Source of the DNA: Sulfolobales archaeon
Lineage (GTDB): Archaea > Thermoproteota > Thermoprotei_A > Sulfolobales > AG1
Length of the DNA stretch: 64,000 nt
Direction: 5' to 3'
NCBI GenBank assembly: GCA_038881635.1
Contig: JAVZPJ010000002.1
Span: 120,369 to 184,368, forward strand
The notes beneath the pieces were generated by a model. The model ran no database searches and was not told where the DNA came from. It was given only the letters and a program-made list of their open reading frames with translations. Shown one piece after another: positions 1-64,000 of this stretch. The position numbers and the translations under genes were made by a program. Numbering within the stretch: the first letter of the stretch is position 1; each line of letters begins with the position of its first letter.

Positions 1-411
1 ATGCCTAGACATTCGATCCTTTATTATCCTATAGCAAAAGCTCTTAAGAGAGCAGACTTATTAGAGATAGCTGTTGAGAATTCTAAACGACGTGTAGCAA
101 GAGATCTTCATGTAGTCGCCTTGAGTAGCAAGAGGATGCATGACATCTTATTAAAAGATCTCTCTACAAGGAAAGAAGCGATTTCTAAACGAGTTATAAA
201 GACATCCAAAGGCGAGTATGCTGTTTACTATGAAAATCCTCATGACATAGATTTCATAGATAGACTTCTCGACAGAGTGGAACTAAGAATACATAGGCTC
301 TCTGCATTCACAAGAAATAACATGGTTGAACTAGTAGCCGAGATACGAGAAGATTCTATTCCAAGCTTGGTTAAAGCATTAAAAGAACTGAATAAGTACA
401 TCACCAGATGA
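1..411 (+). CDS. Unrecognised 136-aa protein
   Basis: An open frame begins with ATG at the first base of the window and ends in TGA. The true start may lie upstream, outside the window. The protein is basic at the N-terminus and has no signal peptide or membrane segment. The C-terminal third (about residues 85-136) looks like an alternating strand/helix unit with RIHRLSAFTRNNMVEL followed by an amphipathic helix. No catalytic motif is visible and I do not recognise the family. It is separated by 88 bases and a TATA-like box from the next gene, so it probably ends its own transcript. Confidence 0.6.
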   Translation: MPRHSILYYPIAKALKRADLLEIAVENSKRRVARDLHVVALSSKRMHDILLKDLSTRKEAISKRVIKTSKGEYAVYYENPHDIDFIDRLLDRVELRIHRLSAFTRNNMVELVAEIREDSIPSLVKALKELNKYITR

Positions 412-457
412 TCTCTAGAACTTCCAATCTTCTAAGCAAAAGATTCCGGGAATACTT

Positions 458-465
458 CTTTAAAA
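458..465 (+). promoter_or_regulatory. TATA box for the PPC/DUF296 gene
   Basis: CTTTAAAA lies about 35-42 bases before the GTG at 500. Archaeal box A sits about 26 bases before the transcript start, so the mRNA would begin around 488 with a very short leader. Confidence 0.4.
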
Positions 466-499
466 CACGTTATTAGCTTCATAATATCATTAGTATAAT

Positions 500-913
500 G
501 TGCCTAGTATGAGGAGTTTTCTTCTTAGAGTTCCTGAGGATAGCGATATAATTGAGTTTCTTAAAACCTATGCTAGGAATCATGGTATTTATAAAGCTTA
601 TGTCTCAGGAATCGGATCATTTAAAGAAGCTGTTATAGCTTACTACGATATAGAACTTCAAAGATACATACCGAGAGAACTTAAAGAGATCGTTGAAATA
701 ACCTCGCTTACAGGTAATATAAGTCTTGCAGATGGAGATGTTTTTCCTCATATTCACGTCACACTAGGAAGAAGAGATGGGTCAGTTTTAGGAGGACATC
801 TAATAAGAGGAATCACACTCCTAGCAGAAGTATACATACAAGAAGTACCAGGACAACCTCTAGAGAGAAAACCCTGGAAATACGGGTTGAGGGCATGGGA
901 GATAGAAGAATAG
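500..913 (+). CDS. PPC-domain (DUF296) protein
   Basis: A 137-residue protein made almost entirely of one PPC/DUF296 domain, the fold first seen in plant AT-hook proteins and common as a stand-alone trimer in archaea and bacteria. The diagnostic stretch GDVFPHIHVTLGRRDG (about residues 77-92) carries the histidines that sit in the presumed ligand or metal pocket, followed by the GGHL turn. The molecular role of prokaryotic members is not established. The frame opens with GTG at 500; an ATG three codons later (509) is an equally good start. There is no ribosome-binding site, in keeping with a leaderless transcript. It converges on the tRNA gene that follows. Confidence 0.85.
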   Translation: MPSMRSFLLRVPEDSDIIEFLKTYARNHGIYKAYVSGIGSFKEAVIAYYDIELQRYIPRELKEIVEITSLTGNISLADGDVFPHIHVTLGRRDGSVLGGHLIRGITLLAEVYIQEVPGQPLERKPWKYGLRAWEIEE

Positions 914-986
914 TTCTTTAACTAAGAGATTTAAAGCTCAAGCTGAGATGATAATCTTTACCCTATAACTATTTTCAGGAGAGGTG

Positions 987-1064
987 TGGCGGGCCCGCGG
1001 GGATTTGAACCCCGGACCACCGGCTTAGGAGGCCGGCGCTCTATCCTAGCTGAGCTACGGGCCC
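987..1064 (-). tRNA. tRNA-Arg (anticodon CCU), CCA encoded
   Basis: Read on the minus strand from 1064, this folds as a full cloverleaf. The 7-bp acceptor stem is GGGCCCG/CGGGCCC, the D-stem GCTC/GAGC, the anticodon stem CCGGC/GCCGG with loop CTCCTAA, and the T-stem CGGGG/CCCCG with loop TTCAAAT. The discriminator is G, followed by a genome-encoded CCA at 987-989. Anticodon CCU reads AGG arginine codons, which are heavily used here along with AGA. There is no intron. The very G+C-rich stems against AT-rich surroundings are typical of a hyperthermophile. An AT-rich TATA-like stretch around 1090-1100 could be its promoter. Confidence 0.97.
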
Positions 1065-1105
1065 TAGTATTGTATTTTGAGATGGAGAAAAATTTAATTT
1101 TCGCC

Positions 1106-1588
1106 TTAGATCTTTAGTATGAGTACTTCTGGTACGTCATCCTTGAACAATACTATTATCTTTCCCGGGATATCTGAAAGCTCTACACTTATTGTCTCAA
1201 GATCTTTTCTCATAGTAGCAAGTCTAGTGATCTTCTGATTAAGATCTTCTAGATACTTCTCATAATACTTAAGCTCTGCATCTGGAGAGGGATTTATAGA
1301 AAGTTTCACAGACTTAAGATCTATTTCAGCAACTGAGGTCTGCTGCTTCACTTCCGTACCCAGCTTACTTAGTATTCCCACTATCTTTCTTTGAGTCTCA
1401 GCTTTTTTCCTAAGTTCCTCAACACCTCTAATCAGTTCTCCAAAGATCTTTCTATATTCAACTAGCTTTCCATCTATGTATGATATAAGATCTTTGACAC
1501 TGCTAAACTCTCTAATCATATGCGCTATCCCCATTAATACTAGTGGGAGATAGCTAATATACCACAATCCTTTAGCTATTCTAATCAC
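1106..1588 (-). CDS. Coiled-coil protein of unknown function
   Basis: A 160-residue frame starting GTG at 1588. A short hydrophobic N-terminal stretch (residues about 8-22) precedes a long helical, heptad-like region (about 30-140) rich in Lys, Glu and Leu, so the protein is probably an elongated coiled coil. An ATG at about residue 24 (MIREFSS) is a possible alternative start that would remove the hydrophobic segment. No known domain is recognised. It lies back to back with stt3 (50 bases between starts). Codon use matches its neighbours, which supports it being real. Confidence 0.6.
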   Translation of the reverse strand: MIRIAKGLWYISYLPLVLMGIAHMIREFSSVKDLISYIDGKLVEYRKIFGELIRGVEELRKKAETQRKIVGILSKLGTEVKQQTSVAEIDLKSVKLSINPSPDAELKYYEKYLEDLNQKITRLATMRKDLETISVELSDIPGKIIVLFKDDVPEVLILKI

Positions 1589-1638
1589 TATATTAGTTTA
1601 ATTCGATATATACTACTAGAAGGTATTGTATAGGAGGT

Positions 1639-3873
1639 GTGAGTTTGGGGAGGAAAGTTCAGAGAGAGAATAGAAGAATTATGAAAGAGAGGATCCCTGC
1701 AGAAGCTTTGATCAGTAGAGGTGTGCAGAGGATCGGTTTTATAGTGGCATTAACACTTCTGGTCTTCATAGGATCTCTAGGAGTGTATCTCAGAATACTA
1801 CCTCTAGCGAATTCTCTCTCGCTCGGATACACACCATACCTAGATGAGCTGGATCCTTATTCTAATTATTATGTAGTTAAATACATGCTAGAACATGGAC
1901 CTCTATCATTCTGGGATCTGAAGCCTCCGAACCCTGCTGCAACATTATTCTGGTATCCCTGGGGTAGAGATTTTCCAGCTACAGATGTTCCTGGCATATA
2001 CTATACTATATACTTCTTATACATACCATTCTCAGGTGTAATGGATCTCATGAGCTTCATGTTCCTCCTACCAGTTGTAGCTTCAGCAATAGCTTTTATA
2101 GGAGTTTTTCTTACTGCAAGAGAGATCTCTAGAAGTAATATAGCTGCTGTTATCACTACAGGTCTTCTAGCTACTTTCTTCATGGATCGAACCGTAGCCG
2201 GCTTCATTGTTAAATACACCATAGCTATCATGACTCTCCCATGGATCACATACTTCTTTATCAAAGCATTTAACTATAGAAAAAGTATATACTTCATAGT
2301 AACAGGCCTTCTCTTAGCATATTCAGCATATTCAACAGGTTTATTCGTAGCACCATATCTATCTATATATGCTACGATGGTGTTATCACCTCTCGTCTAT
2401 CGTAAGGAATCTCCGCTCAGAATGATCATGGAATTAGTGTATATCTCAGCTCCTCTAATCCTTGTATTCATATCTACACCTATATACGGGATCGACTATA
2501 TAACTAGAAATCTAGGTATCATACCCATAGCATCAATACTAGCAATAGGTCTCTACGGATTATACCAGAAGATTACGCCAAAGAACTCCCTCAAGATATA
2601 CATAGCATCAATAGTAGGAGTAATAGCTATAGGTCTCCTAGCGATCTTCACAGGCTTTATAAGCTTAGCTGGAAAAGCAGCACAGGCTCTAGGAATATAT
2701 CATGTTCTAGGAACTTTATCATTCACGATAGCAGAGTACCAGCCTACTAACATGGGTTACGTGCTTAATGTCTATGGCACTGTAGTCATTCTCTCTATAT
2801 TCTCTCTACTATATGGATTCTACCTAGTCTTAAGCAGAAGAGATCTGACGGCATTCTATCTATCTATTCTAAATATAGCTATTCTCTACGTACTATCAAA
2901 TCTAAGCTATTTCATCTCGTATGCTGTGGTTTCTATGACTATGATCGCTTCATTATTTATAGGTTTTCTCGTTAAAAACTCCTCGCAGATATTCACTAGG
3001 ATTAGAAGATATGTAAGCTTCTCCTCAGTATTCTCGCTACTGCTACTAATCGCAGTACTATTATCACATGTATACATAGTATACAGCTATCATATTCCCG
3101 CATATAGAAGTCATCTCCCCATGATACTTACCTCGGGAATATCCATGTCAGCTCCCTCAGATGCATGGCTTAGAGCTCTTGAATGGATCAGGACTCAGAC
3201 TCCTAAAGATTCTGTGATAATGGCTTGGTGGGATTATGGATACTGGATCACACCACTCGGAGAAAGAGCTTCGGTGGCAGACGGATCCACTATAAATGCT
3301 ACACAGATAGAGATCCTGGCTAAGATACTTTCAGCAGATAACGAGACAGAAGCTGTGAGACTAATGAGAGAATACCTACATCTGCAACCCAATAAAACAT
3401 ATGTACTTGTATATGATGCATTCCTAGTCAATACTTTCGGAGAGTATATAGTACCTCTTAATTGGGCTGATGCTGCGAAAGGTATTTCAGCAATTCTTAG
3501 AATAGCCGGTGTAAACATAGACTATGACATATACGGGAATAACACTCCATCATACTATACAATAGGTTCAGGACCTCAGAAGTATGTTAGAGTAGTAGTC
3601 CAGCCTGGAGGTTTTTACACTATAAAACCTAACTGGGCTTCTCCAAATATAAGCAACACACTACTCTACGGGATCATGATCGATGGAATGCTCAGACTAT
3701 TCCCAGGATATTCATTCTACTCCGACGACCCAGCCAATGGAGGAACACCTGTCGAAAGACCTACATTCAGCCACTTCCAACCTGCAGCTATAATACCATC
3801 ATACATACCGATCAACGTAGGAGGTTATTATACAGCCTACGTCGTTATATTCATATACAAGTTCACGGGCTAG
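1639..3873 (+). CDS. aglB: Oligosaccharyltransferase Stt3/AglB
   Basis: This membrane enzyme transfers a lipid-linked glycan to Asn in N-X-S/T sequons of secreted proteins. About twelve membrane segments (residues about 30-480) precede a C-terminal extracytoplasmic domain. The universal WWDYG signature is at 530-534. The first external loop has the acidic metal-binding motif DELD (69-72) followed by PYSNYYVVKYMLEHG. At 744 residues it is of the short crenarchaeal type. The frame opens with GTG at 1639, but that codon lies inside a perfect GGAGGTG site (1633-1639). The TTG at 1645, five bases after the site, is the better start. It stands alone, with no glycosyltransferase cluster attached. 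Confidence 0.95.
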   Translation: MSLGRKVQRENRRIMKERIPAEALISRGVQRIGFIVALTLLVFIGSLGVYLRILPLANSLSLGYTPYLDELDPYSNYYVVKYMLEHGPLSFWDLKPPNPAATLFWYPWGRDFPATDVPGIYYTIYFLYIPFSGVMDLMSFMFLLPVVASAIAFIGVFLTAREISRSNIAAVITTGLLATFFMDRTVAGFIVKYTIAIMTLPWITYFFIKAFNYRKSIYFIVTGLLLAYSAYSTGLFVAPYLSIYATMVLSPLVYRKESPLRMIMELVYISAPLILVFISTPIYGIDYITRNLGIIPIASILAIGLYGLYQKITPKNSLKIYIASIVGVIAIGLLAIFTGFISLAGKAAQALGIYHVLGTLSFTIAEYQPTNMGYVLNVYGTVVILSIFSLLYGFYLVLSRRDLTAFYLSILNIAILYVLSNLSYFISYAVVSMTMIASLFIGFLVKNSSQIFTRIRRYVSFSSVFSLLLLIAVLLSHVYIVYSYHIPAYRSHLPMILTSGISMSAPSDAWLRALEWIRTQTPKDSVIMAWWDYGYWITPLGERASVADGSTINATQIEILAKILSADNETEAVRLMREYLHLQPNKTYVLVYDAFLVNTFGEYIVPLNWADAAKGISAILRIAGVNIDYDIYGNNTPSYYTIGSGPQKYVRVVVQPGGFYTIKPNWASPNISNTLLYGIMIDGMLRLFPGYSFYSDDPANGGTPVERPTFSHFQPAAIIPSYIPINVGGYYTAYVVIFIYKFTG

Positions 3874-4260
3874 CTTGTTTCACATGATTTCTTTTCAAAT
3901 AGTCTAAGAATGCATTCCCACACCCTATCTAATGATACCTCTCGAGAAATAGGTTTATATGGTTTCTTCGTATAAGCATTAAGAGATAGATGTAGGAAAT
4001 AGCTCTAAAAGCTCTCAGCTCGATAAAAACTAGTGAAGGTTTGAGATAGTAGGTACGATACATGAGGTCAGCTTGTGTAAATCTGTATGAGAGTTATGCA
4101 TCTTGAGATCTTAGAGAGATCTTATCTAGAAACTTACGCATAGAATCTCTTTCACTTGCTAGAATTAGCAGTCTGTTGTAGAGCTATAAGAGAATCAAAT
4201 ATTGAAAAGATTCGATGGCGAGAAAGTGTTTTCTAGAGATGAAGACTTGAGAAGTCTTTT
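3874..4260. other. Gene-free stretch with one hairpin
   Basis: No open frame, RNA gene or recognisable relic was found in these 387 bases. At 4242-4258 a perfect 7-bp inverted repeat (AAGACTT, 3-base loop, AAGTCTT) is followed by TTTT on the plus strand. It sits immediately beyond the pantoate kinase stop codon, so it may be a 3'-end hairpin of that transcript. Confidence 0.35.
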
Positions 4261-5214
4261 CTAGAGGATAATTCTCCTACTCGTTAGATCTCTGGATGTA
4301 AGTTTTCTGTAGATCTCTATCGAATCAGAACACCATAGATCAAGATCTCTTTCTCTTATAATACTCTCATCCTTGTTCAAAGGCTTTAAATATACTATCT
4401 TAGAGATCTTGAGATCCTTAAGATCCTCAGGATTTAACTCTATATCCCTTTCAGCTAGAATTACTAGCAGTGATTTTTTAATGAAATAACCTAAAATCTC
4501 GCCTCTAGACATGCGATCTTTTAAAGAGTTTTTCACAAGCATATCAATCTCATTGCTTAGAAATCCTATCTCTTTAGAGAAGCTATGAGATATCTCTACA
4601 AAGACCTCGGGTTCAGGATTTTTCTCGTATCTTCCTATAAGCTCTCGAGCTCTTGCTATGATTTCAGGAGTGAGTCTTCTAAGCATCTCAGGAGTGAAAA
4701 TTCCTCGAGGTAATATGCCTACTACTACGGAGAAGTTTTTAAGAGAACTACTCTCAAGAGATCCATAGCAGGGGGCTCCTGGTATTTTTCTGACCTCTAT
4801 TCCGTATCCTAGAAGCTCTGAGATCACATCTCCAAGTCCTGTCATGGATCTCACTTCAAGCTCGTGAGCTATCAAGCCTGCTGAAACTAATATTCTTCTA
4901 ATATTCTCTCCACCTAGGATCTTTGAAGCTATTCTAAAGCCTAATCCTATTGCTATATTCGCGCTGACTCCAGCTCCTGCTCCTAGAGGTATTTCCGATA
5001 TCACTCTCATTTTATAAGACTCTCCATAGGATCTTCTGGCGAGAGATATCATGTCAAGATTCACACATTCTGAGTCTACGTATAGGTCGCATCCTACCTC
5101 ATCATAGCAGATCCTAGTCATCGGCTTTAGAACTATTCCAACTCCAGTACTCCCACTCCTCAGAGGATCCTCATGATAATGAGGAGTCCATACACCACTT
5201 ATATGAAGAGGTAT
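4261..5214 (-). CDS. Pantoate kinase (GHMP family)
   Basis: ATP-dependent phosphorylation of pantoate to 4-phosphopantoate, the first step of the archaeal CoA route; the next enzyme is encoded at 5865-6656. The GHMP phosphate loop PLGAGAGVSAN lies at residues 45-55 counted from the first ATG (5121). Homology clearly begins upstream of that ATG: the same frame reads IPLHISGVWTPHYHEDP and then LRSGSTGVGIVLKP, the conserved N-terminal strand and SGS loop of pantoate kinases. The frame is open from about 5250, but the extension has no ATG, GTG or TTG. I place the start near the ATA at 5214 as a best guess. The family and function are secure; the start codon is not. Confidence 0.85.
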   Translation of the reverse strand: MPLHISGVWTPHYHEDPLRSGSTGVGIVLKPMTRICYDEVGCDLYVDSECVNLDMISLARRSYGESYKMRVISEIPLGAGAGVSANIAIGLGFRIASKILGGENIRRILVSAGLIAHELEVRSMTGLGDVISELLGYGIEVRKIPGAPCYGSLESSSLKNFSVVVGILPRGIFTPEMLRRLTPEIIARARELIGRYEKNPEPEVFVEISHSFSKEIGFLSNEIDMLVKNSLKDRMSRGEILGYFIKKSLLVILAERDIELNPEDLKDLKISKIVYLKPLNKDESIIRERDLDLWCSDSIEIYRKLTSRDLTSRRIIL

Positions 5215-5260
5215 TTCAAGACAATTGCTCGTTAAAGATACACCCTTACTCTATTTCACC

Positions 5261-5275
5261 TTTAAATATATATAG
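5261..5275 (-). promoter_or_regulatory. TATA box for pantoate kinase
   Basis: On the minus strand this reads TATATATATTTAAA. A transcript start about 26 bases downstream would fall near 5237. That is upstream of the conserved N-terminal coding segment that lacks a normal start codon, so the message does include that segment. Confidence 0.5.
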
Positions 5276-5439
5276 TGATTTATGCCTAAAGCAACTGTTT
5301 CGGCTTTTAGATTTATTGTTTTATTTTATTCTTCTTCTATGATATTATGTATACTTGTTTTCCGTGGAGATATTCTATCTTCTTCTTATCTCTTCCTAGT
5401 GGGTAGAGAGCTATATTATTCTTCCTATACTTTATAACG

Positions 5440-5732
5440 CTATACTTTACGAAGTAGAATTCGTTTACCTTAAGGAATACATCATCAGCTTGTCCAAGGT
5501 GTGGAGGTAGATCGAAAGATAATAGCAGTAGAATAAGTAGAATACTACAATGTACTAAATGTGGATTCGTAGGTGATAGAGACTTTATCGCATGTATAAA
5601 CCTGTTCCACAGATACTTAAGATGTAGGGTTTAGAGATGCTCCTAAACACATCTAAGGGTGGTGCAAGCCCAAGACCGATGCAGGGGAACAGAGATGAGG
5701 CTATAAAACCAAGCGATATAAACCTGTGTTAA
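5440..5732 (+). pseudogene. Relic of TnpB (IS200/IS605-type) C-terminus
   Basis: Three reading frames joined by two frameshifts rebuild a TnpB C-terminus. Frame one (about 5445-5471) gives LYEVEFVYL. Frame two (5473-5631) gives RNTSSACPRCGG, then QCTKCGFVGDRDFIACINL, which is the four-cysteine zinc finger (cysteines at 5491, 5500, 5551 and 5560) with the last RuvC aspartate in GDRD. Frame three (5628-5732) gives GLEMLLNTSKGGASPRPMQG and a stop. TnpB is the RNA-guided nuclease of IS200/IS605-family elements. The N-terminal two thirds and any tnpA are gone. The copy is clearly dead and sits between the divergent pantoate kinase and phosphopantothenate synthetase genes. Confidence 0.8.
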
Positions 5733-5786
5733 GAGCTGAACCCCTTTAGATCTGTTCTCAAAATAGTTTCATAAGCTGATCTCTAG

Positions 5787-5809
5787 CAGATTCTCCTAGT
5801 AAGAATCTG
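5787..5809. repeat. Inverted repeat after the TnpB relic
   Basis: CAGATTCT (5787-5794) and AGAATCTG (5802-5809) form a perfect 8-bp stem with a 7-base loop, flanked by CTC/GAG. IS605-type elements carry subterminal hairpins, so this may be the old right end. It could equally be a hairpin in the leader region of the next gene. Confidence 0.35.
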
Positions 5810-5864
5810 GAGAGATTATAGATTATAAGAATTTCGCTAAGAAAGAAATTATGGAGAGTAAGAC

Positions 5865-6656
5865 ATGCTCGATCCTAGACATCCTAGATACAGATCTATT
5901 CTCTATAGAGAGATCATAAGCAAGGCTATGGAAGAAGGCATCGTGGTTCCTCAGGGACTTATAGCTCATGGAAGAGGTGAGTGTTTTGATTATCTCATTG
6001 GTGAGTGTACTACCGAGTTTGCATATGAATCTATTAGAGCTGCTGCGGCAGCTCTACTAACAGCGGTGCATCCTGTTATATCTGTTAATGGGAATACTGC
6101 TGCTCTCGTAGCTAGAGAGATTGTGGAGCTCGCTAGAGAGGTTGGTGCTTTGATTGAGGTGAATTTATTCTATAGAACTATAGAGAGATCTATTAAGATA
6201 AGAGATCTTCTTATGAGAGAAGGTGCTGAGAGAGTTTTAGGAGTTGAAGATGCGATTGCTGTGATTCCTGAGATACATAGTGAGAGAAGAAGAGTAAGTC
6301 CAGAGGGTATTTTAAAAGCAGATGTTGTCCTAGTACCTTTAGAAGATGGAGACAGAACTGAAGCTCTTAGAAAGATGGGGAAAATAGTTGTGGCAATAGA
6401 TCTAAATCCTCTCTCTAGAACCTCTAGAGCGGCGAGCATAACTATTGTTGATAATGTTGTGAGGGCAATGCCCAGAATAATTGATGAAGTAAGAAGGATC
6501 AAGGCTTTAGGAGATTCCTATAAGCAGTATGCGATGAAGATTCTTAAAAACTATGATAATAATAGAATTCTATCACAAGCACTACTTCATATAGCCAGAA
6601 GACTTGAAAGCATAGCGAGAGGATCTGATGAGAGGGTGGGGTGCATCTCTTCTTAA
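5865..6656 (+). CDS. 4-Phosphopantoate--beta-alanine ligase (phosphopantothenate synthetase)
   Basis: The archaeal replacement for pantothenate synthetase: it joins 4-phosphopantoate to beta-alanine using ATP, feeding CoA synthesis directly after pantoate kinase. The protein is 263 residues, the family length, with the signature IPPxH-like opening replaced by DPRHPRYRS and the conserved GLIAHGRGECFDYLIGE (about residues 32-48), SVNGNTAAL (about 73-81) and DLNPLSRTSR (about 179-188). It starts ATG at 5865 after GGAG. It opens a run of same-strand genes reaching 9984. The divergent partner kinase lies across the TnpB relic, so the pair may once have been closer. Confidence 0.93.
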   Translation: MLDPRHPRYRSILYREIISKAMEEGIVVPQGLIAHGRGECFDYLIGECTTEFAYESIRAAAAALLTAVHPVISVNGNTAALVAREIVELAREVGALIEVNLFYRTIERSIKIRDLLMREGAERVLGVEDAIAVIPEIHSERRRVSPEGILKADVVLVPLEDGDRTEALRKMGKIVVAIDLNPLSRTSRAASITIVDNVVRAMPRIIDEVRRIKALGDSYKQYAMKILKNYDNNRILSQALLHIARRLESIARGSDERVGCISS

Positions 6657-6743
6657 GATCGCAGATATGATAATGCAATATATGGGCGAATGTCAGGTCT
6701 AATAATATATTCCGGGAAGCTTACAAGTAGAATGGTATAGGTT

Positions 6744-7238
6744 TTGGGAGGCTTAGATCAGGATAGTAGTTTTAATAGGTATGTTAGGTATTACAAGCAT
6801 CTCATAGATAGAATAAGTTCCGGCACTCCTACCGAGAGGAAGAGTTTAGAGGAACTCTTGAAAGAAGAATATCCTGGAGTAAGCCTTAGAGATGGTAGTA
6901 GACATATGTTCTCTAGAGAAGAACTCAGAGATTTCTCAAGAATCTTTCCAGAAGATCTTAGAAAGAAGATTCTTCTTCCAATAATACTCGGCAAAATACA
7001 TGGTATTTCTCTCTATAGATTTTCTGAATGTGATAGTACTATCCAGGCTATGATAGATATTCTAATTAGAGAGGGTTTAATTAGCAGAGATGCTGCAGAT
7101 CTCACATCATGTGTTCTAAGATATGATGCTACAAGAAATCTTATTAAGAGGTATGGGAGCTTAATAATATTAACCATATATCAAAAATCATATATAGATG
7201 TAAGTAGCTCGGATAGCGAGGGTGGTAATGAGCCGTAG
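6744..7238 (+). CDS. DUF61 / UPF0216 family protein
   Basis: A 164-residue protein of the archaeal DUF61 (UPF0216) family. The family core is visible as PTERKSLEELLKEEYPGVSL (about residues 29-48), RDGSRHMFSREEL and the ILLPIILGK stretch. The function is unknown; the family is soluble and widely conserved in archaea, often next to translation or tRNA genes. The only in-frame start upstream of the conserved region is TTG at 6744, followed by GGGAGG within the coding sequence. Its 3' end overlaps the start of the next gene by about 11 bases, so the two are cotranscribed and probably translationally coupled. Confidence 0.82.
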   Translation: MGGLDQDSSFNRYVRYYKHLIDRISSGTPTERKSLEELLKEEYPGVSLRDGSRHMFSREELRDFSRIFPEDLRKKILLPIILGKIHGISLYRFSECDSTIQAMIDILIREGLISRDAADLTSCVLRYDATRNLIKRYGSLIILTIYQKSYIDVSSSDSEGGNEP

Positions 7239-8205
7239 AGAGAAGTCGGATCTAGACTTTGGAGGAGATTTGAATCAGAAGCTTATGAGCTTGCTTAATG
7301 AACTCAGGAGAAGAGGATTAGAAGCTGAGGTAATGAACTATCCTGAGAAGAAGAGATCTGTTGATATACTAGTTAGAGAGAAGGCTCTTATAAAACTTTC
7401 TGAAGATGTGGAAAGAGTTTCAAAAAAAGAATTCAATGATCTTATGGCAGCATCCGTTCTATTCAGCACGTCAACACTTATAATATCTGATAAGATATAT
7501 GGTGAGAAAGTTATGCCAGGAATAGTATTTGAGAAGCATGGTGTTAGAGTTATTAGTAGTGATACATTTCTCGATTACACCTCTGGACGTGGTGTATCTA
7601 TATATGAGTGGAAGGGATCCTTCTATGTGAGGATTAACAGCAAAGCTCTTAGAGAGCTTAGAGAGAAGAGTAATATGAGAATTAGCGAGGTTGCTGAAAT
7701 GCTCAAGGTAAGTAAGAAAACTGTTTATGAGTACGAGAAAGGTTCAATGGATCCAGAGATAGATCGTGCTGAAAAACTGATCGAAATATTCGGAGAAGAA
7801 ATAGTGGGAGAAATAGATCTATTCTCAGATACACTGTATCAGATAGATAGAGAGAAGGTTCTTGAAAGGCTTTTAATCAGATCTTCAGATGAGGATCCTA
7901 TAGCTAGGAGGATTAACAAGGCAGGTCTCACAGCTATAAGGCTCTGGAGAACAGCTCCTGATATCATAGGTTCCTATGATGATAATAGGTTTACAATAGT
8001 AGTAGAGAGAAGAGGAGAAGAGAATATATCTAAGAAGTTGAGAGAGACCATCAAATTCTCTAAATATTTTAAATGCAGAACATATTTCATACCGTCAGGA
8101 TCTGACCTAAGAGATAAAGATCTGGAGGGAGGGTTAAAGGGAGATCTAGAGGTTTTAAGCCCTAATAGCTTGGAAAGAGATCTTAAGAGTGCTCTCAGAA
8201 AATAA
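7222..8205 (+). CDS. Archaeal HTH (XRE-type) regulator, COG1395 family
   Basis: A predicted DNA-binding protein of the archaeal COG1395 family. An N-terminal domain of about 130 residues resembles a restriction-endonuclease-like fold used for sensing or assembly. It is followed by an XRE helix-turn-helix at about residues 140-190 (LRELREKSNMRISEVAEML, then VSKKTVYEYEKG). A C-terminal region of about 130 residues repeats the endonuclease-like pattern. The target is not known. Of the possible starts GTG 7222 and ATG 7228, the ATG follows GAGGGTGG and is preferred. It overlaps the DUF61 gene upstream and the THEP1 frame downstream. Confidence 0.88.
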   Translation: MVMSRREKSDLDFGGDLNQKLMSLLNELRRRGLEAEVMNYPEKKRSVDILVREKALIKLSEDVERVSKKEFNDLMAASVLFSTSTLIISDKIYGEKVMPGIVFEKHGVRVISSDTFLDYTSGRGVSIYEWKGSFYVRINSKALRELREKSNMRISEVAEMLKVSKKTVYEYEKGSMDPEIDRAEKLIEIFGEEIVGEIDLFSDTLYQIDREKVLERLLIRSSDEDPIARRINKAGLTAIRLWRTAPDIIGSYDDNRFTIVVERRGEENISKKLRETIKFSKYFKCRTYFIPSGSDLRDKDLEGGLKGDLEVLSPNSLERDLKSALRK

Positions 8206-8764
8206 GGTGGATGGCTTCATATTGAAGATATTTATAACAGGAAGACCTGGAATTGGTAAGACAACGGTTTTTATGAAAGTTGTAGAGATGCTTAGAAGAG
8301 AGGGATCAAAGGTTCTAGGATTCTACTGCCCAGAAGCTAGAGAAGGTGGTGTGAGGATAGGATTTAGAATAGTTGATATAGAGACAGGTGAGAGCGGATG
8401 GCTTGCACTGGCTAGAGATAGATTTGAAGGCACATGTGTCGGGAGAATCGGGAGATACTGTGTGATCAGAGAAGATGCTGAGAGAATCGCGCTGAAGATT
8501 CTAGAAAGATTCTATAGTTCAGCTGTTTTAGCAGTAGATGAGATAGGGCCTATGGAGCTTATGATAGATTCTTTGAGAAATCTTATAGATAGATTCTTAT
8601 CCTCGGAGAAGCCAGGAGTCTACGTAGTTCACGAGAGAATTGTTGGAGAGCTGATGAGAAGATATCATGATGCTCAAATATATAGAATTACAGAGGCTAA
8701 CAGATCTGAAGCTTCTTTAGATATATTTTCAAGAATCATAAGATACATATCTCGGGAGAGATGA
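8189..8764 (+). CDS. THEP1-type nucleoside-triphosphatase
   Basis: P-loop NTPase of the THEP1 family, which hydrolyses ATP, GTP and other NTPs in vitro; the biological role is unsettled. Walker A GRPGIGKTT is at residues 18-26 and Walker B with the family signature AVDEIGPMEL at about 115-124. Total length is 191, close to the family norm once the start is trimmed. The frame opens at GTG 8189 inside the previous gene. The GTG at 8207 or TTG at 8222 are likelier starts because they follow AAGGTGG and leave the P-loop strand near the N-terminus. The end overlaps trm1 in an ATGA junction. Confidence 0.9.
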   Translation: MLSENKVDGFILKIFITGRPGIGKTTVFMKVVEMLRREGSKVLGFYCPEAREGGVRIGFRIVDIETGESGWLALARDRFEGTCVGRIGRYCVIREDAERIALKILERFYSSAVLAVDEIGPMELMIDSLRNLIDRFLSSEKPGVYVVHERIVGELMRRYHDAQIYRITEANRSEASLDIFSRIIRYISRER

Positions 8765-9984
8765 GCATAGAGATTCGAGAATTTGAATGTCCTAAGAATC
8801 TTGAGACCGTAAGAGAAGGGCTTGCCAGCATATGTGCTCCAAAAAAAGATCTCTACGTACGTGAAGACGGTGTTTTCGAGCCTGCATGGGCTCCTGTCTT
8901 CTATAACCCTATAATGAGTATGAATAGAGATGCCACGATACTCTTTCTTAGAGTAGTTAGCAAGAGGAATAGGATTAGAAGAGCATCAGATCTTATGTCA
9001 GCCACTGGAGTTAGAGGTATTAGAATAGCTCTTGAAACACCTGTGGAAGAAATATTTATGGGCGACATAGATCCTTACGCATGTTATATCACCTCGATCA
9101 ATACGAGGCTTAATAGTGTTCATGATAGAACGAGGATCTTCTGTAGCGATTATAATATCACAGCCGTAGAAATTGTCAGGGGAGGTATTAAGGTAGACTT
9201 TAATGATCTAGATCCCTACGGATCTCCTGCACCATTCATAGACTCAGCTATAGAACTTGTGAAAAGAGGAGGATTTCTAAGCGTGACAGCAACAGATATA
9301 GCATCTCTCTCAGGATCTTATCCTCTAAAAGCTTTGAGAAGATACGGGTCTAAAGTCTTGAGAACAGACTTCGGTAAAGAGGTTGGGATAAGAGTATTAA
9401 TTGGGTTCATAGTCAGAAGAGGAGCTGAAAAAGATCGAGTTCTTAAGCCTTTGATCTCATTCTATTCGGATCACTATTATAAGATATTATTCGAAGTTAA
9501 TAAAAGCGCTGGAGAGAGTAGTAGAAACTTAGAGAAGCTAGGCTACTACAGGTACTGTTCTAAATGCTTCTACAGAGATATTATAAGATTAGAGGATCTA
9601 GGGAGAACAAGAGATTTTCAATGTCCTTATTGTGGTGGAAAGCTGAATCTCATAGGACCTCTATGGTTGGGAGAGATATGGAGTAGAGAGATCATAGAGT
9701 TAATGTTAAGAGAATTAGAAGAGACGCCGTGGATCGGGGGGAGATTTAGAAGACTTCTAGAGATAATAGAAAGCGAAGCAGATATAGAAACACCCTATCA
9801 CTACACCACAGGATCTATAGCTTCCACTCTTAAGAAGAGTCAGCCACCTCTATCGAGTGTTCTAGAATGTCTCGCTAGAAGAGGTTTTAAAGCTTCTAGA
9901 ACTCATTTCAGTTCTATTGGATTTAGAACTGATGCGGAATTTAAGGATGTTATAGATTGTTTTAGGAATACCTCTAGATACTAG
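8761..9984 (+). CDS. trm1: tRNA (guanine26-N2)-dimethyltransferase Trm1
   Basis: SAM-dependent enzyme that makes N2,N2-dimethylguanosine at position 26 of tRNAs. The N-terminal methyltransferase fold contains FYNPIMSMNRDATILFL, the SAM motif SATGVRGIRIA, and the catalytic DLDPYGSPAPF at 149-159. The C-terminal part has a zinc site, C266/C269 and C288/C291 (CSKC and CPYC). Length 407 fits archaeal Trm1. ATG at 8761 overlaps the THEP1 stop (ATGA), so translation is coupled. It is the last gene of the 5865-9984 operon. Confidence 0.96.
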   Translation: MSIEIREFECPKNLETVREGLASICAPKKDLYVREDGVFEPAWAPVFYNPIMSMNRDATILFLRVVSKRNRIRRASDLMSATGVRGIRIALETPVEEIFMGDIDPYACYITSINTRLNSVHDRTRIFCSDYNITAVEIVRGGIKVDFNDLDPYGSPAPFIDSAIELVKRGGFLSVTATDIASLSGSYPLKALRRYGSKVLRTDFGKEVGIRVLIGFIVRRGAEKDRVLKPLISFYSDHYYKILFEVNKSAGESSRNLEKLGYYRYCSKCFYRDIIRLEDLGRTRDFQCPYCGGKLNLIGPLWLGEIWSREIIELMLRELEETPWIGGRFRRLLEIIESEADIETPYHYTTGSIASTLKKSQPPLSSVLECLARRGFKASRTHFSSIGFRTDAEFKDVIDCFRNTSRY

Positions 9985-9998
9985 AATTAAGTAAGAGA

Positions 9999-10337
9999 TC
10001 AAATACTAGGATTCTTTTCAACAAGTTTTCCCAGTTTCTTCAATGTTTTCTCGGCTAACTCTCTTAGATCTTTTGAGAACACGAAGAAACCATAAGGATT
10101 ATAGAGAATATGATCACAATCCATGAGATCTGAGGGTTTCCAACATATTTTCAGATAGTAATAGCCGTTACCACCAAGTCCTAGTAATGCTTCGAGAACA
10201 AAACCTTTGTACTCTATATAGCCGCTGTAACACCACTTCATTCTGGTTAGGATGATCCTTTCCACACCTAGTTTCATCATATGATCTCTGAAAATTCTAA
10301 CATGATTCTCATCAGGTATTTTCGTAGCATACACCAA
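9999..10337 (-). CDS. Unrecognised 112-aa protein
   Basis: A small soluble protein with no recognised family. It has two aromatic-rich strands (YSGYIEYKGFVLEALLG, then GNGYYYLKICWKP) and a C-terminal helix, suggesting a compact alpha/beta fold. Three cysteines are scattered without a CxxC pair. It starts ATG at 10337, 33 bases from the divergent radical-SAM gene, and converges on trm1. Codon use matches the neighbours, so I take it to be real. Confidence 0.6.
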   Translation of the reverse strand: MVYATKIPDENHVRIFRDHMMKLGVERIILTRMKWCYSGYIEYKGFVLEALLGLGGNGYYYLKICWKPSDLMDCDHILYNPYGFFVFSKDLRELAEKTLKKLGKLVEKNPSI

Positions 10338-10370
10338 ATATATTCTCTCACATCATAATTTTATATTGAT

Positions 10371-11648
10371 ATGTGCGGTGTCTATACAAACTTCAGAAAT
10401 CTATGGATATGGAAGTATCTGGGTAGAAGAGTTTCATGGTATCTGAAGGTTTCAATTAATGAGATGCCTGCAAAATATCTTATCGCTAAGAGAACTCCGA
10501 CTCCTCTTGACAAGAATTCTGAGATAAGCGTGGAAGAGGGTTTAAAGATCTACGAGAAAGCTACCGAAGAATTTCTCAGGATCAAGAGAGATGTTGAGAA
10601 TGGTCTTAAGCTAGGCAGTCTCGAAATACCTAGCTATAGTCTTCTAGACCTAGCCAAGGATCTTGTATGGAAGATCGTGAGAAAATGTGTTTTCTGCAGA
10701 TGGAGATGCGGAGTTGATAGAAGTAATGAGAGTAGGCTTGGAGCCTGCATGCTGACAACCGAGAGCAGAGTCTCATCATATTTTCACCATCTTGGTGAAG
10801 AACTTATATTCAGAGGAACTCACGGGTCTGGTACTATTTTCTTTACATCGTGTAATATGAGATGCCTATTCTGCCAGAACGCTGATATATCTAAGGATAG
10901 GTTCAACGGGATTCCGGTAACCCCGAGACAGCTAGCTCAAATGGCTTACATGCTGAGGATCGAGGGTTGTCATAATATCAACTGGGTTGGTGGAGAGCCT
11001 ACCCCTCATATTCACAGCATTGTGACAGCAATATGGCATCTAGCTTATGAAGGTTTCAGACTCAGACCCTCAGAAGAAGATCTCGATGTGATACTCAGAG
11101 TTAAACATGATTTCTTCTTATACCCCTACGATATAAGATACGCATATTATGAGGGAGAGTTTAATGTTCCAATGCTATTTAATACTAACATGTTCCTCAG
11201 TAGAGAAGCTCTAATCATACTAAGACCTCTCATAGATATATGGCTTCCAGATCTTAAGTACGGTCCTGGCAGGTGTTCTATAAGGCTTTCCAGAACTCCA
11301 TGGTATTGGGAGACTGCTACAGAGAATCTTAGGATATTATATGAGTGGGGTGAGGATATAGTTATAAGACATCTCATAATGCCTAATCATGTTGAATGTT
11401 GTTCGAAACCTGTGATAGACTGGATCTCTAAAAACATCCCTGAGACACCTGTGAATCTCATGGATCAGTACAGACCTGAGTATCAAGCAGATCCCAGATC
11501 TCCTCTTTTCAATAAAGACGCCTTCGATATAGCTAGAAGACCTACGAGAAAAGAACTTGAAGAAGTATGGAGATATGCGGAAGAGAGAGGAATAATATTC
11601 AGAGAAATAACATTTGAAAAGAAAGGTTATAGACCAGAAGATTTCTAA
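10371..11648 (+). CDS. Radical-SAM protein, PflX-like (COG1313)
   Basis: A 425-residue radical-SAM enzyme. The [4Fe-4S]/SAM motif is C161, C165, C168 in SCNMRCLFCQN. An N-terminal cysteine set (CVFCRWRCG, about residues 103-111, and C122 in GACML) may hold another metal centre. NWVGGEPTPH (about 203-212) is the conserved SAM-binding GGEP region. COG1313 members resemble pyruvate-formate-lyase activating enzymes, but their substrate is unknown and no glycyl-radical enzyme lies nearby. The first about 60 residues are not conserved in what I recall of the family, and a later start such as the ATG about 31 codons in (MPAKYLIAKR) is possible. Confidence 0.85.
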   Translation: MCGVYTNFRNLWIWKYLGRRVSWYLKVSINEMPAKYLIAKRTPTPLDKNSEISVEEGLKIYEKATEEFLRIKRDVENGLKLGSLEIPSYSLLDLAKDLVWKIVRKCVFCRWRCGVDRSNESRLGACMLTTESRVSSYFHHLGEELIFRGTHGSGTIFFTSCNMRCLFCQNADISKDRFNGIPVTPRQLAQMAYMLRIEGCHNINWVGGEPTPHIHSIVTAIWHLAYEGFRLRPSEEDLDVILRVKHDFFLYPYDIRYAYYEGEFNVPMLFNTNMFLSREALIILRPLIDIWLPDLKYGPGRCSIRLSRTPWYWETATENLRILYEWGEDIVIRHLIMPNHVECCSKPVIDWISKNIPETPVNLMDQYRPEYQADPRSPLFNKDAFDIARRPTRKELEEVWRYAEERGIIFREITFEKKGYRPEDF

Positions 11649-11852
11649 GTAGAATGCTGACGATGAGATCTTAGCTATACTGTCTAAGAATTTCTATCAT
11701 TAGTGCAAGACGTCAGCAAAAGTCGAGATATTACATCTGGTCGTACAAGTAGGAGTGTAACGAAAAATTGCTTGAGATATCCTTTATAAGTTTTCTTCTC
11801 TTTCTCTAGAGTTCTATAAATACTTCCTGGTATAAGTAATATAGGTGGTTCA

Positions 11853-13217
11853 ATGGATCTGATTCCTAAGAAGTATGATGTGATAATTGTAGGAGCAGGA
11901 GTAGCGGGATCCTCAGCAGCACTGCTTCTCAGTAGAGAAGGTTTTAAAGTAGCTTTAATTGATTCAAAGCCTTGGGATAGAGCTGGAGACAAGCCTTGCG
12001 GAGATGCAATTGGAAAACATCATTTTGATGAAGTAGGAATAAAACCTCCATCAGGAGAAGATCTAGATGGATTTGTTAGAGGAATACTTCTCTACAGCCC
12101 TTCTGAGGAGGTTGTTTTAAGAATCGAGGGTGAGGGCTACGAGATCAATAGAGTTAAATTTACTCAAAGACTTATCAGAGAAGCAGTAGATCTAGGAGCT
12201 GAATATTTCGGAGGAACAAAGGTGTCAGAACCTATAATTGAAGGAGGCTTCGTAAGAGGGGTAAAGATCTTCAGAGGAGATTCTAAGACAGAGCTGAGAG
12301 CTCCCGTAACTATAGATGCCTCTGGTAATAGTAGAAGTATTATTCAGAGACTTCCAAACGACTGGCCCATAGTGGAAACATTAGATCCTAGAGACTCTAA
12401 TATAGCTTACAGAGAGATTAGAGAGCTTCAGAGAGATGTAGAAGAACCTGAGTTTATAAAGATATACGTCTCAAACAAGGTAGCTCCAGGAGGTTATTGG
12501 TGGGATTTTCCCAAGAGTAAATATAGGAATGTAACTAACGTAGGCATAGGAGTTCAAGGTGGAATGGGCTATGGACATCCTAGAGATTATCTCTATAAGT
12601 ATGTTCTTGTGAGAGAAGAATACAAGAACTCAAGAATCATAGAAAGCGGAGGAGCTCTAGTCCCAACAAGAAGACCTCTATCAACCATGGCTTGGAACGG
12701 TGTTATAGCGATTGGAGATGCCGCATTCACTGTAAATCCTGTTCATGGAGGGGGGAAAGGTTCTGGAATGCTTTCAGCTAAAGCCTCTGCAGAGGCTATC
12801 AAGAAGGCTTTCGAGATGGGAGACTTCAGTGCTAGAGGTCTTTGGAATGTTAACAAGCTCTATATAAGATACTATGGGGCTAAACAAGCTTCACTAGATA
12901 TCTTTAGGATATTCCTTCAGAAGCTTAGTGATGATGATATTGAGTACGGTCTTAGAAAAAGAATCATGAGAGAATCAGATCTCTATGAGACTAGTAGCAC
13001 TGGTGTTATAAGAAGATCTGTTTTCGATAAACTGGAAAGAATCCTTGCAGGACTTGGAAGACCTTCACTACTCTACAAGCTCGCCCAGGTAGCATCTTAT
13101 ATGGAGAAGATCAGAAGGCTCTATGAGGAGTATCCTGAAGATCCTCAGAAGATCTATGAGTGGATTGAGAAGATCAGGAACCTCTATAGTGAGTTCACAT
13201 CAGTAGTGCTAAGATGA
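11853..13217 (+). CDS. Geranylgeranyl reductase family flavoprotein
   Basis: FAD enzyme that saturates the double bonds of the geranylgeranyl chains of archaeal ether lipids. The Rossmann FAD motif is IVGAGVAGSSAALLL (about residues 13-27). The substrate-tunnel signature PxxYxWxFP is present as PGGYWWDFP at 212-220. The second FAD motif GDAAFTVNPVHGGGKGSGML lies around 288. Length 454 matches the characterised crenarchaeal enzyme. The ATG at 11853 follows AGGTGG with 4-base spacing. It is flanked by 204 bases upstream and a long gene-free stretch downstream, so it is probably a single-gene unit. Confidence 0.92.
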   Translation: MDLIPKKYDVIIVGAGVAGSSAALLLSREGFKVALIDSKPWDRAGDKPCGDAIGKHHFDEVGIKPPSGEDLDGFVRGILLYSPSEEVVLRIEGEGYEINRVKFTQRLIREAVDLGAEYFGGTKVSEPIIEGGFVRGVKIFRGDSKTELRAPVTIDASGNSRSIIQRLPNDWPIVETLDPRDSNIAYREIRELQRDVEEPEFIKIYVSNKVAPGGYWWDFPKSKYRNVTNVGIGVQGGMGYGHPRDYLYKYVLVREEYKNSRIIESGGALVPTRRPLSTMAWNGVIAIGDAAFTVNPVHGGGKGSGMLSAKASAEAIKKAFEMGDFSARGLWNVNKLYIRYYGAKQASLDIFRIFLQKLSDDDIEYGLRKRIMRESDLYETSSTGVIRRSVFDKLERILAGLGRPSLLYKLAQVASYMEKIRRLYEEYPEDPQKIYEWIEKIRNLYSEFTSVVLR

Positions 13218-13550
13218 TTTTTAGACTCAAAATTCTTCAGATCAGATCATTATTTCTTTTGAAGGAAAATTCTTTCTCCTATCACGAATACTTTATAAAT
13301 CACAAACCATATGATGAGCGATGTAGGTGAACTACTTCAATAGATATTTCAAGGTTCATCAGGTTTCACATCGATTAATATTGTCTCCCTACAATGATTG
13401 TTCTGCTGATTTCATCTATTTCACATCTCTTATATCTAGTAAGAATCTTGCGAATGCAGGCTCACAATCCTGATCACGAGAAGAATCTGATGTAAGAGGT
13501 ATATTATAAGATTTAAAAATTTTAAGATGCTATTAAAAACTTCGGGGGTG
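13218..13550. other. Gene-free stretch ahead of the TSUP unit
   Basis: No open frame or RNA gene is recognisable in the first 290 bases. The end of the stretch holds the promoter and ribosome site of the small ORF at 13551: ATTTAAAAATTTTAAG at 13511-13526, and GGGGGTG at 13544-13550. Confidence 0.35.
13511..13520 (+). promoter_or_regulatory. TATA box of the small ORF / TSUP unit
   Basis: ATTTAAAAAT lies about 26 bases before a predicted transcript start near 13541. It is followed by GGGGGTG directly before the ATG at 13551. Confidence 0.45.
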
Positions 13551-13706
13551 ATGCGATTACAAGGAGTAGTGCAAGAGAGAAGAATTGAAGAGATGAAAGT
13601 ATCTACTACAGATCTATATCTGGCTGAATCTTTGAGTCTTCAGATATTTCTAAGGATAGAGGTTTCATACTATCTTTCCTGGAAAACAGCTTATGTAGCA
13701 AGATAG
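13551..13706 (+). CDS. Small ORF (51 aa) leading the TSUP gene
   Basis: ATG at 13551 follows a GGGGGTG ribosome site and a well-placed TATA box. The frame runs 51 codons to TAG at 13704, six bases before the ATG of the TSUP transporter. The product begins MRLQGVVQERRIEEMKV; it is charged in the first half and hydrophobic/aromatic in the second (LSLQIFLRIEVSYYLSW). I do not recognise it. It could be a real small protein, a short leader peptide, or a decayed gene. The promoter/ribosome-site arrangement is the main support. Confidence 0.4.
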   Translation: MRLQGVVQERRIEEMKVSTTDLYLAESLSLQIFLRIEVSYYLSWKTAYVAR

Positions 13707-13712
13707 CAAGAG

Positions 13713-14555
13713 ATGATCCCTATGATCGAGATATTTCTATCTCCGATCCAGTATATTCTGGTAGTGTTCTCAGGATTTCTAGTTGGATTCAGCTTAGGAT
13801 TAATTGGAGGAGGAGGATCTGTTCTCGCAGTTCCTCTTCTCCTCTACCTAGTAGGGCTGGCTCATGTGCCAAGTCAATATGCTGAGGTAGCGAGCGAATA
13901 TGAGAACATAGTAGATCATATAGCACTAGGATCCACAGCACTAGCCGTAGGGTTGAATGCCTATATCAACGCATATGTGCACTATCGCCGTGGCAACATA
14001 AGACTGTCTGAAGGTATCTACTTTACAATTCCAGGAGTTGGAGGAGCTCTAGTTGGAAGCTATGTGAGCCATATAATCCCTGGAAGATCTCTGCTTTTCT
14101 TCTTCGGGGTTTTCATGATCTTTATTGCTCTAATGATGCTAAGACACTCAGGAGCTGAGAGAAGATCTGTTGGAAGAGTTAGAAAATGTCTCATACCACC
14201 TATAGCATTTCTTATAGGATTCGCATCAGGCTTCTTCGGGATCGGAGGAGGATTTCTCATAGTCCCAGGACTGCTATTTGTAGGGCTTTCTATTAATAAT
14301 GCTGTTGGAACATCTCTCATAGCTGTGGGATCCTTCGGTTTAACATCTGCAATCGTATACTCCTTCTACGGTTATCTTATGCCTGTTGTAAGTCTCTTCT
14401 ACTTGATTGGTGGTGTTGTAGGAGGATACATAGGATCTCTTATATCTGTTGGAATGCCAAGAGACCTCTTAAAAAAGATGTATGCTCTCATAATAATAGC
14501 GGTAGCGATATACATTATGATCAGGAATTTAGGGGGGTTATTCAGTCTAGTTTGA
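13713..14555 (+). CDS. TSUP (TauE/SafE) family membrane transporter
   Basis: A 280-residue integral membrane protein with about eight membrane segments in two related halves. Each half opens with the family's Gly-rich loop: GLIGGGGSVLAVPLLL (about residues 29-44) and GFFGIGGGFLIVPGLLF (about 173-189). TSUP proteins export or import small organosulfur or organic anions (sulfite, taurine metabolites, sulfoacetate), and the substrate here cannot be read from sequence. It is preceded by the small ORF and followed by the DUF401 membrane protein on the same strand, 78 bases on. Confidence 0.9.
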   Translation: MIPMIEIFLSPIQYILVVFSGFLVGFSLGLIGGGGSVLAVPLLLYLVGLAHVPSQYAEVASEYENIVDHIALGSTALAVGLNAYINAYVHYRRGNIRLSEGIYFTIPGVGGALVGSYVSHIIPGRSLLFFFGVFMIFIALMMLRHSGAERRSVGRVRKCLIPPIAFLIGFASGFFGIGGGFLIVPGLLFVGLSINNAVGTSLIAVGSFGLTSAIVYSFYGYLMPVVSLFYLIGGVVGGYIGSLISVGMPRDLLKKMYALIIIAVAIYIMIRNLGGLFSLV

Positions 14556-14633
14556 GTTAAGAATTTATAGGTGTTAAAGAGATCTACAATAGAAAACTGT
14601 TAAGCAAAGAAGAAAATCTATGGATGAAATAGC

Positions 14634-15878
14634 ATGATGATAGAGCCGGCATACGCGTTTCTAGCATCTATAGTATTAACAGTCATACTTATAATTAGGA
14701 GAATCGACATATCCATAGCTTTAGGACTGGGAATAATTCTATACTCTCTGCTCACAATCAGAGAAATAGAGGATCTGAAGAAAGTTTTAGGCGGTCTGGA
14801 GAATGCACAGGCTTTATTCATACTACTATCATTGATCCAGGCTATGTTTCTAGCAGATCTATATAGAGAAAGCGGTGTTGCAACAAAAATGATCAGAGGA
14901 ATCTCATGCTTAGGCGAGAGATTATCAGGATTTATAACACCAGCAATTATAGGTCTGCTTCCAATGCCCGGAGGAGCTTACATATCAGCGGTGCTGGCAG
15001 ACCCTATATACACTAGGGTAGGTTTTAAGTCTGAGGAGAAGACGTATATAAACTACTGGTTTAGGCATATATGGGTTCCTATATGGCCTCTCTATCAGAA
15101 TATATTAATAGCTTCAGCATTACTAGGAGTAAGTGTTAAAGAGATCTTTGATATCAACTGGAGAATTACACTCTCAAGCATTTTATCAGGAACTATCATA
15201 TCTCTATATATTCTACGCAAAGGCGGAAATAAGCTGTCAAGAAAAGAGATAGATACCAGAGATCTCAGCGAACACTCTCTAGAAAAAAGGAAAAGAATCT
15301 CAGGCTGCGATCCAAGAGGTCTACTTCATGTATGGCCTTTCATAATAATATCACTACTCGCTTTAGCTCTAAACGTGATCCTACCTCTCACACTCTTCAT
15401 AACTCTAATTCTATTCATACTCATCTATAGACCGAGCACTCAGACTATTCTCAGAGCTTTAAGATATTCTCTGAACATATCGATAATAGCTCTTCTAATA
15501 GAGATCTTCATTTTCAGTGAGCTGATCCGTGTCACAGACCTTGCAACAGACATCAGCAGGATCACCTCAGGATACTTAGTACTCGCACTACTAATGGTTC
15601 CTATGATAATAGGTTTCGGAACAGCAGCCGAATTCGCCTATGTAGCACTCGCATTCCCACCATTTTTAGGAGTATTCGAAACCTCAAAGACATATGTAGA
15701 GATAGCGTTTTTAGGAGGCTTCACAGGTGTCATGCTAAGTCCTTCTCACGCGTGTCTGGTTCTCTCCGCTAGATATTATAATTGTGCTATTACAAAACCC
15801 TATAGATATATAATACCATCTGCTCTGCTCACACTCATCATAACTCTGATTCTTACTTCAATAAGTAGAGGTATTTAA
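14634..15878 (+). CDS. DUF401 family membrane protein
   Basis: A 414-residue polytopic membrane protein (about ten to twelve segments) of the DUF401/COG1906 family found in archaea and some anaerobic bacteria. The conserved block LLPMPGGAYISAVLADPIY (about residues 106-124) and FRHIWVPIWPLYQN (about 142-155) identify it. A central charged loop (about residues 196-225) breaks the two halves. It is probably a transporter of the ion-transporter superfamily type; the substrate is unknown. ATG at 14634. After its stop the same frame stays open for another 300 bases (see 15879-16178). Confidence 0.88.
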   Translation: MMIEPAYAFLASIVLTVILIIRRIDISIALGLGIILYSLLTIREIEDLKKVLGGLENAQALFILLSLIQAMFLADLYRESGVATKMIRGISCLGERLSGFITPAIIGLLPMPGGAYISAVLADPIYTRVGFKSEEKTYINYWFRHIWVPIWPLYQNILIASALLGVSVKEIFDINWRITLSSILSGTIISLYILRKGGNKLSRKEIDTRDLSEHSLEKRKRISGCDPRGLLHVWPFIIISLLALALNVILPLTLFITLILFILIYRPSTQTILRALRYSLNISIIALLIEIFIFSELIRVTDLATDISRITSGYLVLALLMVPMIIGFGTAAEFAYVALAFPPFLGVFETSKTYVEIAFLGGFTGVMLSPSHACLVLSARYYNCAITKPYRYIIPSALLTLIITLILTSISRGI

Positions 15879-16178
15879 AATATCTGCCGGCATCGATTCA
15901 AAACATTAAACGCAGTTCATAAAGACTTCAAGAATCATATTTTCGCGCTTTCAGGAGATCTAGGCACCTCATACCTTGAGTATCTAGGAAGAGGAGTGGG
16001 AAGACCAGATCCTCTACCACAGGAGAGAAGGAGGAGAATATCAAGAAGCTCTAGAGAGAAAGTATATAATAATCTAAGCGTTGCCCGACTAAGAGTGATT
16101 ATAAATCCAAGAGCTATCCAGAGAGAATGGAAAGGAGCTGGCCTTCTCTATCGGGGTATAGAGATTTTGAAAAGATGA
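15879..16178 (+). pseudogene. Unrecognised coding relic after the DUF401 gene
   Basis: Directly after the DUF401 stop codon the same frame stays open for 99 codons (from about 15879 to TGA at 16176-16178) without an early ATG; the first normal start is GTG at 15996. The conceptual product contains NHIFALSGDLGTSYLEYLGRG and NNLSVARLRVIINPRAIQREW, which look protein-like rather than random. I do not recognise the family. The 3' end overlaps the convergent DUF123 gene by about 30 bases. A decayed gene fragment is the simplest reading. A genuine 60-residue protein from 15996 is an alternative. Confidence 0.35.
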
Positions 16179-16594
16179 GAGGGATTATGAGGATCGTCTG
16201 AAGAACCGAATCCTTTAACAGGTTTCAAGAATTTTTCTCTTGAGAGGATCCCAGCCAGCTTCTCTTCGCTTATACCCGGCGTTATCAGAGCCTCTAGAGC
16301 TATGCATTCTGATAGAAGGTAATCTATGTGCCAGAACATTTTTCTTTTCTTCGAGTAGAGATGTCTCACTACTCTCGAGCATCCTCTACCGCATGATCCT
16401 ACATATATGTAGTAGCCTTCATCTATTTGAAACTCTCTCCCTCGGGTTCTTATGATCTTTTTCTCGCTGCATTTTACTAGAAGTATGTATGAGTATACAT
16501 CTCTTTTGTTATTGTCTCTAGGACTTTCAGATAGAATTCTCTTGAACAATTCGCTAACAAGCTTATCTATAGATCTTCTAGCATAGTCTTTCAA
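16148..16594 (-). CDS. DUF123 / GIY-YIG-related nuclease family protein
   Basis: A 148-residue protein of the DUF123 family (COG1833), a GIY-YIG-like fold, in archaea often associated with endonuclease III-type genes. The first motif strand is GYYIYVGSCGRGCSRVVRHL (about residues 61-80), with WHIDYLL (about 92-98) and the GFGSSDDPHNPSHLF ending (about 127-141) that is characteristic of the family. The catalytic arginine and glutamate of true GIY-YIG nucleases are only partly evident. The start is TTG at 16594, preceded by no clear ribosome site. It stands alone and faces the DUF401 region. Confidence 0.82.
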   Translation of the reverse strand: MKDYARRSIDKLVSELFKRILSESPRDNNKRDVYSYILLVKCSEKKIIRTRGREFQIDEGYYIYVGSCGRGCSRVVRHLYSKKRKMFWHIDYLLSECIALEALITPGISEEKLAGILSREKFLKPVKGFGSSDDPHNPSHLFKISIPR

Positions 16595-16858
16595 TCAATC
16601 ACAGATCTTTTTATATTAGAAGCCTTATATTACTTCTATCGGTGAGCCGTAGTAAAAGGAAGTATTTTATTGCATATCCATATTGATGTTAGTCTTGAAA
16701 ACATAGTCTTACTCTCTCTTTAAATCTTGAAATCTAAGAGAGAAGAGAGGTATAGATTCGATATTAAATAGATCGATATAAATTTATATAGGGTCGAACT
16801 TCGATCTCTGAATCCTATATCTAAAGAATTTAAAGATGTCTTAATTATAAAATCTTAG

Positions 16859-17569
16859 GTGTTTCCTCTGGGTGAGCATGTTTCTAAGATAGGTATCATC
16901 TCGGGTGGTCAGATAGAATTTTCGGAGCTTAAGACTCTTGACAAGAAAGAAGTTGTAGAGTTGATTCTCAGATACCCTCGTATACTTCCTCATCTTAGAA
17001 GTACTTCTCTTCTTGTTTACCCTAGAGTTATGAGACTTACAGGTAGTTTCTTTAAGACATGGAGTATCATTATGGCTAATTTGAGGAGGAAATTAGAGTT
17101 GTTCCTAATACTATTTGAATACTATGATTCTTCAGAAACTCTTTCCCTCGATCCTTTCACTATTGAAGAGTTTAAGAATTCATGGATCTACAGATCTTTT
17201 AAAGAGAGAGTTTATGACAAGATCATAAAATATATGGAGAAACTAAACCTATGTAGAACAAAAGCTACATGGGCTAAGAACCTCAGAGAATGGCTTGAGA
17301 AAAGCATTCCAGAAGCTGGTAGAGATATTGTTTGTAGAGATATATACGTGGGAGAGGTCACACTACTTTTCAGAGAACTTAATAGTGGTATAGAGTATCT
17401 AGTAAGATCTCTTAACGATGATCTCGACATAAGGTTTGTAGCTTCAGAGATCAGAAGAATAGATCTCAATGATGGAAGGATTATAATCATAGGAAAAAGC
17501 TACGTACCTCCTAAAAGAATACCTTTAAGTAGTGTGAGCTTGATTAGATTCAATGAATTTGTAGAATAA
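16859..17569 (+). CDS. Unrecognised 236-aa protein
   Basis: No known domain is seen. The protein is soluble and mostly helical in the middle (about residues 65-160), with a strand-rich end (about 165-230). It has only two cysteines. The start is GTG at 16859. TTTAAAGATG (16829-16838) and TTATAAAA just upstream suggest a leaderless transcript. It precedes serK by 68 bases on the same strand, but spacing does not prove cotranscription. Confidence 0.65.
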   Translation: MFPLGEHVSKIGIISGGQIEFSELKTLDKKEVVELILRYPRILPHLRSTSLLVYPRVMRLTGSFFKTWSIIMANLRRKLELFLILFEYYDSSETLSLDPFTIEEFKNSWIYRSFKERVYDKIIKYMEKLNLCRTKATWAKNLREWLEKSIPEAGRDIVCRDIYVGEVTLLFRELNSGIEYLVRSLNDDLDIRFVASEIRRIDLNDGRIIIIGKSYVPPKRIPLSSVSLIRFNEFVE

Positions 17570-17637
17570 ATCTTCTAAAGACATGTTTATTAGCCCAGCT
17601 TCTATATTATCTTTATCGGAATCTAGGCGGAGATATA

Positions 17638-18180
17638 ATGAACTCTATATTCAGCGATCTAACTGGAGGTAGAGATTTATTTAGAATCTTCAGCGAGCTT
17701 GATGTGTCTAGATGTTGTGGTAGTATAATGGAGAATAAGATCTTAAAAGAGATCGTAGATTTAAGTAGAGATTTCATATGCTGTATAGACACGTATCCAG
17801 TGATCTTGTTTCCTATAGAGATGCTCAAACCTCATGAGAACATAGATCCTGTGAGGTTGAAAGAATTAGAGGAAGATATACTAGGTAGAGGCATTATTGA
17901 GAAGCCTATTCTCGTAGAGTATAATACATTCATAATATTAGATGGTCATCACAGAGTTCAAGTGCTAAAGAGTATTGGGAAGAAAAGGATCCCGGCTCTC
18001 TTAATAGACTACAGAGATCCTTGTATAAATGTTGATAGCTGGAGAAGTGATTGGATCGTTTCAAAAGAACTTGTGATCAGAGCTGGATTAACAGGATCTC
18101 TTCTACCTTACAAGACTAGTAGACATACTCTTTGCAGATCTGTTCCTCAGATTAATATCAGTCTCAATAGAATACCATAG
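17638..18180 (+). CDS. serK: Free-serine kinase SerK (ParB/Srx fold)
   Basis: SerK phosphorylates free L-serine to O-phosphoserine, a route to cysteine known from archaea (first shown in Thermococcus). The ParB/sulfiredoxin fold is clear: LFPIEMLKPHENIDPVRLKE (about residues 59-78), IIEKPILVEYNTFIILDG (about 86-103) and the GHHR nucleotide loop at 103-106. It is slightly shorter than the roughly 240-residue Thermococcus enzyme but carries an added N-terminal stretch of about 45 residues. Six bases separate it from the PLP enzyme that would use its product, so the assignment rests on both fold and context. The neighbour is the strongest support for kinase rather than partition function. Confidence 0.82.
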   Translation: MNSIFSDLTGGRDLFRIFSELDVSRCCGSIMENKILKEIVDLSRDFICCIDTYPVILFPIEMLKPHENIDPVRLKELEEDILGRGIIEKPILVEYNTFIILDGHHRVQVLKSIGKKRIPALLIDYRDPCINVDSWRSDWIVSKELVIRAGLTGSLLPYKTSRHTLCRSVPQINISLNRIP

Positions 18181-18186
18181 GAGATC

Positions 18187-19383
18187 TTGATGGGAAGAGT
18201 TGATCTTAGAGACATTGTAGGATCCCTAAAGTTTGAGATCGAATTAAGAGAGTTCATAGAGATCGCATCGAGAGTTCTCAGAGAAGGAGGTTTTAGATGT
18301 ATTGATCTGAATAACTTATCTAGAGAGGATCTGAGGATCTTAAAGGTGTTATATATGATGGGATGCAGACATGTATACTCCTGTGAAAAGGATTCTAAGG
18401 ATTGGTATAGCTTAGAAGACCTAGGATTCTATGATGATATATCACCACAACCTTATAGAGTATTCAGAGATTCTGAAGAACTTCTCTACAGAAATTGGCC
18501 GACTCCTCTGCTAAGGATCAGATCTCTATCTAGCGGAGGAGTCAGAGCATGGGCAAAGCTAGAGTATTATAATCCCTACAGCATGAGTATCAAAGATCGT
18601 ATTGGATGGTATATGGTTAAGGTGTACTCTGAAGAGAAAGGTGAAAAGCTCACTGGAAGAACCATTTACGAAGCGACATCAACCAACACAGGCATGGCTT
18701 TAGCAGCTATGTCTAGATTGAATGATTTTAAAGCAGTGCTATTCATCCCAAGCACTATTCAAAAAGCCTCAGATATACTTCTAGAAGTTATGGGAGGGAA
18801 AGTTGAGAGAAGACCTAAGACTCTTACCATAGAGATGATAGATGAGGTAGAACAGATCTCGAGAAGCTCTGGTGGAGTACATCTTAATCAGTTCTATAAT
18901 GATGCGAATTTTCTCGTGCACTTCAGATATACAGCTAAAGAGCTAGATCTCCAGATAAGATCAGCAGGTCTTAAGATGAAAGGTTTAATAGCTGGAATTG
19001 GAACCTCAGGACATTTCTCAGCACTTTCAATATACTTCAAGAACAGATTAGGCTCTCACGTGAAAGCATATGCTGTTCAACCAGCTCCTGGCGAGATCAT
19101 ACCTGGTATCAGAAGGATTGAAACTGGGATGAAGTGGATTCACATGGCTTCTTACGAGGGGATCATAGATATTAGATTACGCGAAGCTATAGAGGGAGCT
19201 CTTGATATTGCGAGAAGTGAAGGTATTCTCGTAGGACTTAGTAGTGGTGCTGTAGCTAGAGCTTTTAAAAAGCTCGTATCTGAAGGAGTTCTCGATGAAG
19301 GTGACTATGTGCTGATATTTCCAGACAACGGATTTAAATATATCGAGCAGTTCTCAAGATATTTCTCTGGAGAGATAAAATAA
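18187..19383 (+). CDS. PLP-dependent cysteine synthase (probable O-phosphoserine sulfhydrylase)
   Basis: Fold-type II PLP enzyme, 398 residues. The lysine that binds PLP is K136 in SMSIKDRIGWYM, and the substrate loop is STNTGMALAAMS (about residues 162-173). The glycine-rich phosphate cup is GIGTSGHFSAL (about 276-286). An N-terminal extension of about 90 residues resembles that of archaeal O-phosphoserine sulfhydrylases such as the Aeropyrum enzyme. With serK immediately upstream, the likely reaction is O-phosphoserine plus sulfide to cysteine. Cystathionine beta-synthase activity cannot be excluded. The ATG at 18190 (second codon) follows AGGAGATC and is equally possible as start. Confidence 0.88.
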   Translation: MMGRVDLRDIVGSLKFEIELREFIEIASRVLREGGFRCIDLNNLSREDLRILKVLYMMGCRHVYSCEKDSKDWYSLEDLGFYDDISPQPYRVFRDSEELLYRNWPTPLLRIRSLSSGGVRAWAKLEYYNPYSMSIKDRIGWYMVKVYSEEKGEKLTGRTIYEATSTNTGMALAAMSRLNDFKAVLFIPSTIQKASDILLEVMGGKVERRPKTLTIEMIDEVEQISRSSGGVHLNQFYNDANFLVHFRYTAKELDLQIRSAGLKMKGLIAGIGTSGHFSALSIYFKNRLGSHVKAYAVQPAPGEIIPGIRRIETGMKWIHMASYEGIIDIRLREAIEGALDIARSEGILVGLSSGAVARAFKKLVSEGVLDEGDYVLIFPDNGFKYIEQFSRYFSGEIK

Positions 19384-20529
19384 TCAGATCCTATCGATAA
19401 TCTCGATCCATAGGTGCATCTTGTCAACCTGTGTCTTCATGAATTTAAAGTGGATCTCCTCATTGAATCTATTGAGATTTTTCTCTAGATGTTCAGCTAG
19501 GTCTCTGTAGGCATCATGATAATTCCTACTACTTATAGGAGCTTCATCAACTATTCTCCACAAGATCTCATTTATGATCATACCTTCAAGCTCTGCTCTG
19601 AGATCCTTCCACACAGATCTAGGTCTCTTCTCATGCTTCAGAGCAGGTTTTCCTATACAGAATCTACCTCCCACTACATCGCTAATCTTCTTTGCAAAGA
19701 TTCCAGACCATATGTCATCAAATCTATCTATATTCATATATCTCATATAAAGCTGGTAGAATGCTGGCACCAGATCTCTTCTGAATGATGTGTTCATAGA
19801 ACAAACAGCGTAATAAGATCCTTTATCTACTATGATCTTTTCATGGAGAATCTTTTCAGAATATATAGAAGGTCTTCCATCTAATCCTCCGAACATTAGA
19901 ATAGTCACAGCATCAAGATCTGGAATACCTGTCCAGAGCCCCATATTAAGAATACATTCATCTTCTGCATCTCTAGAAGAGTAATTGTAGATCCTCACCG
20001 AAGAATCATAGGGATGACCTCGAGGAAAGATCCTACCGTTTCCTCCTCTCACCTCTAGAAAATCTATGGTGTTAACCCATTTAGATGATGAAGATATTAG
20101 AATACCTCTACTCATCTCTAGATTCTCAACATGATCCTTAATAATCTTATAGTTCTCAAATTGAAAAACATCATCATCAATCTCTATAATATAATCTGAG
20201 TTCTCCTCGTAAGATACGAGAAAACCAAAACTTGTCTCTGCATGACTTTTCTCAGGTATAACTGATAGAAATCTCTCGTACGATGATCCAAATCTCTCTC
20301 TAAACCAGTTCTCACGCTCTCTAGGCCCGTAGAATTCAAGTTCAACATCGTATCTAGAGAGGATCTCTCTATTATACTTTCTAATACTCTCATCACCCTC
20401 ATCAACTACAATAATCTTCTCAGGTCTTCTATTTTCAACTCTTAGAAGTGTATCAAGATTATCAAGAGGATTTATAGAAGCTGTCACGATATAGACCTTC
20501 CTCCGATCTCTTAGCATAATTCTCTCCAC
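19384..20529 (-). CDS. GT75-like (reversibly glycosylated polypeptide family) protein
   Basis: A 381-residue protein related to plant reversibly glycosylated polypeptides / UDP-arabinopyranose mutases (GT75) and their archaeal relatives. The nucleotide-sugar site is IIEIDDDVFQFENYK (about residues 113-127), preceded by RENWFRERFGSSYERFLSVI (about 73-92) and SHAETSFGFLVSYEE. No membrane segment is seen, so it would be cytosolic. In plants the family interconverts UDP-arabinose ring forms; the archaeal substrate is unknown. It converges tail to tail with the cysteine synthase gene with no gap. Confidence 0.8.
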   Translation of the reverse strand: MERIMLRDRRKVYIVTASINPLDNLDTLLRVENRRPEKIIVVDEGDESIRKYNREILSRYDVELEFYGPRERENWFRERFGSSYERFLSVIPEKSHAETSFGFLVSYEENSDYIIEIDDDVFQFENYKIIKDHVENLEMSRGILISSSSKWVNTIDFLEVRGGNGRIFPRGHPYDSSVRIYNYSSRDAEDECILNMGLWTGIPDLDAVTILMFGGLDGRPSIYSEKILHEKIIVDKGSYYAVCSMNTSFRRDLVPAFYQLYMRYMNIDRFDDIWSGIFAKKISDVVGGRFCIGKPALKHEKRPRSVWKDLRAELEGMIINEILWRIVDEAPISSRNYHDAYRDLAEHLEKNLNRFNEEIHFKFMKTQVDKMHLWIEIIDRI

Positions 20530-20732
20530 TAGAGTTGTCTAAACACGCTTAAATTAAAAACCCGGGCTTCATAAGCTTGAAGAGATCTAAAGGATCGAAT
20601 GATCTTGTACCTATTAGTTTGCTTGGTGAGAGCTGATGTTATCATATGTAGTGTTAAAAAGCATGGGAGAGAAGACTGTATCTATAGTAAAAAGTTTTTA
20701 AGCTGTTCTAGCTGCTATAGGTTCCTGAAGAT
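20530..20732. other. Gene-free stretch with a TATA-like box
   Basis: No gene recognised. AAAAAGTTTTTAAG at about 20690-20703 is a plausible TATA box for the relic that follows. The region upstream probably holds the minus-strand promoter of the GT75-like gene. Confidence 0.3.
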
Positions 20733-20967
20733 ATGTATCTCGAGGCAGGCTCCGTGGTGCCTGCTGATATAGCTCTCGATGACCCTGCGAATGGTGAGCA
20801 GGTGATGAGGGAGAAGTCCATAGCTATAATACTCGAGATAATCGAAAACACCTGAACAAACCAAAATAAGTGGCACGGGCAACCACTATGTTATCTACAT
20901 ACTTAGAGTAGGTGAGAAAAGGTTAGAGAATTTCATGAATAGAATTCTAAGCTTTAAACATATCTAA
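20733..20967 (+). pseudogene. Frame-broken small gene relic or structured RNA
   Basis: Two overlapping frames look protein-like. Frame one, ATG 20733 to TGA 20853, contains YLEAGSVVPADIALDDP and REKSIAIILEIIEN. Frame two, open from 20842 to TAA at 20965, contains TKISGTGNHYVIYILRVGEK. A single one-base change near 20850 would fuse them into a protein of about 77 residues. The stretch 20740-20810 is distinctly G+C-richer than its surroundings and holds a GCAGG/CCTGC hairpin, so a structured RNA is an alternative. I do not recognise a family for either reading. Confidence 0.3.
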
Positions 20968-21047
20968 GGAATGATATTAACTGGATATAAACTAATGATA
21001 AAACTTGAAACAGTTGAGAGGGACTTAGCATAGCTAGAAGAGAACAC

Positions 21048-22403
21048 ATGATCATAGTAGCAATGCTAATCTTGATGATATTTAGCATAAATACGACACT
21101 TCTAACAGGATATACAGCTTCTCTCATAGAACTTTCGAAGAGCATGTGTAGAGGATCTTTATATCTCGAGAAAGTTGAGTGGTTCTATACAGATTACATA
21201 GTGATAGATAATAGATATGTATTTGCAGGTCCTATAGGAGTCTCTCTAATTCTTTCTCCTCTAGCATGTATTCTCGATAATAAAGTGGAGATTCTTTTTG
21301 CAGGAGGTTTTATAATGAGTTTAAGTATTATAATATCGGCTGTCCTCTTCTTCTACTTTCTAAGAGAATTATCGTCAGGCAGATATGCTCTTACATCAGT
21401 TCTCATAGTGGTACTATCATCACTACCATGGATCTACTCATCACATATATTTCCTCAGGCTATTCTTACAATGTGCTACTCTGCATTGATTCTTTATACT
21501 CAGAGAATCCTCTCTAGCAGAGATCTTAATAGTCTCTCTATAGCATTACACTCTCTATTCTCTCTCATAGCATTTCTATCAGATCCCTCAACAATTATTC
21601 TCATCATAGCTCTCTCATCTATTGCGCTTACGAGATTAAGCTATCTCGTTAGAAGAGGTATTCTAAAGAGAGGTAGAATGATTCTATTTATAGTAGAGTG
21701 GCTTATAATATTCTCTCCAGCTCTTGTATTTCAGGCATACTATAACGCCAGTACTACTGGAAGCATGATTATATTTCCAGAAGTACTGTACTCGAAGGAG
21801 AGAGGCTTAGGATCCGGATTTAATCTCAGTCTAATACCAGCAGGCTTAGTAGCACAGCTTATAGATCCTAGGAAGAGTCTTCTAAGCCTTTATCCGGCTT
21901 CATTTATATCCCTAATCTATTTATATAGATCCCTAGACCTTTTGGAAGAAAGGCTTCTCAAGGTATCATATGTCGCGATGATAATCATACCTCTCATAGT
22001 ATACTCTTCATGGCATGATTTTCACGGAGGTTTATCCTACGGACCTAGATTTCTAACCCCTGTAACGGTTTTGCTCTCACTATCAGTATACTATATCCTG
22101 AATCACGGAAGAACATATGAGAAGATCCTGATTCTTTCTCTCTCCACATATTCTGTTCTTGAGAATTCTATTGTTCTATCATCTACACCGTATCCTTGTG
22201 CATTTCAAGATCTAAAGCTTCTAGAGAATCAATTCTACACCTGCTCCGTCAGACAGCTTATAGAAAATCCTGGAGCATCTCTGCTATCAACTCTTCTCAG
22301 AGATCTCATAGAATCCAACAGTCTTGCTAATATGATCTCAGCAGGGATACTCTTCACTCTAGCTATGCTGATAATCTTCATATCATTTAGAGAGAGAATA
22401 TGA
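21048..22403 (+). CDS. Polytopic membrane protein, GT-C glycosyltransferase-like
   Basis: A 451-residue protein with about ten to eleven membrane segments. An early external loop (about residues 35-62) is followed by alternating segments. The short motif HGGLSYGPRFLTP (about residues 329-341) resembles a conserved loop of GT-C-type mannosyltransferase-like proteins. I see no clear acidic metal motif in the first loop, so glycosyltransferase function is a weak inference. ATG at 21048 has no ribosome site. It precedes secE by about 90 bases on the same strand. Confidence 0.65.
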   Translation: MIIVAMLILMIFSINTTLLTGYTASLIELSKSMCRGSLYLEKVEWFYTDYIVIDNRYVFAGPIGVSLILSPLACILDNKVEILFAGGFIMSLSIIISAVLFFYFLRELSSGRYALTSVLIVVLSSLPWIYSSHIFPQAILTMCYSALILYTQRILSSRDLNSLSIALHSLFSLIAFLSDPSTIILIIALSSIALTRLSYLVRRGILKRGRMILFIVEWLIIFSPALVFQAYYNASTTGSMIIFPEVLYSKERGLGSGFNLSLIPAGLVAQLIDPRKSLLSLYPASFISLIYLYRSLDLLEERLLKVSYVAMIIIPLIVYSSWHDFHGGLSYGPRFLTPVTVLLSLSVYYILNHGRTYEKILILSLSTYSVLENSIVLSSTPYPCAFQDLKLLENQFYTCSVRQLIENPGASLLSTLLRDLIESNSLANMISAGILFTLAMLIIFISFRERI

Positions 22404-22484
22404 GATATTAGATCTTGCGAGAACCATCTCTAGGATGGGAGTGGTAAGTATATAAGTTCATCATGTAACATATCTCTTGAGAGT

Positions 22485-22491
22485 AGAGGTG
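22485..22491 (+). promoter_or_regulatory. Ribosome-binding site that sets the secE start
   Basis: AGAGGTG matches the archaeal 16S anti-SD. Its last base is four bases before ATT at 22496, the first codon of the conserved SecE segment. No ATG, GTG or TTG is in frame. Confidence 0.5.
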
Positions 22492-22495
22492 CCAG

Positions 22496-22690
22496 ATTAT
22501 AGCTGATAGATTCTCTAATCTCATAGAATCTTGGAGAAGAATTCTAGAGCTTGCTAGAAGACCTGATTCTGAAGAATACAAGCTCTTCATAAGAATCATA
22601 TTCCTAGGATTCTTTCTCGTAGGCTTCATAGGCTTTACAATATCTCTACTGGCATACTACATACTCACATGGCTTGGGGGAGGCTTATGA
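22496..22690 (+). CDS. secE: Protein translocase subunit SecE (Sec61 gamma)
   Basis: A 64-codon frame encodes the single-span SecE/Sec61-gamma subunit that clamps the SecY channel. After an amphipathic helix (FSNLIESWRRILELARRPDS) comes the conserved EEYKLF entry and a hydrophobic span IIFLGFFLVGFIGFTISLL. Only non-standard start codons are available: the stop TAG at 22484 is followed by AGG TGC CAG ATT ATA GCT GAT, and AGAGGTG lies at the right spacing before ATT (22496) or ATA (22499). The stop overlaps the start of spt5 as ATGA at 22687-22690. The secE-spt5 order is widely conserved in archaea. The gene is easily missed because of its size and start. Confidence 0.85.
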   Translation: MIADRFSNLIESWRRILELARRPDSEEYKLFIRIIFLGFFLVGFIGFTISLLAYYILTWLGGGL

Positions 22691-23202
22691 GTGAGAGTAG
22701 TAGAGATGCTAGCGAGGAGTTTAGAAAGCTTCAGCTATATGTTGTGAGAACTATAGGTGGTAGAGAACTTGACGTAGCTTTAACCGTTGAAACAATAGTA
22801 AATTCTCTGAAGAATGTCAATCCAACAGATCAGACTCTAAGCTACTTAAAGGATATAAGAGCTATCATAGTTCCTCCGGATATAAAAGGCTATGTCATAT
22901 TCGAGGTTCAAAACCTTCATACAGTATATCTAGCTGTTAGAGATATAAGACAGGTTAAGGGTAGAGCTGCAGGATCTATAAGTTATAAAGATCTTGAGGA
23001 GATGATCAGAGTCAAACCTATTATAGAGATGCTTAGAGAGAAAATGGTGGTAGAGATAGTTGCAGGACCTTTCAGAGGTTCTAGAGGAACTATACAATCT
23101 ATAGATAGAGAGAGGGAGGAGGTTTCAGTCTATATAGCAGAATCTCAGTTTCCAATGACTATAACACTTCCAGCTGAATTTGTAAGACCTGTTCAGCAGT
23201 AG
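22687..23202 (+). CDS. spt5: Transcription elongation factor Spt5 (NusG-like)
   Basis: Archaeal Spt5 binds the RNA polymerase clamp (with Spt4) and promotes processivity. The NGN domain starts at LQLYVVRTIGGRELDVAL and includes VPPDIKGYVIFEV. The KOW domain is at the C-terminus: MVVEIVAGPFRGSRGTIQSI and EVSVYIAESQFPMTITLP. The frame is open from ATG 22669, but the ATG at 22687 follows GGGGGAGG and overlaps the SecE stop (ATGA), so I use it; the protein is then 171 residues, the usual size. The next gene is convergent, so rpl11, often next in archaea, is not here. Confidence 0.95.
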   Translation: MSESSRDASEEFRKLQLYVVRTIGGRELDVALTVETIVNSLKNVNPTDQTLSYLKDIRAIIVPPDIKGYVIFEVQNLHTVYLAVRDIRQVKGRAAGSISYKDLEEMIRVKPIIEMLREKMVVEIVAGPFRGSRGTIQSIDREREEVSVYIAESQFPMTITLPAEFVRPVQQ

Positions 23203-23217
23203 ATTTTCAAAAGCTTG

Positions 23218-24261
23218 TTATGATATCATCAGATCTCTTAGAATATCCTCAGAGATCATATAACCTCCACCCATTCTAATAATTCTTCCTATAATCTTCG
23301 GATCTATATAGTCTCTATATTCATATTCTCTAACACTCTTCCTAAGAACGTTTATGTCGGTATTAATCATGTTAGAGTATCTCTCTACAGCTCTATCCAT
23401 GTTCTTTCTAGATCTCTCTAGAGATTCTATATAGATCTTAAGGATTTCATCGTATAATCCCTGGACAAGATTCTCATGCACTGCAAGAGTACAACAATGG
23501 TATTCTCCCAGGATCTCTCTATAAGATCTTATCTTTATATTTTTAAGAGCTCTAGAGCTCTCAGAAGCATACGGCTCCCAAAGACTTGCGGCATGAGCGG
23601 ATCCTGAGCTTAGTTTTTCTATTACTTCGCGTGGATTTTTGTAGTAGCCTATTTCATAGGATATTCTCATGCTTCTCATTATAGAGTGTGAGAGAATCTC
23701 CATAGTAGAGAGAGGGCTTGTGGCTATGATCACTTTATCATGCTTGCTTGCTATATCCTCTACATCCTCTAGAGATGCTAGGAAACCTCCTCCAAGAGCT
23801 CCTCCAGGGATCATTTTTATAGGAGCTCCGTAAGCTCTATATCCTATCTGAGTGTAGATAGGGATCATACCCATGTGGATCTCTCCTCTCGATATAGATC
23901 TCGCTACATCGAATACATTATCAAACAATACAACCTCTGTTGTAAAACCTAGATCTTTTAATCCCTCGATCATATCCGGCATGAATATATACTCGGACGC
24001 TCTTACAAAGCCTATCCTGATACGCCTTCCCGTGAGTGGATGCACGTATTTGGCGTGTCTAACGAAGACTATTCTTCCAGGTCCTCTATATCTTATTACA
24101 AGCCCTCTTCTCTCAAGTTCATCTATAACATCTGATACATAACCTTTCGAGGATCCTGTTATGTATACTATCTCTCTCTGACTTACACCTCTAGGTCCTG
24201 CTTCTTCTATGATCCTGAGTATCTTATCTTTAATACTACTACGCTCTCTCATTAATCTCAA
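23218..24261 (-). CDS. Winged-helix regulator with substrate-binding-protein-like domain
   Basis: A 347-residue fusion. Residues about 9-62 form a winged helix (SIKDKILRIIEEAGPRGVSQ, then YVSDVIDELERRGLVIRYRG). Residues about 75-330 resemble the NMT1/THI5-like periplasmic-binding fold of ABC transporters: RIGFVRASEYIFMPDMIEGL, EIHMGMIPIYTQIGYRAYG and SAHAASLWEPYAS. With no signal peptide the binding fold would sit in the cytoplasm as a ligand sensor. The ligand is unknown; NMT1-type proteins bind thiamine precursors, taurine or nitrate-like compounds. The start is TTG 24261 or ATG 24252. It diverges from alaS across 36 bases, so it could repress or activate either direction. Confidence 0.8.
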   Translation of the reverse strand: MRLMRERSSIKDKILRIIEEAGPRGVSQREIVYITGSSKGYVSDVIDELERRGLVIRYRGPGRIVFVRHAKYVHPLTGRRIRIGFVRASEYIFMPDMIEGLKDLGFTTEVVLFDNVFDVARSISRGEIHMGMIPIYTQIGYRAYGAPIKMIPGGALGGGFLASLEDVEDIASKHDKVIIATSPLSTMEILSHSIMRSMRISYEIGYYKNPREVIEKLSSGSAHAASLWEPYASESSRALKNIKIRSYREILGEYHCCTLAVHENLVQGLYDEILKIYIESLERSRKNMDRAVERYSNMINTDINVLRKSVREYEYRDYIDPKIIGRIIRMGGGYMISEDILRDLMIS

Positions 24262-24297
24262 ATTTATATTAATCTCTAGGCTATTAATAATGAGCTA

Positions 24298-27036
24298 GTG
24301 GTGAGCGTTTTATTGCCAAAGCTCGGAGATCCTTCGGAGTACAGGTTAAGGATTTTTAATGAGAAGAACTATTCTAGAAGAATATGTAAAGTATGCGAAA
24401 CACCTTTCTGGACCAAAGGATCTTCAGATATATGTAATGACATACCATGCACAGACTATAGATTCTTCGATATACCTCTAAAACTTAAGAATCTGAGCTA
24501 TGAGGATACTGTGAGACTCTTTCTAGAATTCTTCAAGAGAGAAGGTCACACAATAGTTGATCCGGCTCCTGTAGTAGCTAGATGGAGAGAGGATCTTTAC
24601 CTCACAATAGCTTCGATAGTAGTATTTCAACCACATGTCACATCAGGGAGAGTACCACCACCAGCAAATCCACTTGTCATAGCGCAGCCATGCATAAGAC
24701 TTGAAGATATAGATAACGTAGGACTTACATTCGGCAGGCATATGACAAGCTTTATAATGGGAGGTCATCACGCTTTTAATTATCCAGATAGATTCATATA
24801 CTGGAAAGATAAGACTGTAGAATATGCTGAGAAGTTCTTCGGAGATCTAATAGGTGTTCCAGAAGATGAACTTACATTTAAAGAAAGCTGGTGGGAGGGT
24901 GGAGGAAACGCAGGACCTAGCATGGAGGTCACTGTAGGAGGTCTTGAGGTTGCTACCCTGGTTTTCATGCAGTATTCAACTACTGAGAACGGTTATAAGG
25001 AGATCCCTCTTAAGATAGTTGATGTAGGGTATGGTATTGAGAGGATCACGTGGCTTGTTAATAAGACTCCTACAGCATTTCACGCTGTGTATGGAAGGGA
25101 TCTAGTTGATAAGTTCTTCGATAAGTTGGGGGTTTCTAAACCCGATGAAGAGCTTCTTAGGACGGCATCTATATATTCTGGAAGAATAGATCCTGATTCT
25201 CCTCAGAGTTTTACAGATTTCATCGATAGAGTCTCTAGGGATCTTGGTAGAAACAAGATTGATGTAGAGAGTAGCATTAGAGATATTATAAACGTCTTCG
25301 CAGTACTAGATCATACTAGAACACTCTCTCTTATGCTTGGAGATGGTATAGTTCCTTCTAATACTGGTGAAGGTTATCTAGCAAGACTTGTTCTGAGAAG
25401 AATCATGAGAAACCTAGCAAGAATAGGATCTGATGTAAGTCTAAGAGATCTTATGAAACTCCAGATCAGCAGATGGGGTGATTTCTTCAAGAGTATTAGT
25501 AGGAATTCAAGTTATATATTAGAGGTTGTTGATTCTGAGGAGGAGAGATATAAGGAGAATATAAGAAGAGCGCCTTCTATCGTGAGAAGATATGCTAGAG
25601 GAGGTCTTGATCTGAAGGATCTTATAGAAATATATGATAGCCATGGAATACCTCCTGAGATAGTTTCAGATATCGCTTCTTCTAATGGTATTTCTATTGA
25701 GATCCCGCGGAACTTCTACTCGATAGTAGCTTCGAGACATTCTAGAGCTCCTATAAAGAAAAGGGAAGAGGTTCCAGAGGAGCTTGTTAAATGGGTCTCA
25801 TCTTTTAATTCTACTAGAAGGATCTTTCATGAGGATCCCATGGCTAAGTATTGTGAGGGTAGGATCATAGGTGTGAATAAAGATCTTATAGTCCTAGATC
25901 AAACCTGTCTATATCCTTTAGGAGGAGGTCAGAGAAGTGATGAAGGTTTTATAGAGATTGACGGAGACAGATATAGAGTTCTAAATGTTTTGATGATAGG
26001 AGATGTCATACTCCATAGAGTTGACAGAGCTCTCTCAGAAGATCTTGTGGGGAGAAGAGTTAGGATTGTAGTGGACTGGGAGAAGAGATATAGAACTATG
26101 AGACATCATACTGCAACTCATATTCTACTCGGTGCTCTCAGAAGAGTTCTAGGAGATCATGTGTGGCAGGCTGGAGCTGATAAGAATGAGTTTAGAGGAA
26201 GACTTGATGTAACACATTATAAAATGCCTGATCCTATCGAGGTAAAGAAGATCGAAGAACTAGTCAACAGGATTATCGATGAAAGAAGACCTATCAAAGC
26301 GAGTATCATGAATAGATATGAAGCTGAAAAGCTTTATGGATTCTCAATATATCAAGGAGGAGTTCCTCAGGATCCTATGATTAGAATCGTAGAGATCGAA
26401 GGATGGGATGCTCAAGCATGTTTCGGAACACATCTTCCTCATACAGGAGAGGTGGGAGGGTTTAAGATAACAAGCGTGTCTAAGATCGCTGATGGCGTGA
26501 TCAGATTTGAATATGTCGCTGGTAGTAGGGTTGCTGAGGAAGCCTCGAGATTTGAGAGTATATTGAGAGATGTGAGCAGTATTATAGGAGGTTCTGCTGA
26601 TGAGAGTATTGTTTCTAGAGCTAGATCTTATGCCGAGAGTTTCAGAAATCTTCAGAATACACTGTCGAGGTATAGGATTCTCTGGATTGAGAATCTTGAG
26701 AGATTGTTTGAGGAGAGCGAGATCATTGGTGGGGTGAAGCTCTTCGTAGTAAGAGATCCTCCTGAAGAGGATGTGGCGAGAGATTTTGTTAGAAGGATTA
26801 CTAGCAGGGGAGGGGTGGTTTCGGTAATAGTGTCGGGAGGAGGTGAAGGTAGTAGGGTTGAGATCTCTCTATCAGGAGATCTTTTAGACAGGTTTGATGC
26901 TAGTGTAATGATTAGAAGACTTGCAGAGATCTTTGGAGGTAGAGGAGGAGGTAAGAAGGATCATTCTCAAGGTGTTGTGAAAGCGGATCCAGAGAAGATA
27001 ATTAGGAGTCTAAAAGAGCTTCTTAGATCTCTGTGA
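24298..27036 (+). CDS. alaS: Alanyl-tRNA synthetase
   Basis: Class II synthetase charging tRNA-Ala, 912 residues, archaeal type. The archaeal N-terminal zinc-like segment CKVCETPFWTKGSSDICND is followed by the catalytic core with FFKREGHTIVDPAPVVARW, HVTSGRVPPPANPLVIAQPC (motif 2 area) and GVSKPDE. The editing domain has H604-x3-H608 (HHTATH) and C708/H712 (CFGTH), the four zinc ligands. A Gly-rich C-terminal end (GGRGGGKKDHSQG) matches the DHHA1 domain. Starts possible at GTG 24298, GTG 24301 or TTG 24313. Followed six bases later by the DUF434 gene. Confidence 0.97.
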   Translation: MVSVLLPKLGDPSEYRLRIFNEKNYSRRICKVCETPFWTKGSSDICNDIPCTDYRFFDIPLKLKNLSYEDTVRLFLEFFKREGHTIVDPAPVVARWREDLYLTIASIVVFQPHVTSGRVPPPANPLVIAQPCIRLEDIDNVGLTFGRHMTSFIMGGHHAFNYPDRFIYWKDKTVEYAEKFFGDLIGVPEDELTFKESWWEGGGNAGPSMEVTVGGLEVATLVFMQYSTTENGYKEIPLKIVDVGYGIERITWLVNKTPTAFHAVYGRDLVDKFFDKLGVSKPDEELLRTASIYSGRIDPDSPQSFTDFIDRVSRDLGRNKIDVESSIRDIINVFAVLDHTRTLSLMLGDGIVPSNTGEGYLARLVLRRIMRNLARIGSDVSLRDLMKLQISRWGDFFKSISRNSSYILEVVDSEEERYKENIRRAPSIVRRYARGGLDLKDLIEIYDSHGIPPEIVSDIASSNGISIEIPRNFYSIVASRHSRAPIKKREEVPEELVKWVSSFNSTRRIFHEDPMAKYCEGRIIGVNKDLIVLDQTCLYPLGGGQRSDEGFIEIDGDRYRVLNVLMIGDVILHRVDRALSEDLVGRRVRIVVDWEKRYRTMRHHTATHILLGALRRVLGDHVWQAGADKNEFRGRLDVTHYKMPDPIEVKKIEELVNRIIDERRPIKASIMNRYEAEKLYGFSIYQGGVPQDPMIRIVEIEGWDAQACFGTHLPHTGEVGGFKITSVSKIADGVIRFEYVAGSRVAEEASRFESILRDVSSIIGGSADESIVSRARSYAESFRNLQNTLSRYRILWIENLERLFEESEIIGGVKLFVVRDPPEEDVARDFVRRITSRGGVVSVIVSGGGEGSRVEISLSGDLLDRFDASVMIRRLAEIFGGRGGGKKDHSQGVVKADPEKIIRSLKELLRSL

Positions 27037-27042
27037 GATCAT

Positions 27043-27780
27043 ATGAGGAACTCGGGTGAGGAAAACTCTTCCGAGTGTATAGAGATTAATGATAGGATTT
27101 TAAATGCTTGCGAGGATTATAGATATCTTCTTGAAAGAGGTTATCCTCAGAAATCATCACTAGATCTGATCTCAGGAAGATATGCTTTAAATAGATCTGA
27201 GAGATCTCTTATAATGAGATGTGTTCATAGAAAAGATTATCTGGAGAGAATCAGAGGTAGAATAATCAAGCCAGATAACATGAGAGGAGAGCTTATACTC
27301 ATAGATCTTTTTAACGTGCTAAGCACTCTATCAACAGCTCTAGCCGGAGGATGCATATACCTATGTGATGACGGTTTTGCAAGGGATATTGGAGGTATTA
27401 GAAGTATTGAATCAAATGAATCGGTACATGAAGCATCAGACCTCATAGTAAGCTTTCTAAGAGATCTAGGTGTCAGAGAGATCATATATGTAGCCGATAA
27501 GAGCAGGTCTAAAAGTAAGGAGATCTCAAGAATATTAACAGATAGATCATTCCATGCGGGATTATTAAGCAGCTACTTACTAGCGGAGAAAGCTGATAGA
27601 GAGATAATAGATCTATCAACAGCTAGAGGAGGAGTTGTCGTCTCAAGTGATTTCCTAGTCCTAGAGAAAGCTTTAAAAGTATTTGATCTAGCAGGCTTTA
27701 TTATTAGAAGTGCTCATGAAAGAATCTTCAGAACTAGAATAGTAGATCTCATGAGCATACTCGAAAAGAGATTAAAATAA
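27043..27780 (+). CDS. DUF434 family protein (COG2454)
   Basis: A 245-residue archaeal protein with the N-terminal DUF434 module (ACEDYRYLLERGYPQKSSLDL about residues 24-44, then RYALNRSERSLIMRCVHRKD) and a C-terminal nucleotidase-like or PIN-like alpha/beta domain (LILIDLFNVLSTLSTAL and GGVVVSSDFLVLEKA). The function is unknown. The acidic residues in LIDLFNV and in SSDFLVL are arranged much as in PIN-type nucleases, which is only suggestive. ATG 27043 lies six bases after alaS, so they are cotranscribed. Confidence 0.8.
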   Translation: MRNSGEENSSECIEINDRILNACEDYRYLLERGYPQKSSLDLISGRYALNRSERSLIMRCVHRKDYLERIRGRIIKPDNMRGELILIDLFNVLSTLSTALAGGCIYLCDDGFARDIGGIRSIESNESVHEASDLIVSFLRDLGVREIIYVADKSRSKSKEISRILTDRSFHAGLLSSYLLAEKADREIIDLSTARGGVVVSSDFLVLEKALKVFDLAGFIIRSAHERIFRTRIVDLMSILEKRLK

Positions 27781-27791
27781 TTGAGTAAAAA

Positions 27792-27822
27792 TTTTAGGTT
27801 GAGCCTAAAAGCTTATAAGCTT
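27792..27822 (+). promoter_or_regulatory. DtxR-type operator overlapping a palindromic TATA region
   Basis: TTTTAGG (27792-27798) and CCTAAAA (27804-27810) form a perfect 7-bp inverted repeat around TTGAG. Its core TTAGG...CCTAA matches the DtxR/MDR1-type metalloregulator box. It abuts a second perfect 14-bp palindrome AAGCTTATAAGCTT (27809-27822) that contains the TATA box TTATAA. The position, just ahead of the metal ABC transporter ATG at 27853, fits metal-dependent repression. Confidence 0.65.
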
Positions 27823-27852
27823 GTGTCCTTATAGAATAAGATGTGATACTCT

Positions 27853-28899
27853 ATGAAAAGATATATAATCATCGGATCTCTCATGATTCTATTTTTATCT
27901 TCTCTAATTCTACCTACGATCTCAATAACATACTCTCAGACCCAGCCTCTGATAACAGTCACCGCAGTACCGCCACTCTACGCCATATACCTGAGCTTCA
28001 TAGGAGACGGGTTTGTAGACGTTAAAAACCCTATGCCTCCAGGTGTTGATCCTCACACGTATGAGCCTACGCCGGAAGTTATCAGTAGCGCTGTAAACTC
28101 TGATCTTGTCATAGTAGATGTTATAGGTCATCTTCCTATAGCTTCTAAGCTTATTGAAGCGGCTAAAGAGAGAGGTGTGAAATATCTAGTGATATACGAT
28201 GAGCTTATTAAAAGAGGTTGGAAGCCTCTCAATAAAAGTTCGGGAGCTCCTGATATTCATATAGAGTTTGATCTAAATGCAACACTTTTATTCATAGACA
28301 TAGCTAGAGATGCTATAACAGCTATTCTAAGAGAGAAGCTCTCTAACGATATGGCTAGGTTTATGCAGATTTCCTCTAGCATAAATGCCTCAGCTGATAC
28401 TCTCAAGAGAATAGTAGAAAACTCTTATCAGTACGCAAGATCTAAGGTTTCAGGCTTAGAGGGTGTAGCTTTATATAGTATTGTAAGTCTGTATCTTGTA
28501 AGATCTATTGGTATAGATCCTGTTTACACCCTTCTCGAAGAACCAGATCAAGAGCCTACTCCGGGAGCATTAGTAGATCTGAGAAATTCAAATGCAAAGT
28601 GTATTTTAGTTCTAGAAGGTATGGAGGAATATAGTGATAGAGTTTTAAGCGAGATAGAAAGTATGGGTGTGAAGCCTGTTATTGTTAACATACGTGAGAC
28701 TATGCTAGCAGGAGCTCCATACATAGCTCCTGTTCTCGTAGCTTCAGCTCTTGAGAATTCCTGCACAGGATCTCAGTCTTCAGAAGCTGGGGCTTCTCAG
28801 ACTTTAAATATTGCAACCTATGCTCTTCTAGCATACTCGATAGCTGTCTCGATAGCTCTCATCTATATTATCTATAAAAGAGCTAGTATGAGAAGGTAG
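27853..28899 (+). CDS. Metal ABC transporter, substrate-binding protein (ZnuA/TroA type)
   Basis: Cluster A-I metal-binding lipoprotein-like protein, 348 residues. An N-terminal signal anchor (residues about 5-28) exports it. Metal ligands visible are H68 (PHTYEPTP) and H136 (PDIHIEFD), with a third acidic or histidine ligand likely in the C-terminal lobe. A C-terminal membrane anchor (residues about 318-342, IATYALLAYSIAVSIALIYIIY) tethers it outside the cell. The family carries Zn, Mn or Fe. No His-rich loop, a Zn marker, is present, which slightly favours Mn or Fe. It is the first gene of a three-gene operon and follows a DtxR-like operator. Confidence 0.92.
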   Translation: MKRYIIIGSLMILFLSSLILPTISITYSQTQPLITVTAVPPLYAIYLSFIGDGFVDVKNPMPPGVDPHTYEPTPEVISSAVNSDLVIVDVIGHLPIASKLIEAAKERGVKYLVIYDELIKRGWKPLNKSSGAPDIHIEFDLNATLLFIDIARDAITAILREKLSNDMARFMQISSSINASADTLKRIVENSYQYARSKVSGLEGVALYSIVSLYLVRSIGIDPVYTLLEEPDQEPTPGALVDLRNSNAKCILVLEGMEEYSDRVLSEIESMGVKPVIVNIRETMLAGAPYIAPVLVASALENSCTGSQSSEAGASQTLNIATYALLAYSIAVSIALIYIIYKRASMRR

Positions 28900-28906
28900 A
28901 GTCTCT

Positions 28907-29659
28907 ATGTATGCTGTAGAAGCACGTAACATCTATGTCTCGCTAGGAGGATCCACTGTTCTAGAGAATGTATCATTCAGCTTAGAGCATCCCTCAGTAT
29001 TAGTTATAATGGGTCCTAATGGAGGTGGTAAGACAACTCTTCTAAGAACCATAGCAGGTATTATTAGAAGAGATAGAGGTGTTCTCAAAGTCTTTGGAGT
29101 TGATCCTGAGAAGAACCAGGATTCTATCAGAGATATCATCTCATACATGCCTCAGATCTCATATCTTAATCTAGGCATCCCTCTTAGAGTTAGAGAGATA
29201 GTATCAACATCGCAGGTGCTAAGAGGTGAGGAGAGAGATCTTGTTGATAGAGCTCTACAGATAACAGGTCTTGAAGAGTATGCTGATAAATACTTTCACG
29301 AGCTTTCAGGAGGTTTAAGACAGAGGGTTCTTGTCGCAAGAGCTCTAGCTAAGAGAGCTAAACTACTACTCCTCGACGAACCTCTTTCGATGGTTGATAT
29401 ATCTAGCAGAGAGAGTATTATAGATCTTCTATTTAACATAGTTAGAAGAGAGAATATGAGTACAATAGTAGTGTCGCACGACATCTCACACTGCCTCAAA
29501 TACGATCCATATGTACTACTTCTTAATAGAGTTTTAATAGGTTTTGGCAAGGCTAGCGAGGTTATAACTATAGAGAATCTATCGAAAATGTACGGGCTGG
29601 CATATATTGGAGAGAAAACATTTTTCCTAGGCGAAGAACATGGACCAAGGCATCATTGA
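28907..29659 (+). CDS. Metal ABC transporter, ATP-binding protein
   Basis: ABC ATPase of the ZnuC/MntB type, 250 residues. Walker A is GPNGGGKTT (about residues 36-44), the Q-loop lies in SYMPQISYL, the signature is LSGGLRQRV (about 131-139), Walker B is LLLLDEPLSMVD (about 152-163), and the switch histidine is in VVSHDISH (about 190). It energises import of the metal captured by the binding protein. ATG 28907 is seven bases after the previous stop, and its 3' end overlaps the permease start by 20 bases, so all three are translationally linked. Confidence 0.95.
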   Translation: MYAVEARNIYVSLGGSTVLENVSFSLEHPSVLVIMGPNGGGKTTLLRTIAGIIRRDRGVLKVFGVDPEKNQDSIRDIISYMPQISYLNLGIPLRVREIVSTSQVLRGEERDLVDRALQITGLEEYADKYFHELSGGLRQRVLVARALAKRAKLLLLDEPLSMVDISSRESIIDLLFNIVRRENMSTIVVSHDISHCLKYDPYVLLLNRVLIGFGKASEVITIENLSKMYGLAYIGEKTFFLGEEHGPRHH

Positions 29660-30470
29660 ATTATTCTTACAACCCTACGTGATAAGAGGATTGATAGGTG
29701 TAGTCCTAGTATCATTAGTCGGAGCAGTCATGAGCGTTCTAATAAGATATACTCAAACACAGTTTCTAGCAGTAGAATCTCTTCATATGATACTTGCGGC
29801 AGCTTCAACAGGCTACCTGATCAATCTCTTCTTCCCCTCTATACCTCCTGAGATCACGACCTACACTCTGATGATACTGCTCATGATACTAATAGGAGTG
29901 TTAGATTATAAGAGAGTTGAGCAGAATACCTCTATAGCTGTGGTAGCATTTATCTCAGCAACGATAGCAACCATATCATCATACGGACTAGCTCTATGGT
30001 CTCCTGTAGGACCTTCGATAGTCTATAACATACTGTTCGGATCACCTTTCTTTATTCTGATCAGAGATGTTATAGCTGTGACCATAGTGTCGCTGTTGCT
30101 CTTCATAATTCTAATACTCGCATGGCATAGAATACTGCTTTTATCTTTCGATCCCGAGTACTTCGAGTTTCTAAAAGGATCTAGAGGTCTTCTGAGCTAT
30201 AGGATCCTAGTGTACTCTATGGTAGCAGTCTCAAGCGTTCTTCTAACAAGAGTTATAGGTGCCATCGCCGCTCATATTCTACTCATAGCTCCCTCAATAA
30301 CACCCTTTACCAGAATATTATCTGTGAGAACAGCTCTTCCCTACGCTGTTTTAGTATCTCTCAGCTCTCTAATTATATCTCTGCTTGCAAACATGCCATA
30401 TGGAGCGGTTTTAGGTGTTCTCTCTATAATAGCTTACGTGGTGCCAAACCTGTTTCTAAAAAGATCCTAG
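29640..30470 (+). CDS. Metal ABC transporter, permease (ZnuB type)
   Basis: ABC-3 family permease, 276 residues, with eight or so membrane segments. The family's conserved coupling region is visible as DPEYFEFLKGSRGLLSYRIL (about residues 177-196) and the RVIGAIAAHILLIAPSITPF stretch. It forms the channel for the ATPase at 28907 and binding protein at 27853. ATG 29640 lies inside the ATPase frame. It is last in the operon; the next gene is on the opposite strand, eight bases from its stop. Confidence 0.93.
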   Translation: MDQGIIELFLQPYVIRGLIGVVLVSLVGAVMSVLIRYTQTQFLAVESLHMILAAASTGYLINLFFPSIPPEITTYTLMILLMILIGVLDYKRVEQNTSIAVVAFISATIATISSYGLALWSPVGPSIVYNILFGSPFFILIRDVIAVTIVSLLLFIILILAWHRILLLSFDPEYFEFLKGSRGLLSYRILVYSMVAVSSVLLTRVIGAIAAHILLIAPSITPFTRILSVRTALPYAVLVSLSSLIISLLANMPYGAVLGVLSIIAYVVPNLFLKRS

Positions 30471-30477
30471 GGCTGTA

Positions 30478-31047
30478 TTATGAAAGTATTATCTGAATTA
30501 TATTGGATGCTCTATCTACACTCTGAGTAACATCATTATAAACGCTACTACTTGCATTAAGAAGATCTGGATCTATACTCTTACTCTGTATAGAGCTCGT
30601 AACCATGTTCAGAAGATTTTGCAGTGATGATCTCACTCTCGAAATCTCGGCTCCAACCTGATCTAGAGCGTTTCTCTCCGTAGGACTTATATTAAGAGCC
30701 TTGATTATGGCTATATCTTGATTAATTCTATTAGTAGTGTTTATAGCTGTCTCAAGAGATGTTTTCGATAGAGCTAGTATATCTGTGGAGTTAGTTATAT
30801 TAGCTATCATGATCATAATCCTAGCATTAGCTGTGTATATAACCAGATCTTTCATGTTATAAAGTATATTCAGATAAGCATAGCTTCTAAGACCTCTAGA
30901 AAGATCCTGATACAAACTATAGTACTGATCCTGTGTCGAACCTTCTCTGAAAGGAAGTGGGATTATTATCGATATCACAATTCCTAAGGCGATGCCTGCC
31001 AGAAGTAAGGATGCCATGATCAGGATCTGAGTCTTCCTCATGCTCAT
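30478..31047 (-). CDS. Membrane-anchored extracytoplasmic protein, unknown
   Basis: A 189-residue protein with a positively charged start, one membrane segment (residues about 7-31), and an outside domain of mostly amphipathic helix that probably forms a coiled bundle. Several N-X-S/T sequons (NITNST, NTT, NAS) fit glycosylation by the Stt3 enzyme of this genome. No family is recognised. It lies downstream of a similar anchored protein on the minus strand, 33 bases apart, suggesting an operon. Confidence 0.65.
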   Translation of the reverse strand: MSMRKTQILIMASLLLAGIALGIVISIIIPLPFREGSTQDQYYSLYQDLSRGLRSYAYLNILYNMKDLVIYTANARIMIMIANITNSTDILALSKTSLETAINTTNRINQDIAIIKALNISPTERNALDQVGAEISRVRSSLQNLLNMVTSSIQSKSIDPDLLNASSSVYNDVTQSVDRASNIIQIILS

Positions 31048-31080
31048 TTACTTCCCTAAACTTATTTCTCTTGAAAGTTT

Positions 31081-31695
31081 TTAAGATGCTCTAGCTATTA
31101 CTAGAAAAGCTTCAGCGTTAAAACTCTGTGACTCTATATCTATCTTGACAGGTATCATAGTTATAGCATCTACATAGATATAGATGATAGTGTTATTATC
31201 GAGAGATATATTATACGGAATAACCGTTCTCCAACCTAGTGAGTTTCTGAGATTCTCTACATCTATATAGATATTCTCAGGTTCTAATGCTCTGATATTA
31301 CTACTCTGGGAAGAAATATTGTAGAATATATCTGCTAGGGAAATAACTCTATAGTAGATTCTTGAATTCTGTCCTATCAGGATCTTCTGAAGAATCACAG
31401 GATCACCGATCCAATAAACATTATATACGGATGCATTCCTATCATATGATATATATGCGATAGCTACAGATGATGATGATATAGATAGATCATCATAAGA
31501 ACCTTTAAAGCTAATATAATAACCTAATGATAAAGAGGAATTCTTACCATTTTCAATGTAGCTATAGTACGCGCCATCAAGATCTACAGAGGTATATGTG
31601 TAATAGCTCTTATACACGGATATCATGTAGAATATAGATAGGAATAGAAATAGTATTAGAAGAACTAGAGAGATTATTACTCTCTTCAGTTTCAA
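31081..31695 (-). CDS. Membrane-anchored extracytoplasmic protein, unknown
   Basis: A 204-residue protein with one N-terminal membrane anchor (residues about 5-27) followed by a strand-rich external domain full of Tyr, Ser and Asn, with sequons such as NSS, NAS, NIS and NNT. This is typical of archaeal cell-surface proteins, but no family is recognised. The start is TTG at 31695, since the nearby ATG is out of frame; GGGGAG lies further upstream. It probably heads a two-gene unit with the anchored helical protein at 30478-31047. Confidence 0.65.
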   Translation of the reverse strand: MKLKRVIISLVLLILFLFLSIFYMISVYKSYYTYTSVDLDGAYYSYIENGKNSSLSLGYYISFKGSYDDLSISSSSVAIAYISYDRNASVYNVYWIGDPVILQKILIGQNSRIYYRVISLADIFYNISSQSSNIRALEPENIYIDVENLRNSLGWRTVIPYNISLDNNTIIYIYVDAITMIPVKIDIESQSFNAEAFLVIARAS

Positions 31696-31853
31696 AGCAT
31701 TTTTAATCTCTCCCCTAACTCCTAAGACTTCAGAGATCTTTGAAGAGGGTTTTCTAGAGGAACTACCGCTACTCGTTTCAACTCACACTCTCTAGATTGC
31801 TAGCCAACTTCATAAATAATCTGGAGAATTAATAAATCTTCGCTATCAAATTG

Positions 31854-32579
31854 CTAGCGTGGAGATCTAAGGTATGTCTTGATCTTATTGTTATATTTCT
31901 TTAACAATCTGAGAATATTAAGAGAATCTATGGTATCACGCGCTATAGACATGAGCATACCTCTTATATCTCTTCTATCATAGTATTCTAACGCCTTTCT
32001 CCAGTTTATCTTTGATATGATGTATATGAGTAGCAGAGATAGAACTCCTAGGATCACTGATGATAATATATAGTCCACACCGACGCCCTCTAGTAATTCT
32101 ATGAATGAAAGTCCTAGATATACTGTGGCGAGCTTTAATATAAACTTGCCTAGGAGAACTGCTATGAAATAGCTGAGAGCATTATAGCCTGCATAAGATA
32201 CCGGCATATAAACCAGATCATCTGGAACAGGTGTTGAAGCTGCTATGAATACAGCGAGGAACTCCCATTTTCTCATTCTTTGCGATAGATAGTTTAGATT
32301 CTCTCTAGTGTTCTCAGACACAGCTCTAGACATGAGTCTTCCGATGAGATATATAGCCATCTTACCTACCGCAGCTCCTAAAGCTGATGCTAGAACCAGG
32401 GAGAATAATGATGTATAATCTCTATATCTATGAGCTAGATTTATTAGAAGTAGTAGGTAGGGCACTGATGCGAATGGTATGATATTAGATATGAGTGAGA
32501 CTAGGAATATTAGAAGAACCGGATTCACCATACCAATCTCTCTAATCAGATGGAATAGATCTATGTAAGACATCCTCAC
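31854..32579 (-). CDS. VTT-domain (DedA/SNARE-associated) membrane protein
   Basis: A 241-residue membrane protein of the VTT/DedA superfamily, whose members move or scramble lipids. The family core is clear: NIIPFASVPYLLLLINLA, the loop FIAASTPVPDDLVYMPVSYAGY (about residues 112-133) and AVLLGKFILKL. Four to six membrane segments are followed by a basic C-terminal tail of about 50 residues. The frame opens with GTG 32579; ATG 32573, after GTGAGG, is the better start. It stands alone and diverges from the methyltransferase. Confidence 0.85.
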   Translation of the reverse strand: MRMSYIDLFHLIREIGMVNPVLLIFLVSLISNIIPFASVPYLLLLINLAHRYRDYTSLFSLVLASALGAAVGKMAIYLIGRLMSRAVSENTRENLNYLSQRMRKWEFLAVFIAASTPVPDDLVYMPVSYAGYNALSYFIAVLLGKFILKLATVYLGLSFIELLEGVGVDYILSSVILGVLSLLLIYIISKINWRKALEYYDRRDIRGMLMSIARDTIDSLNILRLLKKYNNKIKTYLRSPR

Positions 32580-32673
32580 ATAGTATAAGTCTTATGCTTC
32601 TTAAATTTATAGCATGAGATATCTGTGACATGATTCTTAATTTCCGGAGATAATATAATTCTCAGGATTTAAG

Positions 32674-33522
32674 ATGAGCATTCTACTTGATGAAGCATCT
32701 ATAGATAATGTTAATCTAGAAGATCTTATTAACAAGATTATTATCGGTGATGCCAGAAGAATTCTTAAAAAGATTCCTGAAACATCTGTAGACATGATCT
32801 TCCTAGATCCGCCGTACTACCTCCAACTACCTCCTAATCAGAAGCTTGTGAGATGGCATAGCAAGACTCTTGTTAATACAGTTCATAGCGAGTGGGATAG
32901 TTTCATGTCATATGAAGAGTATGATAGATTTCTTGAAGAGATATTAAGAGAAATTAGAAGAATAATGAAGCCTAATGCTTCTTTATGGGCTATAGGATCT
33001 TATCATAATATATTTAGGATAGGCAGGCTGTTACAAGACCTAGGCTTCTGGATCCTTGGTACAGTTGTTTGGTTCAAAACCAATCCAATGCCTAACTGGT
33101 ATAATGTGAGAATGTCTAATGCTACTGAATTCCTTATATGGGCTGTTAGAGATAGGAATGTTAAGAATTACACTTATAACTCTGAGATAGCCAGAGAGTA
33201 CAGTATGAAAGACTTCGGATCCAGGATTGCTTTGAATGTATGGAGGGTTAGATCCGCTGTAGGTAGAGAGAGATTGAGAGATGAAAAAGGTAGAAGACTT
33301 CATCCAACTCAAAAACCTGAGGAGATTCTAGAGAGAGTTATAAGAATATCAACGAGAGAAGGAGATCTAATTCTAGATCCCATGGCCGGAACTGGAACTA
33401 CGGGAGTTGTCGCGAAAAGGCTTGGAAGAAGATTCATACTTATAGAAATTAATAGAATCTATGCGGAAGCTGCTGCAGAAAGAATCATAAGATCCCAAGT
33501 AGTTTCAAAGTCTCATCGGTAG
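32674..33522 (+). CDS. Site-specific DNA methyltransferase, beta class (CcrM/HinfI-like)
   Basis: SAM-dependent DNA methyltransferase, 282 residues. Motif IV DPPY at residues 45-48 comes before motif I, DPMAGTGTTGVVAKRLGR from 235, the beta-class order. The segment after DPPY, YLQLPPNQKLVRW, with SEWDSFMSYEEYDRFLEEI, resembles the CcrM/M.HinfI group of N6-adenine enzymes (GANTC). HPTQKPEEILERVI is the conserved motif X region. There is no restriction enzyme beside it, so it is an orphan that may act in regulation or replication control. Its last 38 bases overlap the 3' end of the convergent AOR gene. Confidence 0.88.
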   Translation: MSILLDEASIDNVNLEDLINKIIIGDARRILKKIPETSVDMIFLDPPYYLQLPPNQKLVRWHSKTLVNTVHSEWDSFMSYEEYDRFLEEILREIRRIMKPNASLWAIGSYHNIFRIGRLLQDLGFWILGTVVWFKTNPMPNWYNVRMSNATEFLIWAVRDRNVKNYTYNSEIAREYSMKDFGSRIALNVWRVRSAVGRERLRDEKGRRLHPTQKPEEILERVIRISTREGDLILDPMAGTGTTGVVAKRLGRRFILIEINRIYAEAAAERIIRSQVVSKSHR

Positions 33523-35269
33523 GAACACCATTAGAACTCCACCCTCTAAGCTTGTAATACGTATCTAAAGCCTTCTCGAATTCCTCTCTAGATAACATGA
33601 GTTCTGAATCTTGAAATCTCACAGGTTCGAAGAATCTTCTAGGAAGCATGTCAGAGGATCTGTTGACACCCATTCTGGAATTTATAATTCTTGTAACCGT
33701 CACAATCCTCCACGCGGTTCTTCTAATATCTTCAACTGTGTAGTTAAATCCTGTGACTATGTTGAGAAGCTCTGTTATAACGTCGAATGTGTATATATAT
33801 CTACCGAACTTACATAGAAGAAGAGAATCCATTAGAGCACCTAGATCCTCGTAATCTATTATTGCTCTAATCTTCTCTTCCCCTAGGTACTGTCTTCCTC
33901 CAGCTCTCCCAGCTATATCTATAGCGTAAGCCATTGTACCCAGGTGATCTGCTCCTCTACCCGATATAGCGTATCCCAATGCCATTCCTTTCAAACTCCT
34001 AGGATCGTAGCCGGCTGGTTCTAGGCCTTTAACGTGTACCGCTAGATCTTCTACGCCGAGTCTTCTTGACATCTCTGCAACACCTTCAGCTAGAAGATCT
34101 CCGACTCCTCTCCTATACGCTATATCATATATGAGATCTCTTATCTTCTCAGCGTCACCCCATTTTATGTTCAGCTTAAGAACTCCTCTTCTATCGAGAT
34201 CTATTGCAAATCCTATCACGTTACCTAGAGATATAGTATCCATCCCAAGTCTGTCAGCAAGATCATTATACTGTATAATCCAATCAGGGTCTGTGACGCC
34301 TATCAATCCTCCTAACGCGAATATGGTTTCATACTCTATATCAACTCTCGTAGAAAATCTCTTGCTCTCAACAAGTCTATGACATGCGGCAGGACAGTAT
34401 AAACATGCTGCAGGTCCTATGAAGTAGTTATTTTTAAAAGCCTTCCACTCGATCTTCTCCCACCCTTCTATGGTGACCTGAGCCCAGTAGAAGCAGGGGA
34501 AGAAACCCATTCTATTTGCGATTTCAACGATTCTAGGAGTTCCACCTTCTCTCAGAGCTTGGGTACCGCTTTCTCTGGTAAATCTCGCCATAAAATCTCT
34601 CATGAAATCTCTGAACTTATCAGGGTATGCAATATCGATTCTTCTATCTCCAGGTATGAATACTACTGCTTTAAGCTTCTTACTACCCATCACAGCACCT
34701 CCTCCGGTTCTTCCAAACTGCCTCCATTTATCATGGTTGATCATGGCGAATCTAACTAGATTCTCACCTGCAGGTCCTATAGATAGGACTGCGGAATCTC
34801 TCCCATGATCTTTCTTAAGAATCTCTTCGGTTTCTATAGCATCTAAACCCCATAGATGTGATGCATCTCTAAACTCAACAGATCCTCTCTCGATAACTAT
34901 ATAAATAGGTTTTTCAGAAGATCCTCTTATAAAAACCATGTCATAACCTGAATATTTCATGATAGCAGCTAGAACACCTCCAACATTAGATCCTCCTAGA
35001 ATATTTGTGAGAGGAGATCTGAAAGCAGCCCAAGCTCTAGTAGCCATAGGGATCTGAGTACCGCTGAAAGGTCCTAAAGCTATTATCAGAGGATTCTCAG
35101 GAGAGTAAGGTTTGTGATTCCAGATCCCGTATTTATATAGGTAGTAGTTTGCAAGACCTTTCCCACCTATATAGGCTCTGGCAAGTCCTGGATCTAGATC
35201 TTCTGTTCTAAAGGATCTGCTAGTGAGATCTATATGAAGAATCTTCTCAGAATAACCTTTCAAAACCAT
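33485..35269 (-). CDS. aor: Aldehyde:ferredoxin oxidoreductase (tungsten type)
   Basis: Oxidises aldehydes to acids with ferredoxin as acceptor, using a bis-pterin tungsten (or molybdenum) centre and one [4Fe-4S] cluster. The N-terminal domain has FSGTQIPMATRAWAAFRSPL and GSNVGGVLAAIMKYSGYD, both cofactor-phosphate contacts. The cluster is held by CLYCPAACH (about residues 300-308) and a late Cys in LLLCKFGRY. The DPRSLKGMALGYAISGRGADH stretch is a second pterin contact. Length 594 is normal. The ATG is at 35269. A MoaD-type protein for the cofactor is encoded at 49022-49324. Confidence 0.94.
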   Translation of the reverse strand: MVLKGYSEKILHIDLTSRSFRTEDLDPGLARAYIGGKGLANYYLYKYGIWNHKPYSPENPLIIALGPFSGTQIPMATRAWAAFRSPLTNILGGSNVGGVLAAIMKYSGYDMVFIRGSSEKPIYIVIERGSVEFRDASHLWGLDAIETEEILKKDHGRDSAVLSIGPAGENLVRFAMINHDKWRQFGRTGGGAVMGSKKLKAVVFIPGDRRIDIAYPDKFRDFMRDFMARFTRESGTQALREGGTPRIVEIANRMGFFPCFYWAQVTIEGWEKIEWKAFKNNYFIGPAACLYCPAACHRLVESKRFSTRVDIEYETIFALGGLIGVTDPDWIIQYNDLADRLGMDTISLGNVIGFAIDLDRRGVLKLNIKWGDAEKIRDLIYDIAYRRGVGDLLAEGVAEMSRRLGVEDLAVHVKGLEPAGYDPRSLKGMALGYAISGRGADHLGTMAYAIDIAGRAGGRQYLGEEKIRAIIDYEDLGALMDSLLLCKFGRYIYTFDVITELLNIVTGFNYTVEDIRRTAWRIVTVTRIINSRMGVNRSSDMLPRRFFEPVRFQDSELMLSREEFEKALDTYYKLRGWSSNGVPTDETLKLLGIL

Positions 35270-35342
35270 ATAGATACCTCCTTAAATTCTTCCTCTAGAG
35301 ATATATATCTCTAATTCTTAATTCAAGCTCTAGAAAAAGGAT

Positions 35343-35609
35343 TTGGTGAGATATTTGAGAATTAAAGAAGCTCAAGAGCTTATTAGGAGAAAATATTTTG
35401 ATAGAGATAGTAGTAGAGGGCTTTACGCTACATTCACATGGTTTGTTGAGGAAGTAGGAGAACTAGCCGAAGCATTACTAGAAGGAGATATGAGATCTGT
35501 GGAGGAAGAGATAGCTGATGTACTGGCATGGCTTCTATCAGTAGCTAATCTAGTCGGGATAGATGTTGAGAATGCTTTCAAAAATAAGTATTCTGAAGAG
35601 AAGGGCTAG
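35343..35609 (+). CDS. MazG-like nucleotide pyrophosphohydrolase
   Basis: An 88-residue all-helical protein of the MazG superfamily, which hydrolyses (deoxy)nucleoside triphosphates to monophosphates and pyrophosphate. The metal-binding pattern is seen as EEVGELAEALLEGD (about residues 36-49) and EEEIADVLAWLLSVANLVG (about 54-72), i.e. ExxE followed by ExxxD. The frame opens with TTG 35343, but that and the following GTG lie in the ribosome site GGTGAG, so TTG 35355 is the likely start, giving 84 residues. It converges on the M42 peptidase, three bases apart. Confidence 0.85.
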   Translation: MVRYLRIKEAQELIRRKYFDRDSSRGLYATFTWFVEEVGELAEALLEGDMRSVEEEIADVLAWLLSVANLVGIDVENAFKNKYSEEKG

Positions 35610-35612
35610 AGA

Positions 35613-36731
35613 CTACTTTATCTTAAAACCTCGAAGTCTTAAGAGCCACTCTACATCGCTTTTCTCGCAGAACCCTTTGGTAAGCTTTACAGCGTTGGCG
35701 ACATCATTAAGATCGATCATCTCAACTGGAGAGTGGATGTATCTAGACGGTATCGATATAACACCTGCCGGCACACCTTCTTTATTAAGCTGAATAGCCG
35801 AGGCATCGGTAGTTCCTCCTGCCGCAACTTCTAGCTGGTATGGTATTCCAAGTTCTTGAGCTACTGAGATGAGTTTATTAATGATCTCAGGGTTCGCGAT
35901 CAGACCACTAGCACCTCTTCCATCAGCGATCTTTATAGCAGGACCTTTACCAAGACTCGTGTACCACTCATACTCCGCCACCCCAGGTATATCATTTGCT
36001 ATGGTGACGTCGAGAGCTATAGCTGCATCCGGAGATATATTGAAAGCAGCTGTTCTAGCTCCTTTAAGTCCTACTTCTTCCTGGACTGTTGCTACCGCAT
36101 AAACTGATGCCTCATTTCTTTCGACAAGTTCGAATGCTTTAATCATCGTGACAAGACCTACTCTATCATCTATAGCTTTTCCCGTAACCCTGTCTCCTGC
36201 AAGTCTCGTGAGATCTCTATCAAATACCGCTATATCACCTACTCTGATTCCTAACTTCTCTACCTCAGCTCTTGAGGAGGCTCCTACGTCTATGAAGAGT
36301 TCTCTAAGATCAGGAACCTGCTTAGCTTCTTCAGGTTTTGCTATATGAGGTGGTTTTAAACCTATGACACCTCTATAGATCTTGCCATCTCTAGTTCTGA
36401 TAGCGATCCTCTGGAAGATCAGAGATCTCTCGAAAACACCTCCTATGGGGAGTGCTCTTAGAAAACCTTTCTCATCTATAAATGATATGAATAATCCTAT
36501 CTCATCCATATGTCCCGCAAGCATTATCCTCCCAGATCCTCTAGATCCTTTCTTAACAGCTATTACATTTCCCAGAGAATCTATATAAGCATCATCTGCC
36601 GTATTCTTCAGAATATCTTTAACGATACCTCTTACATCATCTTCATAGCCTGAGGGAGCTATAGCCTCAGAAACCTTCTTGAGAAGTTGGAAGATCTCTT
36701 CTTTAAGATCTGTATCTCTAGCCATAGACAC
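35613..36731 (-). CDS. M42 family aminopeptidase (TET-like)
   Basis: Two-metal aminopeptidase of the M42 family, whose archaeal members assemble into dodecameric TET complexes that clear peptides. Metal ligands are visible in GHMDEIG (H74, D76), the AIDDRVG motif (Asp), TVQEEVGLKGA (catalytic and ligand Glu) and ALDVTIANDIPG (Asp). The late histidine is in RYIHSPVE. Length 372 is normal. An ATG at 36725 (second Met) is equally possible as start. Some relatives are annotated as endoglucanase M; that label is doubtful. Confidence 0.93.
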   Translation of the reverse strand: MSMARDTDLKEEIFQLLKKVSEAIAPSGYEDDVRGIVKDILKNTADDAYIDSLGNVIAVKKGSRGSGRIMLAGHMDEIGLFISFIDEKGFLRALPIGGVFERSLIFQRIAIRTRDGKIYRGVIGLKPPHIAKPEEAKQVPDLRELFIDVGASSRAEVEKLGIRVGDIAVFDRDLTRLAGDRVTGKAIDDRVGLVTMIKAFELVERNEASVYAVATVQEEVGLKGARTAAFNISPDAAIALDVTIANDIPGVAEYEWYTSLGKGPAIKIADGRGASGLIANPEIINKLISVAQELGIPYQLEVAAGGTTDASAIQLNKEGVPAGVISIPSRYIHSPVEMIDLNDVANAVKLTKGFCEKSDVEWLLRLRGFKIK

Positions 36732-36799
36732 ACCCTAGAATAATGGTTTATAGAACTTAAAAATCATTAAGCTAGTATAAGGTGTGAGATCCTCTTCGA

Positions 36800-37111
36800 T
36801 CATACCTCATCTAGTTTCTTCTTCACACTCTCAACCTTATACTCTAAAGATATTTCTTTATCGAATCTGAGATCTAGCTGGATATCTATTGCAATCCTCA
36901 TAACACCTATACTTCTAAGTCTGCTTGAGATCTCCTCGATTAAATCATTTAAAAGTTTCAGATTCTCAAGTTCTACAGCCGTGTTGAAAGGTGTTATAAC
37001 ATATCTAATTCCTTTCTTCTCCAGTATTTTCACCACCTCAGCAACATAGTTGCTAAGACTAGTAGAGCTGGTTCCTATAGGGATAACTCTGATTGTTGCA
37101 AGGATCTTCAA
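36800..37111 (-). CDS. MTH1187/YkoF-like (DUF77) thiamine-binding family protein
   Basis: A 103-residue ferredoxin-like fold protein of the MTH1187 family (COG0011). Visible marks are the first strand ILATIRVIPIGTSSTSLSNY, the middle YVITPFNTAVELENL (about residues 37-51), and the closing helix. Bacterial relatives bind thiamine pyrimidine; the archaeal role is uncertain. The minus-strand start ATG at 37111 follows GGAGGTGA within its leader (37116-37125 region), a strong ribosome site. It stands alone. Confidence 0.82.
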   Translation of the reverse strand: MKILATIRVIPIGTSSTSLSNYVAEVVKILEKKGIRYVITPFNTAVELENLKLLNDLIEEISSRLRSIGVMRIAIDIQLDLRFDKEISLEYKVESVKKKLDEV

Positions 37112-37308
37112 AACATATCACCTCCTTATTACGTGGTCTGTTAATGCTAATATAATTAGATGAAATCTAGCGGTATGCGTTTTTCTATGGTAGAACTTGT
37201 GTCTCTGTATTCTCTAATAAAGTGTAGATGTAGCATATCACATCTGATGATTATATATCTCTCACTATATTATTTATCGTAGATATAGAAAATGGTGAGA
37301 GGATCTTA

Positions 37309-38847
37309 ATGAGTAGTAGAGATACCATTCTCATAATAGATTTTGGAGGGCAATACGCGCATCTTATAGCTAGAAGAATTAGAGGATTGAACGTGTATAG
37401 TGAGATTGTGGCTGCAAGAGATCTGTCTAGAGATCTTGTTGAGAGGATCAGACCTAAAGGAGTCATACTATCTGGAGGTCCTTCAAGTGTTCTCGACCCA
37501 GGCTCGCCACTACCTCCACGATGGATTACAGAGCTTGGAATTCCCGTTCTCGGAATATGTTATGGTCATCAAGCTCTGGCTAAGGAGTTTGGTGGAAAGG
37601 TTTCGAGGGGGAGAGGTGAGTTTGGAAGAACCTTCATAAGAATTCTCTATAAAGATCCTATAGTAGAGGGTTTGGAAGATAGAGAAGAGGTTTGGATGAG
37701 CCATTCAGACTATGTTGAGAAACCTCCTGAGAATTCAGATGTGATAGCGGTCTCCGAGGATACAGGGTATATAGCAGCTTTCAAACTTAGAGATAAGCCT
37801 GTTTATGGTGTTCAATTCCATCCAGAGGTTTCTCATACGAAGAAAGGTTTGAAGATCTTGGATAATTTCATAAGAATATCGGGAGCTTCTAGGAGCTGGA
37901 GAGCTGGAGATATGGTTGAGAATATTATAAGGGATATATCAGATAGAGTTGGCAAGGATGAGAAGGTTCTCTGTGCTGTAAGTGGTGGCGTGGATTCTAC
38001 TGTCACAGCTCTTCTAATTAGAAAAGCTATTGGAGATAGACTTGTAGCGGTATTCGTTAATCATGGTTTTCTCAGAGAAGGAGAAGCTGAAGAGGTTCTG
38101 AGAAGTCTCAGAGATCTTGGTATAGAGCCTAGATATATAGATGCTTCTGAGAGATTTCTCAGAGCTCTTAAAGGTGTTTCAGATCCTGAAGAGAAAAGAA
38201 GAATCATAGGAAAGATCTTCGCAGAGATATTCATAGAGATAGTAAGAGAAGATCCCAGCATAAAATGGCTTGCTCAGGGAACTACGTATCCTGATGTTAT
38301 AGAGAGCGGTTCAAGACCTCATTCTGCAAAGATCAAGACTCATCATAATGTAGGAGGACTTCCTAAGGATCTAGGACTTAAACTTCTCGAACCCTTAAGA
38401 GAGTTCTACAAAGATGAGGTGAGAGAGATCGGGAGAAGACTTGGAATTCCTGAGAATATCCTCAGAAGACACCCCTTCCCAGGTCCCGGTCTTGCTGTGA
38501 GAATCCTTGGTGAGATTTCCGATGAAAAGCTTAGAATAATTAGAAGAGCTTCAGCTATAGTTGAAGAGGAGATCAGAAGAGCAGGATTGTATGAGAGATT
38601 ATGGCAGGTGTTTCCAGTACTTACAGAAAGCATGTGGGTTGGTGTGGCAGGAGATGTAAGAAGAGAAGGATTCATACTGATCCTGAGAGCTGTTGAAAGC
38701 GAGGATGGAATGACCGCTGACTGGGCTAGGATACCCTATGAGGTTCTGGATAGAATCTCTCTAAGAATAACAAGTGAGATACCTGAAATTACAATGGTAG
38801 CATATGCTGTAACGCCTAAGCCTCCTTCAACCATAGAAGCTCAGTAA
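37309..38847 (+). CDS. guaA: GMP synthase (glutamine-hydrolysing), single chain
   Basis: Converts XMP to GMP with ATP and glutamine. The class I amidotransferase domain occupies about residues 1-195, with the nucleophile C84 in GICYGHQ and the His-x-Glu pair in FHPEVSHT. The ATP pyrophosphatase domain begins about residue 200, with the PP-loop SGGVDST from 225. The dimerisation domain with HPFPGPGLAVRILGE follows. Many euryarchaea split this enzyme in two genes; the fused 512-residue form here fits a crenarchaeon. ATG at 37309 follows GAGGATCTTA. Confidence 0.97.
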   Translation: MSSRDTILIIDFGGQYAHLIARRIRGLNVYSEIVAARDLSRDLVERIRPKGVILSGGPSSVLDPGSPLPPRWITELGIPVLGICYGHQALAKEFGGKVSRGRGEFGRTFIRILYKDPIVEGLEDREEVWMSHSDYVEKPPENSDVIAVSEDTGYIAAFKLRDKPVYGVQFHPEVSHTKKGLKILDNFIRISGASRSWRAGDMVENIIRDISDRVGKDEKVLCAVSGGVDSTVTALLIRKAIGDRLVAVFVNHGFLREGEAEEVLRSLRDLGIEPRYIDASERFLRALKGVSDPEEKRRIIGKIFAEIFIEIVREDPSIKWLAQGTTYPDVIESGSRPHSAKIKTHHNVGGLPKDLGLKLLEPLREFYKDEVREIGRRLGIPENILRRHPFPGPGLAVRILGEISDEKLRIIRRASAIVEEEIRRAGLYERLWQVFPVLTESMWVGVAGDVRREGFILILRAVESEDGMTADWARIPYEVLDRISLRITSEIPEITMVAYAVTPKPPSTIEAQ

Positions 38848-39045
38848 AATAGCTGAGAGAGATTTTTATATAAAGCTTCTCTTCTACTCTCGCATACTAG
38901 TCTTATAAGATATTAATAAGCAGATCTGGGTAATTCTGAATTTAGCTAGATCTTTATTAGAACTTATCTCTTTATTCTATAGAGTTTGTGTATTAATTTA
39001 ATACGAATCACTATCTATCATGATATTGTTCTCATAATTAAATCT

Positions 39046-39075
39046 ATCTTAATATTTTAATTAAGATTTATATTC
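39046..39075 (+). promoter_or_regulatory. Inverted repeat and TATA box upstream of the kor-hdr-etf operon
   Basis: ATCTTAAT (39046-39053) and ATTAAGAT (39060-39067) form a perfect 8-bp inverted repeat with a 6-base spacer, running directly into a TATA-like box TTTATATT (39067-39074). The arrangement is that of an operator next to an archaeal core promoter. The predicted transcript start is about 39095, shortly before the first gene. Confidence 0.45.
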
Positions 39076-39076
39076 C

Positions 39077-39394
39077 TTGCAAATAAAGCATTTATATGGG
39101 TTATGTATTTTGAGGTTTCTAAACATAGATCGGATTATAATTCCTATAGGCGTTCTCAGAATCTCTCCAGAACTTTGTAAGGGCTGTGGTTTCTGTATAG
39201 AGTTCTGTCCTAGAAGTATTCTAGAGTTTTCTGAAAACGTGAATCTAAAAGGCTATCATTATCCTCAGATCAAGAAGGGTATGGAGATGAGTTGCGCAGC
39301 GTGTGGTATGTGTCAAAGACTTTGCCCGGATTATGCGATATATCTTGAAAAGATCATCAGAGCCCCTGCGAAGGAGATTACTCTAAAGAGGTGA
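39077..39394 (+). CDS. korD: 2-Oxoacid:ferredoxin oxidoreductase, delta (ferredoxin) subunit
   Basis: Small 2[4Fe-4S] subunit passing electrons from the catalytic subunits to ferredoxin. The two cluster motifs are CKGCGFCIEFCPRS and CAACGMCQRLCPDY. The frame opens at TTG 39077, but the predicted transcript starts around 39095, so the TTG at 39110 or a later codon is likelier. Members of the family usually begin shortly before the RISPELCKGCG stretch. It is the first gene of a tight operon, five bases before korA, and the KorD-A-B-C set is the archaeal four-subunit type. Confidence 0.88.
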   Translation: MQIKHLYGLCILRFLNIDRIIIPIGVLRISPELCKGCGFCIEFCPRSILEFSENVNLKGYHYPQIKKGMEMSCAACGMCQRLCPDYAIYLEKIIRAPAKEITLKR

Positions 39395-39399
39395 AATGA

Positions 39400-40554
39400 A
39401 TGAGTTCTGAGAAGCTTCTGAAACCTGGGAAGTATTTTATGCAAGGCAACATAGCTATGGCTGAAGCAGCTCTCATAGCTGGGTGCAGGTTTTATGCTGG
39501 ATATCCTATAACACCTTCCAATGAGATTGCTGAGTGGATGTCTAGAAGACTTCCCGAGGTTGGTGGAGTGTTCATTCAAATGGAGGATGAGATAGGATCT
39601 ATAGTAGCTGTATTAGGAGCTTCTGCAGCAGGTGTTAAAGCTATGACAGCAACCAGCGGTCCTGGTTTTAGTCTGATGATGGAGTCTGTTGGACTGGCTT
39701 CTATGATGGAGATTCCTGCGGTTATAATTGATGTGATGAGAGCCGGACCTAGCACTGGTATACCAACTCTTGTTGGGCAGGGAGATGTGATGCAGGCTAG
39801 ATGGGGTTCTCACGGTGATTACGAGATCATAGCTTATCTTCCTAATAGTGTTCAGGAGGCTTTTGATATGACTATCAAGGCGTTTAATAATTCTGAGAGG
39901 TTTAGAGTTCTATCGATAGTCCTAGCAGATCAGGTTATAGGTCATATGACTGGGAGGCTTGTGGTACCCGAGTATAGTGAGATAGAGATCGTTTATAGAG
40001 AAACTCCTAAGGTACCTCCCGAGGAATATCTGCCGTTTGACTCTAGATATCTAGTGCCTCCCATGGCTATCGCAGGGTCGGGGTATAGAGTTAACTATGA
40101 TAGTCTCACCCATACTGACATAGGCTATCCAACAGTTGATCGTGAAGATTCTTTCAAGCTTGTATCGAGACTTGTAAGAAAGATCAGAGAGAATGAAATG
40201 AAGATCGCTGAGTGGGAAGAGTACGAGACAGAAGATGCCGAGGTTCTGACAGTAGCCTATGGATGCACATCGAGATCTGTTAAAGAGGTTGTTAAGAGTA
40301 TGAGAAAGAGAGGTTATAGAGTAGGACTTTATAGACCTAAGACAGCATGGCCATTCCCCTGGTGGAGACTTAAAGAACTTTCAAGGAAGATTAACAAGAT
40401 CGTTGTATTCGAGATTAATATGGGTCAGGTCTTCCACCTTGTAAGAGAGTATGCTGCTAGAGATGTAGAGATTCTTCACGCACCCTACGCACCTGGATAC
40501 ATGCCGGATCCAGGGTATATTGAGAGTATTTTAATGAAGGTGTATGGAGCATGA
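39400..40554 (+). CDS. korA: 2-Oxoacid:ferredoxin oxidoreductase, alpha subunit
   Basis: Catalytic subunit with the pyrimidine-binding part of the thiamine site, 384 residues. Family marks: GNIAMAEAALIAGCRFYAGYPITPSNEIAEWM (in short pieces at about residues 16-47), the cofactor contact MEDEIGSIVAVLGASAAG, ATSGPGFSLMMESVG and the domain III end. The sequence groups with 2-oxoglutarate:ferredoxin oxidoreductases, but 2-oxoisovalerate or another 2-oxoacid is possible. ATG 39400 follows GAGGTGAAATGA; its stop overlaps korB by four bases. Confidence 0.93.
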   Translation: MSSEKLLKPGKYFMQGNIAMAEAALIAGCRFYAGYPITPSNEIAEWMSRRLPEVGGVFIQMEDEIGSIVAVLGASAAGVKAMTATSGPGFSLMMESVGLASMMEIPAVIIDVMRAGPSTGIPTLVGQGDVMQARWGSHGDYEIIAYLPNSVQEAFDMTIKAFNNSERFRVLSIVLADQVIGHMTGRLVVPEYSEIEIVYRETPKVPPEEYLPFDSRYLVPPMAIAGSGYRVNYDSLTHTDIGYPTVDREDSFKLVSRLVRKIRENEMKIAEWEEYETEDAEVLTVAYGCTSRSVKEVVKSMRKRGYRVGLYRPKTAWPFPWWRLKELSRKINKIVVFEINMGQVFHLVREYAARDVEILHAPYAPGYMPDPGYIESILMKVYGA

Positions 40555-41435
40555 GTGAGAGATTTAGATTAAAAGAATTCTCGAAAATCGCACTAGCCAG
40601 CCAGTATGAAGGTTTGGAGAGTGTCATCAGAATAGATAGGATGCCCCATATATTCTGTCCAGGCTGTGGTCTTGGAATAGTATTGAAAGGATTGGCGGAA
40701 GCTATACTCAAATCAGGAATACCAGTCGAAAAACATGTAGGAGTATCAGGAATAGGATGCACTGGAAGACTTCCCGGATATCTGAGAATTGACGCATATC
40801 ATGTGACCCATGGAAGAGCTATACCATTTGCTATAGGACTTAAGCTTGCTAATCCAGCGCTAGAGGTCACAGTAGTAGGCGGAGATGGAGATATAGTAAC
40901 GATAGGAGGTAATCACTTTATTCATGCTGCTAGAAGAAATCATGATATCAATGTTGTTATAGTTAATAACTTCATATATGGAATGACAGGAGGACAGTAT
41001 GGCGCTACAACACCTGTGGGATCTCTTACAACCACATCGCCTTATGGACATCTAGAGTACTCATTTAACATACCTCTGCTGGCATATGCTTCTGGAGCTA
41101 CATTCATAGCTAGATGGACTCCTCTTCACTATGCTCAGATGGTTGATGCGTTTCTACAGATGTTCGAGCACAAGGGATTTGCAGTGGTAGAGATAGTAGC
41201 TCCATGTGTTCTATATGGTGAGAGGAATCAATTCCCATCCTATACTGATATGCTAAAGTACTTTAGAGATAGATGTATCATAGATCATGAAGCTGATCTA
41301 AGGAGGATAGGAATCTCACTAGAGAAGACAGAACCTCTAGTTCTAGGAAACTTCTACAAAGCTAGAAAGAAGACCTATGAGGAGATGTATAGAGAACTTG
41401 TAGAGAAGATCTCTAGAGGAGGTGGGAGAGAATGA
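40551..41435 (+). CDS. korB: 2-Oxoacid:ferredoxin oxidoreductase, beta (TPP) subunit
   Basis: Binds thiamine diphosphate and a [4Fe-4S] cluster, 294 residues. The cluster cysteines begin in FCPGCGLGIV (about residues 34-43). The TPP/Mg motif is GGDGDIVTIGGNHFIHAARRNHDINVVIVNN (in short pieces at about 108-140), followed by YGMTGGQYGATTPVG. VEIVAPCVLYG carries a further Cys. The product of the reaction would be an acyl-CoA, CO2 and reduced ferredoxin. ATGA overlap with both korA and korC shows coupling. Confidence 0.94.
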   Translation: MSERFRLKEFSKIALASQYEGLESVIRIDRMPHIFCPGCGLGIVLKGLAEAILKSGIPVEKHVGVSGIGCTGRLPGYLRIDAYHVTHGRAIPFAIGLKLANPALEVTVVGGDGDIVTIGGNHFIHAARRNHDINVVIVNNFIYGMTGGQYGATTPVGSLTTTSPYGHLEYSFNIPLLAYASGATFIARWTPLHYAQMVDAFLQMFEHKGFAVVEIVAPCVLYGERNQFPSYTDMLKYFRDRCIIDHEADLRRIGISLEKTEPLVLGNFYKARKKTYEEMYRELVEKISRGGGRE

Positions 41436-41989
41436 TGCTTAGAGTAAGATTTGGAGGCTTAGGAGGTCATGGAATACTTCTAGCAGGTAGAGTACTAGGT
41501 ACTGCAGCCATATATGCTGGTTATGATGCTATAATGACCATAGCGTATAGTCCTGAGCAGAGAGGTGGGTGGTCTAAAGCTGATGTTATAATATCTGATG
41601 AGGAGATAGACTATCCGTATCTGATCCAACCTGATATACTTGTTGTAACCACTCAGGAGATGTATGAGAGAGAAATCGAATCATTACCTCTCGAGGGATT
41701 TCTGATCTATGAGTCTTCTCTTGTGAAGCCTTCGAAAACCATTGACAAGATGATTGGAATCCCAGCGATAAGCATTGCGGAAAAAAGTGTGAAGAGGAGA
41801 ATTGCTATGAACATGGTTTTAGTAGGTGGTGTAGTAGCTCTCTCAGGATTCATAGATCCTAGATATGTCGAGAGTTCTATAAGAAGTATTGTGAGGAAGG
41901 GAACTGAAGATATGAATGTCACAGCATTTTACAAAGGCTTTGAATATGTAAGAGAGATCGCGAGGATAGGAGGTGTCAAACTTGAGTAG
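41432..41989 (+). CDS. korC: 2-Oxoacid:ferredoxin oxidoreductase, gamma subunit
   Basis: The CoA-side structural subunit, 185 residues. The N-terminal GGLGGHGILLAGRVLGTAAIYAG (in two parts, about residues 8-30) and SPEQRGGWSKADVIISDEEI are diagnostic for the gamma domain. It completes the D-A-B-C set, with subunits split as in methanogen-type 2-oxoglutarate oxidoreductase rather than fused as in Sulfolobus. Its stop lies inside the start region of the giant HdrA gene, so the oxidoreductase and Hdr proteins are made from one message. Confidence 0.93.
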   Translation: MMLRVRFGGLGGHGILLAGRVLGTAAIYAGYDAIMTIAYSPEQRGGWSKADVIISDEEIDYPYLIQPDILVVTTQEMYEREIESLPLEGFLIYESSLVKPSKTIDKMIGIPAISIAEKSVKRRIAMNMVLVGGVVALSGFIDPRYVESSIRSIVRKGTEDMNVTAFYKGFEYVREIARIGGVKLE

Positions 41990-44900
41990 TGTGAACAGAG
42001 TTCTGGTTATAGGCGGAGGTATAGCAGGGATACAAGCATCTCTAGATCTAGCAAGCTCAGGTGTTAAAGTAGTTCTAGTAGATAGATCTCCTACTATAGG
42101 AGGTAAGATGGCTCTTCTAGACAAGACATTTCCCACGTTAGATTGTAGTATTTGCATAGAAGGACCTCTGATATCTGATGCAAGTAGACATCCTAATATA
42201 GAGCTTCTAGCCCCTGCTGAGATTATAGAGGTTTCAGGAGATAAACCTCCTTATAGGGTTAAGATCCTCGTGCATCCTAGATATGTTACTGATGCATGCA
42301 CTAAATGTGGTAAGTGTGCTGAGGAGTGTCCTGTAGTAGTTCCATCTGAATTTGATGGAGAGATAGGGCTTAGAAAAGCTATATTTCTACCATTCCCGCA
42401 AGCCGAACCTGGAAGATATATGATCGATATATACAACTGTCTTAATAAACCTCCCAACTATATGCCTTGTGATAGATGTGTCAAAGCCTGCGATATAAAG
42501 GCTATCGATTTTCTCATGAAACCTACTATAATCGAGAGAGAGGTATCATCGATAATAATAGCCACAGGATATGAACTCATAGACCCGGCTAAGATCCCGT
42601 GGACTGGCTATAGTAAGTATCCTAATGTTATAACATCTTATCAGTGGGAGAGAATGATCAATGCTGCAGGACCTTCGATGGGTCATATAGTGAGGCCAAG
42701 CGATCATAGAGAGCCTGAGAGTATTCTATTCATATCATGCGTTGGTTCTAGAGATAGAAGGTATACACCTACATGCTCAGCATTTTGCTGTACATATCTT
42801 CTTAAACAAGCTATACAAGCTAAGATACATAATATAAAGCATGTCTCAATACTCTATATGAATGATATAAGAACCTATGGTAAAGGTTTTGAACATTTCT
42901 ATAGAAGAGCTAGAGAAGAAGGTGTTGAAATATTATTTGGAAAACCTGTAGGCATTGCTGAAAGAAATGGAAAACTTCTAGTTAGATTCGAGAACACTGA
43001 GAAAGGCTTTATCGAGGAGAGAGAATTCGATCTAGTTGTTCTAGCTCCGGCGGTGAAGCCTTCAAGAGATATTGAGAAGCTGGCTAAGATAATCGGTGTC
43101 GAAATCGATGAACACGGGTTTATTAGAACTTCTCCTGTTAATCCTGTTCAGACATCTAGAGAGGGCGTATATGTAGCCGGGTCGGCATCGCATCCTAAGG
43201 ATATATGCGATAGCGTTATAGAAGGTGCTGCGGCAGCTGCTATGGCTCAGAGAAGTATAAGAATTAGAGAGTGGCCTTACAAAGAATTCAAACCAGATCC
43301 CGAGATAAGATATGAAGAACCTAGAATAGGAGTGTTCATATGCCACTGTGGTACCAACATAGCTGGTGTAGCTGATGTTCCTAAGCTTGTTGAGATGAGC
43401 TCTAAGCTTCCCGGAGTTGTTCATGCTGAGGATCTCATGTTTGCATGCGCCAGGTCAGGACTTGATAGGATTAGCCAGGTTATTGCAGAGAAGAAGCTTA
43501 ATAGAGTGATTGTAGCAGCATGTAGTCCTGCAACTCATCTTAGATTCTTCAGAGATGCTGCAGCTAATGGAGGTATGAATCCCTATACCGTTGACATGGC
43601 TAACATAAGAAACCTCTGTACATGGGTTCATCCGGATACTTCTATCGCTACTAGGAAGTCTTTTGATATGATTAAAATGGCTGTTAGAAAAGCTTTCTAT
43701 CTAAGACCTTTGGAGAAGATCAAGGTTCCCGTGGTTAAAAGAGTTCTAGTAATAGGTGGAGGACCTGCAGGGCTTGCAGCAGCTATAGCAACTGCGAGAG
43801 CAGGAATTGAGACTATACTAGTAGAGAAAGAACCTGAGGTAGGAGGTTTTCTCAGGATCCTCAGCAGAATAGCTCCTAGAGGTGTGAATGCTAGAGAGCT
43901 TTTAGAGGATCTTGTTAGAGAAGCTTCTGAGGCAGGTGTGAAGATACTTACAAATACAAGAGTTGTAGAGGTCTCAGGATTCGTAGGACAGTTCCAGGTT
44001 AGATTAAGTAGCGGTGAAGAGCTTACAGTAGGTGGTATAATTGTCGCAGTAGGCGGAGAACCTTACACGCCTAATGAGCTGGGCTACGGTGTTAGAAAGA
44101 ATGTTCTCACAACACTAGACCTAGAGAGAGTAGGTATCGAAAGTCTGGGTAAGAGTGTTGCTATAGTGAATTGTGTGGGTTCTAGAAACAAGCTCAGAGG
44201 ATGTTCTAGGTTCTGCTGCCAGCTGGCACTTTACAAGGCTTTGGAGATTAAGAGAAGCGGTAGAGAGGTATATCTCATATATAAGGATCTGATGGCATAC
44301 ACACCTGAAGCAGAAGATCTATATAGAGAGGCTGCGAGAGAAGGTGTTATATTCGTTAGAATACCTAGAGACTCTGATCTTACAGAAGTTGTGAGACTCG
44401 ATGATGAAGGTTTGAAAGTATTCGATAGAGAATTGGGTTCAGAGATTGAAATCCCCGTAGATACAGTGATACTCAATATAGGGCTTGCGCCTGGGAAGAG
44501 TATTGATGAGATAGCTAGTATACTTAGAATATCAAAGGATAGAGAAGGATTCCTACTAGAAGCCCATCCAAAACTAGGTCCTGCAGAAACTCTTACAGCA
44601 GGGATCTTTCTAGCAGGAGTAGCTCAAGGTCCTAAGAGTATTAGCGAGAGTATAGCTCATGGAATGGCTGCAGCTTCTAGAGCTATATCTGTTCTCAGCA
44701 TAGGTTTTGTCGAGAAAGATCCCTTCATACCTCAGATCGATATGAAGAAGTGTAGATTATGCATGCTCTGTACCAAGGTATGCCCCTATGGAGCTTTAAA
44801 GGGTGAGGTTGGTAAGTATCTGAACTTCTCACCTGCAGCATGCATGGGTTGTGGTGCTTGTGCTGCTGAATGTCCTACAGGTGCGATTACCATACCAGCA

Positions 44901-45386
44901 TTCACAGATGAAGATATATTCGCTCAGATAGATGCAGCTCTAGAAGAAGAACCCGAGAAGAAAGCTATAGTATTCACATGCGCCTACTGTTCATACGCGG
45001 CATCAGATAATGCGGGAATACTAAAGCTACAGTATCCTGCAGTGGGGAGGACCATAAGACTTCTATGCTCTTCAAGAGTATCTTGGAAGCATATTGAGAG
45101 AGCTTTTGCCAGAGGTGCTGGAATGGTTCTCGTGACGGGATGCAGGCTTGGAGACTGCCACTTCATAACAGCTAATTACAATACCGTGAGAAGATTTGAA
45201 ATGTGGAGGAAGAGAATCGAGCATCTAGGCATAAGACCTGAGAGACTTCAGCTAAGACTGTTCGGAGCCCCCGATGTAACAGATCTTGTTGAAGCTATGA
45301 GAGAAGCTGAAAGAGTTATAGCATCTCTTAAACCAGAGGAGGTCAGAGAAACTATTGTAAAACTGGGTAAATCAATCGGCAGGTGA
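41973..45386 (+). CDS. hdrA: HdrA-HdrA-MvhD fusion protein (1137 aa)
   Basis: A giant flavin/iron-sulfur protein. Residues about 10-440 are an HdrA flavin module: FAD loop VIGGGIAGIQAS, cluster segment DKTFPTLDCSICI, an inserted ferredoxin (CTKCGKCAEECP about 108, CDRCVKAC about 167). Residues about 448-570 match the HdrA N-terminal domain (ICHCGTNIAG, VVAACSPATHLRFF). A second flavin module starts at about 591 (VIGGGPAGLAAA) without the inserted ferredoxin. Two [4Fe-4S] motifs follow (CRLCMLCTKVCPYG, CMGCGACAAECPTG), then an MvhD domain (FTCAYCSYAASDNAG, GCRLGDCHF). HdrA flavin is the bifurcating centre in methanogens. TTG 41982, six bases after GGAGGTG, is the likely start rather than GTG 41973. 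Confidence 0.92.
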   Translation: MSNLSSVNRVLVIGGGIAGIQASLDLASSGVKVVLVDRSPTIGGKMALLDKTFPTLDCSICIEGPLISDASRHPNIELLAPAEIIEVSGDKPPYRVKILVHPRYVTDACTKCGKCAEECPVVVPSEFDGEIGLRKAIFLPFPQAEPGRYMIDIYNCLNKPPNYMPCDRCVKACDIKAIDFLMKPTIIEREVSSIIIATGYELIDPAKIPWTGYSKYPNVITSYQWERMINAAGPSMGHIVRPSDHREPESILFISCVGSRDRRYTPTCSAFCCTYLLKQAIQAKIHNIKHVSILYMNDIRTYGKGFEHFYRRAREEGVEILFGKPVGIAERNGKLLVRFENTEKGFIEEREFDLVVLAPAVKPSRDIEKLAKIIGVEIDEHGFIRTSPVNPVQTSREGVYVAGSASHPKDICDSVIEGAAAAAMAQRSIRIREWPYKEFKPDPEIRYEEPRIGVFICHCGTNIAGVADVPKLVEMSSKLPGVVHAEDLMFACARSGLDRISQVIAEKKLNRVIVAACSPATHLRFFRDAAANGGMNPYTVDMANIRNLCTWVHPDTSIATRKSFDMIKMAVRKAFYLRPLEKIKVPVVKRVLVIGGGPAGLAAAIATARAGIETILVEKEPEVGGFLRILSRIAPRGVNARELLEDLVREASEAGVKILTNTRVVEVSGFVGQFQVRLSSGEELTVGGIIVAVGGEPYTPNELGYGVRKNVLTTLDLERVGIESLGKSVAIVNCVGSRNKLRGCSRFCCQLALYKALEIKRSGREVYLIYKDLMAYTPEAEDLYREAAREGVIFVRIPRDSDLTEVVRLDDEGLKVFDRELGSEIEIPVDTVILNIGLAPGKSIDEIASILRISKDREGFLLEAHPKLGPAETLTAGIFLAGVAQGPKSISESIAHGMAAASRAISVLSIGFVEKDPFIPQIDMKKCRLCMLCTKVCPYGALKGEVGKYLNFSPAACMGCGACAAECPTGAITIPAFTDEDIFAQIDAALEEEPEKKAIVFTCAYCSYAASDNAGILKLQYPAVGRTIRLLCSSRVSWKHIERAFARGAGMVLVTGCRLGDCHFITANYNTVRRFEMWRKRIEHLGIRPERLQLRLFGAPDVTDLVEAMREAERVIASLKPEEVRETIVKLGKSIGR

Positions 45387-45390
45387 TCTT

Positions 45391-46536
45391 ATGAGAGTTG
45401 ATCCAGGTATTAGAGAAAGACTTATAAGAAGATCCTCAGGAACCCTCGGGTTATGCTACCAATGTGGAACATGCACTGCTATATGTCCTTTAGCAGGAGA
45501 TTCCTCGGTAAACTATATAAGAAAACTAGTTAAATACGCTCAGTACGGGATCATACCGTCTGAAGAAGATCTAGTTAGAATAGTATGGAACTGCACAACC
45601 TGCGGTGTATGCGCTTCATCTTGTCCTAGAGGGGTTGACATACCAGGTGTAATAAGAGGTTTTAGAGAGATTTTATCCGAGAAGAAGAGGGATCAGAGGT
45701 TTTCAGAAGTTCTTTGGAGACTTTATGAAGCTGGAAATCCTTGGGGTTATGGATCTGGCGAGATCAGGAAATTCAGGATCAGTTTCAGAGATCTTCAGAT
45801 TTCTAGCGGTTCTAAACCTGATTATGTTATATATCCATGCTGTTTCACAACCATAGATCCTCTCTCTCAGAAGATTCTTAGATCTGTTATAAAGATCTTC
45901 AGAGCTGCAGGTTTTAACATTGGGGTAGTAGATTCCATGTGCTGTGGTGATGTAGCATATCAATCTGGAGAGATCTACTTCCTAGAAGAATATATTGGAA
46001 GACTTAGAGAGCTTCTCGAGAAGATCGAAGCACCTTTAGTAGTTCTATCACCTCACACACTCTACATGTTTAGAAAGATATATCCAGATCTAGGGTTTAA
46101 AATGCCCGTAGAAGTATACCATCATACAGAGGTACTCTCAGAACTACTCTCTAAAGGTAAGATAAGAGTTAGAGAGCCTGAAAACATTCATATAGTGTCA
46201 TATCATGATCCATGTTATCTGGCTAGATACTTGAGGATACATGAAGAGCCTAGAAATATCATAGAAAACATACCTAGGATAAGATTCATTGAAATGGAGC
46301 ATACTAGAGAAAATACTCTATGCTGCGGTGCTGGTGGTGGGATGATCTTTGCCAGGGAAAGTAGTGTGAGAATAGCTGTGAATAGAATTAGAGAAGCTGA
46401 GGCTGTAGGTGCGGAGGTTCTTGCCACAGCATGCCAGTTCTGTATGAGAATGTTCGTGGACGAGCTTAAGATCAGGAAGTCTAGTATATCAAGTGTTGCT
46501 GATGTTTCAGAGCTTATCTCATCTAATATGGTGTGA
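45391..46536 (+). CDS. HdrC-HdrB fusion (HdrD-like) iron-sulfur protein
   Basis: A 381-residue fusion of an HdrC-type 2[4Fe-4S] domain (C22, C25, C28, C32 in CYQCGTCTAICP; second set CTTCGVCASSCP around 71) and an HdrB-type domain with two CCG motifs (YPCCFTTID...SMCCGD and HDPCYLAR...TLCCGAGGGM). In methanogens CCG domains hold the noncubane clusters that cleave a disulfide; elsewhere related proteins serve lactate, glycerol-phosphate or thiol/disulfide chemistry. The electron acceptor here is unknown. ATG 45391 follows a perfect GGTGATC site four bases after hdrA. Its stop overlaps etfA. Confidence 0.92.
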   Translation: MRVDPGIRERLIRRSSGTLGLCYQCGTCTAICPLAGDSSVNYIRKLVKYAQYGIIPSEEDLVRIVWNCTTCGVCASSCPRGVDIPGVIRGFREILSEKKRDQRFSEVLWRLYEAGNPWGYGSGEIRKFRISFRDLQISSGSKPDYVIYPCCFTTIDPLSQKILRSVIKIFRAAGFNIGVVDSMCCGDVAYQSGEIYFLEEYIGRLRELLEKIEAPLVVLSPHTLYMFRKIYPDLGFKMPVEVYHHTEVLSELLSKGKIRVREPENIHIVSYHDPCYLARYLRIHEEPRNIIENIPRIRFIEMEHTRENTLCCGAGGGMIFARESSVRIAVNRIREAEAVGAEVLATACQFCMRMFVDELKIRKSSISSVADVSELISSNMV

Positions 46537-47525
46537 TCTTTATGGAGGCTGAGTGGAGAGGTTTTGGAGTGTATATAGAACAGGATGAGGGGATTGTTGA
46601 AGAAACATCTCTAGAGATACTAGGAAGAGTAAGAGAACTTGGCGATAAATTTAATATCCCTGTGTCAGCATTTCTCCTAGCAGATTCTGCGAGAGATATA
46701 GTGAAGAATATATATTCTTATGGTGCTGATAGAATTATATATGTTGAGAATCCTCTCTTCAGATCATATCACTCGGATCTGTTCTCAGAAACTTTGGTTA
46801 GATTGATTAGAAAGTATAAGCCTAGATACCTTCTACTTCCTGCAACAAGAGATTCTAGAGATCTTGCTGGTAGAATTGCTGTGATGCTTAGAACATGTCT
46901 TCTTGCACATGTTATATCTATAGATATAGAGCCTAGTAGCATGAGGATGAACGCGATGGTTCCAGGATTTGGAGGTAGCATTGCTGCGGTTTGCGAGTGT
47001 ACTACAATCCCCGAGATGGCTACTGTGACACCTGGTGTTTTCAAACCTGTTTCTAGAGAGGATCTGAAGCCTGAGATCATCGATGAAAGCGAGATCGCCA
47101 GAGACCTCAGTAGTAGCATTAGGAAAATCAGAAGATTCAAGGAAGCTAGACCTGACATCTCTAAGGCTGAGAGAATTGTGATAGCAGGAGCCGGATGTCT
47201 TCAAGATCTTGAAGCTGTAAAAGATCTGGCTAGAATTATGAGGGCTGAATACGCCGTGACAAGACCTATTGCTGATGCAGGACTCGCTCCAAGAGATCTT
47301 CAGGTGGGGTCTACAGGTATATCTGTTAAATCTAAGATAGCTCTGATTCTAGGAGCTAGCGGTGCTCCTCATTTTGTTTCAGGGATCAGAGATTGTAAAT
47401 ATGTGGTTTCTGTGAATATAGATCCTGAGGCTCCTATAAGAGAGTACTCAGATCTATTCATAGTAGGAGATCTATATGAGTTTCTTAGAAAGCTTAGAAA
47501 AAGACTTGAGGAGGTGGGAGGATGA
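46533..47525 (+). CDS. etfA: Electron transfer flavoprotein, alpha subunit
   Basis: EtfA, 330 residues. The C-terminal FAD domain is unmistakable: GAGCLQDLEAVKDLARI, then RPIADAGLAPRDLQVGSTG, then KSKIALILGASGAPHFVSGI and the closing VSVNIDPEAPI and YSDLFIVGD. The N-terminal half has the usual alpha/beta fold with RYLLLPATRDSRDLAGRIA. ETF carries electrons between dehydrogenases (acyl-CoA, lactate and others) and a second acceptor. No dehydrogenase or FixC/FixX partner lies nearby, while hdr genes do. Overlaps the gene before (ATGATC region) and etfB after. Confidence 0.93.
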   Translation: MIFMEAEWRGFGVYIEQDEGIVEETSLEILGRVRELGDKFNIPVSAFLLADSARDIVKNIYSYGADRIIYVENPLFRSYHSDLFSETLVRLIRKYKPRYLLLPATRDSRDLAGRIAVMLRTCLLAHVISIDIEPSSMRMNAMVPGFGGSIAAVCECTTIPEMATVTPGVFKPVSREDLKPEIIDESEIARDLSSSIRKIRRFKEARPDISKAERIVIAGAGCLQDLEAVKDLARIMRAEYAVTRPIADAGLAPRDLQVGSTGISVKSKIALILGASGAPHFVSGIRDCKYVVSVNIDPEAPIREYSDLFIVGDLYEFLRKLRKRLEEVGG

Positions 47526-48316
47526 GTAAGCCTCTGTACGTGGTTACTATGAAGGTTGTTCCTAAAACTGAGGAGATCAGATTTGATCCGAATACAAAAA
47601 CTGTAGATAGATCTAAGGCAACAAACGAGATTAATCAAGCCGATAAGAATGCACTTGAGGAAGCTCTAAAGCTTAAAGAGAGATATGGCGGCAGAGTTCT
47701 AGTACTCTCTATGGGACCTCCCTTCTTCGATCCGTTTCTTAGAATAGCTTTAGCAATGGGTGCTGACGACGCCATACTAATAAGCGATAGAGTTCTTGCA
47801 GGAAGCGATGCTTATGTCACATCAATGGTCCTGGCAAGAGCTATACAGAAGATAGGTGGGGCAACTCTAGTTCTATGTGGCGAAGAAAGTTCAGACGGCT
47901 CCACAGGTCAGGTTCCTCCAGGAATTGCTGCATGGCTTGGATACTCTCAAGCCACATATGTATCGAAAATACTTGACCTAGATCTCGAGAGGGGAAGAGT
48001 AGTCGTAAGAAGAACTATAAAGGGAGGTTATGAAGATATAGAGCTTCCAATACCTGCAGTACTCTCAATAGAGCTCGGTATCAATACACCTAGATTCCCG
48101 GACTTCAGGAGAAAGAAGTGGGCTGAGAAAGAGTACAAGCTAACAATATGGAGTGCAGCAGATCTCGGATTAAAACCTGATGAGGTAGGTCTGATAGGAT
48201 CTCCTTCTAGAGTTAGAGAACTTGTAGAGATCAAGCCTCCTGAAAGAGCTCGAAGAATTATTGAAAACATAGATGAAGGCGTTGAGGAATTCCTCAGAAT
48301 TCTAAAGAGTATCTAA
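47522..48316 (+). CDS. etfB: Electron transfer flavoprotein, beta subunit
   Basis: EtfB, 264 residues. The N-terminal KVVPKTEEIRFDPNT and NEINQADKNALEEALKLKE, plus LSMGPPFFDPFLRIALAMGADDAILISD (in pieces, about residues 62-90), are standard. The nucleotide loop is ESSDGSTGQVPPGIAAWLG (about 121-139). In non-bifurcating ETFs this loop binds AMP; bifurcating types have a DGDTAQVGP-like loop that holds a second FAD, and the DGSTGQVPP here is closer to that pattern. ATG overlaps the etfA stop (ATGA). It is the last gene of the operon. Confidence 0.92.
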   Translation: MSKPLYVVTMKVVPKTEEIRFDPNTKTVDRSKATNEINQADKNALEEALKLKERYGGRVLVLSMGPPFFDPFLRIALAMGADDAILISDRVLAGSDAYVTSMVLARAIQKIGGATLVLCGEESSDGSTGQVPPGIAAWLGYSQATYVSKILDLDLERGRVVVRRTIKGGYEDIELPIPAVLSIELGINTPRFPDFRRKKWAEKEYKLTIWSAADLGLKPDEVGLIGSPSRVRELVEIKPPERARRIIENIDEGVEEFLRILKSI

Positions 48317-48414
48317 CATAGTATCCAAGAACTTTACTTGTGATGATAGTAATTTAGGGGTTTAATACAGTTTCTTAATAAATTGGTATTATCTACGTTA
48401 ACAGCTATATTTAT

Positions 48415-48426
48415 TTTAATATTAAA
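48415..48426. repeat. Perfect AT palindrome between etfB and the Cys-rich gene
   Basis: TTTAATATTAAA, 12 bp, perfect palindrome. It lies about 30-40 bases upstream of the TATA box of the next gene (48456-48463). A regulator site or simple AT-rich coincidence; low support. Confidence 0.25.
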
Positions 48427-48455
48427 TTGAGGATCATCTTATGAAAACATATATG

Positions 48456-48463
48456 TATAAATA
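48456..48463 (+). promoter_or_regulatory. TATA box of the Cys-rich small protein gene
   Basis: TATAAATA lies 33 bases before ATG 48489, fitting a transcript start around 48484 and a short or absent leader. Confidence 0.45.
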
Positions 48464-48488
48464 AATATACCTTTAAGCATAATATATT

Positions 48489-48788
48489 ATGGGGATGTTT
48501 TCTATGAGTTATTATACTATAAAGATTTGTAGAAATTGTATTTATTGGAGACCTGTTCTTCATTATCCTTCTCTTGGATGTTGCATGAAGAGAAGGATTA
48601 TATCTAGTAGAGATAGTTTCTGTCATGAGTATGCTAGAAAGAATATATCATGGTATGACTTCATGTGGTGCCTTAATTGCGGGCATGATGTGTATAAGGA
48701 AGATTATGATCTTCATATAGCTCACGAGCTTTATGTATCTCCATGTCCTGATCCTGAGCTATATGAGGAGACTTATTCCGCCGACTAA
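48489..48788 (+). CDS. Small Cys-rich, probable zinc-binding protein
   Basis: A 99-residue protein with a dense set of possible metal ligands: CRNCIYW (about 14-20), GCCMKRR (about 31-37), SFCHEY (about 43-48), and a C-terminal WCLNCGHDVY followed by HIAHEL, which looks like a CxxC...HxxxH zinc site. No family is recognised. There are three possible ATG starts (48489, 48495, 48504). It has its own TATA box and stands between the etf operon and a convergent minus-strand pair, so it is likely monocistronic. Confidence 0.7.
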   Translation: MGMFSMSYYTIKICRNCIYWRPVLHYPSLGCCMKRRIISSRDSFCHEYARKNISWYDFMWCLNCGHDVYKEDYDLHIAHELYVSPCPDPELYEETYSAD

Positions 48789-49021
48789 TTTTAAGAGTTT
48801 AGAATAAATGTATGATGCTATACTCTCTGTGTTTAGTGTAATCTTTTTCTCAGGTTATACAGGGTTATAGTATGTGGAGATTCTCTGAGTTTTTCGTTAG
48901 ATCATGCTTCAAGGTGTCGCCAAAGATCCTGAGAAAAGTTTTATGATGAAGCATTCTAGTGCCTCTGCTAATACCATCTCTAGGTAGAGAATCTTCTTCA
49001 AAAGCTTAGGTATATATGAGA

Positions 49022-49324
49022 TCAGCCTCCTATTATTGATGGTAGTATCTCGATCTCGAGATCTCTCGAGATCATTATCTTATTAATATCTTTTAGAGGT
49101 GTTATAACACCTCCTACAAGTAGTATGATTCCTCTATCGCTTTCAAAGTTCTGTTGGCTCTCTCCTTCTATATAGTCTATGATCTCGGGTACTTCTCTTT
49201 CTAGAAATTCTTTTAGAGAGATTCCTTTCTCTATTCTAAAGATCTTCTCACTCCAGCCTAGAGTATCTCTTAAAACTCCATAGATCTTCACAATAACTCT
49301 AGCATCCTCAGATTCTCCTATCAT
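49022..49324 (-). CDS. moaD: MoaD/ThiS family sulfur carrier
   Basis: A 100-residue ubiquitin-like protein ending in the Gly-Gly that is thiocarboxylated (SIIGG). Strands VIVKIYGVLRDTLGW and IFRIEKGISLKEFLE, and the ILLVGGVITPLKD stretch, fit the MoaD fold. The likely role is sulfur donation for the pterin dithiolene of tungsten/molybdenum cofactor, needed by the AOR at 33485. ATG 49324 overlaps the Mut7-C stop, so both are translated together. A role in tRNA or other sulfur transfer cannot be excluded. Confidence 0.82.
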   Translation of the reverse strand: MIGESEDARVIVKIYGVLRDTLGWSEKIFRIEKGISLKEFLEREVPEIIDYIEGESQQNFESDRGIILLVGGVITPLKDINKIMISRDLEIEILPSIIGG

Positions 49325-49854
49325 GATCTCGCCTGAGAAAGAATCTTCTCAATACTTCTCCAATGTCTTCCTCTCCAGTAAACCCTTCCACATTTATCGC
49401 ATATCCAGAACTCTTTATAGTTTTTCGCAACACTTTCAGGCACTCTCCCTGCGATATCTATTACTGATGATGTTCTTCTCAGAAGATTATTACATATAGG
49501 GCATCTCGTATTCTTCGGATCTATCTCTAGTTTTATACCATATCTTCTTCTAAGATTTTTAAGAGCTTCTGCTATGTTTTCATCCTCTATAAGTATGGCA
49601 TCTAAACCTTTTTTCCTAGCAGTTATGTAGAGACCTCTATCTTTTGTAATTATAATTCTTCTATCTTCTGAAGCTATCCTTATAATTCTCCAGTCATCAT
49701 AATTTCTATCGTAGAGAGAATCATAGCCTAAGATCCTGAGCCATCTGGCGAGACTGCCAAGCATCGTATCAACTATGAATCTAAGCTCTAGAGACATTGA
49801 TCTGCTCATCCACCTATGAGAATAGATGCTAGCAACTAATATAAGCAGTATCAC
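49321..49854 (-). CDS. Mut7-C RNase domain (DUF82) protein
   Basis: A Mut7-C family protein: a PIN-like N-terminal domain (FIVDTMLGSLARWLRILGYD, then YDRNYDDWRII, then IITKDRGLY) followed by a zinc ribbon (CPICNNLL and CDKCGRVYWRG). The family is a predicted RNase. The frame opens at 49854, but the conserved start is MSLELRFIVD, so translation probably begins at an internal ATG near 49797 (MSLELRF), removing about 20 residues. It is coupled by overlap with the MoaD-like gene. In some genomes Mut7-C and a ubiquitin-like domain are fused, so the pairing is meaningful. Confidence 0.85.
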   Translation of the reverse strand: MILLILVASIYSHRWMSRSMSLELRFIVDTMLGSLARWLRILGYDSLYDRNYDDWRIIRIASEDRRIIITKDRGLYITARKKGLDAILIEDENIAEALKNLRRRYGIKLEIDPKNTRCPICNNLLRRTSSVIDIAGRVPESVAKNYKEFWICDKCGRVYWRGRHWRSIEKILSQARS

Positions 49855-50063
49855 CAGAATCGAGTGGAATCTAGAATCCTTACACTTATATCAGAAGCCA
49901 GATATATAGCATAATTGATTCTGTTTTCATAGGTTTGATTGGTTTAGCTTCGCTTACTTATCATCAACGAGTTTTCACAATCCTCTTCCGTGATCGAGAG
50001 AAATCTCATAATTCAGGCTGAGTTAGAATTATAGCTAGGGTTTTCAGGGGATTTAAAAACTAA

Positions 50064-51401
50064 CTAAAGATCTAGGTATAAGATATATTCGTAGGGGTGT
50101 GGTCTCATAAGAACTTCTCTCGCTTCTTGTTTTTTAATCTCTATATACTTCTCTATGAGATCTCTGCTGAAAACAGGTTTTAGATATTCTTGATCGCTCT
50201 CAAGCTCTTCTAGAGCTTGAATTAGATCTCTTGGAAGTACTTTTAATCTTTTCTCTCTAATTTCTTTCTCCGATAATCTATATATGTTATCCTCGTAAGG
50301 TTCTCCTGGATCTATCTTCTTCTTGATCCCGTCAAGACCTGCCATGAGAACTGCGGATATTGCTAAATAGGGATTTGAAGAGGGATCCGGTACTCTGAAC
50401 TCTAATCTGATCCTCCTAGGATCTCCTGCATAAGGTATTCTAATACCAGCACTTCTATTATAGAAACCCCACACACAGTATACAGGAGCTTCGTAGCCTG
50501 GAACAAGTCTCTTATAACTATTACTAGTAGGAGCTACAATAGCTGAGAGACTTCTACAATGCTCTATCAATCCTCCTATGAAGTATCTTCCAACATCGCT
50601 TAATCCATTGTCTTCCGAGGCGAATAGATTCCTTCTTCTATCAGAATCCCACAAGCTTATATGGAGATGCATTCCACTACCATTCTCACCATATATAGGC
50701 TTAGGCATGAAAACAGCTATCATGCCGCTTTCTCTAGCGATATGTCTTGCAACCCATTTAATTGTGATAACACTATCACCAGCTGTCACAGGATCTCCTG
50801 AGCCTAGTGATGTTTCGATTTGTGATGTTGCGACTTCGTGATGCGATGTTTCAACACTATAGCCTAGTTCTTCGAGGTATTTTGCTAGAAGTAGTCTGAA
50901 TGAACTTATCCTATCTCCTGAGTCTAGCGTATGATAACCTTTCTCAGGTCTAAATCTATCTCCAGGATCTACTGAGAAACCGCTTTCATAATGAGATCTA
51001 TCTCCAAGTATTCTCACTGAATTGAATATGAAGAACTCGATCTCGGCACCTACTAAAGCGTTGTAGCCGTGATCCTTTAGATATGAATCTGTTTTCTCGG
51101 CAATATACCTTGGATCTCTATCAGATCTTCTTTCATCATAATTATATACCCTCCCTATAGCTCTATACATGCTCTTATCCCATGGAACAATCCTTAGGGT
51201 TCTAGGATCGTAGTCTAGAAGCATGTCACTCTTATTAATATCTGCAAAACCTTTCACACTACTTCCATCAAATGTTGCTGAGAATTTTCTGCTATTATTA
51301 TACTGTGTTTCAACACTTCTTAAGAATCCTGCTAGATCTGTGTAGTGTATTAATAATCTCTTTCTCTCCTCAGATTCATTCATTCTATTCTCACGTCTCA
51401 C
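50064..51401 (-). CDS. glnA: Glutamine synthetase
   Basis: Assimilates ammonia into glutamine with ATP. The catalytic core is complete: GAEIEFFIFNS (about residues 114-124), GSGMHLHISLW (about 240-250), APTSNSYKRLVPGYEAPVY (about 292-310) and NPYLAISAVLMAGLDG (about 367-382). Length 445 fits archaeal type I enzymes. The frame opens at GTG 51401; ATG 51383 after CGTGAG is likelier. A TATA-like CTTAAAAATATTA (plus coordinates 51426-51438) precedes it. It diverges from an Lrp-type regulator, the usual arrangement for local control of nitrogen metabolism. Confidence 0.97.
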   Translation of the reverse strand: MRRENRMNESEERKRLLIHYTDLAGFLRSVETQYNNSRKFSATFDGSSVKGFADINKSDMLLDYDPRTLRIVPWDKSMYRAIGRVYNYDERRSDRDPRYIAEKTDSYLKDHGYNALVGAEIEFFIFNSVRILGDRSHYESGFSVDPGDRFRPEKGYHTLDSGDRISSFRLLLAKYLEELGYSVETSHHEVATSQIETSLGSGDPVTAGDSVITIKWVARHIARESGMIAVFMPKPIYGENGSGMHLHISLWDSDRRRNLFASEDNGLSDVGRYFIGGLIEHCRSLSAIVAPTSNSYKRLVPGYEAPVYCVWGFYNRSAGIRIPYAGDPRRIRLEFRVPDPSSNPYLAISAVLMAGLDGIKKKIDPGEPYEDNIYRLSEKEIREKRLKVLPRDLIQALEELESDQEYLKPVFSRDLIEKYIEIKKQEAREVLMRPHPYEYILYLDL

Positions 51402-51425
51402 GGGGTATATGTTTTTTCGGACGAG

Positions 51426-51501
51426 TAATATTTTTAAGAGGATCTTTTAGAACGATTTCTGAGCATATCCATCTTAAATATAGTTTTTGTATATATTATA
51501 T
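51426..51501. promoter_or_regulatory. Divergent promoter region of glnA and the Lrp-family gene
   Basis: Minus strand: CTTAAAAATATTA at 51426-51438 serves glnA. Plus strand: TATATATTATA at about 51490-51500 serves the regulator, whose ATG at 51519 follows GGTGTGAG. The two starts are about 135 bases apart, room for an Lrp operator, though no clear palindrome stands out. Confidence 0.5.
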
Positions 51502-51509
51502 TACGTGGT

Positions 51510-52001
51510 GTGAGTACTATGTTCAAGAGGGTAATACTGGATGAAACCGATCTGAGAATTCTCGAGATTCTCAAAAGAAATTCCCGAGAAAATATAAGAG
51601 AGATAGCTAGAAGACTGGGCAAACCTCCTTCAACTATATCAAGTAAGATTAAAAGACTAGAGAAACTAGGAATTATAAGAGGCTACACAGCGATCATAGA
51701 CTACCAGGCTTTAGGCTATCAGATCAATGCTCTAACACTTCTACAAGTCGAGGGAGCTTACATAGAAGAGATCGAGAGAATACTCTCAGAAGAGAAGAAT
51801 GTGAGAGCTGTATATGATATAACAGGAGAATATGATGTAGCTATAATAACAACATTTAGAGATGTAGAAGATCTCAATAGCTTCATAAAAAGAATACTGA
51901 AAAACCCCTATATAAAGAGATCTGTCACCAACATAGTTCTTAGAATAGCTAAGGAAAAACCTAATATAGATGAGGATCTATCGCTGATATTCTCATCTTA
52001 G
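51510..52001 (+). CDS. Lrp/AsnC family transcriptional regulator
   Basis: A 163-residue regulator with an N-terminal HTH (LDETDLRILEILKRNSRENI, then EIARRLGKPPSTISSKIKRL) and a C-terminal RAM domain (LTLLQVEGAYIEEIERIL, VYDITGEYDVAIITTF). RAM domains bind amino acids and form octamers. The frame opens at GTG 51510, with ATG 51519 after GGTGTGAG as the probable start. Divergent position next to glnA suggests it governs glutamine synthesis or senses glutamine; this is inferred from context only. Confidence 0.93.
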   Translation: MSTMFKRVILDETDLRILEILKRNSRENIREIARRLGKPPSTISSKIKRLEKLGIIRGYTAIIDYQALGYQINALTLLQVEGAYIEEIERILSEEKNVRAVYDITGEYDVAIITTFRDVEDLNSFIKRILKNPYIKRSVTNIVLRIAKEKPNIDEDLSLIFSS

Positions 52002-52378
52002 AATATTTTCAGGCATGAGAGAATGATAATACCAGGATCCCTGCATACCCATGGATCTTACCTGCTAGTCGAATATCTCTCGAATCAAAAGATAGGTGCA
52101 GCTGATAATAATAATCATCTAGGAAGCAAGTTCTTGTGTAGCTATTTCGGGTTCTATATCTATTGTGTAGTGCATAGAAAACGCTTAAGTACTCTACCAG
52201 CAACATATGAAGCCAGTCTCGAGTAAGAGATTGAAAATCTTTGTAAAGCCCTAGATATGGCTCTCCTCGAGACATCCCGAGATGTGTAGTATCTGGGGTT
52301 GTCCTAACACCCTTAGCCCGATGAGAACCCGAGTAAAATACAGAGAAAAATGAGGTGATAGAATCAACGGATATAAAT
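52002..52378. other. Gene-poor stretch with a G+C-richer island
   Basis: No convincing gene. A 67-codon frame at 52023-52226 has no recognisable content. The stretch 52250-52345 is clearly G+C-richer, with a possible GGGGTT/AACACCC hairpin and CCCGATGAGAACCCGAG at about 52317-52333. That run resembles the CCGATGCAGGGGAACAGAGATGAG-like right-end sequence of the TnpB relic at 5.7 kb, so it may be the right end of a second lost TnpB element. Confidence 0.3.
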
Positions 52379-52783
52379 CTATATAATAGCTGAACCTCTG
52401 GTAGATGTGAGAGATAATAGTATTCTCTTTAAAGATACTATTAATATGCATGAGAGTATTGATATGACTACGTATATGCTTACTGGAAGGATTAGGAGTA
52501 GCATCTGGTTGACTCCTGCTATAGATGATAGTATGTCTAATACTTTTATCACTTGAGAATCTCTAGAGATATACACTATGAGAGGTGTTGTAAAGACTAT
52601 TAGGGAAGTTATAAGAGTGTTGAGAATGCTCTTACTAGTTTTTGATGAGAGAAGAGCTGCAGGCGCTGCTATGATAATTGAAATCCACGCCCACTCGATA
52701 CCTAGAACTCCTCCTGATACTCCAAGTACTACTCCTAGTGAGATCGGGATGACATGATCTTTAATTATGCTCATTGAAACCAC
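52379..52783 (-). CDS. Small integral membrane protein, unknown
   Basis: A 134-residue protein with four or so membrane segments (about residues 12-28, 32-46, 55-70 and 92-122) and a polar C-terminus. No family is recognised. The likely start is the Met at residue 4 (MSIIKDH) or the first one (52783). It follows the penicillin acylase gene directly on the same strand with no gap, so the two are cotranscribed, and a role linked to the acylase or its export is possible but unproven. Confidence 0.65.
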   Translation of the reverse strand: MVSMSIIKDHVIPISLGVVLGVSGGVLGIEWAWISIIIAAPAALLSSKTSKSILNTLITSLIVFTTPLIVYISRDSQVIKVLDILSSIAGVNQMLLLILPVSIYVVISILSCILIVSLKRILLSLTSTRGSAII

Positions 52784-55327
52784 CTATCCAGGGATCATGA
52801 TTATTAGGGCTATGCGATCTTCTACAGTATCAGGAGATGTAGGCAGATCTAGCTCTCTATAGCTGTAGTTATACCAGGTATTGAAAAAGTTCTCGTAGTA
52901 ATTGCTGAATGGATTCTCACTCTGACCACCTGGATATATTCCGTAGGCTTTTATAGAGCCTTTCTCAACATAAGCTACAATCCTCCAGCTAGGACCTGTC
53001 CTAACATAAGTACCACCACCAAGGTTTCTAAGATCATATGAGAAGCCCGCATTCATGAGAGTAGCTGAAGCTCCATCCTCTGGTATCGGTCCTATAGAAA
53101 GAGGTTTTAACCCGCTTAAATGAGCTATATATAGCATATGAATCCTTCCCCAAGTCCAGGAGTTTATATCATCTCCATAAACTGATTTAATACTGTTTAA
53201 GGCCTTAGAGAAAGCTCTTCTAAATACCTCGCTTAGATTCCCTCCAAACCATTTTGAATTCGGCATATTCTGGATCAACCATATCATCGCATCCTCTGAA
53301 GGATAGAATCTAAGATTAATTCCTCTATCTAAGTAGATCTTTGAGAAAACTTCATCGTACAAAGCTGAGAACCATGCCCACCATATGGTTGGTGCTACAA
53401 GATCTTTACCCATCCTATAATCCCATGATGCGAGGATTTTAAGAGCTTCTATCTCTATAGGATCTAGATCTCTGAACTTCTCGAGAGTTCTAATCAGAAG
53501 AGGAGTTGTGGACGAGGCGTACCATAGATATATGTCAGCTTGATATCTCATCATATCCTCCACAGAATGTCTATCTTTACTCGAGAGAAGCTGAAATATT
53601 CTCTGAGCTCTAGCGCCAGGATCCCACCAAGCTCCTAGAATGAAATAAGGATAGTAAGGGCCTACACTCATTTGATTAGGTGCTGCAGCCCATCCTCTTT
53701 GAGGATTGATAATTCTCGGTAGCTGCTCGTAAGGTATGTAGCCCTCCCATTCATAGCCTCCACTCCCGTTTAATATAGATCTGGATCCTACAACTTTCAC
53801 CATATCGCCATCAGGAAGTCTTATACTTCTATATGGGAAGAGGCCAGGGATTATTATCCCATAATTGTTTTCCCTATCTATGAAAGCCCAGTTCTGCGAA
53901 GGTACATCCCAATATCTGAGTGCTTCGATAAGCTCCTTATAGCTTCTAGCTTTATTCACAAGATATATAGCTATAGACTGTCTGGTGATCCCGCTGTCAT
54001 CATTCATATAACCAGCATTTCCAACCCATCTAAACGATATAGGAGCTCCTCTAGTGCTCATTATAGGGCCATTAGCTGTTATGTTAACTTTCAGCGTATA
54101 GATTCCATAACCTTTAACCTTTATAGGTTCTTCAACGATCTTCAGAGGTCTCCACTCTCCCTTGTAATAGTAAGAGTCATTAGATATCTTCTCTAGATAG
54201 AAATCCATAACTCCTATCTGAGTGTTTGTGAGACCCCAGGCTATGTACTCGTTGAATCCTATTATTATGAAGGGGATGCCTGGAAGAGTTACACCTCTTA
54301 CATTCATATCAGGAGTCTTTATATGAGCTTCATACCATACAGCTGGTATATTGAGAGAGAGATGTGGATCATCAGCAAGCATAGCTCCACCTACAGCAGA
54401 TCTAGATGGTCCTACAACCCAATTATTACTCCCTATGCTAGCAGGTTTTTCACCGCTGAGATCTAATATAGATTCTATTGCGTCTAAGATCTGTTTTGTA
54501 AGATTCTGATCACTGAGATCTATTCCTGTAGCCCACTGTGAAAACCAATTAAGACTTCTGAGATACTCAGGATCCTTATTTATTCTCATAGCATCAATAC
54601 TGCCATTACCAGGAATCACTGTCACGTTATCAGCATAGTAGGGATGAGTAGGAAATAAGATATTAGTATCTTCAGGCCCTAGTTTTATCGCTAGATATGT
54701 GAGTTTTAAAGGTTCAAAGAAGTTTGTAAGCTCCCAAGCCATGTATAAAGACCATGCAATACTATCTTCAGGTTTCCACGGTTCAGGCTCGTATCCTAAT
54801 AGCTTAAACATTATAGGCAGTTCTCTGCTACTTTTCATATCATATATAGCTTTATTAACTCCTTCTGCATATGCTTTTAGTATCGAGTAGACCTCTGGAT
54901 ATGAGCTCTCAAGGTATTTCGTAGTATTTACAGCGGATCTATAGAGTCCTATTATTCTCATAAATATATCTTGTTTTAAAGTTGAGATACCCAGTATCTC
55001 TGAGAGCCTTCCTTCTGCAAGTCTTCTTTGAATATCCATCTGCCATAATCTGTGGTATGCGTGAACATATCCAAGAGCATAAGCAGCATCTCGATCGCTT
55101 GATGCAAATATATGTGGAATCATATATTTGTCAAATAAGATCACTGTCTCACCGTCAAGACCTTTAATGCTGATCTTTACTTCGCCTCTAAAATCTCCTC
55201 TTCCAATCTCTGTCCACACACCAGAGTAAGGATTCATAAGAGAAGCCACAGATCCTAAGGACATTGTTATCAGTATTATAAGTATGAGAGATATTACTGT
55301 AGCAAGTGTTTCTTTAAAGATGCTCAA
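52784..55327 (-). CDS. Penicillin acylase family (Ntn) hydrolase
   Basis: An 847-residue Ntn-hydrolase precursor that would be cut to expose a catalytic Ser. The A-chain part has DKYMIPHIFASSDRDAAYAL (about residues 66-85) and GYVHAYHRLWQMDIQRRLAE. The cleavage/catalytic junction is GSNNWVVGPSRSA (Ser at about residue 296), followed by DDPHLSLNIPAVWYEAH. An N-terminal membrane segment (about 10-31) suggests an outside or anchored enzyme. Natural substrates may be N-acyl compounds such as acyl-homoserine lactones or peptides; none can be assigned. Heads a unit with the small membrane protein. Confidence 0.92.
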   Translation of the reverse strand: MSIFKETLATVISLILIILITMSLGSVASLMNPYSGVWTEIGRGDFRGEVKISIKGLDGETVILFDKYMIPHIFASSDRDAAYALGYVHAYHRLWQMDIQRRLAEGRLSEILGISTLKQDIFMRIIGLYRSAVNTTKYLESSYPEVYSILKAYAEGVNKAIYDMKSSRELPIMFKLLGYEPEPWKPEDSIAWSLYMAWELTNFFEPLKLTYLAIKLGPEDTNILFPTHPYYADNVTVIPGNGSIDAMRINKDPEYLRSLNWFSQWATGIDLSDQNLTKQILDAIESILDLSGEKPASIGSNNWVVGPSRSAVGGAMLADDPHLSLNIPAVWYEAHIKTPDMNVRGVTLPGIPFIIIGFNEYIAWGLTNTQIGVMDFYLEKISNDSYYYKGEWRPLKIVEEPIKVKGYGIYTLKVNITANGPIMSTRGAPISFRWVGNAGYMNDDSGITRQSIAIYLVNKARSYKELIEALRYWDVPSQNWAFIDRENNYGIIIPGLFPYRSIRLPDGDMVKVVGSRSILNGSGGYEWEGYIPYEQLPRIINPQRGWAAAPNQMSVGPYYPYFILGAWWDPGARAQRIFQLLSSKDRHSVEDMMRYQADIYLWYASSTTPLLIRTLEKFRDLDPIEIEALKILASWDYRMGKDLVAPTIWWAWFSALYDEVFSKIYLDRGINLRFYPSEDAMIWLIQNMPNSKWFGGNLSEVFRRAFSKALNSIKSVYGDDINSWTWGRIHMLYIAHLSGLKPLSIGPIPEDGASATLMNAGFSYDLRNLGGGTYVRTGPSWRIVAYVEKGSIKAYGIYPGGQSENPFSNYYENFFNTWYNYSYRELDLPTSPDTVEDRIALIIMIPG

Positions 55328-55501
55328 AACACCGTCGCCAATCTATGTATAAACAAATAATAAAATATAAAACATTATATGATGTTTTTATGATGACTTT
55401 TTAATCTTACCTCTCACTAGAGCTCTGTATAGCAGATTCTCATTCGATATAATGTTTCTGTATTTTCTCTAGAAGTACATGCAGAAGATAATATCATGCT
55501 T

Positions 55502-55822
55502 TCAGCTGGGTTTTAATACTATGTTTTTCATGATCCCTTCTCTACTTTCATAGAAAATCTTTATCGATTCGATCAATTCTGGAGGGTGGAACTCTATTTC
55601 TATGACCTCTCCAGGTCCTATCTCTCTTCCGAGATGTATGACTTCTTTATCTAGCTTTCTTCCATACCTCTGACTTGCATATTCCTCAGAAGAGGATTTA
55701 GTTGATGAGATCGTGTAGTAGTACAAGATCTCGGCAGATATCAATTTTATCTTTTCGTTGCTCATATTCTTTATAGAGAAGCCTCTCCTAGTTTTAGAGA
55801 CTTTAAATATCTCCTGAGACAT
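55502..55822 (-). CDS. Unrecognised 106-aa protein
   Basis: A soluble, strand-rich protein. Its alternating pattern (GFSIKNMSNEKIKLISAEILYYY and PGEVIEIEFHPPELIESIKIFYES, in parts) suggests a beta-sandwich of the kind found in small archaeal accessory proteins, but no family is recognised. ATG at 55822. It lies 68 bases downstream of the endonuclease IV gene on the same strand and 174 bases upstream of the acylase gene. Confidence 0.6.
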   Translation of the reverse strand: MSQEIFKVSKTRRGFSIKNMSNEKIKLISAEILYYYTISSTKSSSEEYASQRYGRKLDKEVIHLGREIGPGEVIEIEFHPPELIESIKIFYESREGIMKNIVLKPS

Positions 55823-55890
55823 TTCACTCTCCTAATAGAAATTGTTCAATCATGTTAATATCAGTATTTTCATTATGGGTCTTCGGAGGC

Positions 55891-56730
55891 TCAGAGATTC
55901 TCATAGGTTTTCTTCATTAGAATAGCATCATCCTCTATATTAGGTGATTCTGATATAACTACTCCATAAACCTTGAAATCTTTAAGAGCCTTGAGAATAT
56001 CTCTGTAATTTAGATCAGATTCTTCTAAATTAAGATGTTTAATCTCCCCACGCCTACCATACTCGATTCCTGACATATGAATATGCATCCTCTCTAAAGC
56101 TTCTCTACCTAATCTTCTTTCAATGAGCTCGAGAACCGATGAAATCTCCTCGTAAGTATTATACCTACCGATACTTCTAGCATGTAGATGAGCGAAATCT
56201 ATTGCAGGCTGAATACCTTCTATCTCTTCTGATAAAGATATGATCTCCTCAAGATCTCCAAATTCGGCAAGTCCTCCCATAGTCTCTGGTCTGAGCCATA
56301 TCTCGATCCCCTCATCTCTAACAGCTCTCGAGATCTCTTTAACAGTATTCTTGATTCTTTGATAAGCCTTGCCAGGAGTGTCTCCCCCATAGTATCCTGC
56401 GTGAAATACCACGGAGAAAGCTCCAGCGGCGAAGCCTACTCTAGCGGATTGTATGATCCTCTCAGCACTCTCTCTAACCTTGGAGCTATCACTGCTATTA
56501 AGATTAATATAGTAAGGTGCGTGAACTGTTAGAACTACATTGTTCTCCTCAGCAATCTTCTTAACCTCAAGAGCTGTCTCCATACTCATCTTAACACCTC
56601 TAACAAACTCTAGCTCCATAGCATCGAGCCCCAGCTCTCTCACTCTGACGATACCAGCTTGAGAAGTTTTCTTAGATGTGGAGAGGGGGATCCCAGCTGT
56701 TCCGAAGAGAAGTCTTGTGAAACGTCTCAT
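55891..56730 (-). CDS. nfo: Endonuclease IV-like (AP endonuclease family 2)
   Basis: TIM-barrel protein of the endonuclease IV family, 279 residues. It carries the metal-ligand pattern of the fold: LTVHAPYYINL (His about 70), VVFHAGYYGG (His about 110), RPETMGG (Glu about 148), AIDFAHLHAR (Asp/His about 182-187), MHIHMSGIEYG (His about 217) and SESPNIEDD (Glu about 263). The family cuts DNA at abasic sites; some archaeal relatives are only TIM-barrel cousins, so exact activity is less sure. Starts ATG 56730; 14 bases from the anchored thioredoxin stop. Confidence 0.85.
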   Translation of the reverse strand: MRRFTRLLFGTAGIPLSTSKKTSQAGIVRVRELGLDAMELEFVRGVKMSMETALEVKKIAEENNVVLTVHAPYYINLNSSDSSKVRESAERIIQSARVGFAAGAFSVVFHAGYYGGDTPGKAYQRIKNTVKEISRAVRDEGIEIWLRPETMGGLAEFGDLEEIISLSEEIEGIQPAIDFAHLHARSIGRYNTYEEISSVLELIERRLGREALERMHIHMSGIEYGRRGEIKHLNLEESDLNYRDILKALKDFKVYGVVISESPNIEDDAILMKKTYENL

Positions 56731-56744
56731 GGAGCTAGACCTCG

Positions 56745-57341
56745 CTAAGATACATAGGCTCTAACTAGAAGAAAAACTTTATCGGGTTCAAACTCACTCG
56801 ATCCTGGGAATGCCTTTATATACTCTTGAGATATATCTACGATATTAGCTATCTTTCCATTAGATATTCTAATCAGGAGAAATGTAGGGCTTGAGAGCAC
56901 ATTAAACGCTGTAAATGTATTTCTAGCTATAGGATCTGTGCAGTCACTTGTAAACCAGTTGCATGCTACGAGGATTATCTCGATCTTCCCCTTAAGATCG
57001 TTAGCACCCCCAGATCTTAAGAATGGCTGGAGTTTTGATTCAAAGTACTGACAGTGCGGACATAGATTATTATGGAAGTAGTAGAGATAATACCCATCAG
57101 ATTCAGGAAGATAATAAGACCTGCCTCCACTACTATTAACTCTGTAGAAAAGACTCTTATCCCAATCCCATACATAAACTCCATTAGGGATCATATTAGG
57201 AGGAGTTCCAGGAGATAGATATCCTTCTCCAACGTTTTCTACAGCTCCCGACTGAGAGAGTTTAAAGTACGCTATAACACCTGAAACCACTACCACTATG
57301 ATCAGGAGCGGTATAAGAATCCTATTGAACCTCTTTCTCAA
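56745..57341 (-). CDS. Membrane-anchored thioredoxin-like protein (CPHC)
   Basis: A 198-residue protein with an N-terminal anchor (residues about 9-27), a roughly 55-residue linker, and a thioredoxin-fold domain with the active site NNLCPHCQYFE (C93, C96 approx.) and the cis-proline strand LSSPTFLLI. Two further cysteines (ACNWFTSDC) may form a structural pair. The CPHC motif is typical of DsbA/DsbC-like oxidoreductases, so the likely job is thiol-disulfide exchange on the outer face of the membrane. The start is TTG 57341. It diverges from tatC, which exports folded proteins. Confidence 0.82.
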   Translation of the reverse strand: MRKRFNRILIPLLIIVVVVSGVIAYFKLSQSGAVENVGEGYLSPGTPPNMIPNGVYVWDWDKSLFYRVNSSGGRSYYLPESDGYYLYYFHNNLCPHCQYFESKLQPFLRSGGANDLKGKIEIILVACNWFTSDCTDPIARNTFTAFNVLSSPTFLLIRISNGKIANIVDISQEYIKAFPGSSEFEPDKVFLLVRAYVS

Positions 57342-57567
57342 GCAAACCCTACCAGATTAGAATAACTCAAGAGTTAAAATATTAAGAAGATTCATTTACA
57401 CATAATATCATAGGTAGGTAGCTACTGTCAAGATTTATAGCATATATGCTGGGATTATCAGATATATTATTAGATGATGAAGCCGACATAGTATGAGAGA
57501 TGATTACGGGTTGATGAGCTGAAGTTAATATCCCGCTCCTCATTATAAGTATTCGGATAATAATGCC

Positions 57568-58425
57568 ATGAGTGAAGAAGTAGAAGAAAAGAGAGCTCCT
57601 CTAATGGAGCACTTCCAAGAACTTGGTGTGAGGATTAAAAGGATAATAGTATTCTATGTGATTGTTTCGGCGATCCTCTTCACACCTTTAAATATATTCA
57701 CTATCCACTCAGATTTTAATCTGGGTTCTAATGTTTCCTTCGATGATTTTCTGAGATTTCTAGTTAACACTATTAATACCTTCAGCGGTGTAGGTTACGA
57801 TTCTCTTACAACTAGATTCATTAAATTCAGCAGAGAATATCTTCTCCCTCCAGAAGCTATACTTATCGCAGGAGGTTCTACAACACCTCTCTTCGTTATA
57901 ATAAGAGTAGCTATGATACTAGCTCTTCTAATATCAGCACCCTATATAGCATATGAGATTCTAGCTTTCATATGGCCTGCACTATATAAGCATGAGAAGA
58001 AGGTTTTCAAGAAATATGCGATCCTCACAGCATTATACCTAGCGGGAGGAGTTCTAGCTGGATACTTTATAGTGGCTAAGGTGGTAATCCGTGTAGGACT
58101 TATATGGGCTGAATCTGTTGGAGCTCAGTTTTACATAACTCTATCGAGTTTCATTGATGAGATCTTCAACTCAATACTAGGATCTCTGATAATATTTCTC
58201 ATACCTCTTGCAATGATAATAGCTGTAGAACTAGGATTCATAACCCCCGGACAAGGTTTCATGAGAGATAGGAAGATACTTTACGTTATAATATGGATAG
58301 TTCTTGTATTTTTCCTACCAGATGTGACAGCTATAGTGCTTTTTCTATTATTCATACTCGTGTACGAGCCTTCATATATCTATATGAAACATATTGCCAG
58401 GAGAAGATCTAGGTCTTCAATCTAG
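57568..58425 (+). CDS. tatC: Twin-arginine translocase subunit TatC
   Basis: TatC binds the twin-arginine signal peptide and, with TatA, moves folded proteins across the membrane. Diagnostic pieces: PLMEHFQELGVRIKR (about residues 11-25), AYEILAFIWPALYKHEKKVF (about 130-149), and six membrane segments. The first outer loop is unusually long (about residues 45-100). The C-terminal VYEPSYIYMKHIARR is typical. No tatA lies within the window. ATG 57568. It converges on the nucleotidylyltransferase gene with a 3-base gap. Confidence 0.9.
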   Translation: MSEEVEEKRAPLMEHFQELGVRIKRIIVFYVIVSAILFTPLNIFTIHSDFNLGSNVSFDDFLRFLVNTINTFSGVGYDSLTTRFIKFSREYLLPPEAILIAGGSTTPLFVIIRVAMILALLISAPYIAYEILAFIWPALYKHEKKVFKKYAILTALYLAGGVLAGYFIVAKVVIRVGLIWAESVGAQFYITLSSFIDEIFNSILGSLIIFLIPLAMIIAVELGFITPGQGFMRDRKILYVIIWIVLVFFLPDVTAIVLFLLFILVYEPSYIYMKHIARRRSRSSI

Positions 58426-58428
58426 ATT

Positions 58429-59673
58429 TCATATCAGATCAGATCTTATCACACTTCCGTATTCAACATCTCTACCGACAACAACCCCAGGATATATTAT
58501 AGAGTACGCCCCCACCTTAACTCCGGGTAGTATCGATACATTTATACCTGTCTTCACATATCCTCCAACAAATGCTCCTAGTTTAACCCTACCACTACTA
58601 ACTCTAGAACCCTTCAAGGAGACTTTAACAGGTTGCTCGTCGAATCTCAGATTAGCGATAAGAGTTCCTGCTCCTAGATTCGTGTTCTCACAGATTACAG
58701 AATCACCTACGTAGTTAAGATGAGGTAATTTAGCTCCTTCAAAAATAACGCTTTCCTTAACCTCTGTAGAGAAGCCTACACGAGCTCTTCTACCTACATA
58801 GGTGTAGGGTCTTATATAGGAGTTAGGACCTATAACAGCTTCATCATCTATATAGACAGGTCCTTCGATATATGTTGAACCTTTTACAACCACTCCCTCA
58901 CCAATATAGACAGGTCCTTCGATAACAGCTCTAGGATCTACCCTCCCCTTGATAGTTCTCTCATTCATTCTCGAGAGAAGTTTTTTATGGATCTCTAGAA
59001 TATCCCAAGGTCTTCCTATCTCACTCCACTCATCTTGAGAAGATCTTATCAGCTTAATCTCAACATCACTCCTCCTAGCAATCTCTATAAGATCTGTAAG
59101 CTCTATCTCACCTCTTTCAGAGAACTCCAGCTTATTAACAAGTTCTAGAGTCTTAGATCTGAACTTGTAGATCCCAGCGTTAATCATATTCGAAGGAGCT
59201 TCACGCGGATGAGGTTTTTCAATGATTCTGACAACCCTGTCTCCATCAAGAAGTAGAACACCATACTCCCAGGGATTAGGTACTGAGACTCCTACAAGAC
59301 TTTCCGCAGGTGCTGAAAGTATCCTATCTACAAGGCTTTTCTCGATAAAAAGATCCCCGTATAAAACTATAACCTCTTCAGATCTTATATGAGGGAGAGC
59401 TACCTGAACCGCATGACCTGTTCCCAGCTCCTTCCCCTGTCTTATAACCTCGATCTCAACACCCTTCTCACTAGCATAGGATTCGATAAATCTCTTCACA
59501 TCTTCATACCTATACTCGGCTACAACAAGAAATCTAGATACCCTGCTAAGAAAACTGTCTAGAGTTAGCTGAAGGAGAGGTCTTCCGAGAATAGGGATCA
59601 AAGGCTTCGGTCTTGTATCAGTCACAGGCCTAAGCCTCTCTCCTCTACCTCCTGCAAGGATTAACAACTCCAT
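58429..59673 (-). CDS. Sugar-1-phosphate nucleotidylyltransferase (GlmU-like bifunctional)
   Basis: A 414-residue two-domain enzyme. The N-terminal nucleotidylyltransferase carries LILAGGRGERLRPVTDTRPKPL (in pieces, residues about 4-25) and YGDLFIEK (metal Asp about 105). The C-terminal left-handed beta-helix (about 245-400) has hexapeptide repeats and GAGTLIANLRFDEQPV, like the Sulfolobus ST0452 group, which makes UDP-GlcNAc or dTDP-sugars and acetylates amino sugars. The product may supply glycan precursors for Stt3. ATG at 59673. Its stop faces tatC. Confidence 0.9.
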   Translation of the reverse strand: MELLILAGGRGERLRPVTDTRPKPLIPILGRPLLQLTLDSFLSRVSRFLVVAEYRYEDVKRFIESYASEKGVEIEVIRQGKELGTGHAVQVALPHIRSEEVIVLYGDLFIEKSLVDRILSAPAESLVGVSVPNPWEYGVLLLDGDRVVRIIEKPHPREAPSNMINAGIYKFRSKTLELVNKLEFSERGEIELTDLIEIARRSDVEIKLIRSSQDEWSEIGRPWDILEIHKKLLSRMNERTIKGRVDPRAVIEGPVYIGEGVVVKGSTYIEGPVYIDDEAVIGPNSYIRPYTYVGRRARVGFSTEVKESVIFEGAKLPHLNYVGDSVICENTNLGAGTLIANLRFDEQPVKVSLKGSRVSSGRVKLGAFVGGYVKTGINVSILPGVKVGAYSIIYPGVVVGRDVEYGSVIRSDLI

Positions 59674-59726
59674 TACAGAGCCCTGAGTTTAATAGGCTTC
59701 AAAAGTATTATATAACAGACTAGAAC

Positions 59727-60800
59727 ATGCCATGCAAAACAGCATTTCTAGTTTCAGAAGATTTTCTCAAATACGATTTCGGACCATGGCATCCCTTCAA
59801 ACCCTACAGATGGAAGCTCGCGCTGGAAATACTCGAGAGAAAGAAAGTATTCGAGAAAGGCTTCGCAGATATTGTGACCGCTAGGAGAGCTAGCATAGAA
59901 GAGCTACTCATGGTTCATGATAGAAGCTATATAGAGTTCGTGGCGAAAGCTACGGAAAGAGGTGAGGGATTCCTAGATTATGGAGATACACCGGCTAGGA
60001 AGGGAGTCTTCGAAGGAGCTCTAGCCAGGGTTGGAGCATCTGTACAAGGAGTGGATCTAGTACTCTCAGGATTTTATAATCATGCGTTCAACCCCTGCGG
60101 AGGACTTCATCATGCGAGAACTTCTGCGGCAGCAGGATTCTGTGTGTTCAATGATCTGGCAGTAGCCGTTAGACATGCTCAGAGAAGATATGGTCTCAAA
60201 AGAATTGCTGTGATAGATGTTGACGGGCATCATGGTGATGGTACACAGGATATATTCTATAAAGAATCTAGTGTTCTTAAGATCTCTCTTCATAGGTACG
60301 GTATATATCCTGGAAGTGGTTGGTATACTGAGATAGGCTATGGAGAAGGTGAGGGTTACACGATCAATATTCCGCTACCAGAGAATACTGATGACTCCTC
60401 ATATCTATATGCTTTCAGAGAAATAGTGGTTCCGGTAGTTCTAGAATACAAGCCTGAGTTGATAATCCTTCAGTATGGTGCAGACTCACATTATGAAGAT
60501 CCTCTAGTAGGTCTAGGGCTTACCACCTACGGTTATGAAGAGATCATGAGAATAATTCATAGGATCTCTCATGAAACCAGTGGAGGAAGGATCCTCGTCA
60601 CAGGTGGTGGTGGTTATGTGCCTGAGAATGTTGCTAGGATATGGAGTATAGGTTTTATAAGACTTGCAGATCTAGATCTAGATATCTCAGATCTTCATGA
60701 CAGGATAGAGAGGAGTATCGATAGAGAGCCCAGTTATTACGTTAGAGATCTTGTGGAGAGGATCAAGAATCTACTGAGAAGATACTATAGATCCCTATAG
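59727..60800 (+). CDS. Histone deacetylase / AcuC family protein
   Basis: Zinc amidohydrolase of the arginase-deacetylase fold, 357 residues. Active-site segments are complete: NPCGGLHHARTSAAAGFCVF (in part; the His pair about residues 127-128), DVDGHHGDGTQDIF (Asp/His zinc and catalytic ligands, about 167-180) and QYGADSHYED (Asp zinc ligand, about 250-259). The family removes acyl groups from lysine (AcuC acts on acetyl-CoA synthetase in bacteria; others act on polyamines). The target here is unknown. ATG at 59727, a start 53 bases from the divergent nucleotidylyltransferase. Confidence 0.92.
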   Translation: MPCKTAFLVSEDFLKYDFGPWHPFKPYRWKLALEILERKKVFEKGFADIVTARRASIEELLMVHDRSYIEFVAKATERGEGFLDYGDTPARKGVFEGALARVGASVQGVDLVLSGFYNHAFNPCGGLHHARTSAAAGFCVFNDLAVAVRHAQRRYGLKRIAVIDVDGHHGDGTQDIFYKESSVLKISLHRYGIYPGSGWYTEIGYGEGEGYTINIPLPENTDDSSYLYAFREIVVPVVLEYKPELIILQYGADSHYEDPLVGLGLTTYGYEEIMRIIHRISHETSGGRILVTGGGGYVPENVARIWSIGFIRLADLDLDISDLHDRIERSIDREPSYYVRDLVERIKNLLRRYYRSL

Positions 60801-61916
60801 AGAGACTTCTCTCCTCAGAAGATCTTCAGGCTTCTCAGATTTATATTTTCTTCTATGGAGAGGTAGGAATATGAATCTTGATCTGTAGGGTGAGTAGTTT
60901 TTCTTAAGACCTCCTACTATGTTTATCTTATACCCGCAGAACCTGCATCTGTTATCCTCATCTAGATTCCACTCCAGTATCTCGAAACCATATCTTGCTA
61001 TAACAATTCTACCACAGCTAGGACAGTATGTATGCTCGTAAGGATGCCCAGGTACATTTCCTATGTAAGCGTATTTAAGACCTTCCTCTCTAGCTATTCT
61101 AACATGTTTCTCCAAAGTCTCAACAGGTGTTGGAGGGTATTCAAGCATCTTGTAATCAGGATGGAATCTGAGGAAGTGAACAGGTGTTTCAGGACCTAGA
61201 TTATCTATGATCCATTTCACAAGCTTTCTAGCCATCTCTAGATCGTCTCCGACCTTCGGGATCACAAGATCTGTTATCTCTATAAAGATCTTCTTATCCT
61301 TAAGCTCTTTCAAAGCATTGAAAACAGGCTCATAACTCATTATCTGGATATATCTCCTCGCAAATCTACTATCTCCATTACCCTTAAAATCAACTGTTAT
61401 AGCATCAAGAAATCTTGATAGATAATCTACAGCTTCATCGGTTAGATACCCGTTGGATACGAAAGTATTGAAAAGCCCTTTCTTATGAGCTAGAACACCT
61501 ACATCATGAGCATATTCTATAAATATAGTAGGCTCGTTATACGTATATGTGATCCCATCAGATCCTGTTTCAAGAGCTGTTTTCACAACCTCCTCAGGCT
61601 CTATCTGAAATCCTTCCACGATTCTCCTCTGACTAATATCATAGTTCTGGCAGTAGGCGCAAGCCCAGTTACATCCTGTGGTTGCTATTGAAAGAACCTG
61701 AGATCCTGGGTGGAAGTGCATTAAAGGTTTTTTCTCGATAGGATCCACATTCATAGCTATTAGAATTCCATAAGCTAGGAGATAGAGATCCCCGTCTCTA
61801 TTACCTCTAACACCGCAAAAGCCTACCTGACCTGGGAGAAGCCTGCACCTTCTAGCACAAGCAGTACACATAACTCTATTATTATCAAGCTTCTCATATA
61901 GAACAGCTTTTCTCAT
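60795..61916 (-). CDS. amrS: AmmeMemoRadiSam system radical SAM enzyme AmrS
   Basis: Radical-SAM protein of the AmrS group (COG1180-related), 373 residues. The SAM cluster is C82, C86, C89 in CNWACAYCQN. N-terminal CTACARRC (C17-C24) and C34 form an extra metal site, and a C-terminal zinc ribbon has CPSCGR and CRFCGY. YNEPTIF and the SNGYLT region are the usual substrate/SAM contacts. The AMMECR1 and Memo partners of the system are not in this window. The substrate is unknown. Overlaps the deacetylase gene tail to tail by six bases. Confidence 0.9.
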   Translation of the reverse strand: MRKAVLYEKLDNNRVMCTACARRCRLLPGQVGFCGVRGNRDGDLYLLAYGILIAMNVDPIEKKPLMHFHPGSQVLSIATTGCNWACAYCQNYDISQRRIVEGFQIEPEEVVKTALETGSDGITYTYNEPTIFIEYAHDVGVLAHKKGLFNTFVSNGYLTDEAVDYLSRFLDAITVDFKGNGDSRFARRYIQIMSYEPVFNALKELKDKKIFIEITDLVIPKVGDDLEMARKLVKWIIDNLGPETPVHFLRFHPDYKMLEYPPTPVETLEKHVRIAREEGLKYAYIGNVPGHPYEHTYCPSCGRIVIARYGFEILEWNLDEDNRCRFCGYKINIVGGLKKNYSPYRSRFIFLPLHRRKYKSEKPEDLLRREVSL

Positions 61917-62091
61917 ATCAGAGTATATTAAGGCTTAGACAGCATATAAGTTAAGAGATTCCTTGAATGCCTGCGGAAAACGGTAAGCAGGTGTATGAGT
62001 ATGTCGTATTCTATTCACATCAAATGATGGTAAGATCTGAGATTTAGAAGGTCAGATACTCCAACCCTACCTCATCTATCAGTCTTGCCGG

Positions 62092-63372
62092 GTGGTCATC
62101 ATACCATGTTTATTAGCTTTCATCAGATATATAAAAAAGGTGTTCTGTCTATTGTCAAGAAACACGCCTGTTTCTCTCCATCTAAAATCTTTACTTGATG
62201 AGATAAGAGGCGAGCTTGCCTTCAAATATATAGCTATTGCAAGAAGTCTTTCTGAGAAGGGTTATGATGTTATAAGTTTTGGTGCTGGACAGCCAGATCT
62301 TCCGACACCAGATCATATAATTGAAGCTGCTAAAAGATCTCTTGACAGAAGATTTACAGGATACACTGAGACAGCAGGGATATATAAGCTTAGAGAGGCT
62401 ATCGCGGAATATCTCAATAATAGATATCAAGCCTCTGTACATCCTGATGAGATCATAGTTACTACAGGAGCGAAAACAGCTATATTCACAGTGATTGCAA
62501 GCTATATAAACCCCGGCGATGAAGCTATAATAATAGATCCTTCTTATCCAGCCTATGGAGAGGCTGTGAAGATGATGGGAGGAAATCCCGTGTTCATACC
62601 ACTTAAATTTGATAAATTAAAAGGTTTTCAAATAGATCTTGAGAATATTGAGAGTTCTATAACAAGTAGGACTAAGATGATAGTCATAAACAATCCTCAT
62701 AATCCTACAGGAGCTGTGTTTCCGCCTAGTATTATACACGAGATCATGAGACTTGCTGAGAGAAGAGGTTTGATAGTTTTATCTGATGAAATATATGATA
62801 ACTTCATATATGATAACACTCCGTTTAAGAGTGTGAGCGAGTATCCCGGGTGGAAGGATCACGCAATACTCATAAATGGATTTAGCAAAACATTCTCAAT
62901 GACTGGCTGGAGGCTGGGCTACATAGTTGCCAGAAGAGATGTTGCAGAGAAAATGATAAGAGTTGCAGTCAACGTATATAGCTGTGCCACAAGTTTTGCT
63001 CAAGAGGCTGCGGTAGATGCTTTAAGAGGTGACTGGACACCTGTGAAGAAGATGATCCAGCTGTTCCAGAGGAGAAGAGATGTAGTATATGAAGAACTGA
63101 GTAAGATAGATGGTGTAGAGGTTTGGAAGCCTCTTGGAGCGTTCTATATATATCCGAGGATAAAAGAGATTCTCGAGAAAGTTAAGATGAGCGTAGAGGA
63201 ATTTGTAGAGTATCTCATAGATAAGCATCATGTTATAGTGCTTCCCGGAACAGCTTTCTCAACTATAAATGGAGGAGATTTCATAAGACTTAGCTACTCG
63301 ATCTCTGAAGAGAGAATTAGAGAAGGTGTTAGGAGAATTAGAGAAGGTATTAAAGAACTTCTCAACAGATAA
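62092..63372 (+). CDS. Class I/II aminotransferase (aspartate aminotransferase type)
   Basis: PLP-dependent aminotransferase of the Iab type. Marks: FGAGQPDLPTPDHI (about residues 63-76), NNPHNPTGAVFPPS (Asn/Pro loop), LSDEIYDNFIY (Asp for the pyridine nitrogen) and the Schiff-base lysine in GFSKTFSMTGWRLGY (K about 268). A C-terminal FIRLSYS Arg binds the substrate carboxylate. Substrates may be aspartate, tyrosine or prephenate. The frame is open from GTG 62092, but the ribosome site AAGGTG at 62135-62140 and TTG 62152 mark the likelier start, giving 406 residues. Confidence 0.92.
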   Translation: MVIIPCLLAFIRYIKKVFCLLSRNTPVSLHLKSLLDEIRGELAFKYIAIARSLSEKGYDVISFGAGQPDLPTPDHIIEAAKRSLDRRFTGYTETAGIYKLREAIAEYLNNRYQASVHPDEIIVTTGAKTAIFTVIASYINPGDEAIIIDPSYPAYGEAVKMMGGNPVFIPLKFDKLKGFQIDLENIESSITSRTKMIVINNPHNPTGAVFPPSIIHEIMRLAERRGLIVLSDEIYDNFIYDNTPFKSVSEYPGWKDHAILINGFSKTFSMTGWRLGYIVARRDVAEKMIRVAVNVYSCATSFAQEAAVDALRGDWTPVKKMIQLFQRRRDVVYEELSKIDGVEVWKPLGAFYIYPRIKEILEKVKMSVEEFVEYLIDKHHVIVLPGTAFSTINGGDFIRLSYSISEERIREGVRRIREGIKELLNR

Positions 63373-63538
63373 ACCCAGCTTTCTATCTTATCTATTCAAC
63401 CAATTCAATCATAGAGATTCTATGCTGTTGAAATATCTCGGCTGAGAACAGATCTGATATATCGAATTGATAATAACAGATCTTTTTAATTTTAAGAGGT
63501 GCTGTCTTTATAAGTATTGAGAGAGAATAGCTAGGGAT

Positions 63539-64000
63539 ATGAGAAGTATCAGAGATATGTCTTGGATCGATTTTGAAAGAGAATGTTATAAAACAGGTGA
63601 GTGTGTAGGAATACTTCCCATAGGATCTGTGGAGCAACATGGAGCGCATCTACCTCTGGGAACAGATATCATGATCGCTGAAAGACTTGCTCAGAAGATC
63701 TTCGAGAAAGCTTCTGAAAAAGGTTTCAAGATAATCCTGCTAGAACCCATATCTATAACAGTGTCAGTGGAGTGGAGTGGAAATCCAGGAACTCTATGGG
63801 TTCCTGGAGAGGTTTTCCAGAGCTATGTTAAGAGCTATATATTATCTCTAATGAGGAATAACATAAGAAGAATCATAGTATTAAATGCTCATGGAGGGAA
63901 TACAGGACATCTCCAAGCTCTTCTGAAAGATGTGGTCTATGAATTTAAAGAAGAAGGTTTCAAGATCTATCTAATCAACTGGTGGGAGTTTGTCGGAGAT
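63539..64000 (+). CDS. Creatininase/MftE-family amidohydrolase (cut by window end)
   Basis: The 5' 154 codons of a creatininase-family gene; it runs off the end of the window. ATG at 63539 is preceded by TATA-like CTTTATAAGT around 63506. Zinc-site motifs are visible: ILPIGSVEQHGAHLPLGTD (about residues 25-43) with Glu, His and Asp, and VLNAHGGNTGHL with His. The family hydrolyses cyclic amides or acts in peptide modification (MftE) or formamide-type steps in riboflavin/F420-related synthesis (ArfB). Which of these applies cannot be told from the part seen. Confidence 0.85.
   Translation, partial: MRSIRDMSWIDFERECYKTGECVGILPIGSVEQHGAHLPLGTDIMIAERLAQKIFEKASEKGFKIILLEPISITVSVEWSGNPGTLWVPGEVFQSYVKSYILSLMRNNIRRIIVLNAHGGNTGHLQALLKDVVYEFKEEGFKIYLINWWEFVGD

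Follow-up and report, generated by a model that had tools for sequence, protein, structure and literature searches.

The secE locus

Where does translation of secE begin when its reading frame offers no canonical start codon? The question is raised by a 64,000-nt stretch of the genome of an uncultured, thermophilic Sulfolobales archaeon, hereafter the window. After an in-frame TAG at 22484-22486, the secE frame (22487-22690, forward strand) reads AGG TGC CAG ATT ATA GCT, with ATT at 22496 and ATA at 22499, and stays open to the TGA at 22688-22690. As the initial annotation had reported, there is nothing else on offer: ATG, GTG and TTG are absent from all 67 codons.

The gene itself is real, as had also been claimed. 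SecE homologs were detected in 110 of 117 genomes of relatives, with E values down to 4e-24, and secE precedes spt5 in the relatives checked for gene order. In the window, spt5 (22687..23202, forward strand) starts at an ATG at 22687 that overlaps the secE stop in an ATGA. Homology and this position before spt5 together establish the identity of the gene. The Pfam profile PF00584 (SecE) gives no score to the window's SecE, and profile-based annotation would therefore miss the gene along with its start. The draft assembly of the source genome totals 1.4 Mb, falls into 18 contigs and contains some runs of N; its nearest relatives among the genomes compared are Desulfurococcales metagenome genomes and Desulfurococcaceae archaeon AG1.

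Upstream of the candidate starts lies a Shine-Dalgarno site, GAGGTG (22486..22491, forward strand), matching GGAGGTGATC of the ATG genes here. It forms part of the AGAGGTG (22485-22491, forward strand) that the initial annotation had correctly placed four bases ahead of ATT; counted from GGTG, ATT is 4 nt away and ATA 7 nt. A TATA-like box, AGTATATAAG, recognized from its sequence, is found at 22447..22456 on the same strand, and the usual archaeal TATA-to-start distance would put the transcript start near 22478-22484. The arrangement GGTG-N7-ATA occurs nine times in the window against 5.5 expected by chance, which alone is not unusual. What gives it weight at secE is that the conserved frame, still open at its 5' end at this point, offers no alternative start.

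Probable near-cognate starts in other genes of the source genome

Is secE a solitary case? We sampled about 450 kb of the source genome, comprising 413 coding frames, for frames whose conserved part starts before the first canonical codon. In about a dozen of them no canonical start is available, and ATA, ATT, ACG or CTG stands 5-8 nt after a ribosome site. The conserved genes with AUU or AUA behind GGTG that the initial annotation had thought worth searching for thus exist, with ACG and CTG included in the count. They include rpoB (GGGGTG-AATCCCT-ATA), rpl37ae (GAGGTG-TTTAAAA-CTG), pth2 (GGGTG-AAAAG-ATT), a DAO oxidoreductase (GGTG-ATTTA-ATT), the gamma subunit of a 2-oxoacid oxidoreductase (OFOR-gamma; GAGGTG-ATCTACT-ACG), TYW1 (AGGTG-ATAGTCT-ACG), an amidohydrolase (GTGGTG-AGTTGAG-ATT) and endonuclease V (AGGGGGTATAT-ACG). 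An ABC permease and a small membrane protein also lack a canonical start, though these are less certain.

The second case within the window is pantoate kinase (4264..5232, reverse strand), which reads GGGTG-TATCTTTA-ACG AGC AAT TGT CTT GAA. Its ACG lies 8 nt after GGGTG, the first canonical codon follows 37 codons downstream of it, and the protein gives a weak match to the GHMP kinase N domain. The most likely start, judged from this arrangement, is ACG rather than AUA or AUU.

Conserved protein features and relatives both bear on these starts. The Pfam domains of DAO, POR, PTH2, L37ae and endonuclease V start before the first canonical codon, and the Rossmann GAGVVG motif of the DAO oxidoreductase lies upstream of it. 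The rpoB ATA aligns without gaps with the ATG of a sister species in the same genus (G001); the rpoB query ended in five guessed residues, which leaves the 5' alignment unaffected. The pth2 ATT likewise aligns gap-free with the ATG of AG1, and the rpl37ae CTG occupies, again gap-free, the position at which most of the relatives read have ATG. In G001, rpl37ae has ATA at that codon, but an in-frame GTG stands three codons earlier.

Distribution across the order

The initial annotation had suspected that this organism may use AUA and AUU starts more than usual. That probably holds for several genes, but relatives across the order show the same trait, and ACG and CTG are among the codons. Restriction of the habit to the source genus is ruled out by G002, G007 and G034, and the last two are single-contig genomes that also show the pattern. 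In the single-contig Sulfolobaceae genome G034, canonical starts are absent at the conserved 5' ends of leuS, which has ATT (L232-L233), of a PDCD5-like gene with ATA (L228), of a TiaS-like gene with ATT (L219) and of a Trm56-like gene with ATA (L216). The rpoB gene in another family of the order (G011, G030) appears to start with CTG. In G011 a canonical start is absent ahead of the conserved DRW region, and GGGGGTG-ATGTGTT-CTG is available (L243). In G030 (L246) an in-frame GTG is also on offer.

How often would such codons fall behind ribosome sites by chance? The 450 kb of the source genome were pooled with approximately 0.4-0.5 Mb from each of four relatives, all within the order, giving 115 GGTG-type sites at frame 5' ends with no canonical codon nearby. 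At spacings of 5, 7 or 8 nt, a set derived from the ATG genes of the source genome, ATA, ATT, ATC, ACG and CTG account for 38 of the 79 slots, where 9.8 would be expected. The excess persists in the four other genomes of the order (27 of 62 against 7.5). Each of ATA, ATT, ACG and CTG is individually in excess, while AAG and AGG are not enriched at these spacings in the five genomes. Shuffled motifs, used as a control, gave 12%, and spacings of 4, 6 or 9 nt showed no clear excess (24 of 145), 6 nt included. Looser definitions of the site shrink the excess. None was seen in 200 kb of E. coli, a control of little power. Taken across the relatives sampled, near-cognate starts (AUA, AUU, ACG, CUG) would account for roughly 1-3% of genes.

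The fen1 gene of the Sulfolobaceae

The most uniform case is fen1. In the Sulfolobaceae it begins ATA GGA GTA GAT, with ATA or ATC in 18 of 18 genomes read (L264-L273, L294-L300, L303; ATC in G050, G065 and G095), and ATG, GTG and TTG are absent from its 5' end in all 18. The start lies a few bases after GGTGA (GGGGGATAA in G120). In the genomes read from other families, ATG, GTG or TTG occupies the same position. Fifteen of the 18 genomes are single contigs, so an assembly error is an unlikely source of the pattern. Selection for low output might explain the retention of the fen1 AUA.

An archaeal FEN1 structure from Sulfolobus, PDB 2izo, may carry a trace of this start. Using as query the 2izo alignment together with a homologous N-terminus, we found that the 2izo chain aligns from its own residue 2 to family residue 7 and is devoid of the MGVDL-type beginning present in other archaeal FEN1 structures. 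The missing N-terminus is likely a consequence of annotation.

Choice of the secE start codon

Which codon, then, starts secE? In the ATG genes of the source genome that have a good site, the GGTG-to-start distance peaks at 5, 7 and 8 nt, with a mode of 7, while 4 nt is rare (3 of about 70). The SecE of a family member, G005, starts MASLSNLIESW (ATG GCG); read from ATA, the window's protein is (M)ADRFSNLIESW, with GCT second, and the alignment needs a one-residue gap. Because of the 7-nt spacing and the G005 N-terminus with Ala as second codon, we prefer ATA (22499..22501, forward strand), giving a coding sequence of 63 amino acids plus stop at 22499..22690 by homology and reading of the frame. 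The non-standard start proposed in the initial annotation, ATT or ATA, is thereby upheld and narrowed to ATA. The same near-cognate mechanism could instead operate at ATT (22496..22498, forward strand), just 3 nt from ATA, equally near-cognate and used in the DAO, pth2 and amidohydrolase genes of the source genome. Its four-base distance from GGTG is the rare one, however, and it would add a residue without counterpart in G005, where Ala is codon 2 as it is after ATA. We therefore regard ATT as an unlikely start.

Might the ordinary start have been displaced or destroyed? A GTG at 22489 sits one frame off secE, and one extra base in the assembly or the gene (GTGCCAGATTATAGC is the assembled sequence at issue), or a ribosomal frameshift, would make it the true start, reading GTG CCA GAT ATA GCT (MPDIADRF). 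The secE of G024 reads GTG GGG ATC GCC GAC AGG TTC, and in G001 an in-frame GTG directly follows the TAG of the secE frame. Such a start demands an indel inside an essential gene, has no strong ribosome site upstream while GAGGTG itself is well spaced for ATA, and leaves aside the many other genes of the source genome that show the pattern with no nearby frame break; we consider it improbable. The G001 frame (L002) reads TAG GTG TAT AAG ACG AAT ATA AAT GAG, so that GTG, ACG and ATA are all candidate starts there. Assembly or consensus errors that destroyed ordinary ATG starts in secE and the other genes are barely credible. The source genome is a draft in many contigs, and every codon involved is one base from ATG, yet errors would not prefer ATA, ATT, ACG and CTG above AAG and AGG, nor the correct spacing. 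The recurrence of the pattern in G034 and G007 and the retention of the fen1 ATA across a family argue likewise. The sequencing slips that the initial annotation had allowed for secE and pantoate kinase are not supported, since the pattern is systematic, well spaced, matched to orthologous ATGs and repeated in single-contig genomes. Translation of secE from AUA at 22499, as one case of an order-wide near-cognate habit, is in our judgment likely.

A possible mechanism of initiation

How could the ribosome accept AUA? On a leadered secE mRNA, GAGGUG would pair with the 3' end of 16S rRNA and set AUA in the P site, where the ordinary initiator tRNA (anticodon CAU) would accept it with one mismatch and insert Met. 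Strong pairing of GGTG with 16S rRNA would be the simplest account of this one-mismatch acceptance by CAU. The same would apply throughout the order to a subset of the genes that have a GGTG-type site, their start codon differing from AUG by a single base (AUA, AUU, AUC, ACG or CUG). The support lies in the sequences, in missing canonical starts, site spacing, codon enrichment, matches to orthologous ATGs and the family-wide fen1 AUA; initiation by the ribosome at these codons, insertion of Met and any effect on expression are what we infer from it.

Two other explanations were ruled out. An altered initiator tRNA is at odds with a normal-looking CAU initiator, and an odd copy was not seen among the 30 read of 45 tRNA loci. 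Loss of aIF1 fails, since aIF1 was found in all 40 genomes searched. In S. solfataricus, aIF1 reportedly selects against start codons other than the canonical ones (PMC6237735). That report counts against a near-cognate reading, and near-cognate starts would accordingly be expected to initiate at modest rates.

Relation to known systems and significance

Non-AUG initiation is already a known kind. In bacteria, AUU starts E. coli infC and pcnB, and NCBI table 11 lists rare non-AUG starts; to our knowledge, starts of the infC/pcnB type are confined to very few genes. The present cases would resemble them in a start codon that differs from AUG by one base, in Shine-Dalgarno guidance and in an expected Met, and differ in comprising about a dozen of some 413 frames, in including ACG and in affecting essential genes, rpoB and rpl37ae among them. 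Eukaryotic near-cognate initiation (CUG, ACG) relies on scanning and is not known to use AAG or AGG. The codon sets overlap, and AAG and AGG are likewise unused here, but in the present cases pairing with 16S rRNA would set the position without scanning. A passage of PMC11627041, citing Tolstrup 2000, describes Shine-Dalgarno-directed initiation in Sulfolobus with the consensus GGUGA, and the motif and leadered-mRNA logic it gives are the same as those proposed here. In the literature searched, the start codon in that system is taken as canonical, with aIF1 reported to select against others (PMC6237735). Reports of AUA, AUU or ACG starts in archaea were not found in the open-licence literature, where the present extent and the use of ACG have apparently not been described.

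Shine-Dalgarno-directed near-cognate initiation is apparently spread through the GTDB order Sulfolobales. We think it likely that some 1-3% of Sulfolobales genes, some of them essential, genuinely start at AUA, AUU, AUC, ACG or CUG under such guidance, and that some of these starts, such as the fen1 AUA, are conserved family-wide, probably through selection to set expression. Because most starts called by gene finders are ATG, GTG or TTG, proteins with near-cognate starts would be truncated, extended or missed in databases; the FEN1 of PDB 2izo is a likely example of a misplaced start with consequences. How does strict, aIF1-based start selection coexist with conserved AUA and ACG starts? The Sulfolobales raise this as a testable question.

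Follow-up and report, generated by a model that had tools for sequence, protein, structure and literature searches.

A conserved Kor–Hdr–Etf operon in Thermoproteota that may couple 2-oxoacid oxidation to an ETF through a double HdrA

We found that eight genes of a Sulfolobales archaeon, encoding a 2-oxoacid:ferredoxin oxidoreductase (Kor), Hdr-type proteins and an ETF, form a conserved operon and very probably one functional unit. Their products would make up one soluble iron–sulfur flavoprotein system, in which Kor is coupled to the ETF via HdrA as an electron-pairing hub; we give this coupling model as a whole an even chance. No published Kor–Hdr–Etf system was found in the literature searched, which agrees with a preliminary description of this DNA, whose author knew of no established system of this kind.

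Results

The window, which is the whole stretch of DNA analysed, comprises 64,000 nt of contig JAVZPJ010000002.1 (assembly GCA_038881635.1) from a Sulfolobales archaeon. Its + strand carries korD-korA-korB-korC-hdrA-hdrCB-etfA-etfB at positions 39077-48316, where neighbouring genes either overlap or lie no more than 5 bases apart (Table 1). The Pfam and NCBIfam identities matched the names given to these genes in the preliminary description and, as it had stated, no hydrogenase, FixC/X or acyl-CoA dehydrogenase is encoded within the eight-gene run. The start of korD is ambiguous, an in-frame TTG at 39110 being as likely as 39077.

Table 1. Genes of the Kor–Hdr–Etf operon in the window
Gene	Position	Strand	Product	Basis	Junction
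korD	39077-39394	+	2x[4Fe-4S] ferredoxin-like delta subunit	Fer4 families, OGOR_delta top match	
korA	39400-40554	+	2-oxoacid:ferredoxin oxidoreductase alpha subunit (KorA/OorA type)	NF006412	
korB	40551-41435	+	TPP-binding beta subunit, [4Fe-4S]	PF02775	ATGA overlap
korC	41432-41989	+	gamma subunit	PF01558, NF006323 best	ATGA overlap
hdrA fusion	41973-45386	+	1137 aa		17-base overlap with korC
hdrCB	45391-46536	+	soluble HdrC-like 2x[4Fe-4S] protein with two CCG domains	PF02754, Fer4_8	
etfA	46533-47525	+	ETF alpha subunit	PF01012, PF00766	GTGA overlap
etfB	47522-48316	+	ETF beta subunit	PF01012	ATGA overlap

In a genome sample drawn mainly from Thermoproteota, with other lineages covered very thinly, 18 genomes (Thermoproteota) had all eight genes in this order on a single contig, and part of the order could be seen in another 8. 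The carriers are heat-loving archaea from at least eight Thermoproteota families and include the cultured Vulcanisaeta distributa. Since the order recurs at protein identities to the window of only 34-85%, with flanking genes that are mostly unrelated between carrier families, its conservation is more than chance, and it is not confined to this genome. The operon-type HdrA was present in 20 of 398 genomes across the phylum (two of them fragmentary assemblies), and the same 20 have the operon-type EtfA; the best non-operon EtfA among the 398 reached 319 bits, compared with 436-529 for full-length operon copies. Relatives thus do not keep the three sets apart, and the single operon joining Kor, Hdr and Etf that had been proposed earlier is borne out as a unit.

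Pairwise-distance correlations among the eight proteins ranged from 0.83 to 0.97, and the eight gene trees were largely congruent, although they departed from taxonomy: the orthologue f1 grouped with Vulcanisaeta in seven of the eight, and a single clade of the home order, Sulfolobales, was rejected (p-AU 3e-88). The block is accordingly passed on whole, whether by inheritance or by transfer. The same genome has further Kor and ETF sets elsewhere, which are not joined together. A ninth conserved operon gene was considered and rejected, as only two neighbour types are found repeatedly, one a small Cys-rich protein and the other a divergent HTH-like gene, and neither in more than two or three families. 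A contig scan with exact peptide patterns also gave a match to the HdrA fusion in a sister MAG.

All four Kor subunits, in the order D-A-B-C, are present with the TPP domain and the cluster cysteines. The eight Cys of KorD are invariant in 22 of 22 orthologues, and Cys36, 39, 70 and 219 of KorB in 23 of 23. KorA passed only the general 2-oxoacid model NF006412 (508 bits, cut-off 411), falling below the cut-off of the 2-oxoglutarate family model, and its nearest solved chains were 1yd7 (2-keto acid oxidoreductase) and 8ys5 (2-oxoglutarate synthase). The substrate may be 2-oxoglutarate or a similar 2-oxoacid.

The N-half of the HdrA fusion (aa 8-427) is an HdrA FAD domain with an inserted ferredoxin domain. 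The C-half is composed of an HdrA N-terminal domain (447-580), a second FAD domain (588-905) and 2x[4Fe-4S] (918-975), followed by a C-terminal FlpD/MvhD domain (998-1119) whose five Cys are conserved in 23/23 orthologues; the HdrA Cys sets are likewise invariant. With HdrA of PMC9012536 as reference, Cys61 (corresponding to Cys197), which is invariant among the orthologues, occurs in the N-half only and the N-terminal domain in the C-half only, so that the halves are complementary. Judged from its domains and ligands, the chain is a self-complementing double HdrA with a fused FlpD. At the flavin sites (reference residues from PMC12054007), the N-half keeps Lys278 (corresponding to K409) in 24/24 and Glu/Asp226 (corresponding to E356) in 22/22 orthologues. 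The C-half keeps the Glu, with Tyr, His or Ser at the Lys position except in the orthologue f21, where this site also has Lys, which counts against a single bifurcating site. Only at the N-terminal site are the bifurcation residues kept throughout the orthologues, and the N-half FAD is somewhat more likely than not the sole bifurcating site. AlphaFold runs on two-row alignments gave pLDDT values of 42 for HdrCB and 37 for the HdrA fusion, which are too low for any fold inference.

The best solved chain for HdrCB was 9OJN, a mycobacterial EtfD. The second CCG domain of HdrCB keeps the noncubane-cluster ligands including His222: C275, C311, C312, C348, C351 and H222 (corresponding to His583) were invariant wherever these residues were present in 22 orthologues. 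The first CCG domain has no CxxC, with Ser220 in 22/22 and Cys at residue 223 in only 12/22, so that HdrCB does not have the two complete noncubane sites of an HdrB-type disulfide reductase. It does have the D2 site (5 Cys + His) of the CCG proteins EtfD, FadF and DgcB, which accept electrons from ETF (PMC13083937). The earlier proposal that HdrB-type clusters act here on disulfides or quinone-like acceptors is consequently not upheld, one catalytic cluster site being incomplete and the remaining Cys/His set being of the EtfD type (PMC13083937). These results argue with good confidence that HdrCB is the partner of the ETF. C151, C184 and C185 of the first site are still invariant, suggesting that an unusual second cluster is possible. 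No transmembrane segment was found in the 381 aa of HdrCB by a screen that detected a QmoC-like control protein.

In bifurcating ETFs, the Arg of RPxFGG lies beside N5 of the bifurcating flavin (R205 of LctC, R203 of CarE, R140 in T. maritima) and its loss abolishes bifurcation (PMC9232219, PMC10734219). EtfA of the operon has Val143 at this position in 21/21 orthologues; it aligns with the Arg of 5ol2, 7koe, 6fah and 7qh2, and 4kpu was also aligned with EtfA. With Val in place of an essential Arg, the ETF is probably a plain shuttle. The bifurcating EtfAB of the preliminary description thus gives way to an ETF that, from these residues, is quite probably not bifurcating. Of the NADH/acyl-CoA couple which it had placed at the ETF, the NADH part becomes doubtful because of the same Val. 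The flavin/AMP-site motif of EtfB reads DGSTGQVPP in the window, whereas that of bifurcating ETFs reads DGDTAQVGP with a small residue at Gly123 (PMC12630350). Among the 19 orthologues compared, the motif is altered in other respects, yet part of the beta-FAD motif is kept and Gly, Ala or Ser occupies the Gly123 position, so that beta-FAD could still bind.

Acyl-CoA dehydrogenases were present in 19/19 operon genomes tested and also in relatives without the operon. The operon has no NiFe hydrogenase and 9 of the 19 genomes gave no match to one, while a NuoF-type NADH module was absent from 15 of the 19. As about half or most of the carriers are without them, both modules were rejected as the general mid-potential partner.

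Discussion

From the observed gene order, conservation, co-inheritance and domain and ligand make-up, we infer an electron path, its direction and a mid-potential partner as follows. The eight proteins probably form one physical complex. In the low-potential branch, KorABC would oxidise the 2-oxoacid, and its electrons would travel via KorD to the inserted ferredoxin domain of the HdrA N-half. In the high-potential branch, acyl-CoA dehydrogenases encoded elsewhere would load the non-bifurcating EtfAB. Electrons would be exchanged between EtfAB and the HdrCB noncubane cluster, from where they would reach HdrA through the two cubane clusters. Both branches would converge on the single bifurcation-competent FAD of the N-half, the C-half providing the N-terminal cluster domain that is given in trans in a normal HdrA dimer, and a third partner, of mid potential and encoded outside the operon, would connect through FlpD. 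Vulcanisaeta and other heterotrophs may merge the electrons of 2-oxoacid and acyl-CoA oxidation, which would be two steps of one amino-acid breakdown, at an intermediate potential. This confurcating direction, most likely in heterotrophs, is one on which we would place even odds. Tentatively, and at somewhat less than even confidence, the operon may represent an undescribed class of confurcating complex, with a built-in Kor as low-potential and a non-bifurcating ETF on an EtfD-type wire as high-potential input to an asymmetric HdrA pseudo-dimer made of one chain. Two oxidations that follow each other in the same catabolic pathway would then merge at a single flavin.

The electrons might instead run without bifurcation along a simple wire, from the 2-oxoacid through KorD, HdrA, HdrCB and EtfAB to enoyl-CoA via an acyl-CoA dehydrogenase, in a redox-balanced fermentation. 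An ETF without the bifurcation Arg and the lack of a universal mid-potential partner among the carriers fit such a wire, and canonical ETFs join a donor dehydrogenase directly to butyryl-CoA dehydrogenase (PMC12630350). We nevertheless consider it unlikely, because a two-ended wire would not need the K409/E356-type residues kept in all orthologues at the N-half flavin and would make FlpD, with its five conserved Cys, superfluous. Bifurcation in the reductive direction would send the high-potential electron of a mid-potential donor via HdrCB and ETF to enoyl-CoA and the low-potential one to Kor, for the carboxylation of acyl-CoA to a 2-oxoacid. It would parallel the Hdr that feeds formylmethanofuran dehydrogenase in methanogens, where, according to work cited in PMC12350162 and PMC12054007, Fdh–Hdr–Fmd complexes feed this CO2-fixing enzyme directly, and the enzymes closest to KorA are of the 2-oxoglutarate synthase type. 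It is rather improbable, as the carriers have no mid-potential donor module in common and V. distributa requires sulfur or thiosulfate as electron acceptor, with which oxidative use fits better (PMC3035369).

Genes of one pathway can also share an operon although their products never touch, so that Kor could make ferredoxin, the Hdr-type complex use it and the ETF serve acyl-CoA dehydrogenases as three separate, co-regulated enzymes exchanging electrons via free ferredoxin only. The strict order over eight families, the overlapping starts, the sets never found apart in the genomes sampled, the specialisation of HdrCB as an ETF acceptor and the fact that the genome's other Kor and ETF sets stay ununited make this quite improbable. 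The solved structures nearest to EtfAB are those of bifurcating ETFs, and the beta-FAD and NAD motifs are partly preserved in it, as would be expected if, as first described, there were two bifurcating flavins (HdrA, and EtfB with NADH) and a disulfide at Hdr; we regard that version as hardly credible, given Val for the essential Arg in 21/21 (PMC9232219, PMC10734219) and the incomplete first HdrB-type cluster site in 22/22.

Known HdrA partners are hydrogenases, formate dehydrogenases, NADH or F420 modules and methylenetetrahydrofolate reductase; in this operon, an ETF and a 2-oxoacid oxidoreductase appear to take their place. If the confurcating model is true, crenarchaeal peptide fermenters and sulfur respirers own a dedicated device that merges the very low- and high-potential electrons of amino-acid breakdown, which bears on how electrons from acyl-CoA oxidation are handled. 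It would also be a natural example of an ETF fold kept with bifurcation apparently given up, HdrA taking over the job. The Kor–Hdr–Etf model is testable in a cultured organism.

Like HdrABC–MvhAGD and Fdh–Hdr–Fmd of methanogens, the operon has an HdrA FAD domain with inserted ferredoxin, an N-terminal domain, C-terminal 2x[4Fe-4S], FlpD/MvhD and HdrC-like cubane clusters, and could feed a low-potential enzyme directly. Unlike them, it has both HdrA halves and FlpD fused into a single chain, Kor and EtfAB as partners in place of a hydrogenase or formate dehydrogenase, and an HdrCB without a complete first catalytic site. Two FAD domains per chain and the Cys197/N-domain complementarity are shared with Type II (double) HdrA of ANME and methanogens (PMC12054007; HdrA3/HdrA4, PMC9012536). 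Type II HdrA has K409 and E356 in both halves, whereas the operon HdrA has lost the key Lys of the C-half in most orthologues, carries a C-terminal FlpD and has its N-terminal domain in the C-half, the opposite of the order stated for ANME HdrA3/4; it clusters with Kor and Etf rather than with FdhB and molybdopterin proteins. HdrCB resembles EtfD/FadF/DgcB (PMC13083937) as an HdrC+CCG protein with the D2 noncubane cluster kept and D1 degraded, but it is soluble, has neither haem nor a membrane part, is linked with HdrA and Kor where those proteins are linked with menaquinone, and keeps three D1-site Cys that FadF and DgcB are said to be without. In Desulfobacterium autotrophicum, the gene of HdrF3 likewise adjoins etf genes (HdrF3–EtfBA, PMC2702500). 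QmoAB(C) and QmoAB–HdrBC of sulfate reducers also combine a QmoA-like half, a QmoB-like half with FlpD and an HdrC/CCG partner, whereas the operon HdrA is fused into one chain, with no membrane QmoC and no apr/dsr genes seen alongside. EtfABCX and Bcd/Car/Ldh–EtfAB share the ETF fold and are the nearest solved relatives of the operon EtfAB, which differs in the Val for the essential Arg and in the lack of FixC/X, Bcd and Ldh in the operon. A distinct set resembling EtfABCX lies on contig C7 at locus L049.

Organization and distribution of the Kor-Hdr-Etf operon

The eight plus-strand ORFs of the operon (contig C2; genome size 1.4 Mb) overlap slightly or are spaced by at most 5 bases, and family scans identified them as KorD, KorA, KorB, KorC, an HdrA-FlpD fusion, an HdrC/CCG protein (HdrCB), EtfA and EtfB. 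The HdrA fusion served as query in three genome sets, namely 98 relatives, the order (214 genomes) and a draw of 398 across the phylum, and we then read the neighbourhoods. The results showed that the complete order lies on one contig in 18 genomes: the window's own, G001 (its closest relative in the sample), G108, G112, G113, G288, G314, G319, G339, G442, G269, G303, G343, G348, G318, G358, G398 and G313. In eight others (G024, G033, G093, G111, G114, G293, G323 and G516) it is incomplete through contig ends, splitting over contigs or broken frames. Carriers of both kinds spread over eight families of Thermoproteota (f1, which includes the window's genus, f5, f7, f10, f21, f25, f31 and f37), so the order noticed in the preliminary description is conserved beyond this genome. 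G288 is the cultured Vulcanisaeta distributa, in whose family the operon is confined to the genus Vulcanisaeta.

Operon-type HdrA and operon-type EtfA co-occur in the same 20 of the 398 genomes, two of which (G524 and G533) rest on fragmentary assemblies; the Kor, Hdr and Etf sets are thus not kept apart, in line with the coupling first proposed. Full-length operon EtfAs scored 436-529 bits and two fragments 384 and 308, and the best non-operon EtfA scored 319. All HdrA matches above 1,500 bits were inside the operon, except a V. distributa paralogue with a 102-aa HdrC neighbour (L123). This second type of double-HdrA fusion (1226-1255 aa, followed by an HdrC-like protein of about 100 aa) also occurs at L126, outside any Kor-Etf context. 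Loci L149-L157 (family f14 and other Thermoproteota families) carry a double HdrA of about 1000 aa with separate FlpD and HdrC and with ferredoxin-domain proteins upstream.

Pairwise distances among the eight proteins correlated at 0.83-0.97 (19 genomes). The window's genus groups with Vulcanisaeta, of another order, in all gene trees but that of korD, and a single home-order clade was rejected (p-AU 3e-88; concatenation, quick tree). Because occurrence is patchy and the genes agree, these sequence comparisons suggest transfer of the whole block, with lineage-specific loss as the alternative.

Around the operon, no other gene family adjoined it in more than three families when the neighbourhoods of carriers were compared. 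In f21 and f37 genomes, relatives of the small Cys-rich protein that lies directly 3' of the operon are encoded upstream instead, in divergent orientation. A divergent gene of 326-355 aa with weak HTH matches lies immediately 5' of the operon in both families and is a candidate regulator. Genomes of f21 also encode another 2-oxoacid oxidoreductase set, distantly related to KorA and KorB, about 1 kb before the operon.

Coordinates of the operon and associated features (window positions unless a locus or protein is named)
Feature	Position	Remark
Kor-Hdr-Etf operon	39077-48316	plus strand
guaA	37309-38847	upstream, AT-rich gap between
Cys-rich ORF, 99 aa	48489-48788	downstream
Small Cys-rich protein	L032:9639-9947	directly 3' of operon
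Divergent HTH-like gene	L132:4082-5068; L138:3867-4934	f21, f37
Second oxidoreductase set	L129:1529-3998; L132:1711-4052	f21
etfA	46533-47525	SGAxHF at residues 274-281
HdrA fusion, FAD domain with inserted ferredoxin	residues 8-358	alignment to 5ODC
HdrA fusion, N-terminal domain	residues 448-597	alignment to 5ODC
HdrA fusion, C-terminal part, then FlpD	residues 830-989	alignment to 5ODC
Second double-HdrA fusion	L123:7650-11635; L126:7632-11713	L123, V. distributa
Second Hdr cluster	L035:4794-13752	contig C11
Complex-I-like cluster, start	L035, from 14374	opposite strand

Cofactor sites of HdrCB, EtfAB and the HdrA fusion

The nearest solved chain to HdrCB is EtfD of Mycobacterium smegmatis (9OJN), an electron carrier from ETF to menaquinone. 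Its D1 cluster is of the linear [3Fe-4S] type, and its D2 cluster is a noncubane [4Fe-4S] whose completion by His583 makes it non-catalytic (PMC13083937). In 22 orthologues, the D2 ligands of HdrCB (C275, C311, C312, C348, C351 and H222) are all invariant, and the D1 CxxC is lost (Ser220 in 22/22; residue 223 is Cys in 12). Heterodisulfide reductase requires two catalytic noncubane clusters, so the action on disulfides earlier ascribed to HdrB-type clusters here is unlikely. The ETF-linked relatives FadF and DgcB are without D1 cysteines (PMC13083937), whereas HdrCB retains three invariant ones at its first site (151, 184 and 185), and for this reason a different small cluster is possible there. 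HdrCB is soluble, its gene immediately precedes etfAB, and its sequence fits an ETF-accepting wire.

The nearest solved structures to EtfAB are bifurcating ETFs. Ldh-EtfAB, CarCDE and T. maritima EtfABCX no longer bifurcate once the RPxFGG Arg is exchanged (PMC9232219, PMC10734219); this position is Val143 in 21/21 operon EtfA orthologues, which argues against the earlier assignment of EtfAB as bifurcating. The beta-FAD motif of EtfB reads DGSTGQVPP versus DGDTAQVGP, and because its orthologues have a small residue (Gly/Ala/Ser) where canonical ETFs have a bulky one, the beta site may hold FAD or AMP. At the alpha-FAD, all operon EtfAs have SGAxHF, a clade signature, versus SGAIQH in bifurcating 5ol2 and 7koe. 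The window's genome has an EtfABCX-like second ETF with the bifurcation Arg kept (L049, contig C7), whose EtfB is unusually long (open frame 412 aa), and a third adjoining a 3-hydroxyacyl-CoA dehydrogenase-like gene (L050).

The HdrA fusion aligned with methanogen HdrA (5ODC) in three blocks. In HdrABC dimers, the N-domain cluster of one HdrA is ligated by Cys197 of the other (PMC9012536). The invariant Cys61 of the fusion corresponds to Cys197 by position and lies in the half without the N-domain, and the half with the N-domain has no equivalent; the fusion therefore carries its own dimer partner within a single chain, as already proposed for other double HdrAs. Bifurcating HdrA flavins are marked by K409 and E356 (PMC12054007). 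The N-half keeps Lys278 (24/24), with Glu (18) or Asp (4) at residue 226. The C-half keeps Glu718 (25/25), but Tyr, His or Ser occupies its Lys site outside f21, whose six sequences alone have Lys there; the f1 and f31 proteins carry a Lys one residue further on. From these residues we infer that the fusion has one flavin of the bifurcating type, located in its N-half.

Proposed electron path and candidate partners

Hdr complexes use the inserted ferredoxin domain as their low-potential exit, and mid-potential electrons pass through the FlpD/C-terminal ferredoxin (PMC9012536, PMC12350162). By analogy, Kor would connect via KorD to the inserted ferredoxin domain, EtfAB would connect via HdrCB to the high-potential side of the HdrA fusion, and its FlpD/C-terminal ferredoxin would be the mid-potential port. 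The redox potentials are about -0.5 V for 2-oxoacid oxidation and about 0 V for acyl-CoA/enoyl-CoA, and the merged electrons would leave at an intermediate potential near NADH or sulfur. The requirement of V. distributa for sulfur or thiosulfate as acceptor (PMC3035369) favours the oxidative direction, although path and direction are both inferred.

In the openly accessible full-text literature that was searched, the partners of HdrA are hydrogenase, Fdh, MetFV, FdhB/F420 and Flx modules. CCG proteins encoded beside etfAB are also described there, but no description of a Kor-Hdr-Etf operon was found. The operon would extend HdrA-based electron coupling to Kor and Etf partners undescribed in that literature. 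Outside Thermoproteota, the genome coverage was one strict pattern scan.

Acyl-CoA dehydrogenases, the usual ETF donors, occur in 19/19 operon genomes tested (2-10 per genome); they are also present in several relatives that lack the operon, which makes the association permissive rather than specific. The FlpD port is kept in all operon HdrAs. Since NiFe hydrogenase matches are absent from 9 and NuoF-type modules from 15 of the 19 operon genomes, it has no obvious universal partner, which is the main gap of the model.

The second Hdr cluster of the window's genome encodes a QmoC-like membrane protein, unfused QmoA- and QmoB-like HdrAs, FlpD, and a NiFe hydrogenase large subunit with apparent small-subunit and maturation genes. 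It thus appears to connect an Mvh-type hydrogenase to a membrane Hdr that resembles Qmo. The complex-I-like cluster that starts beside this Hdr cluster has a hydrogenase-family match.
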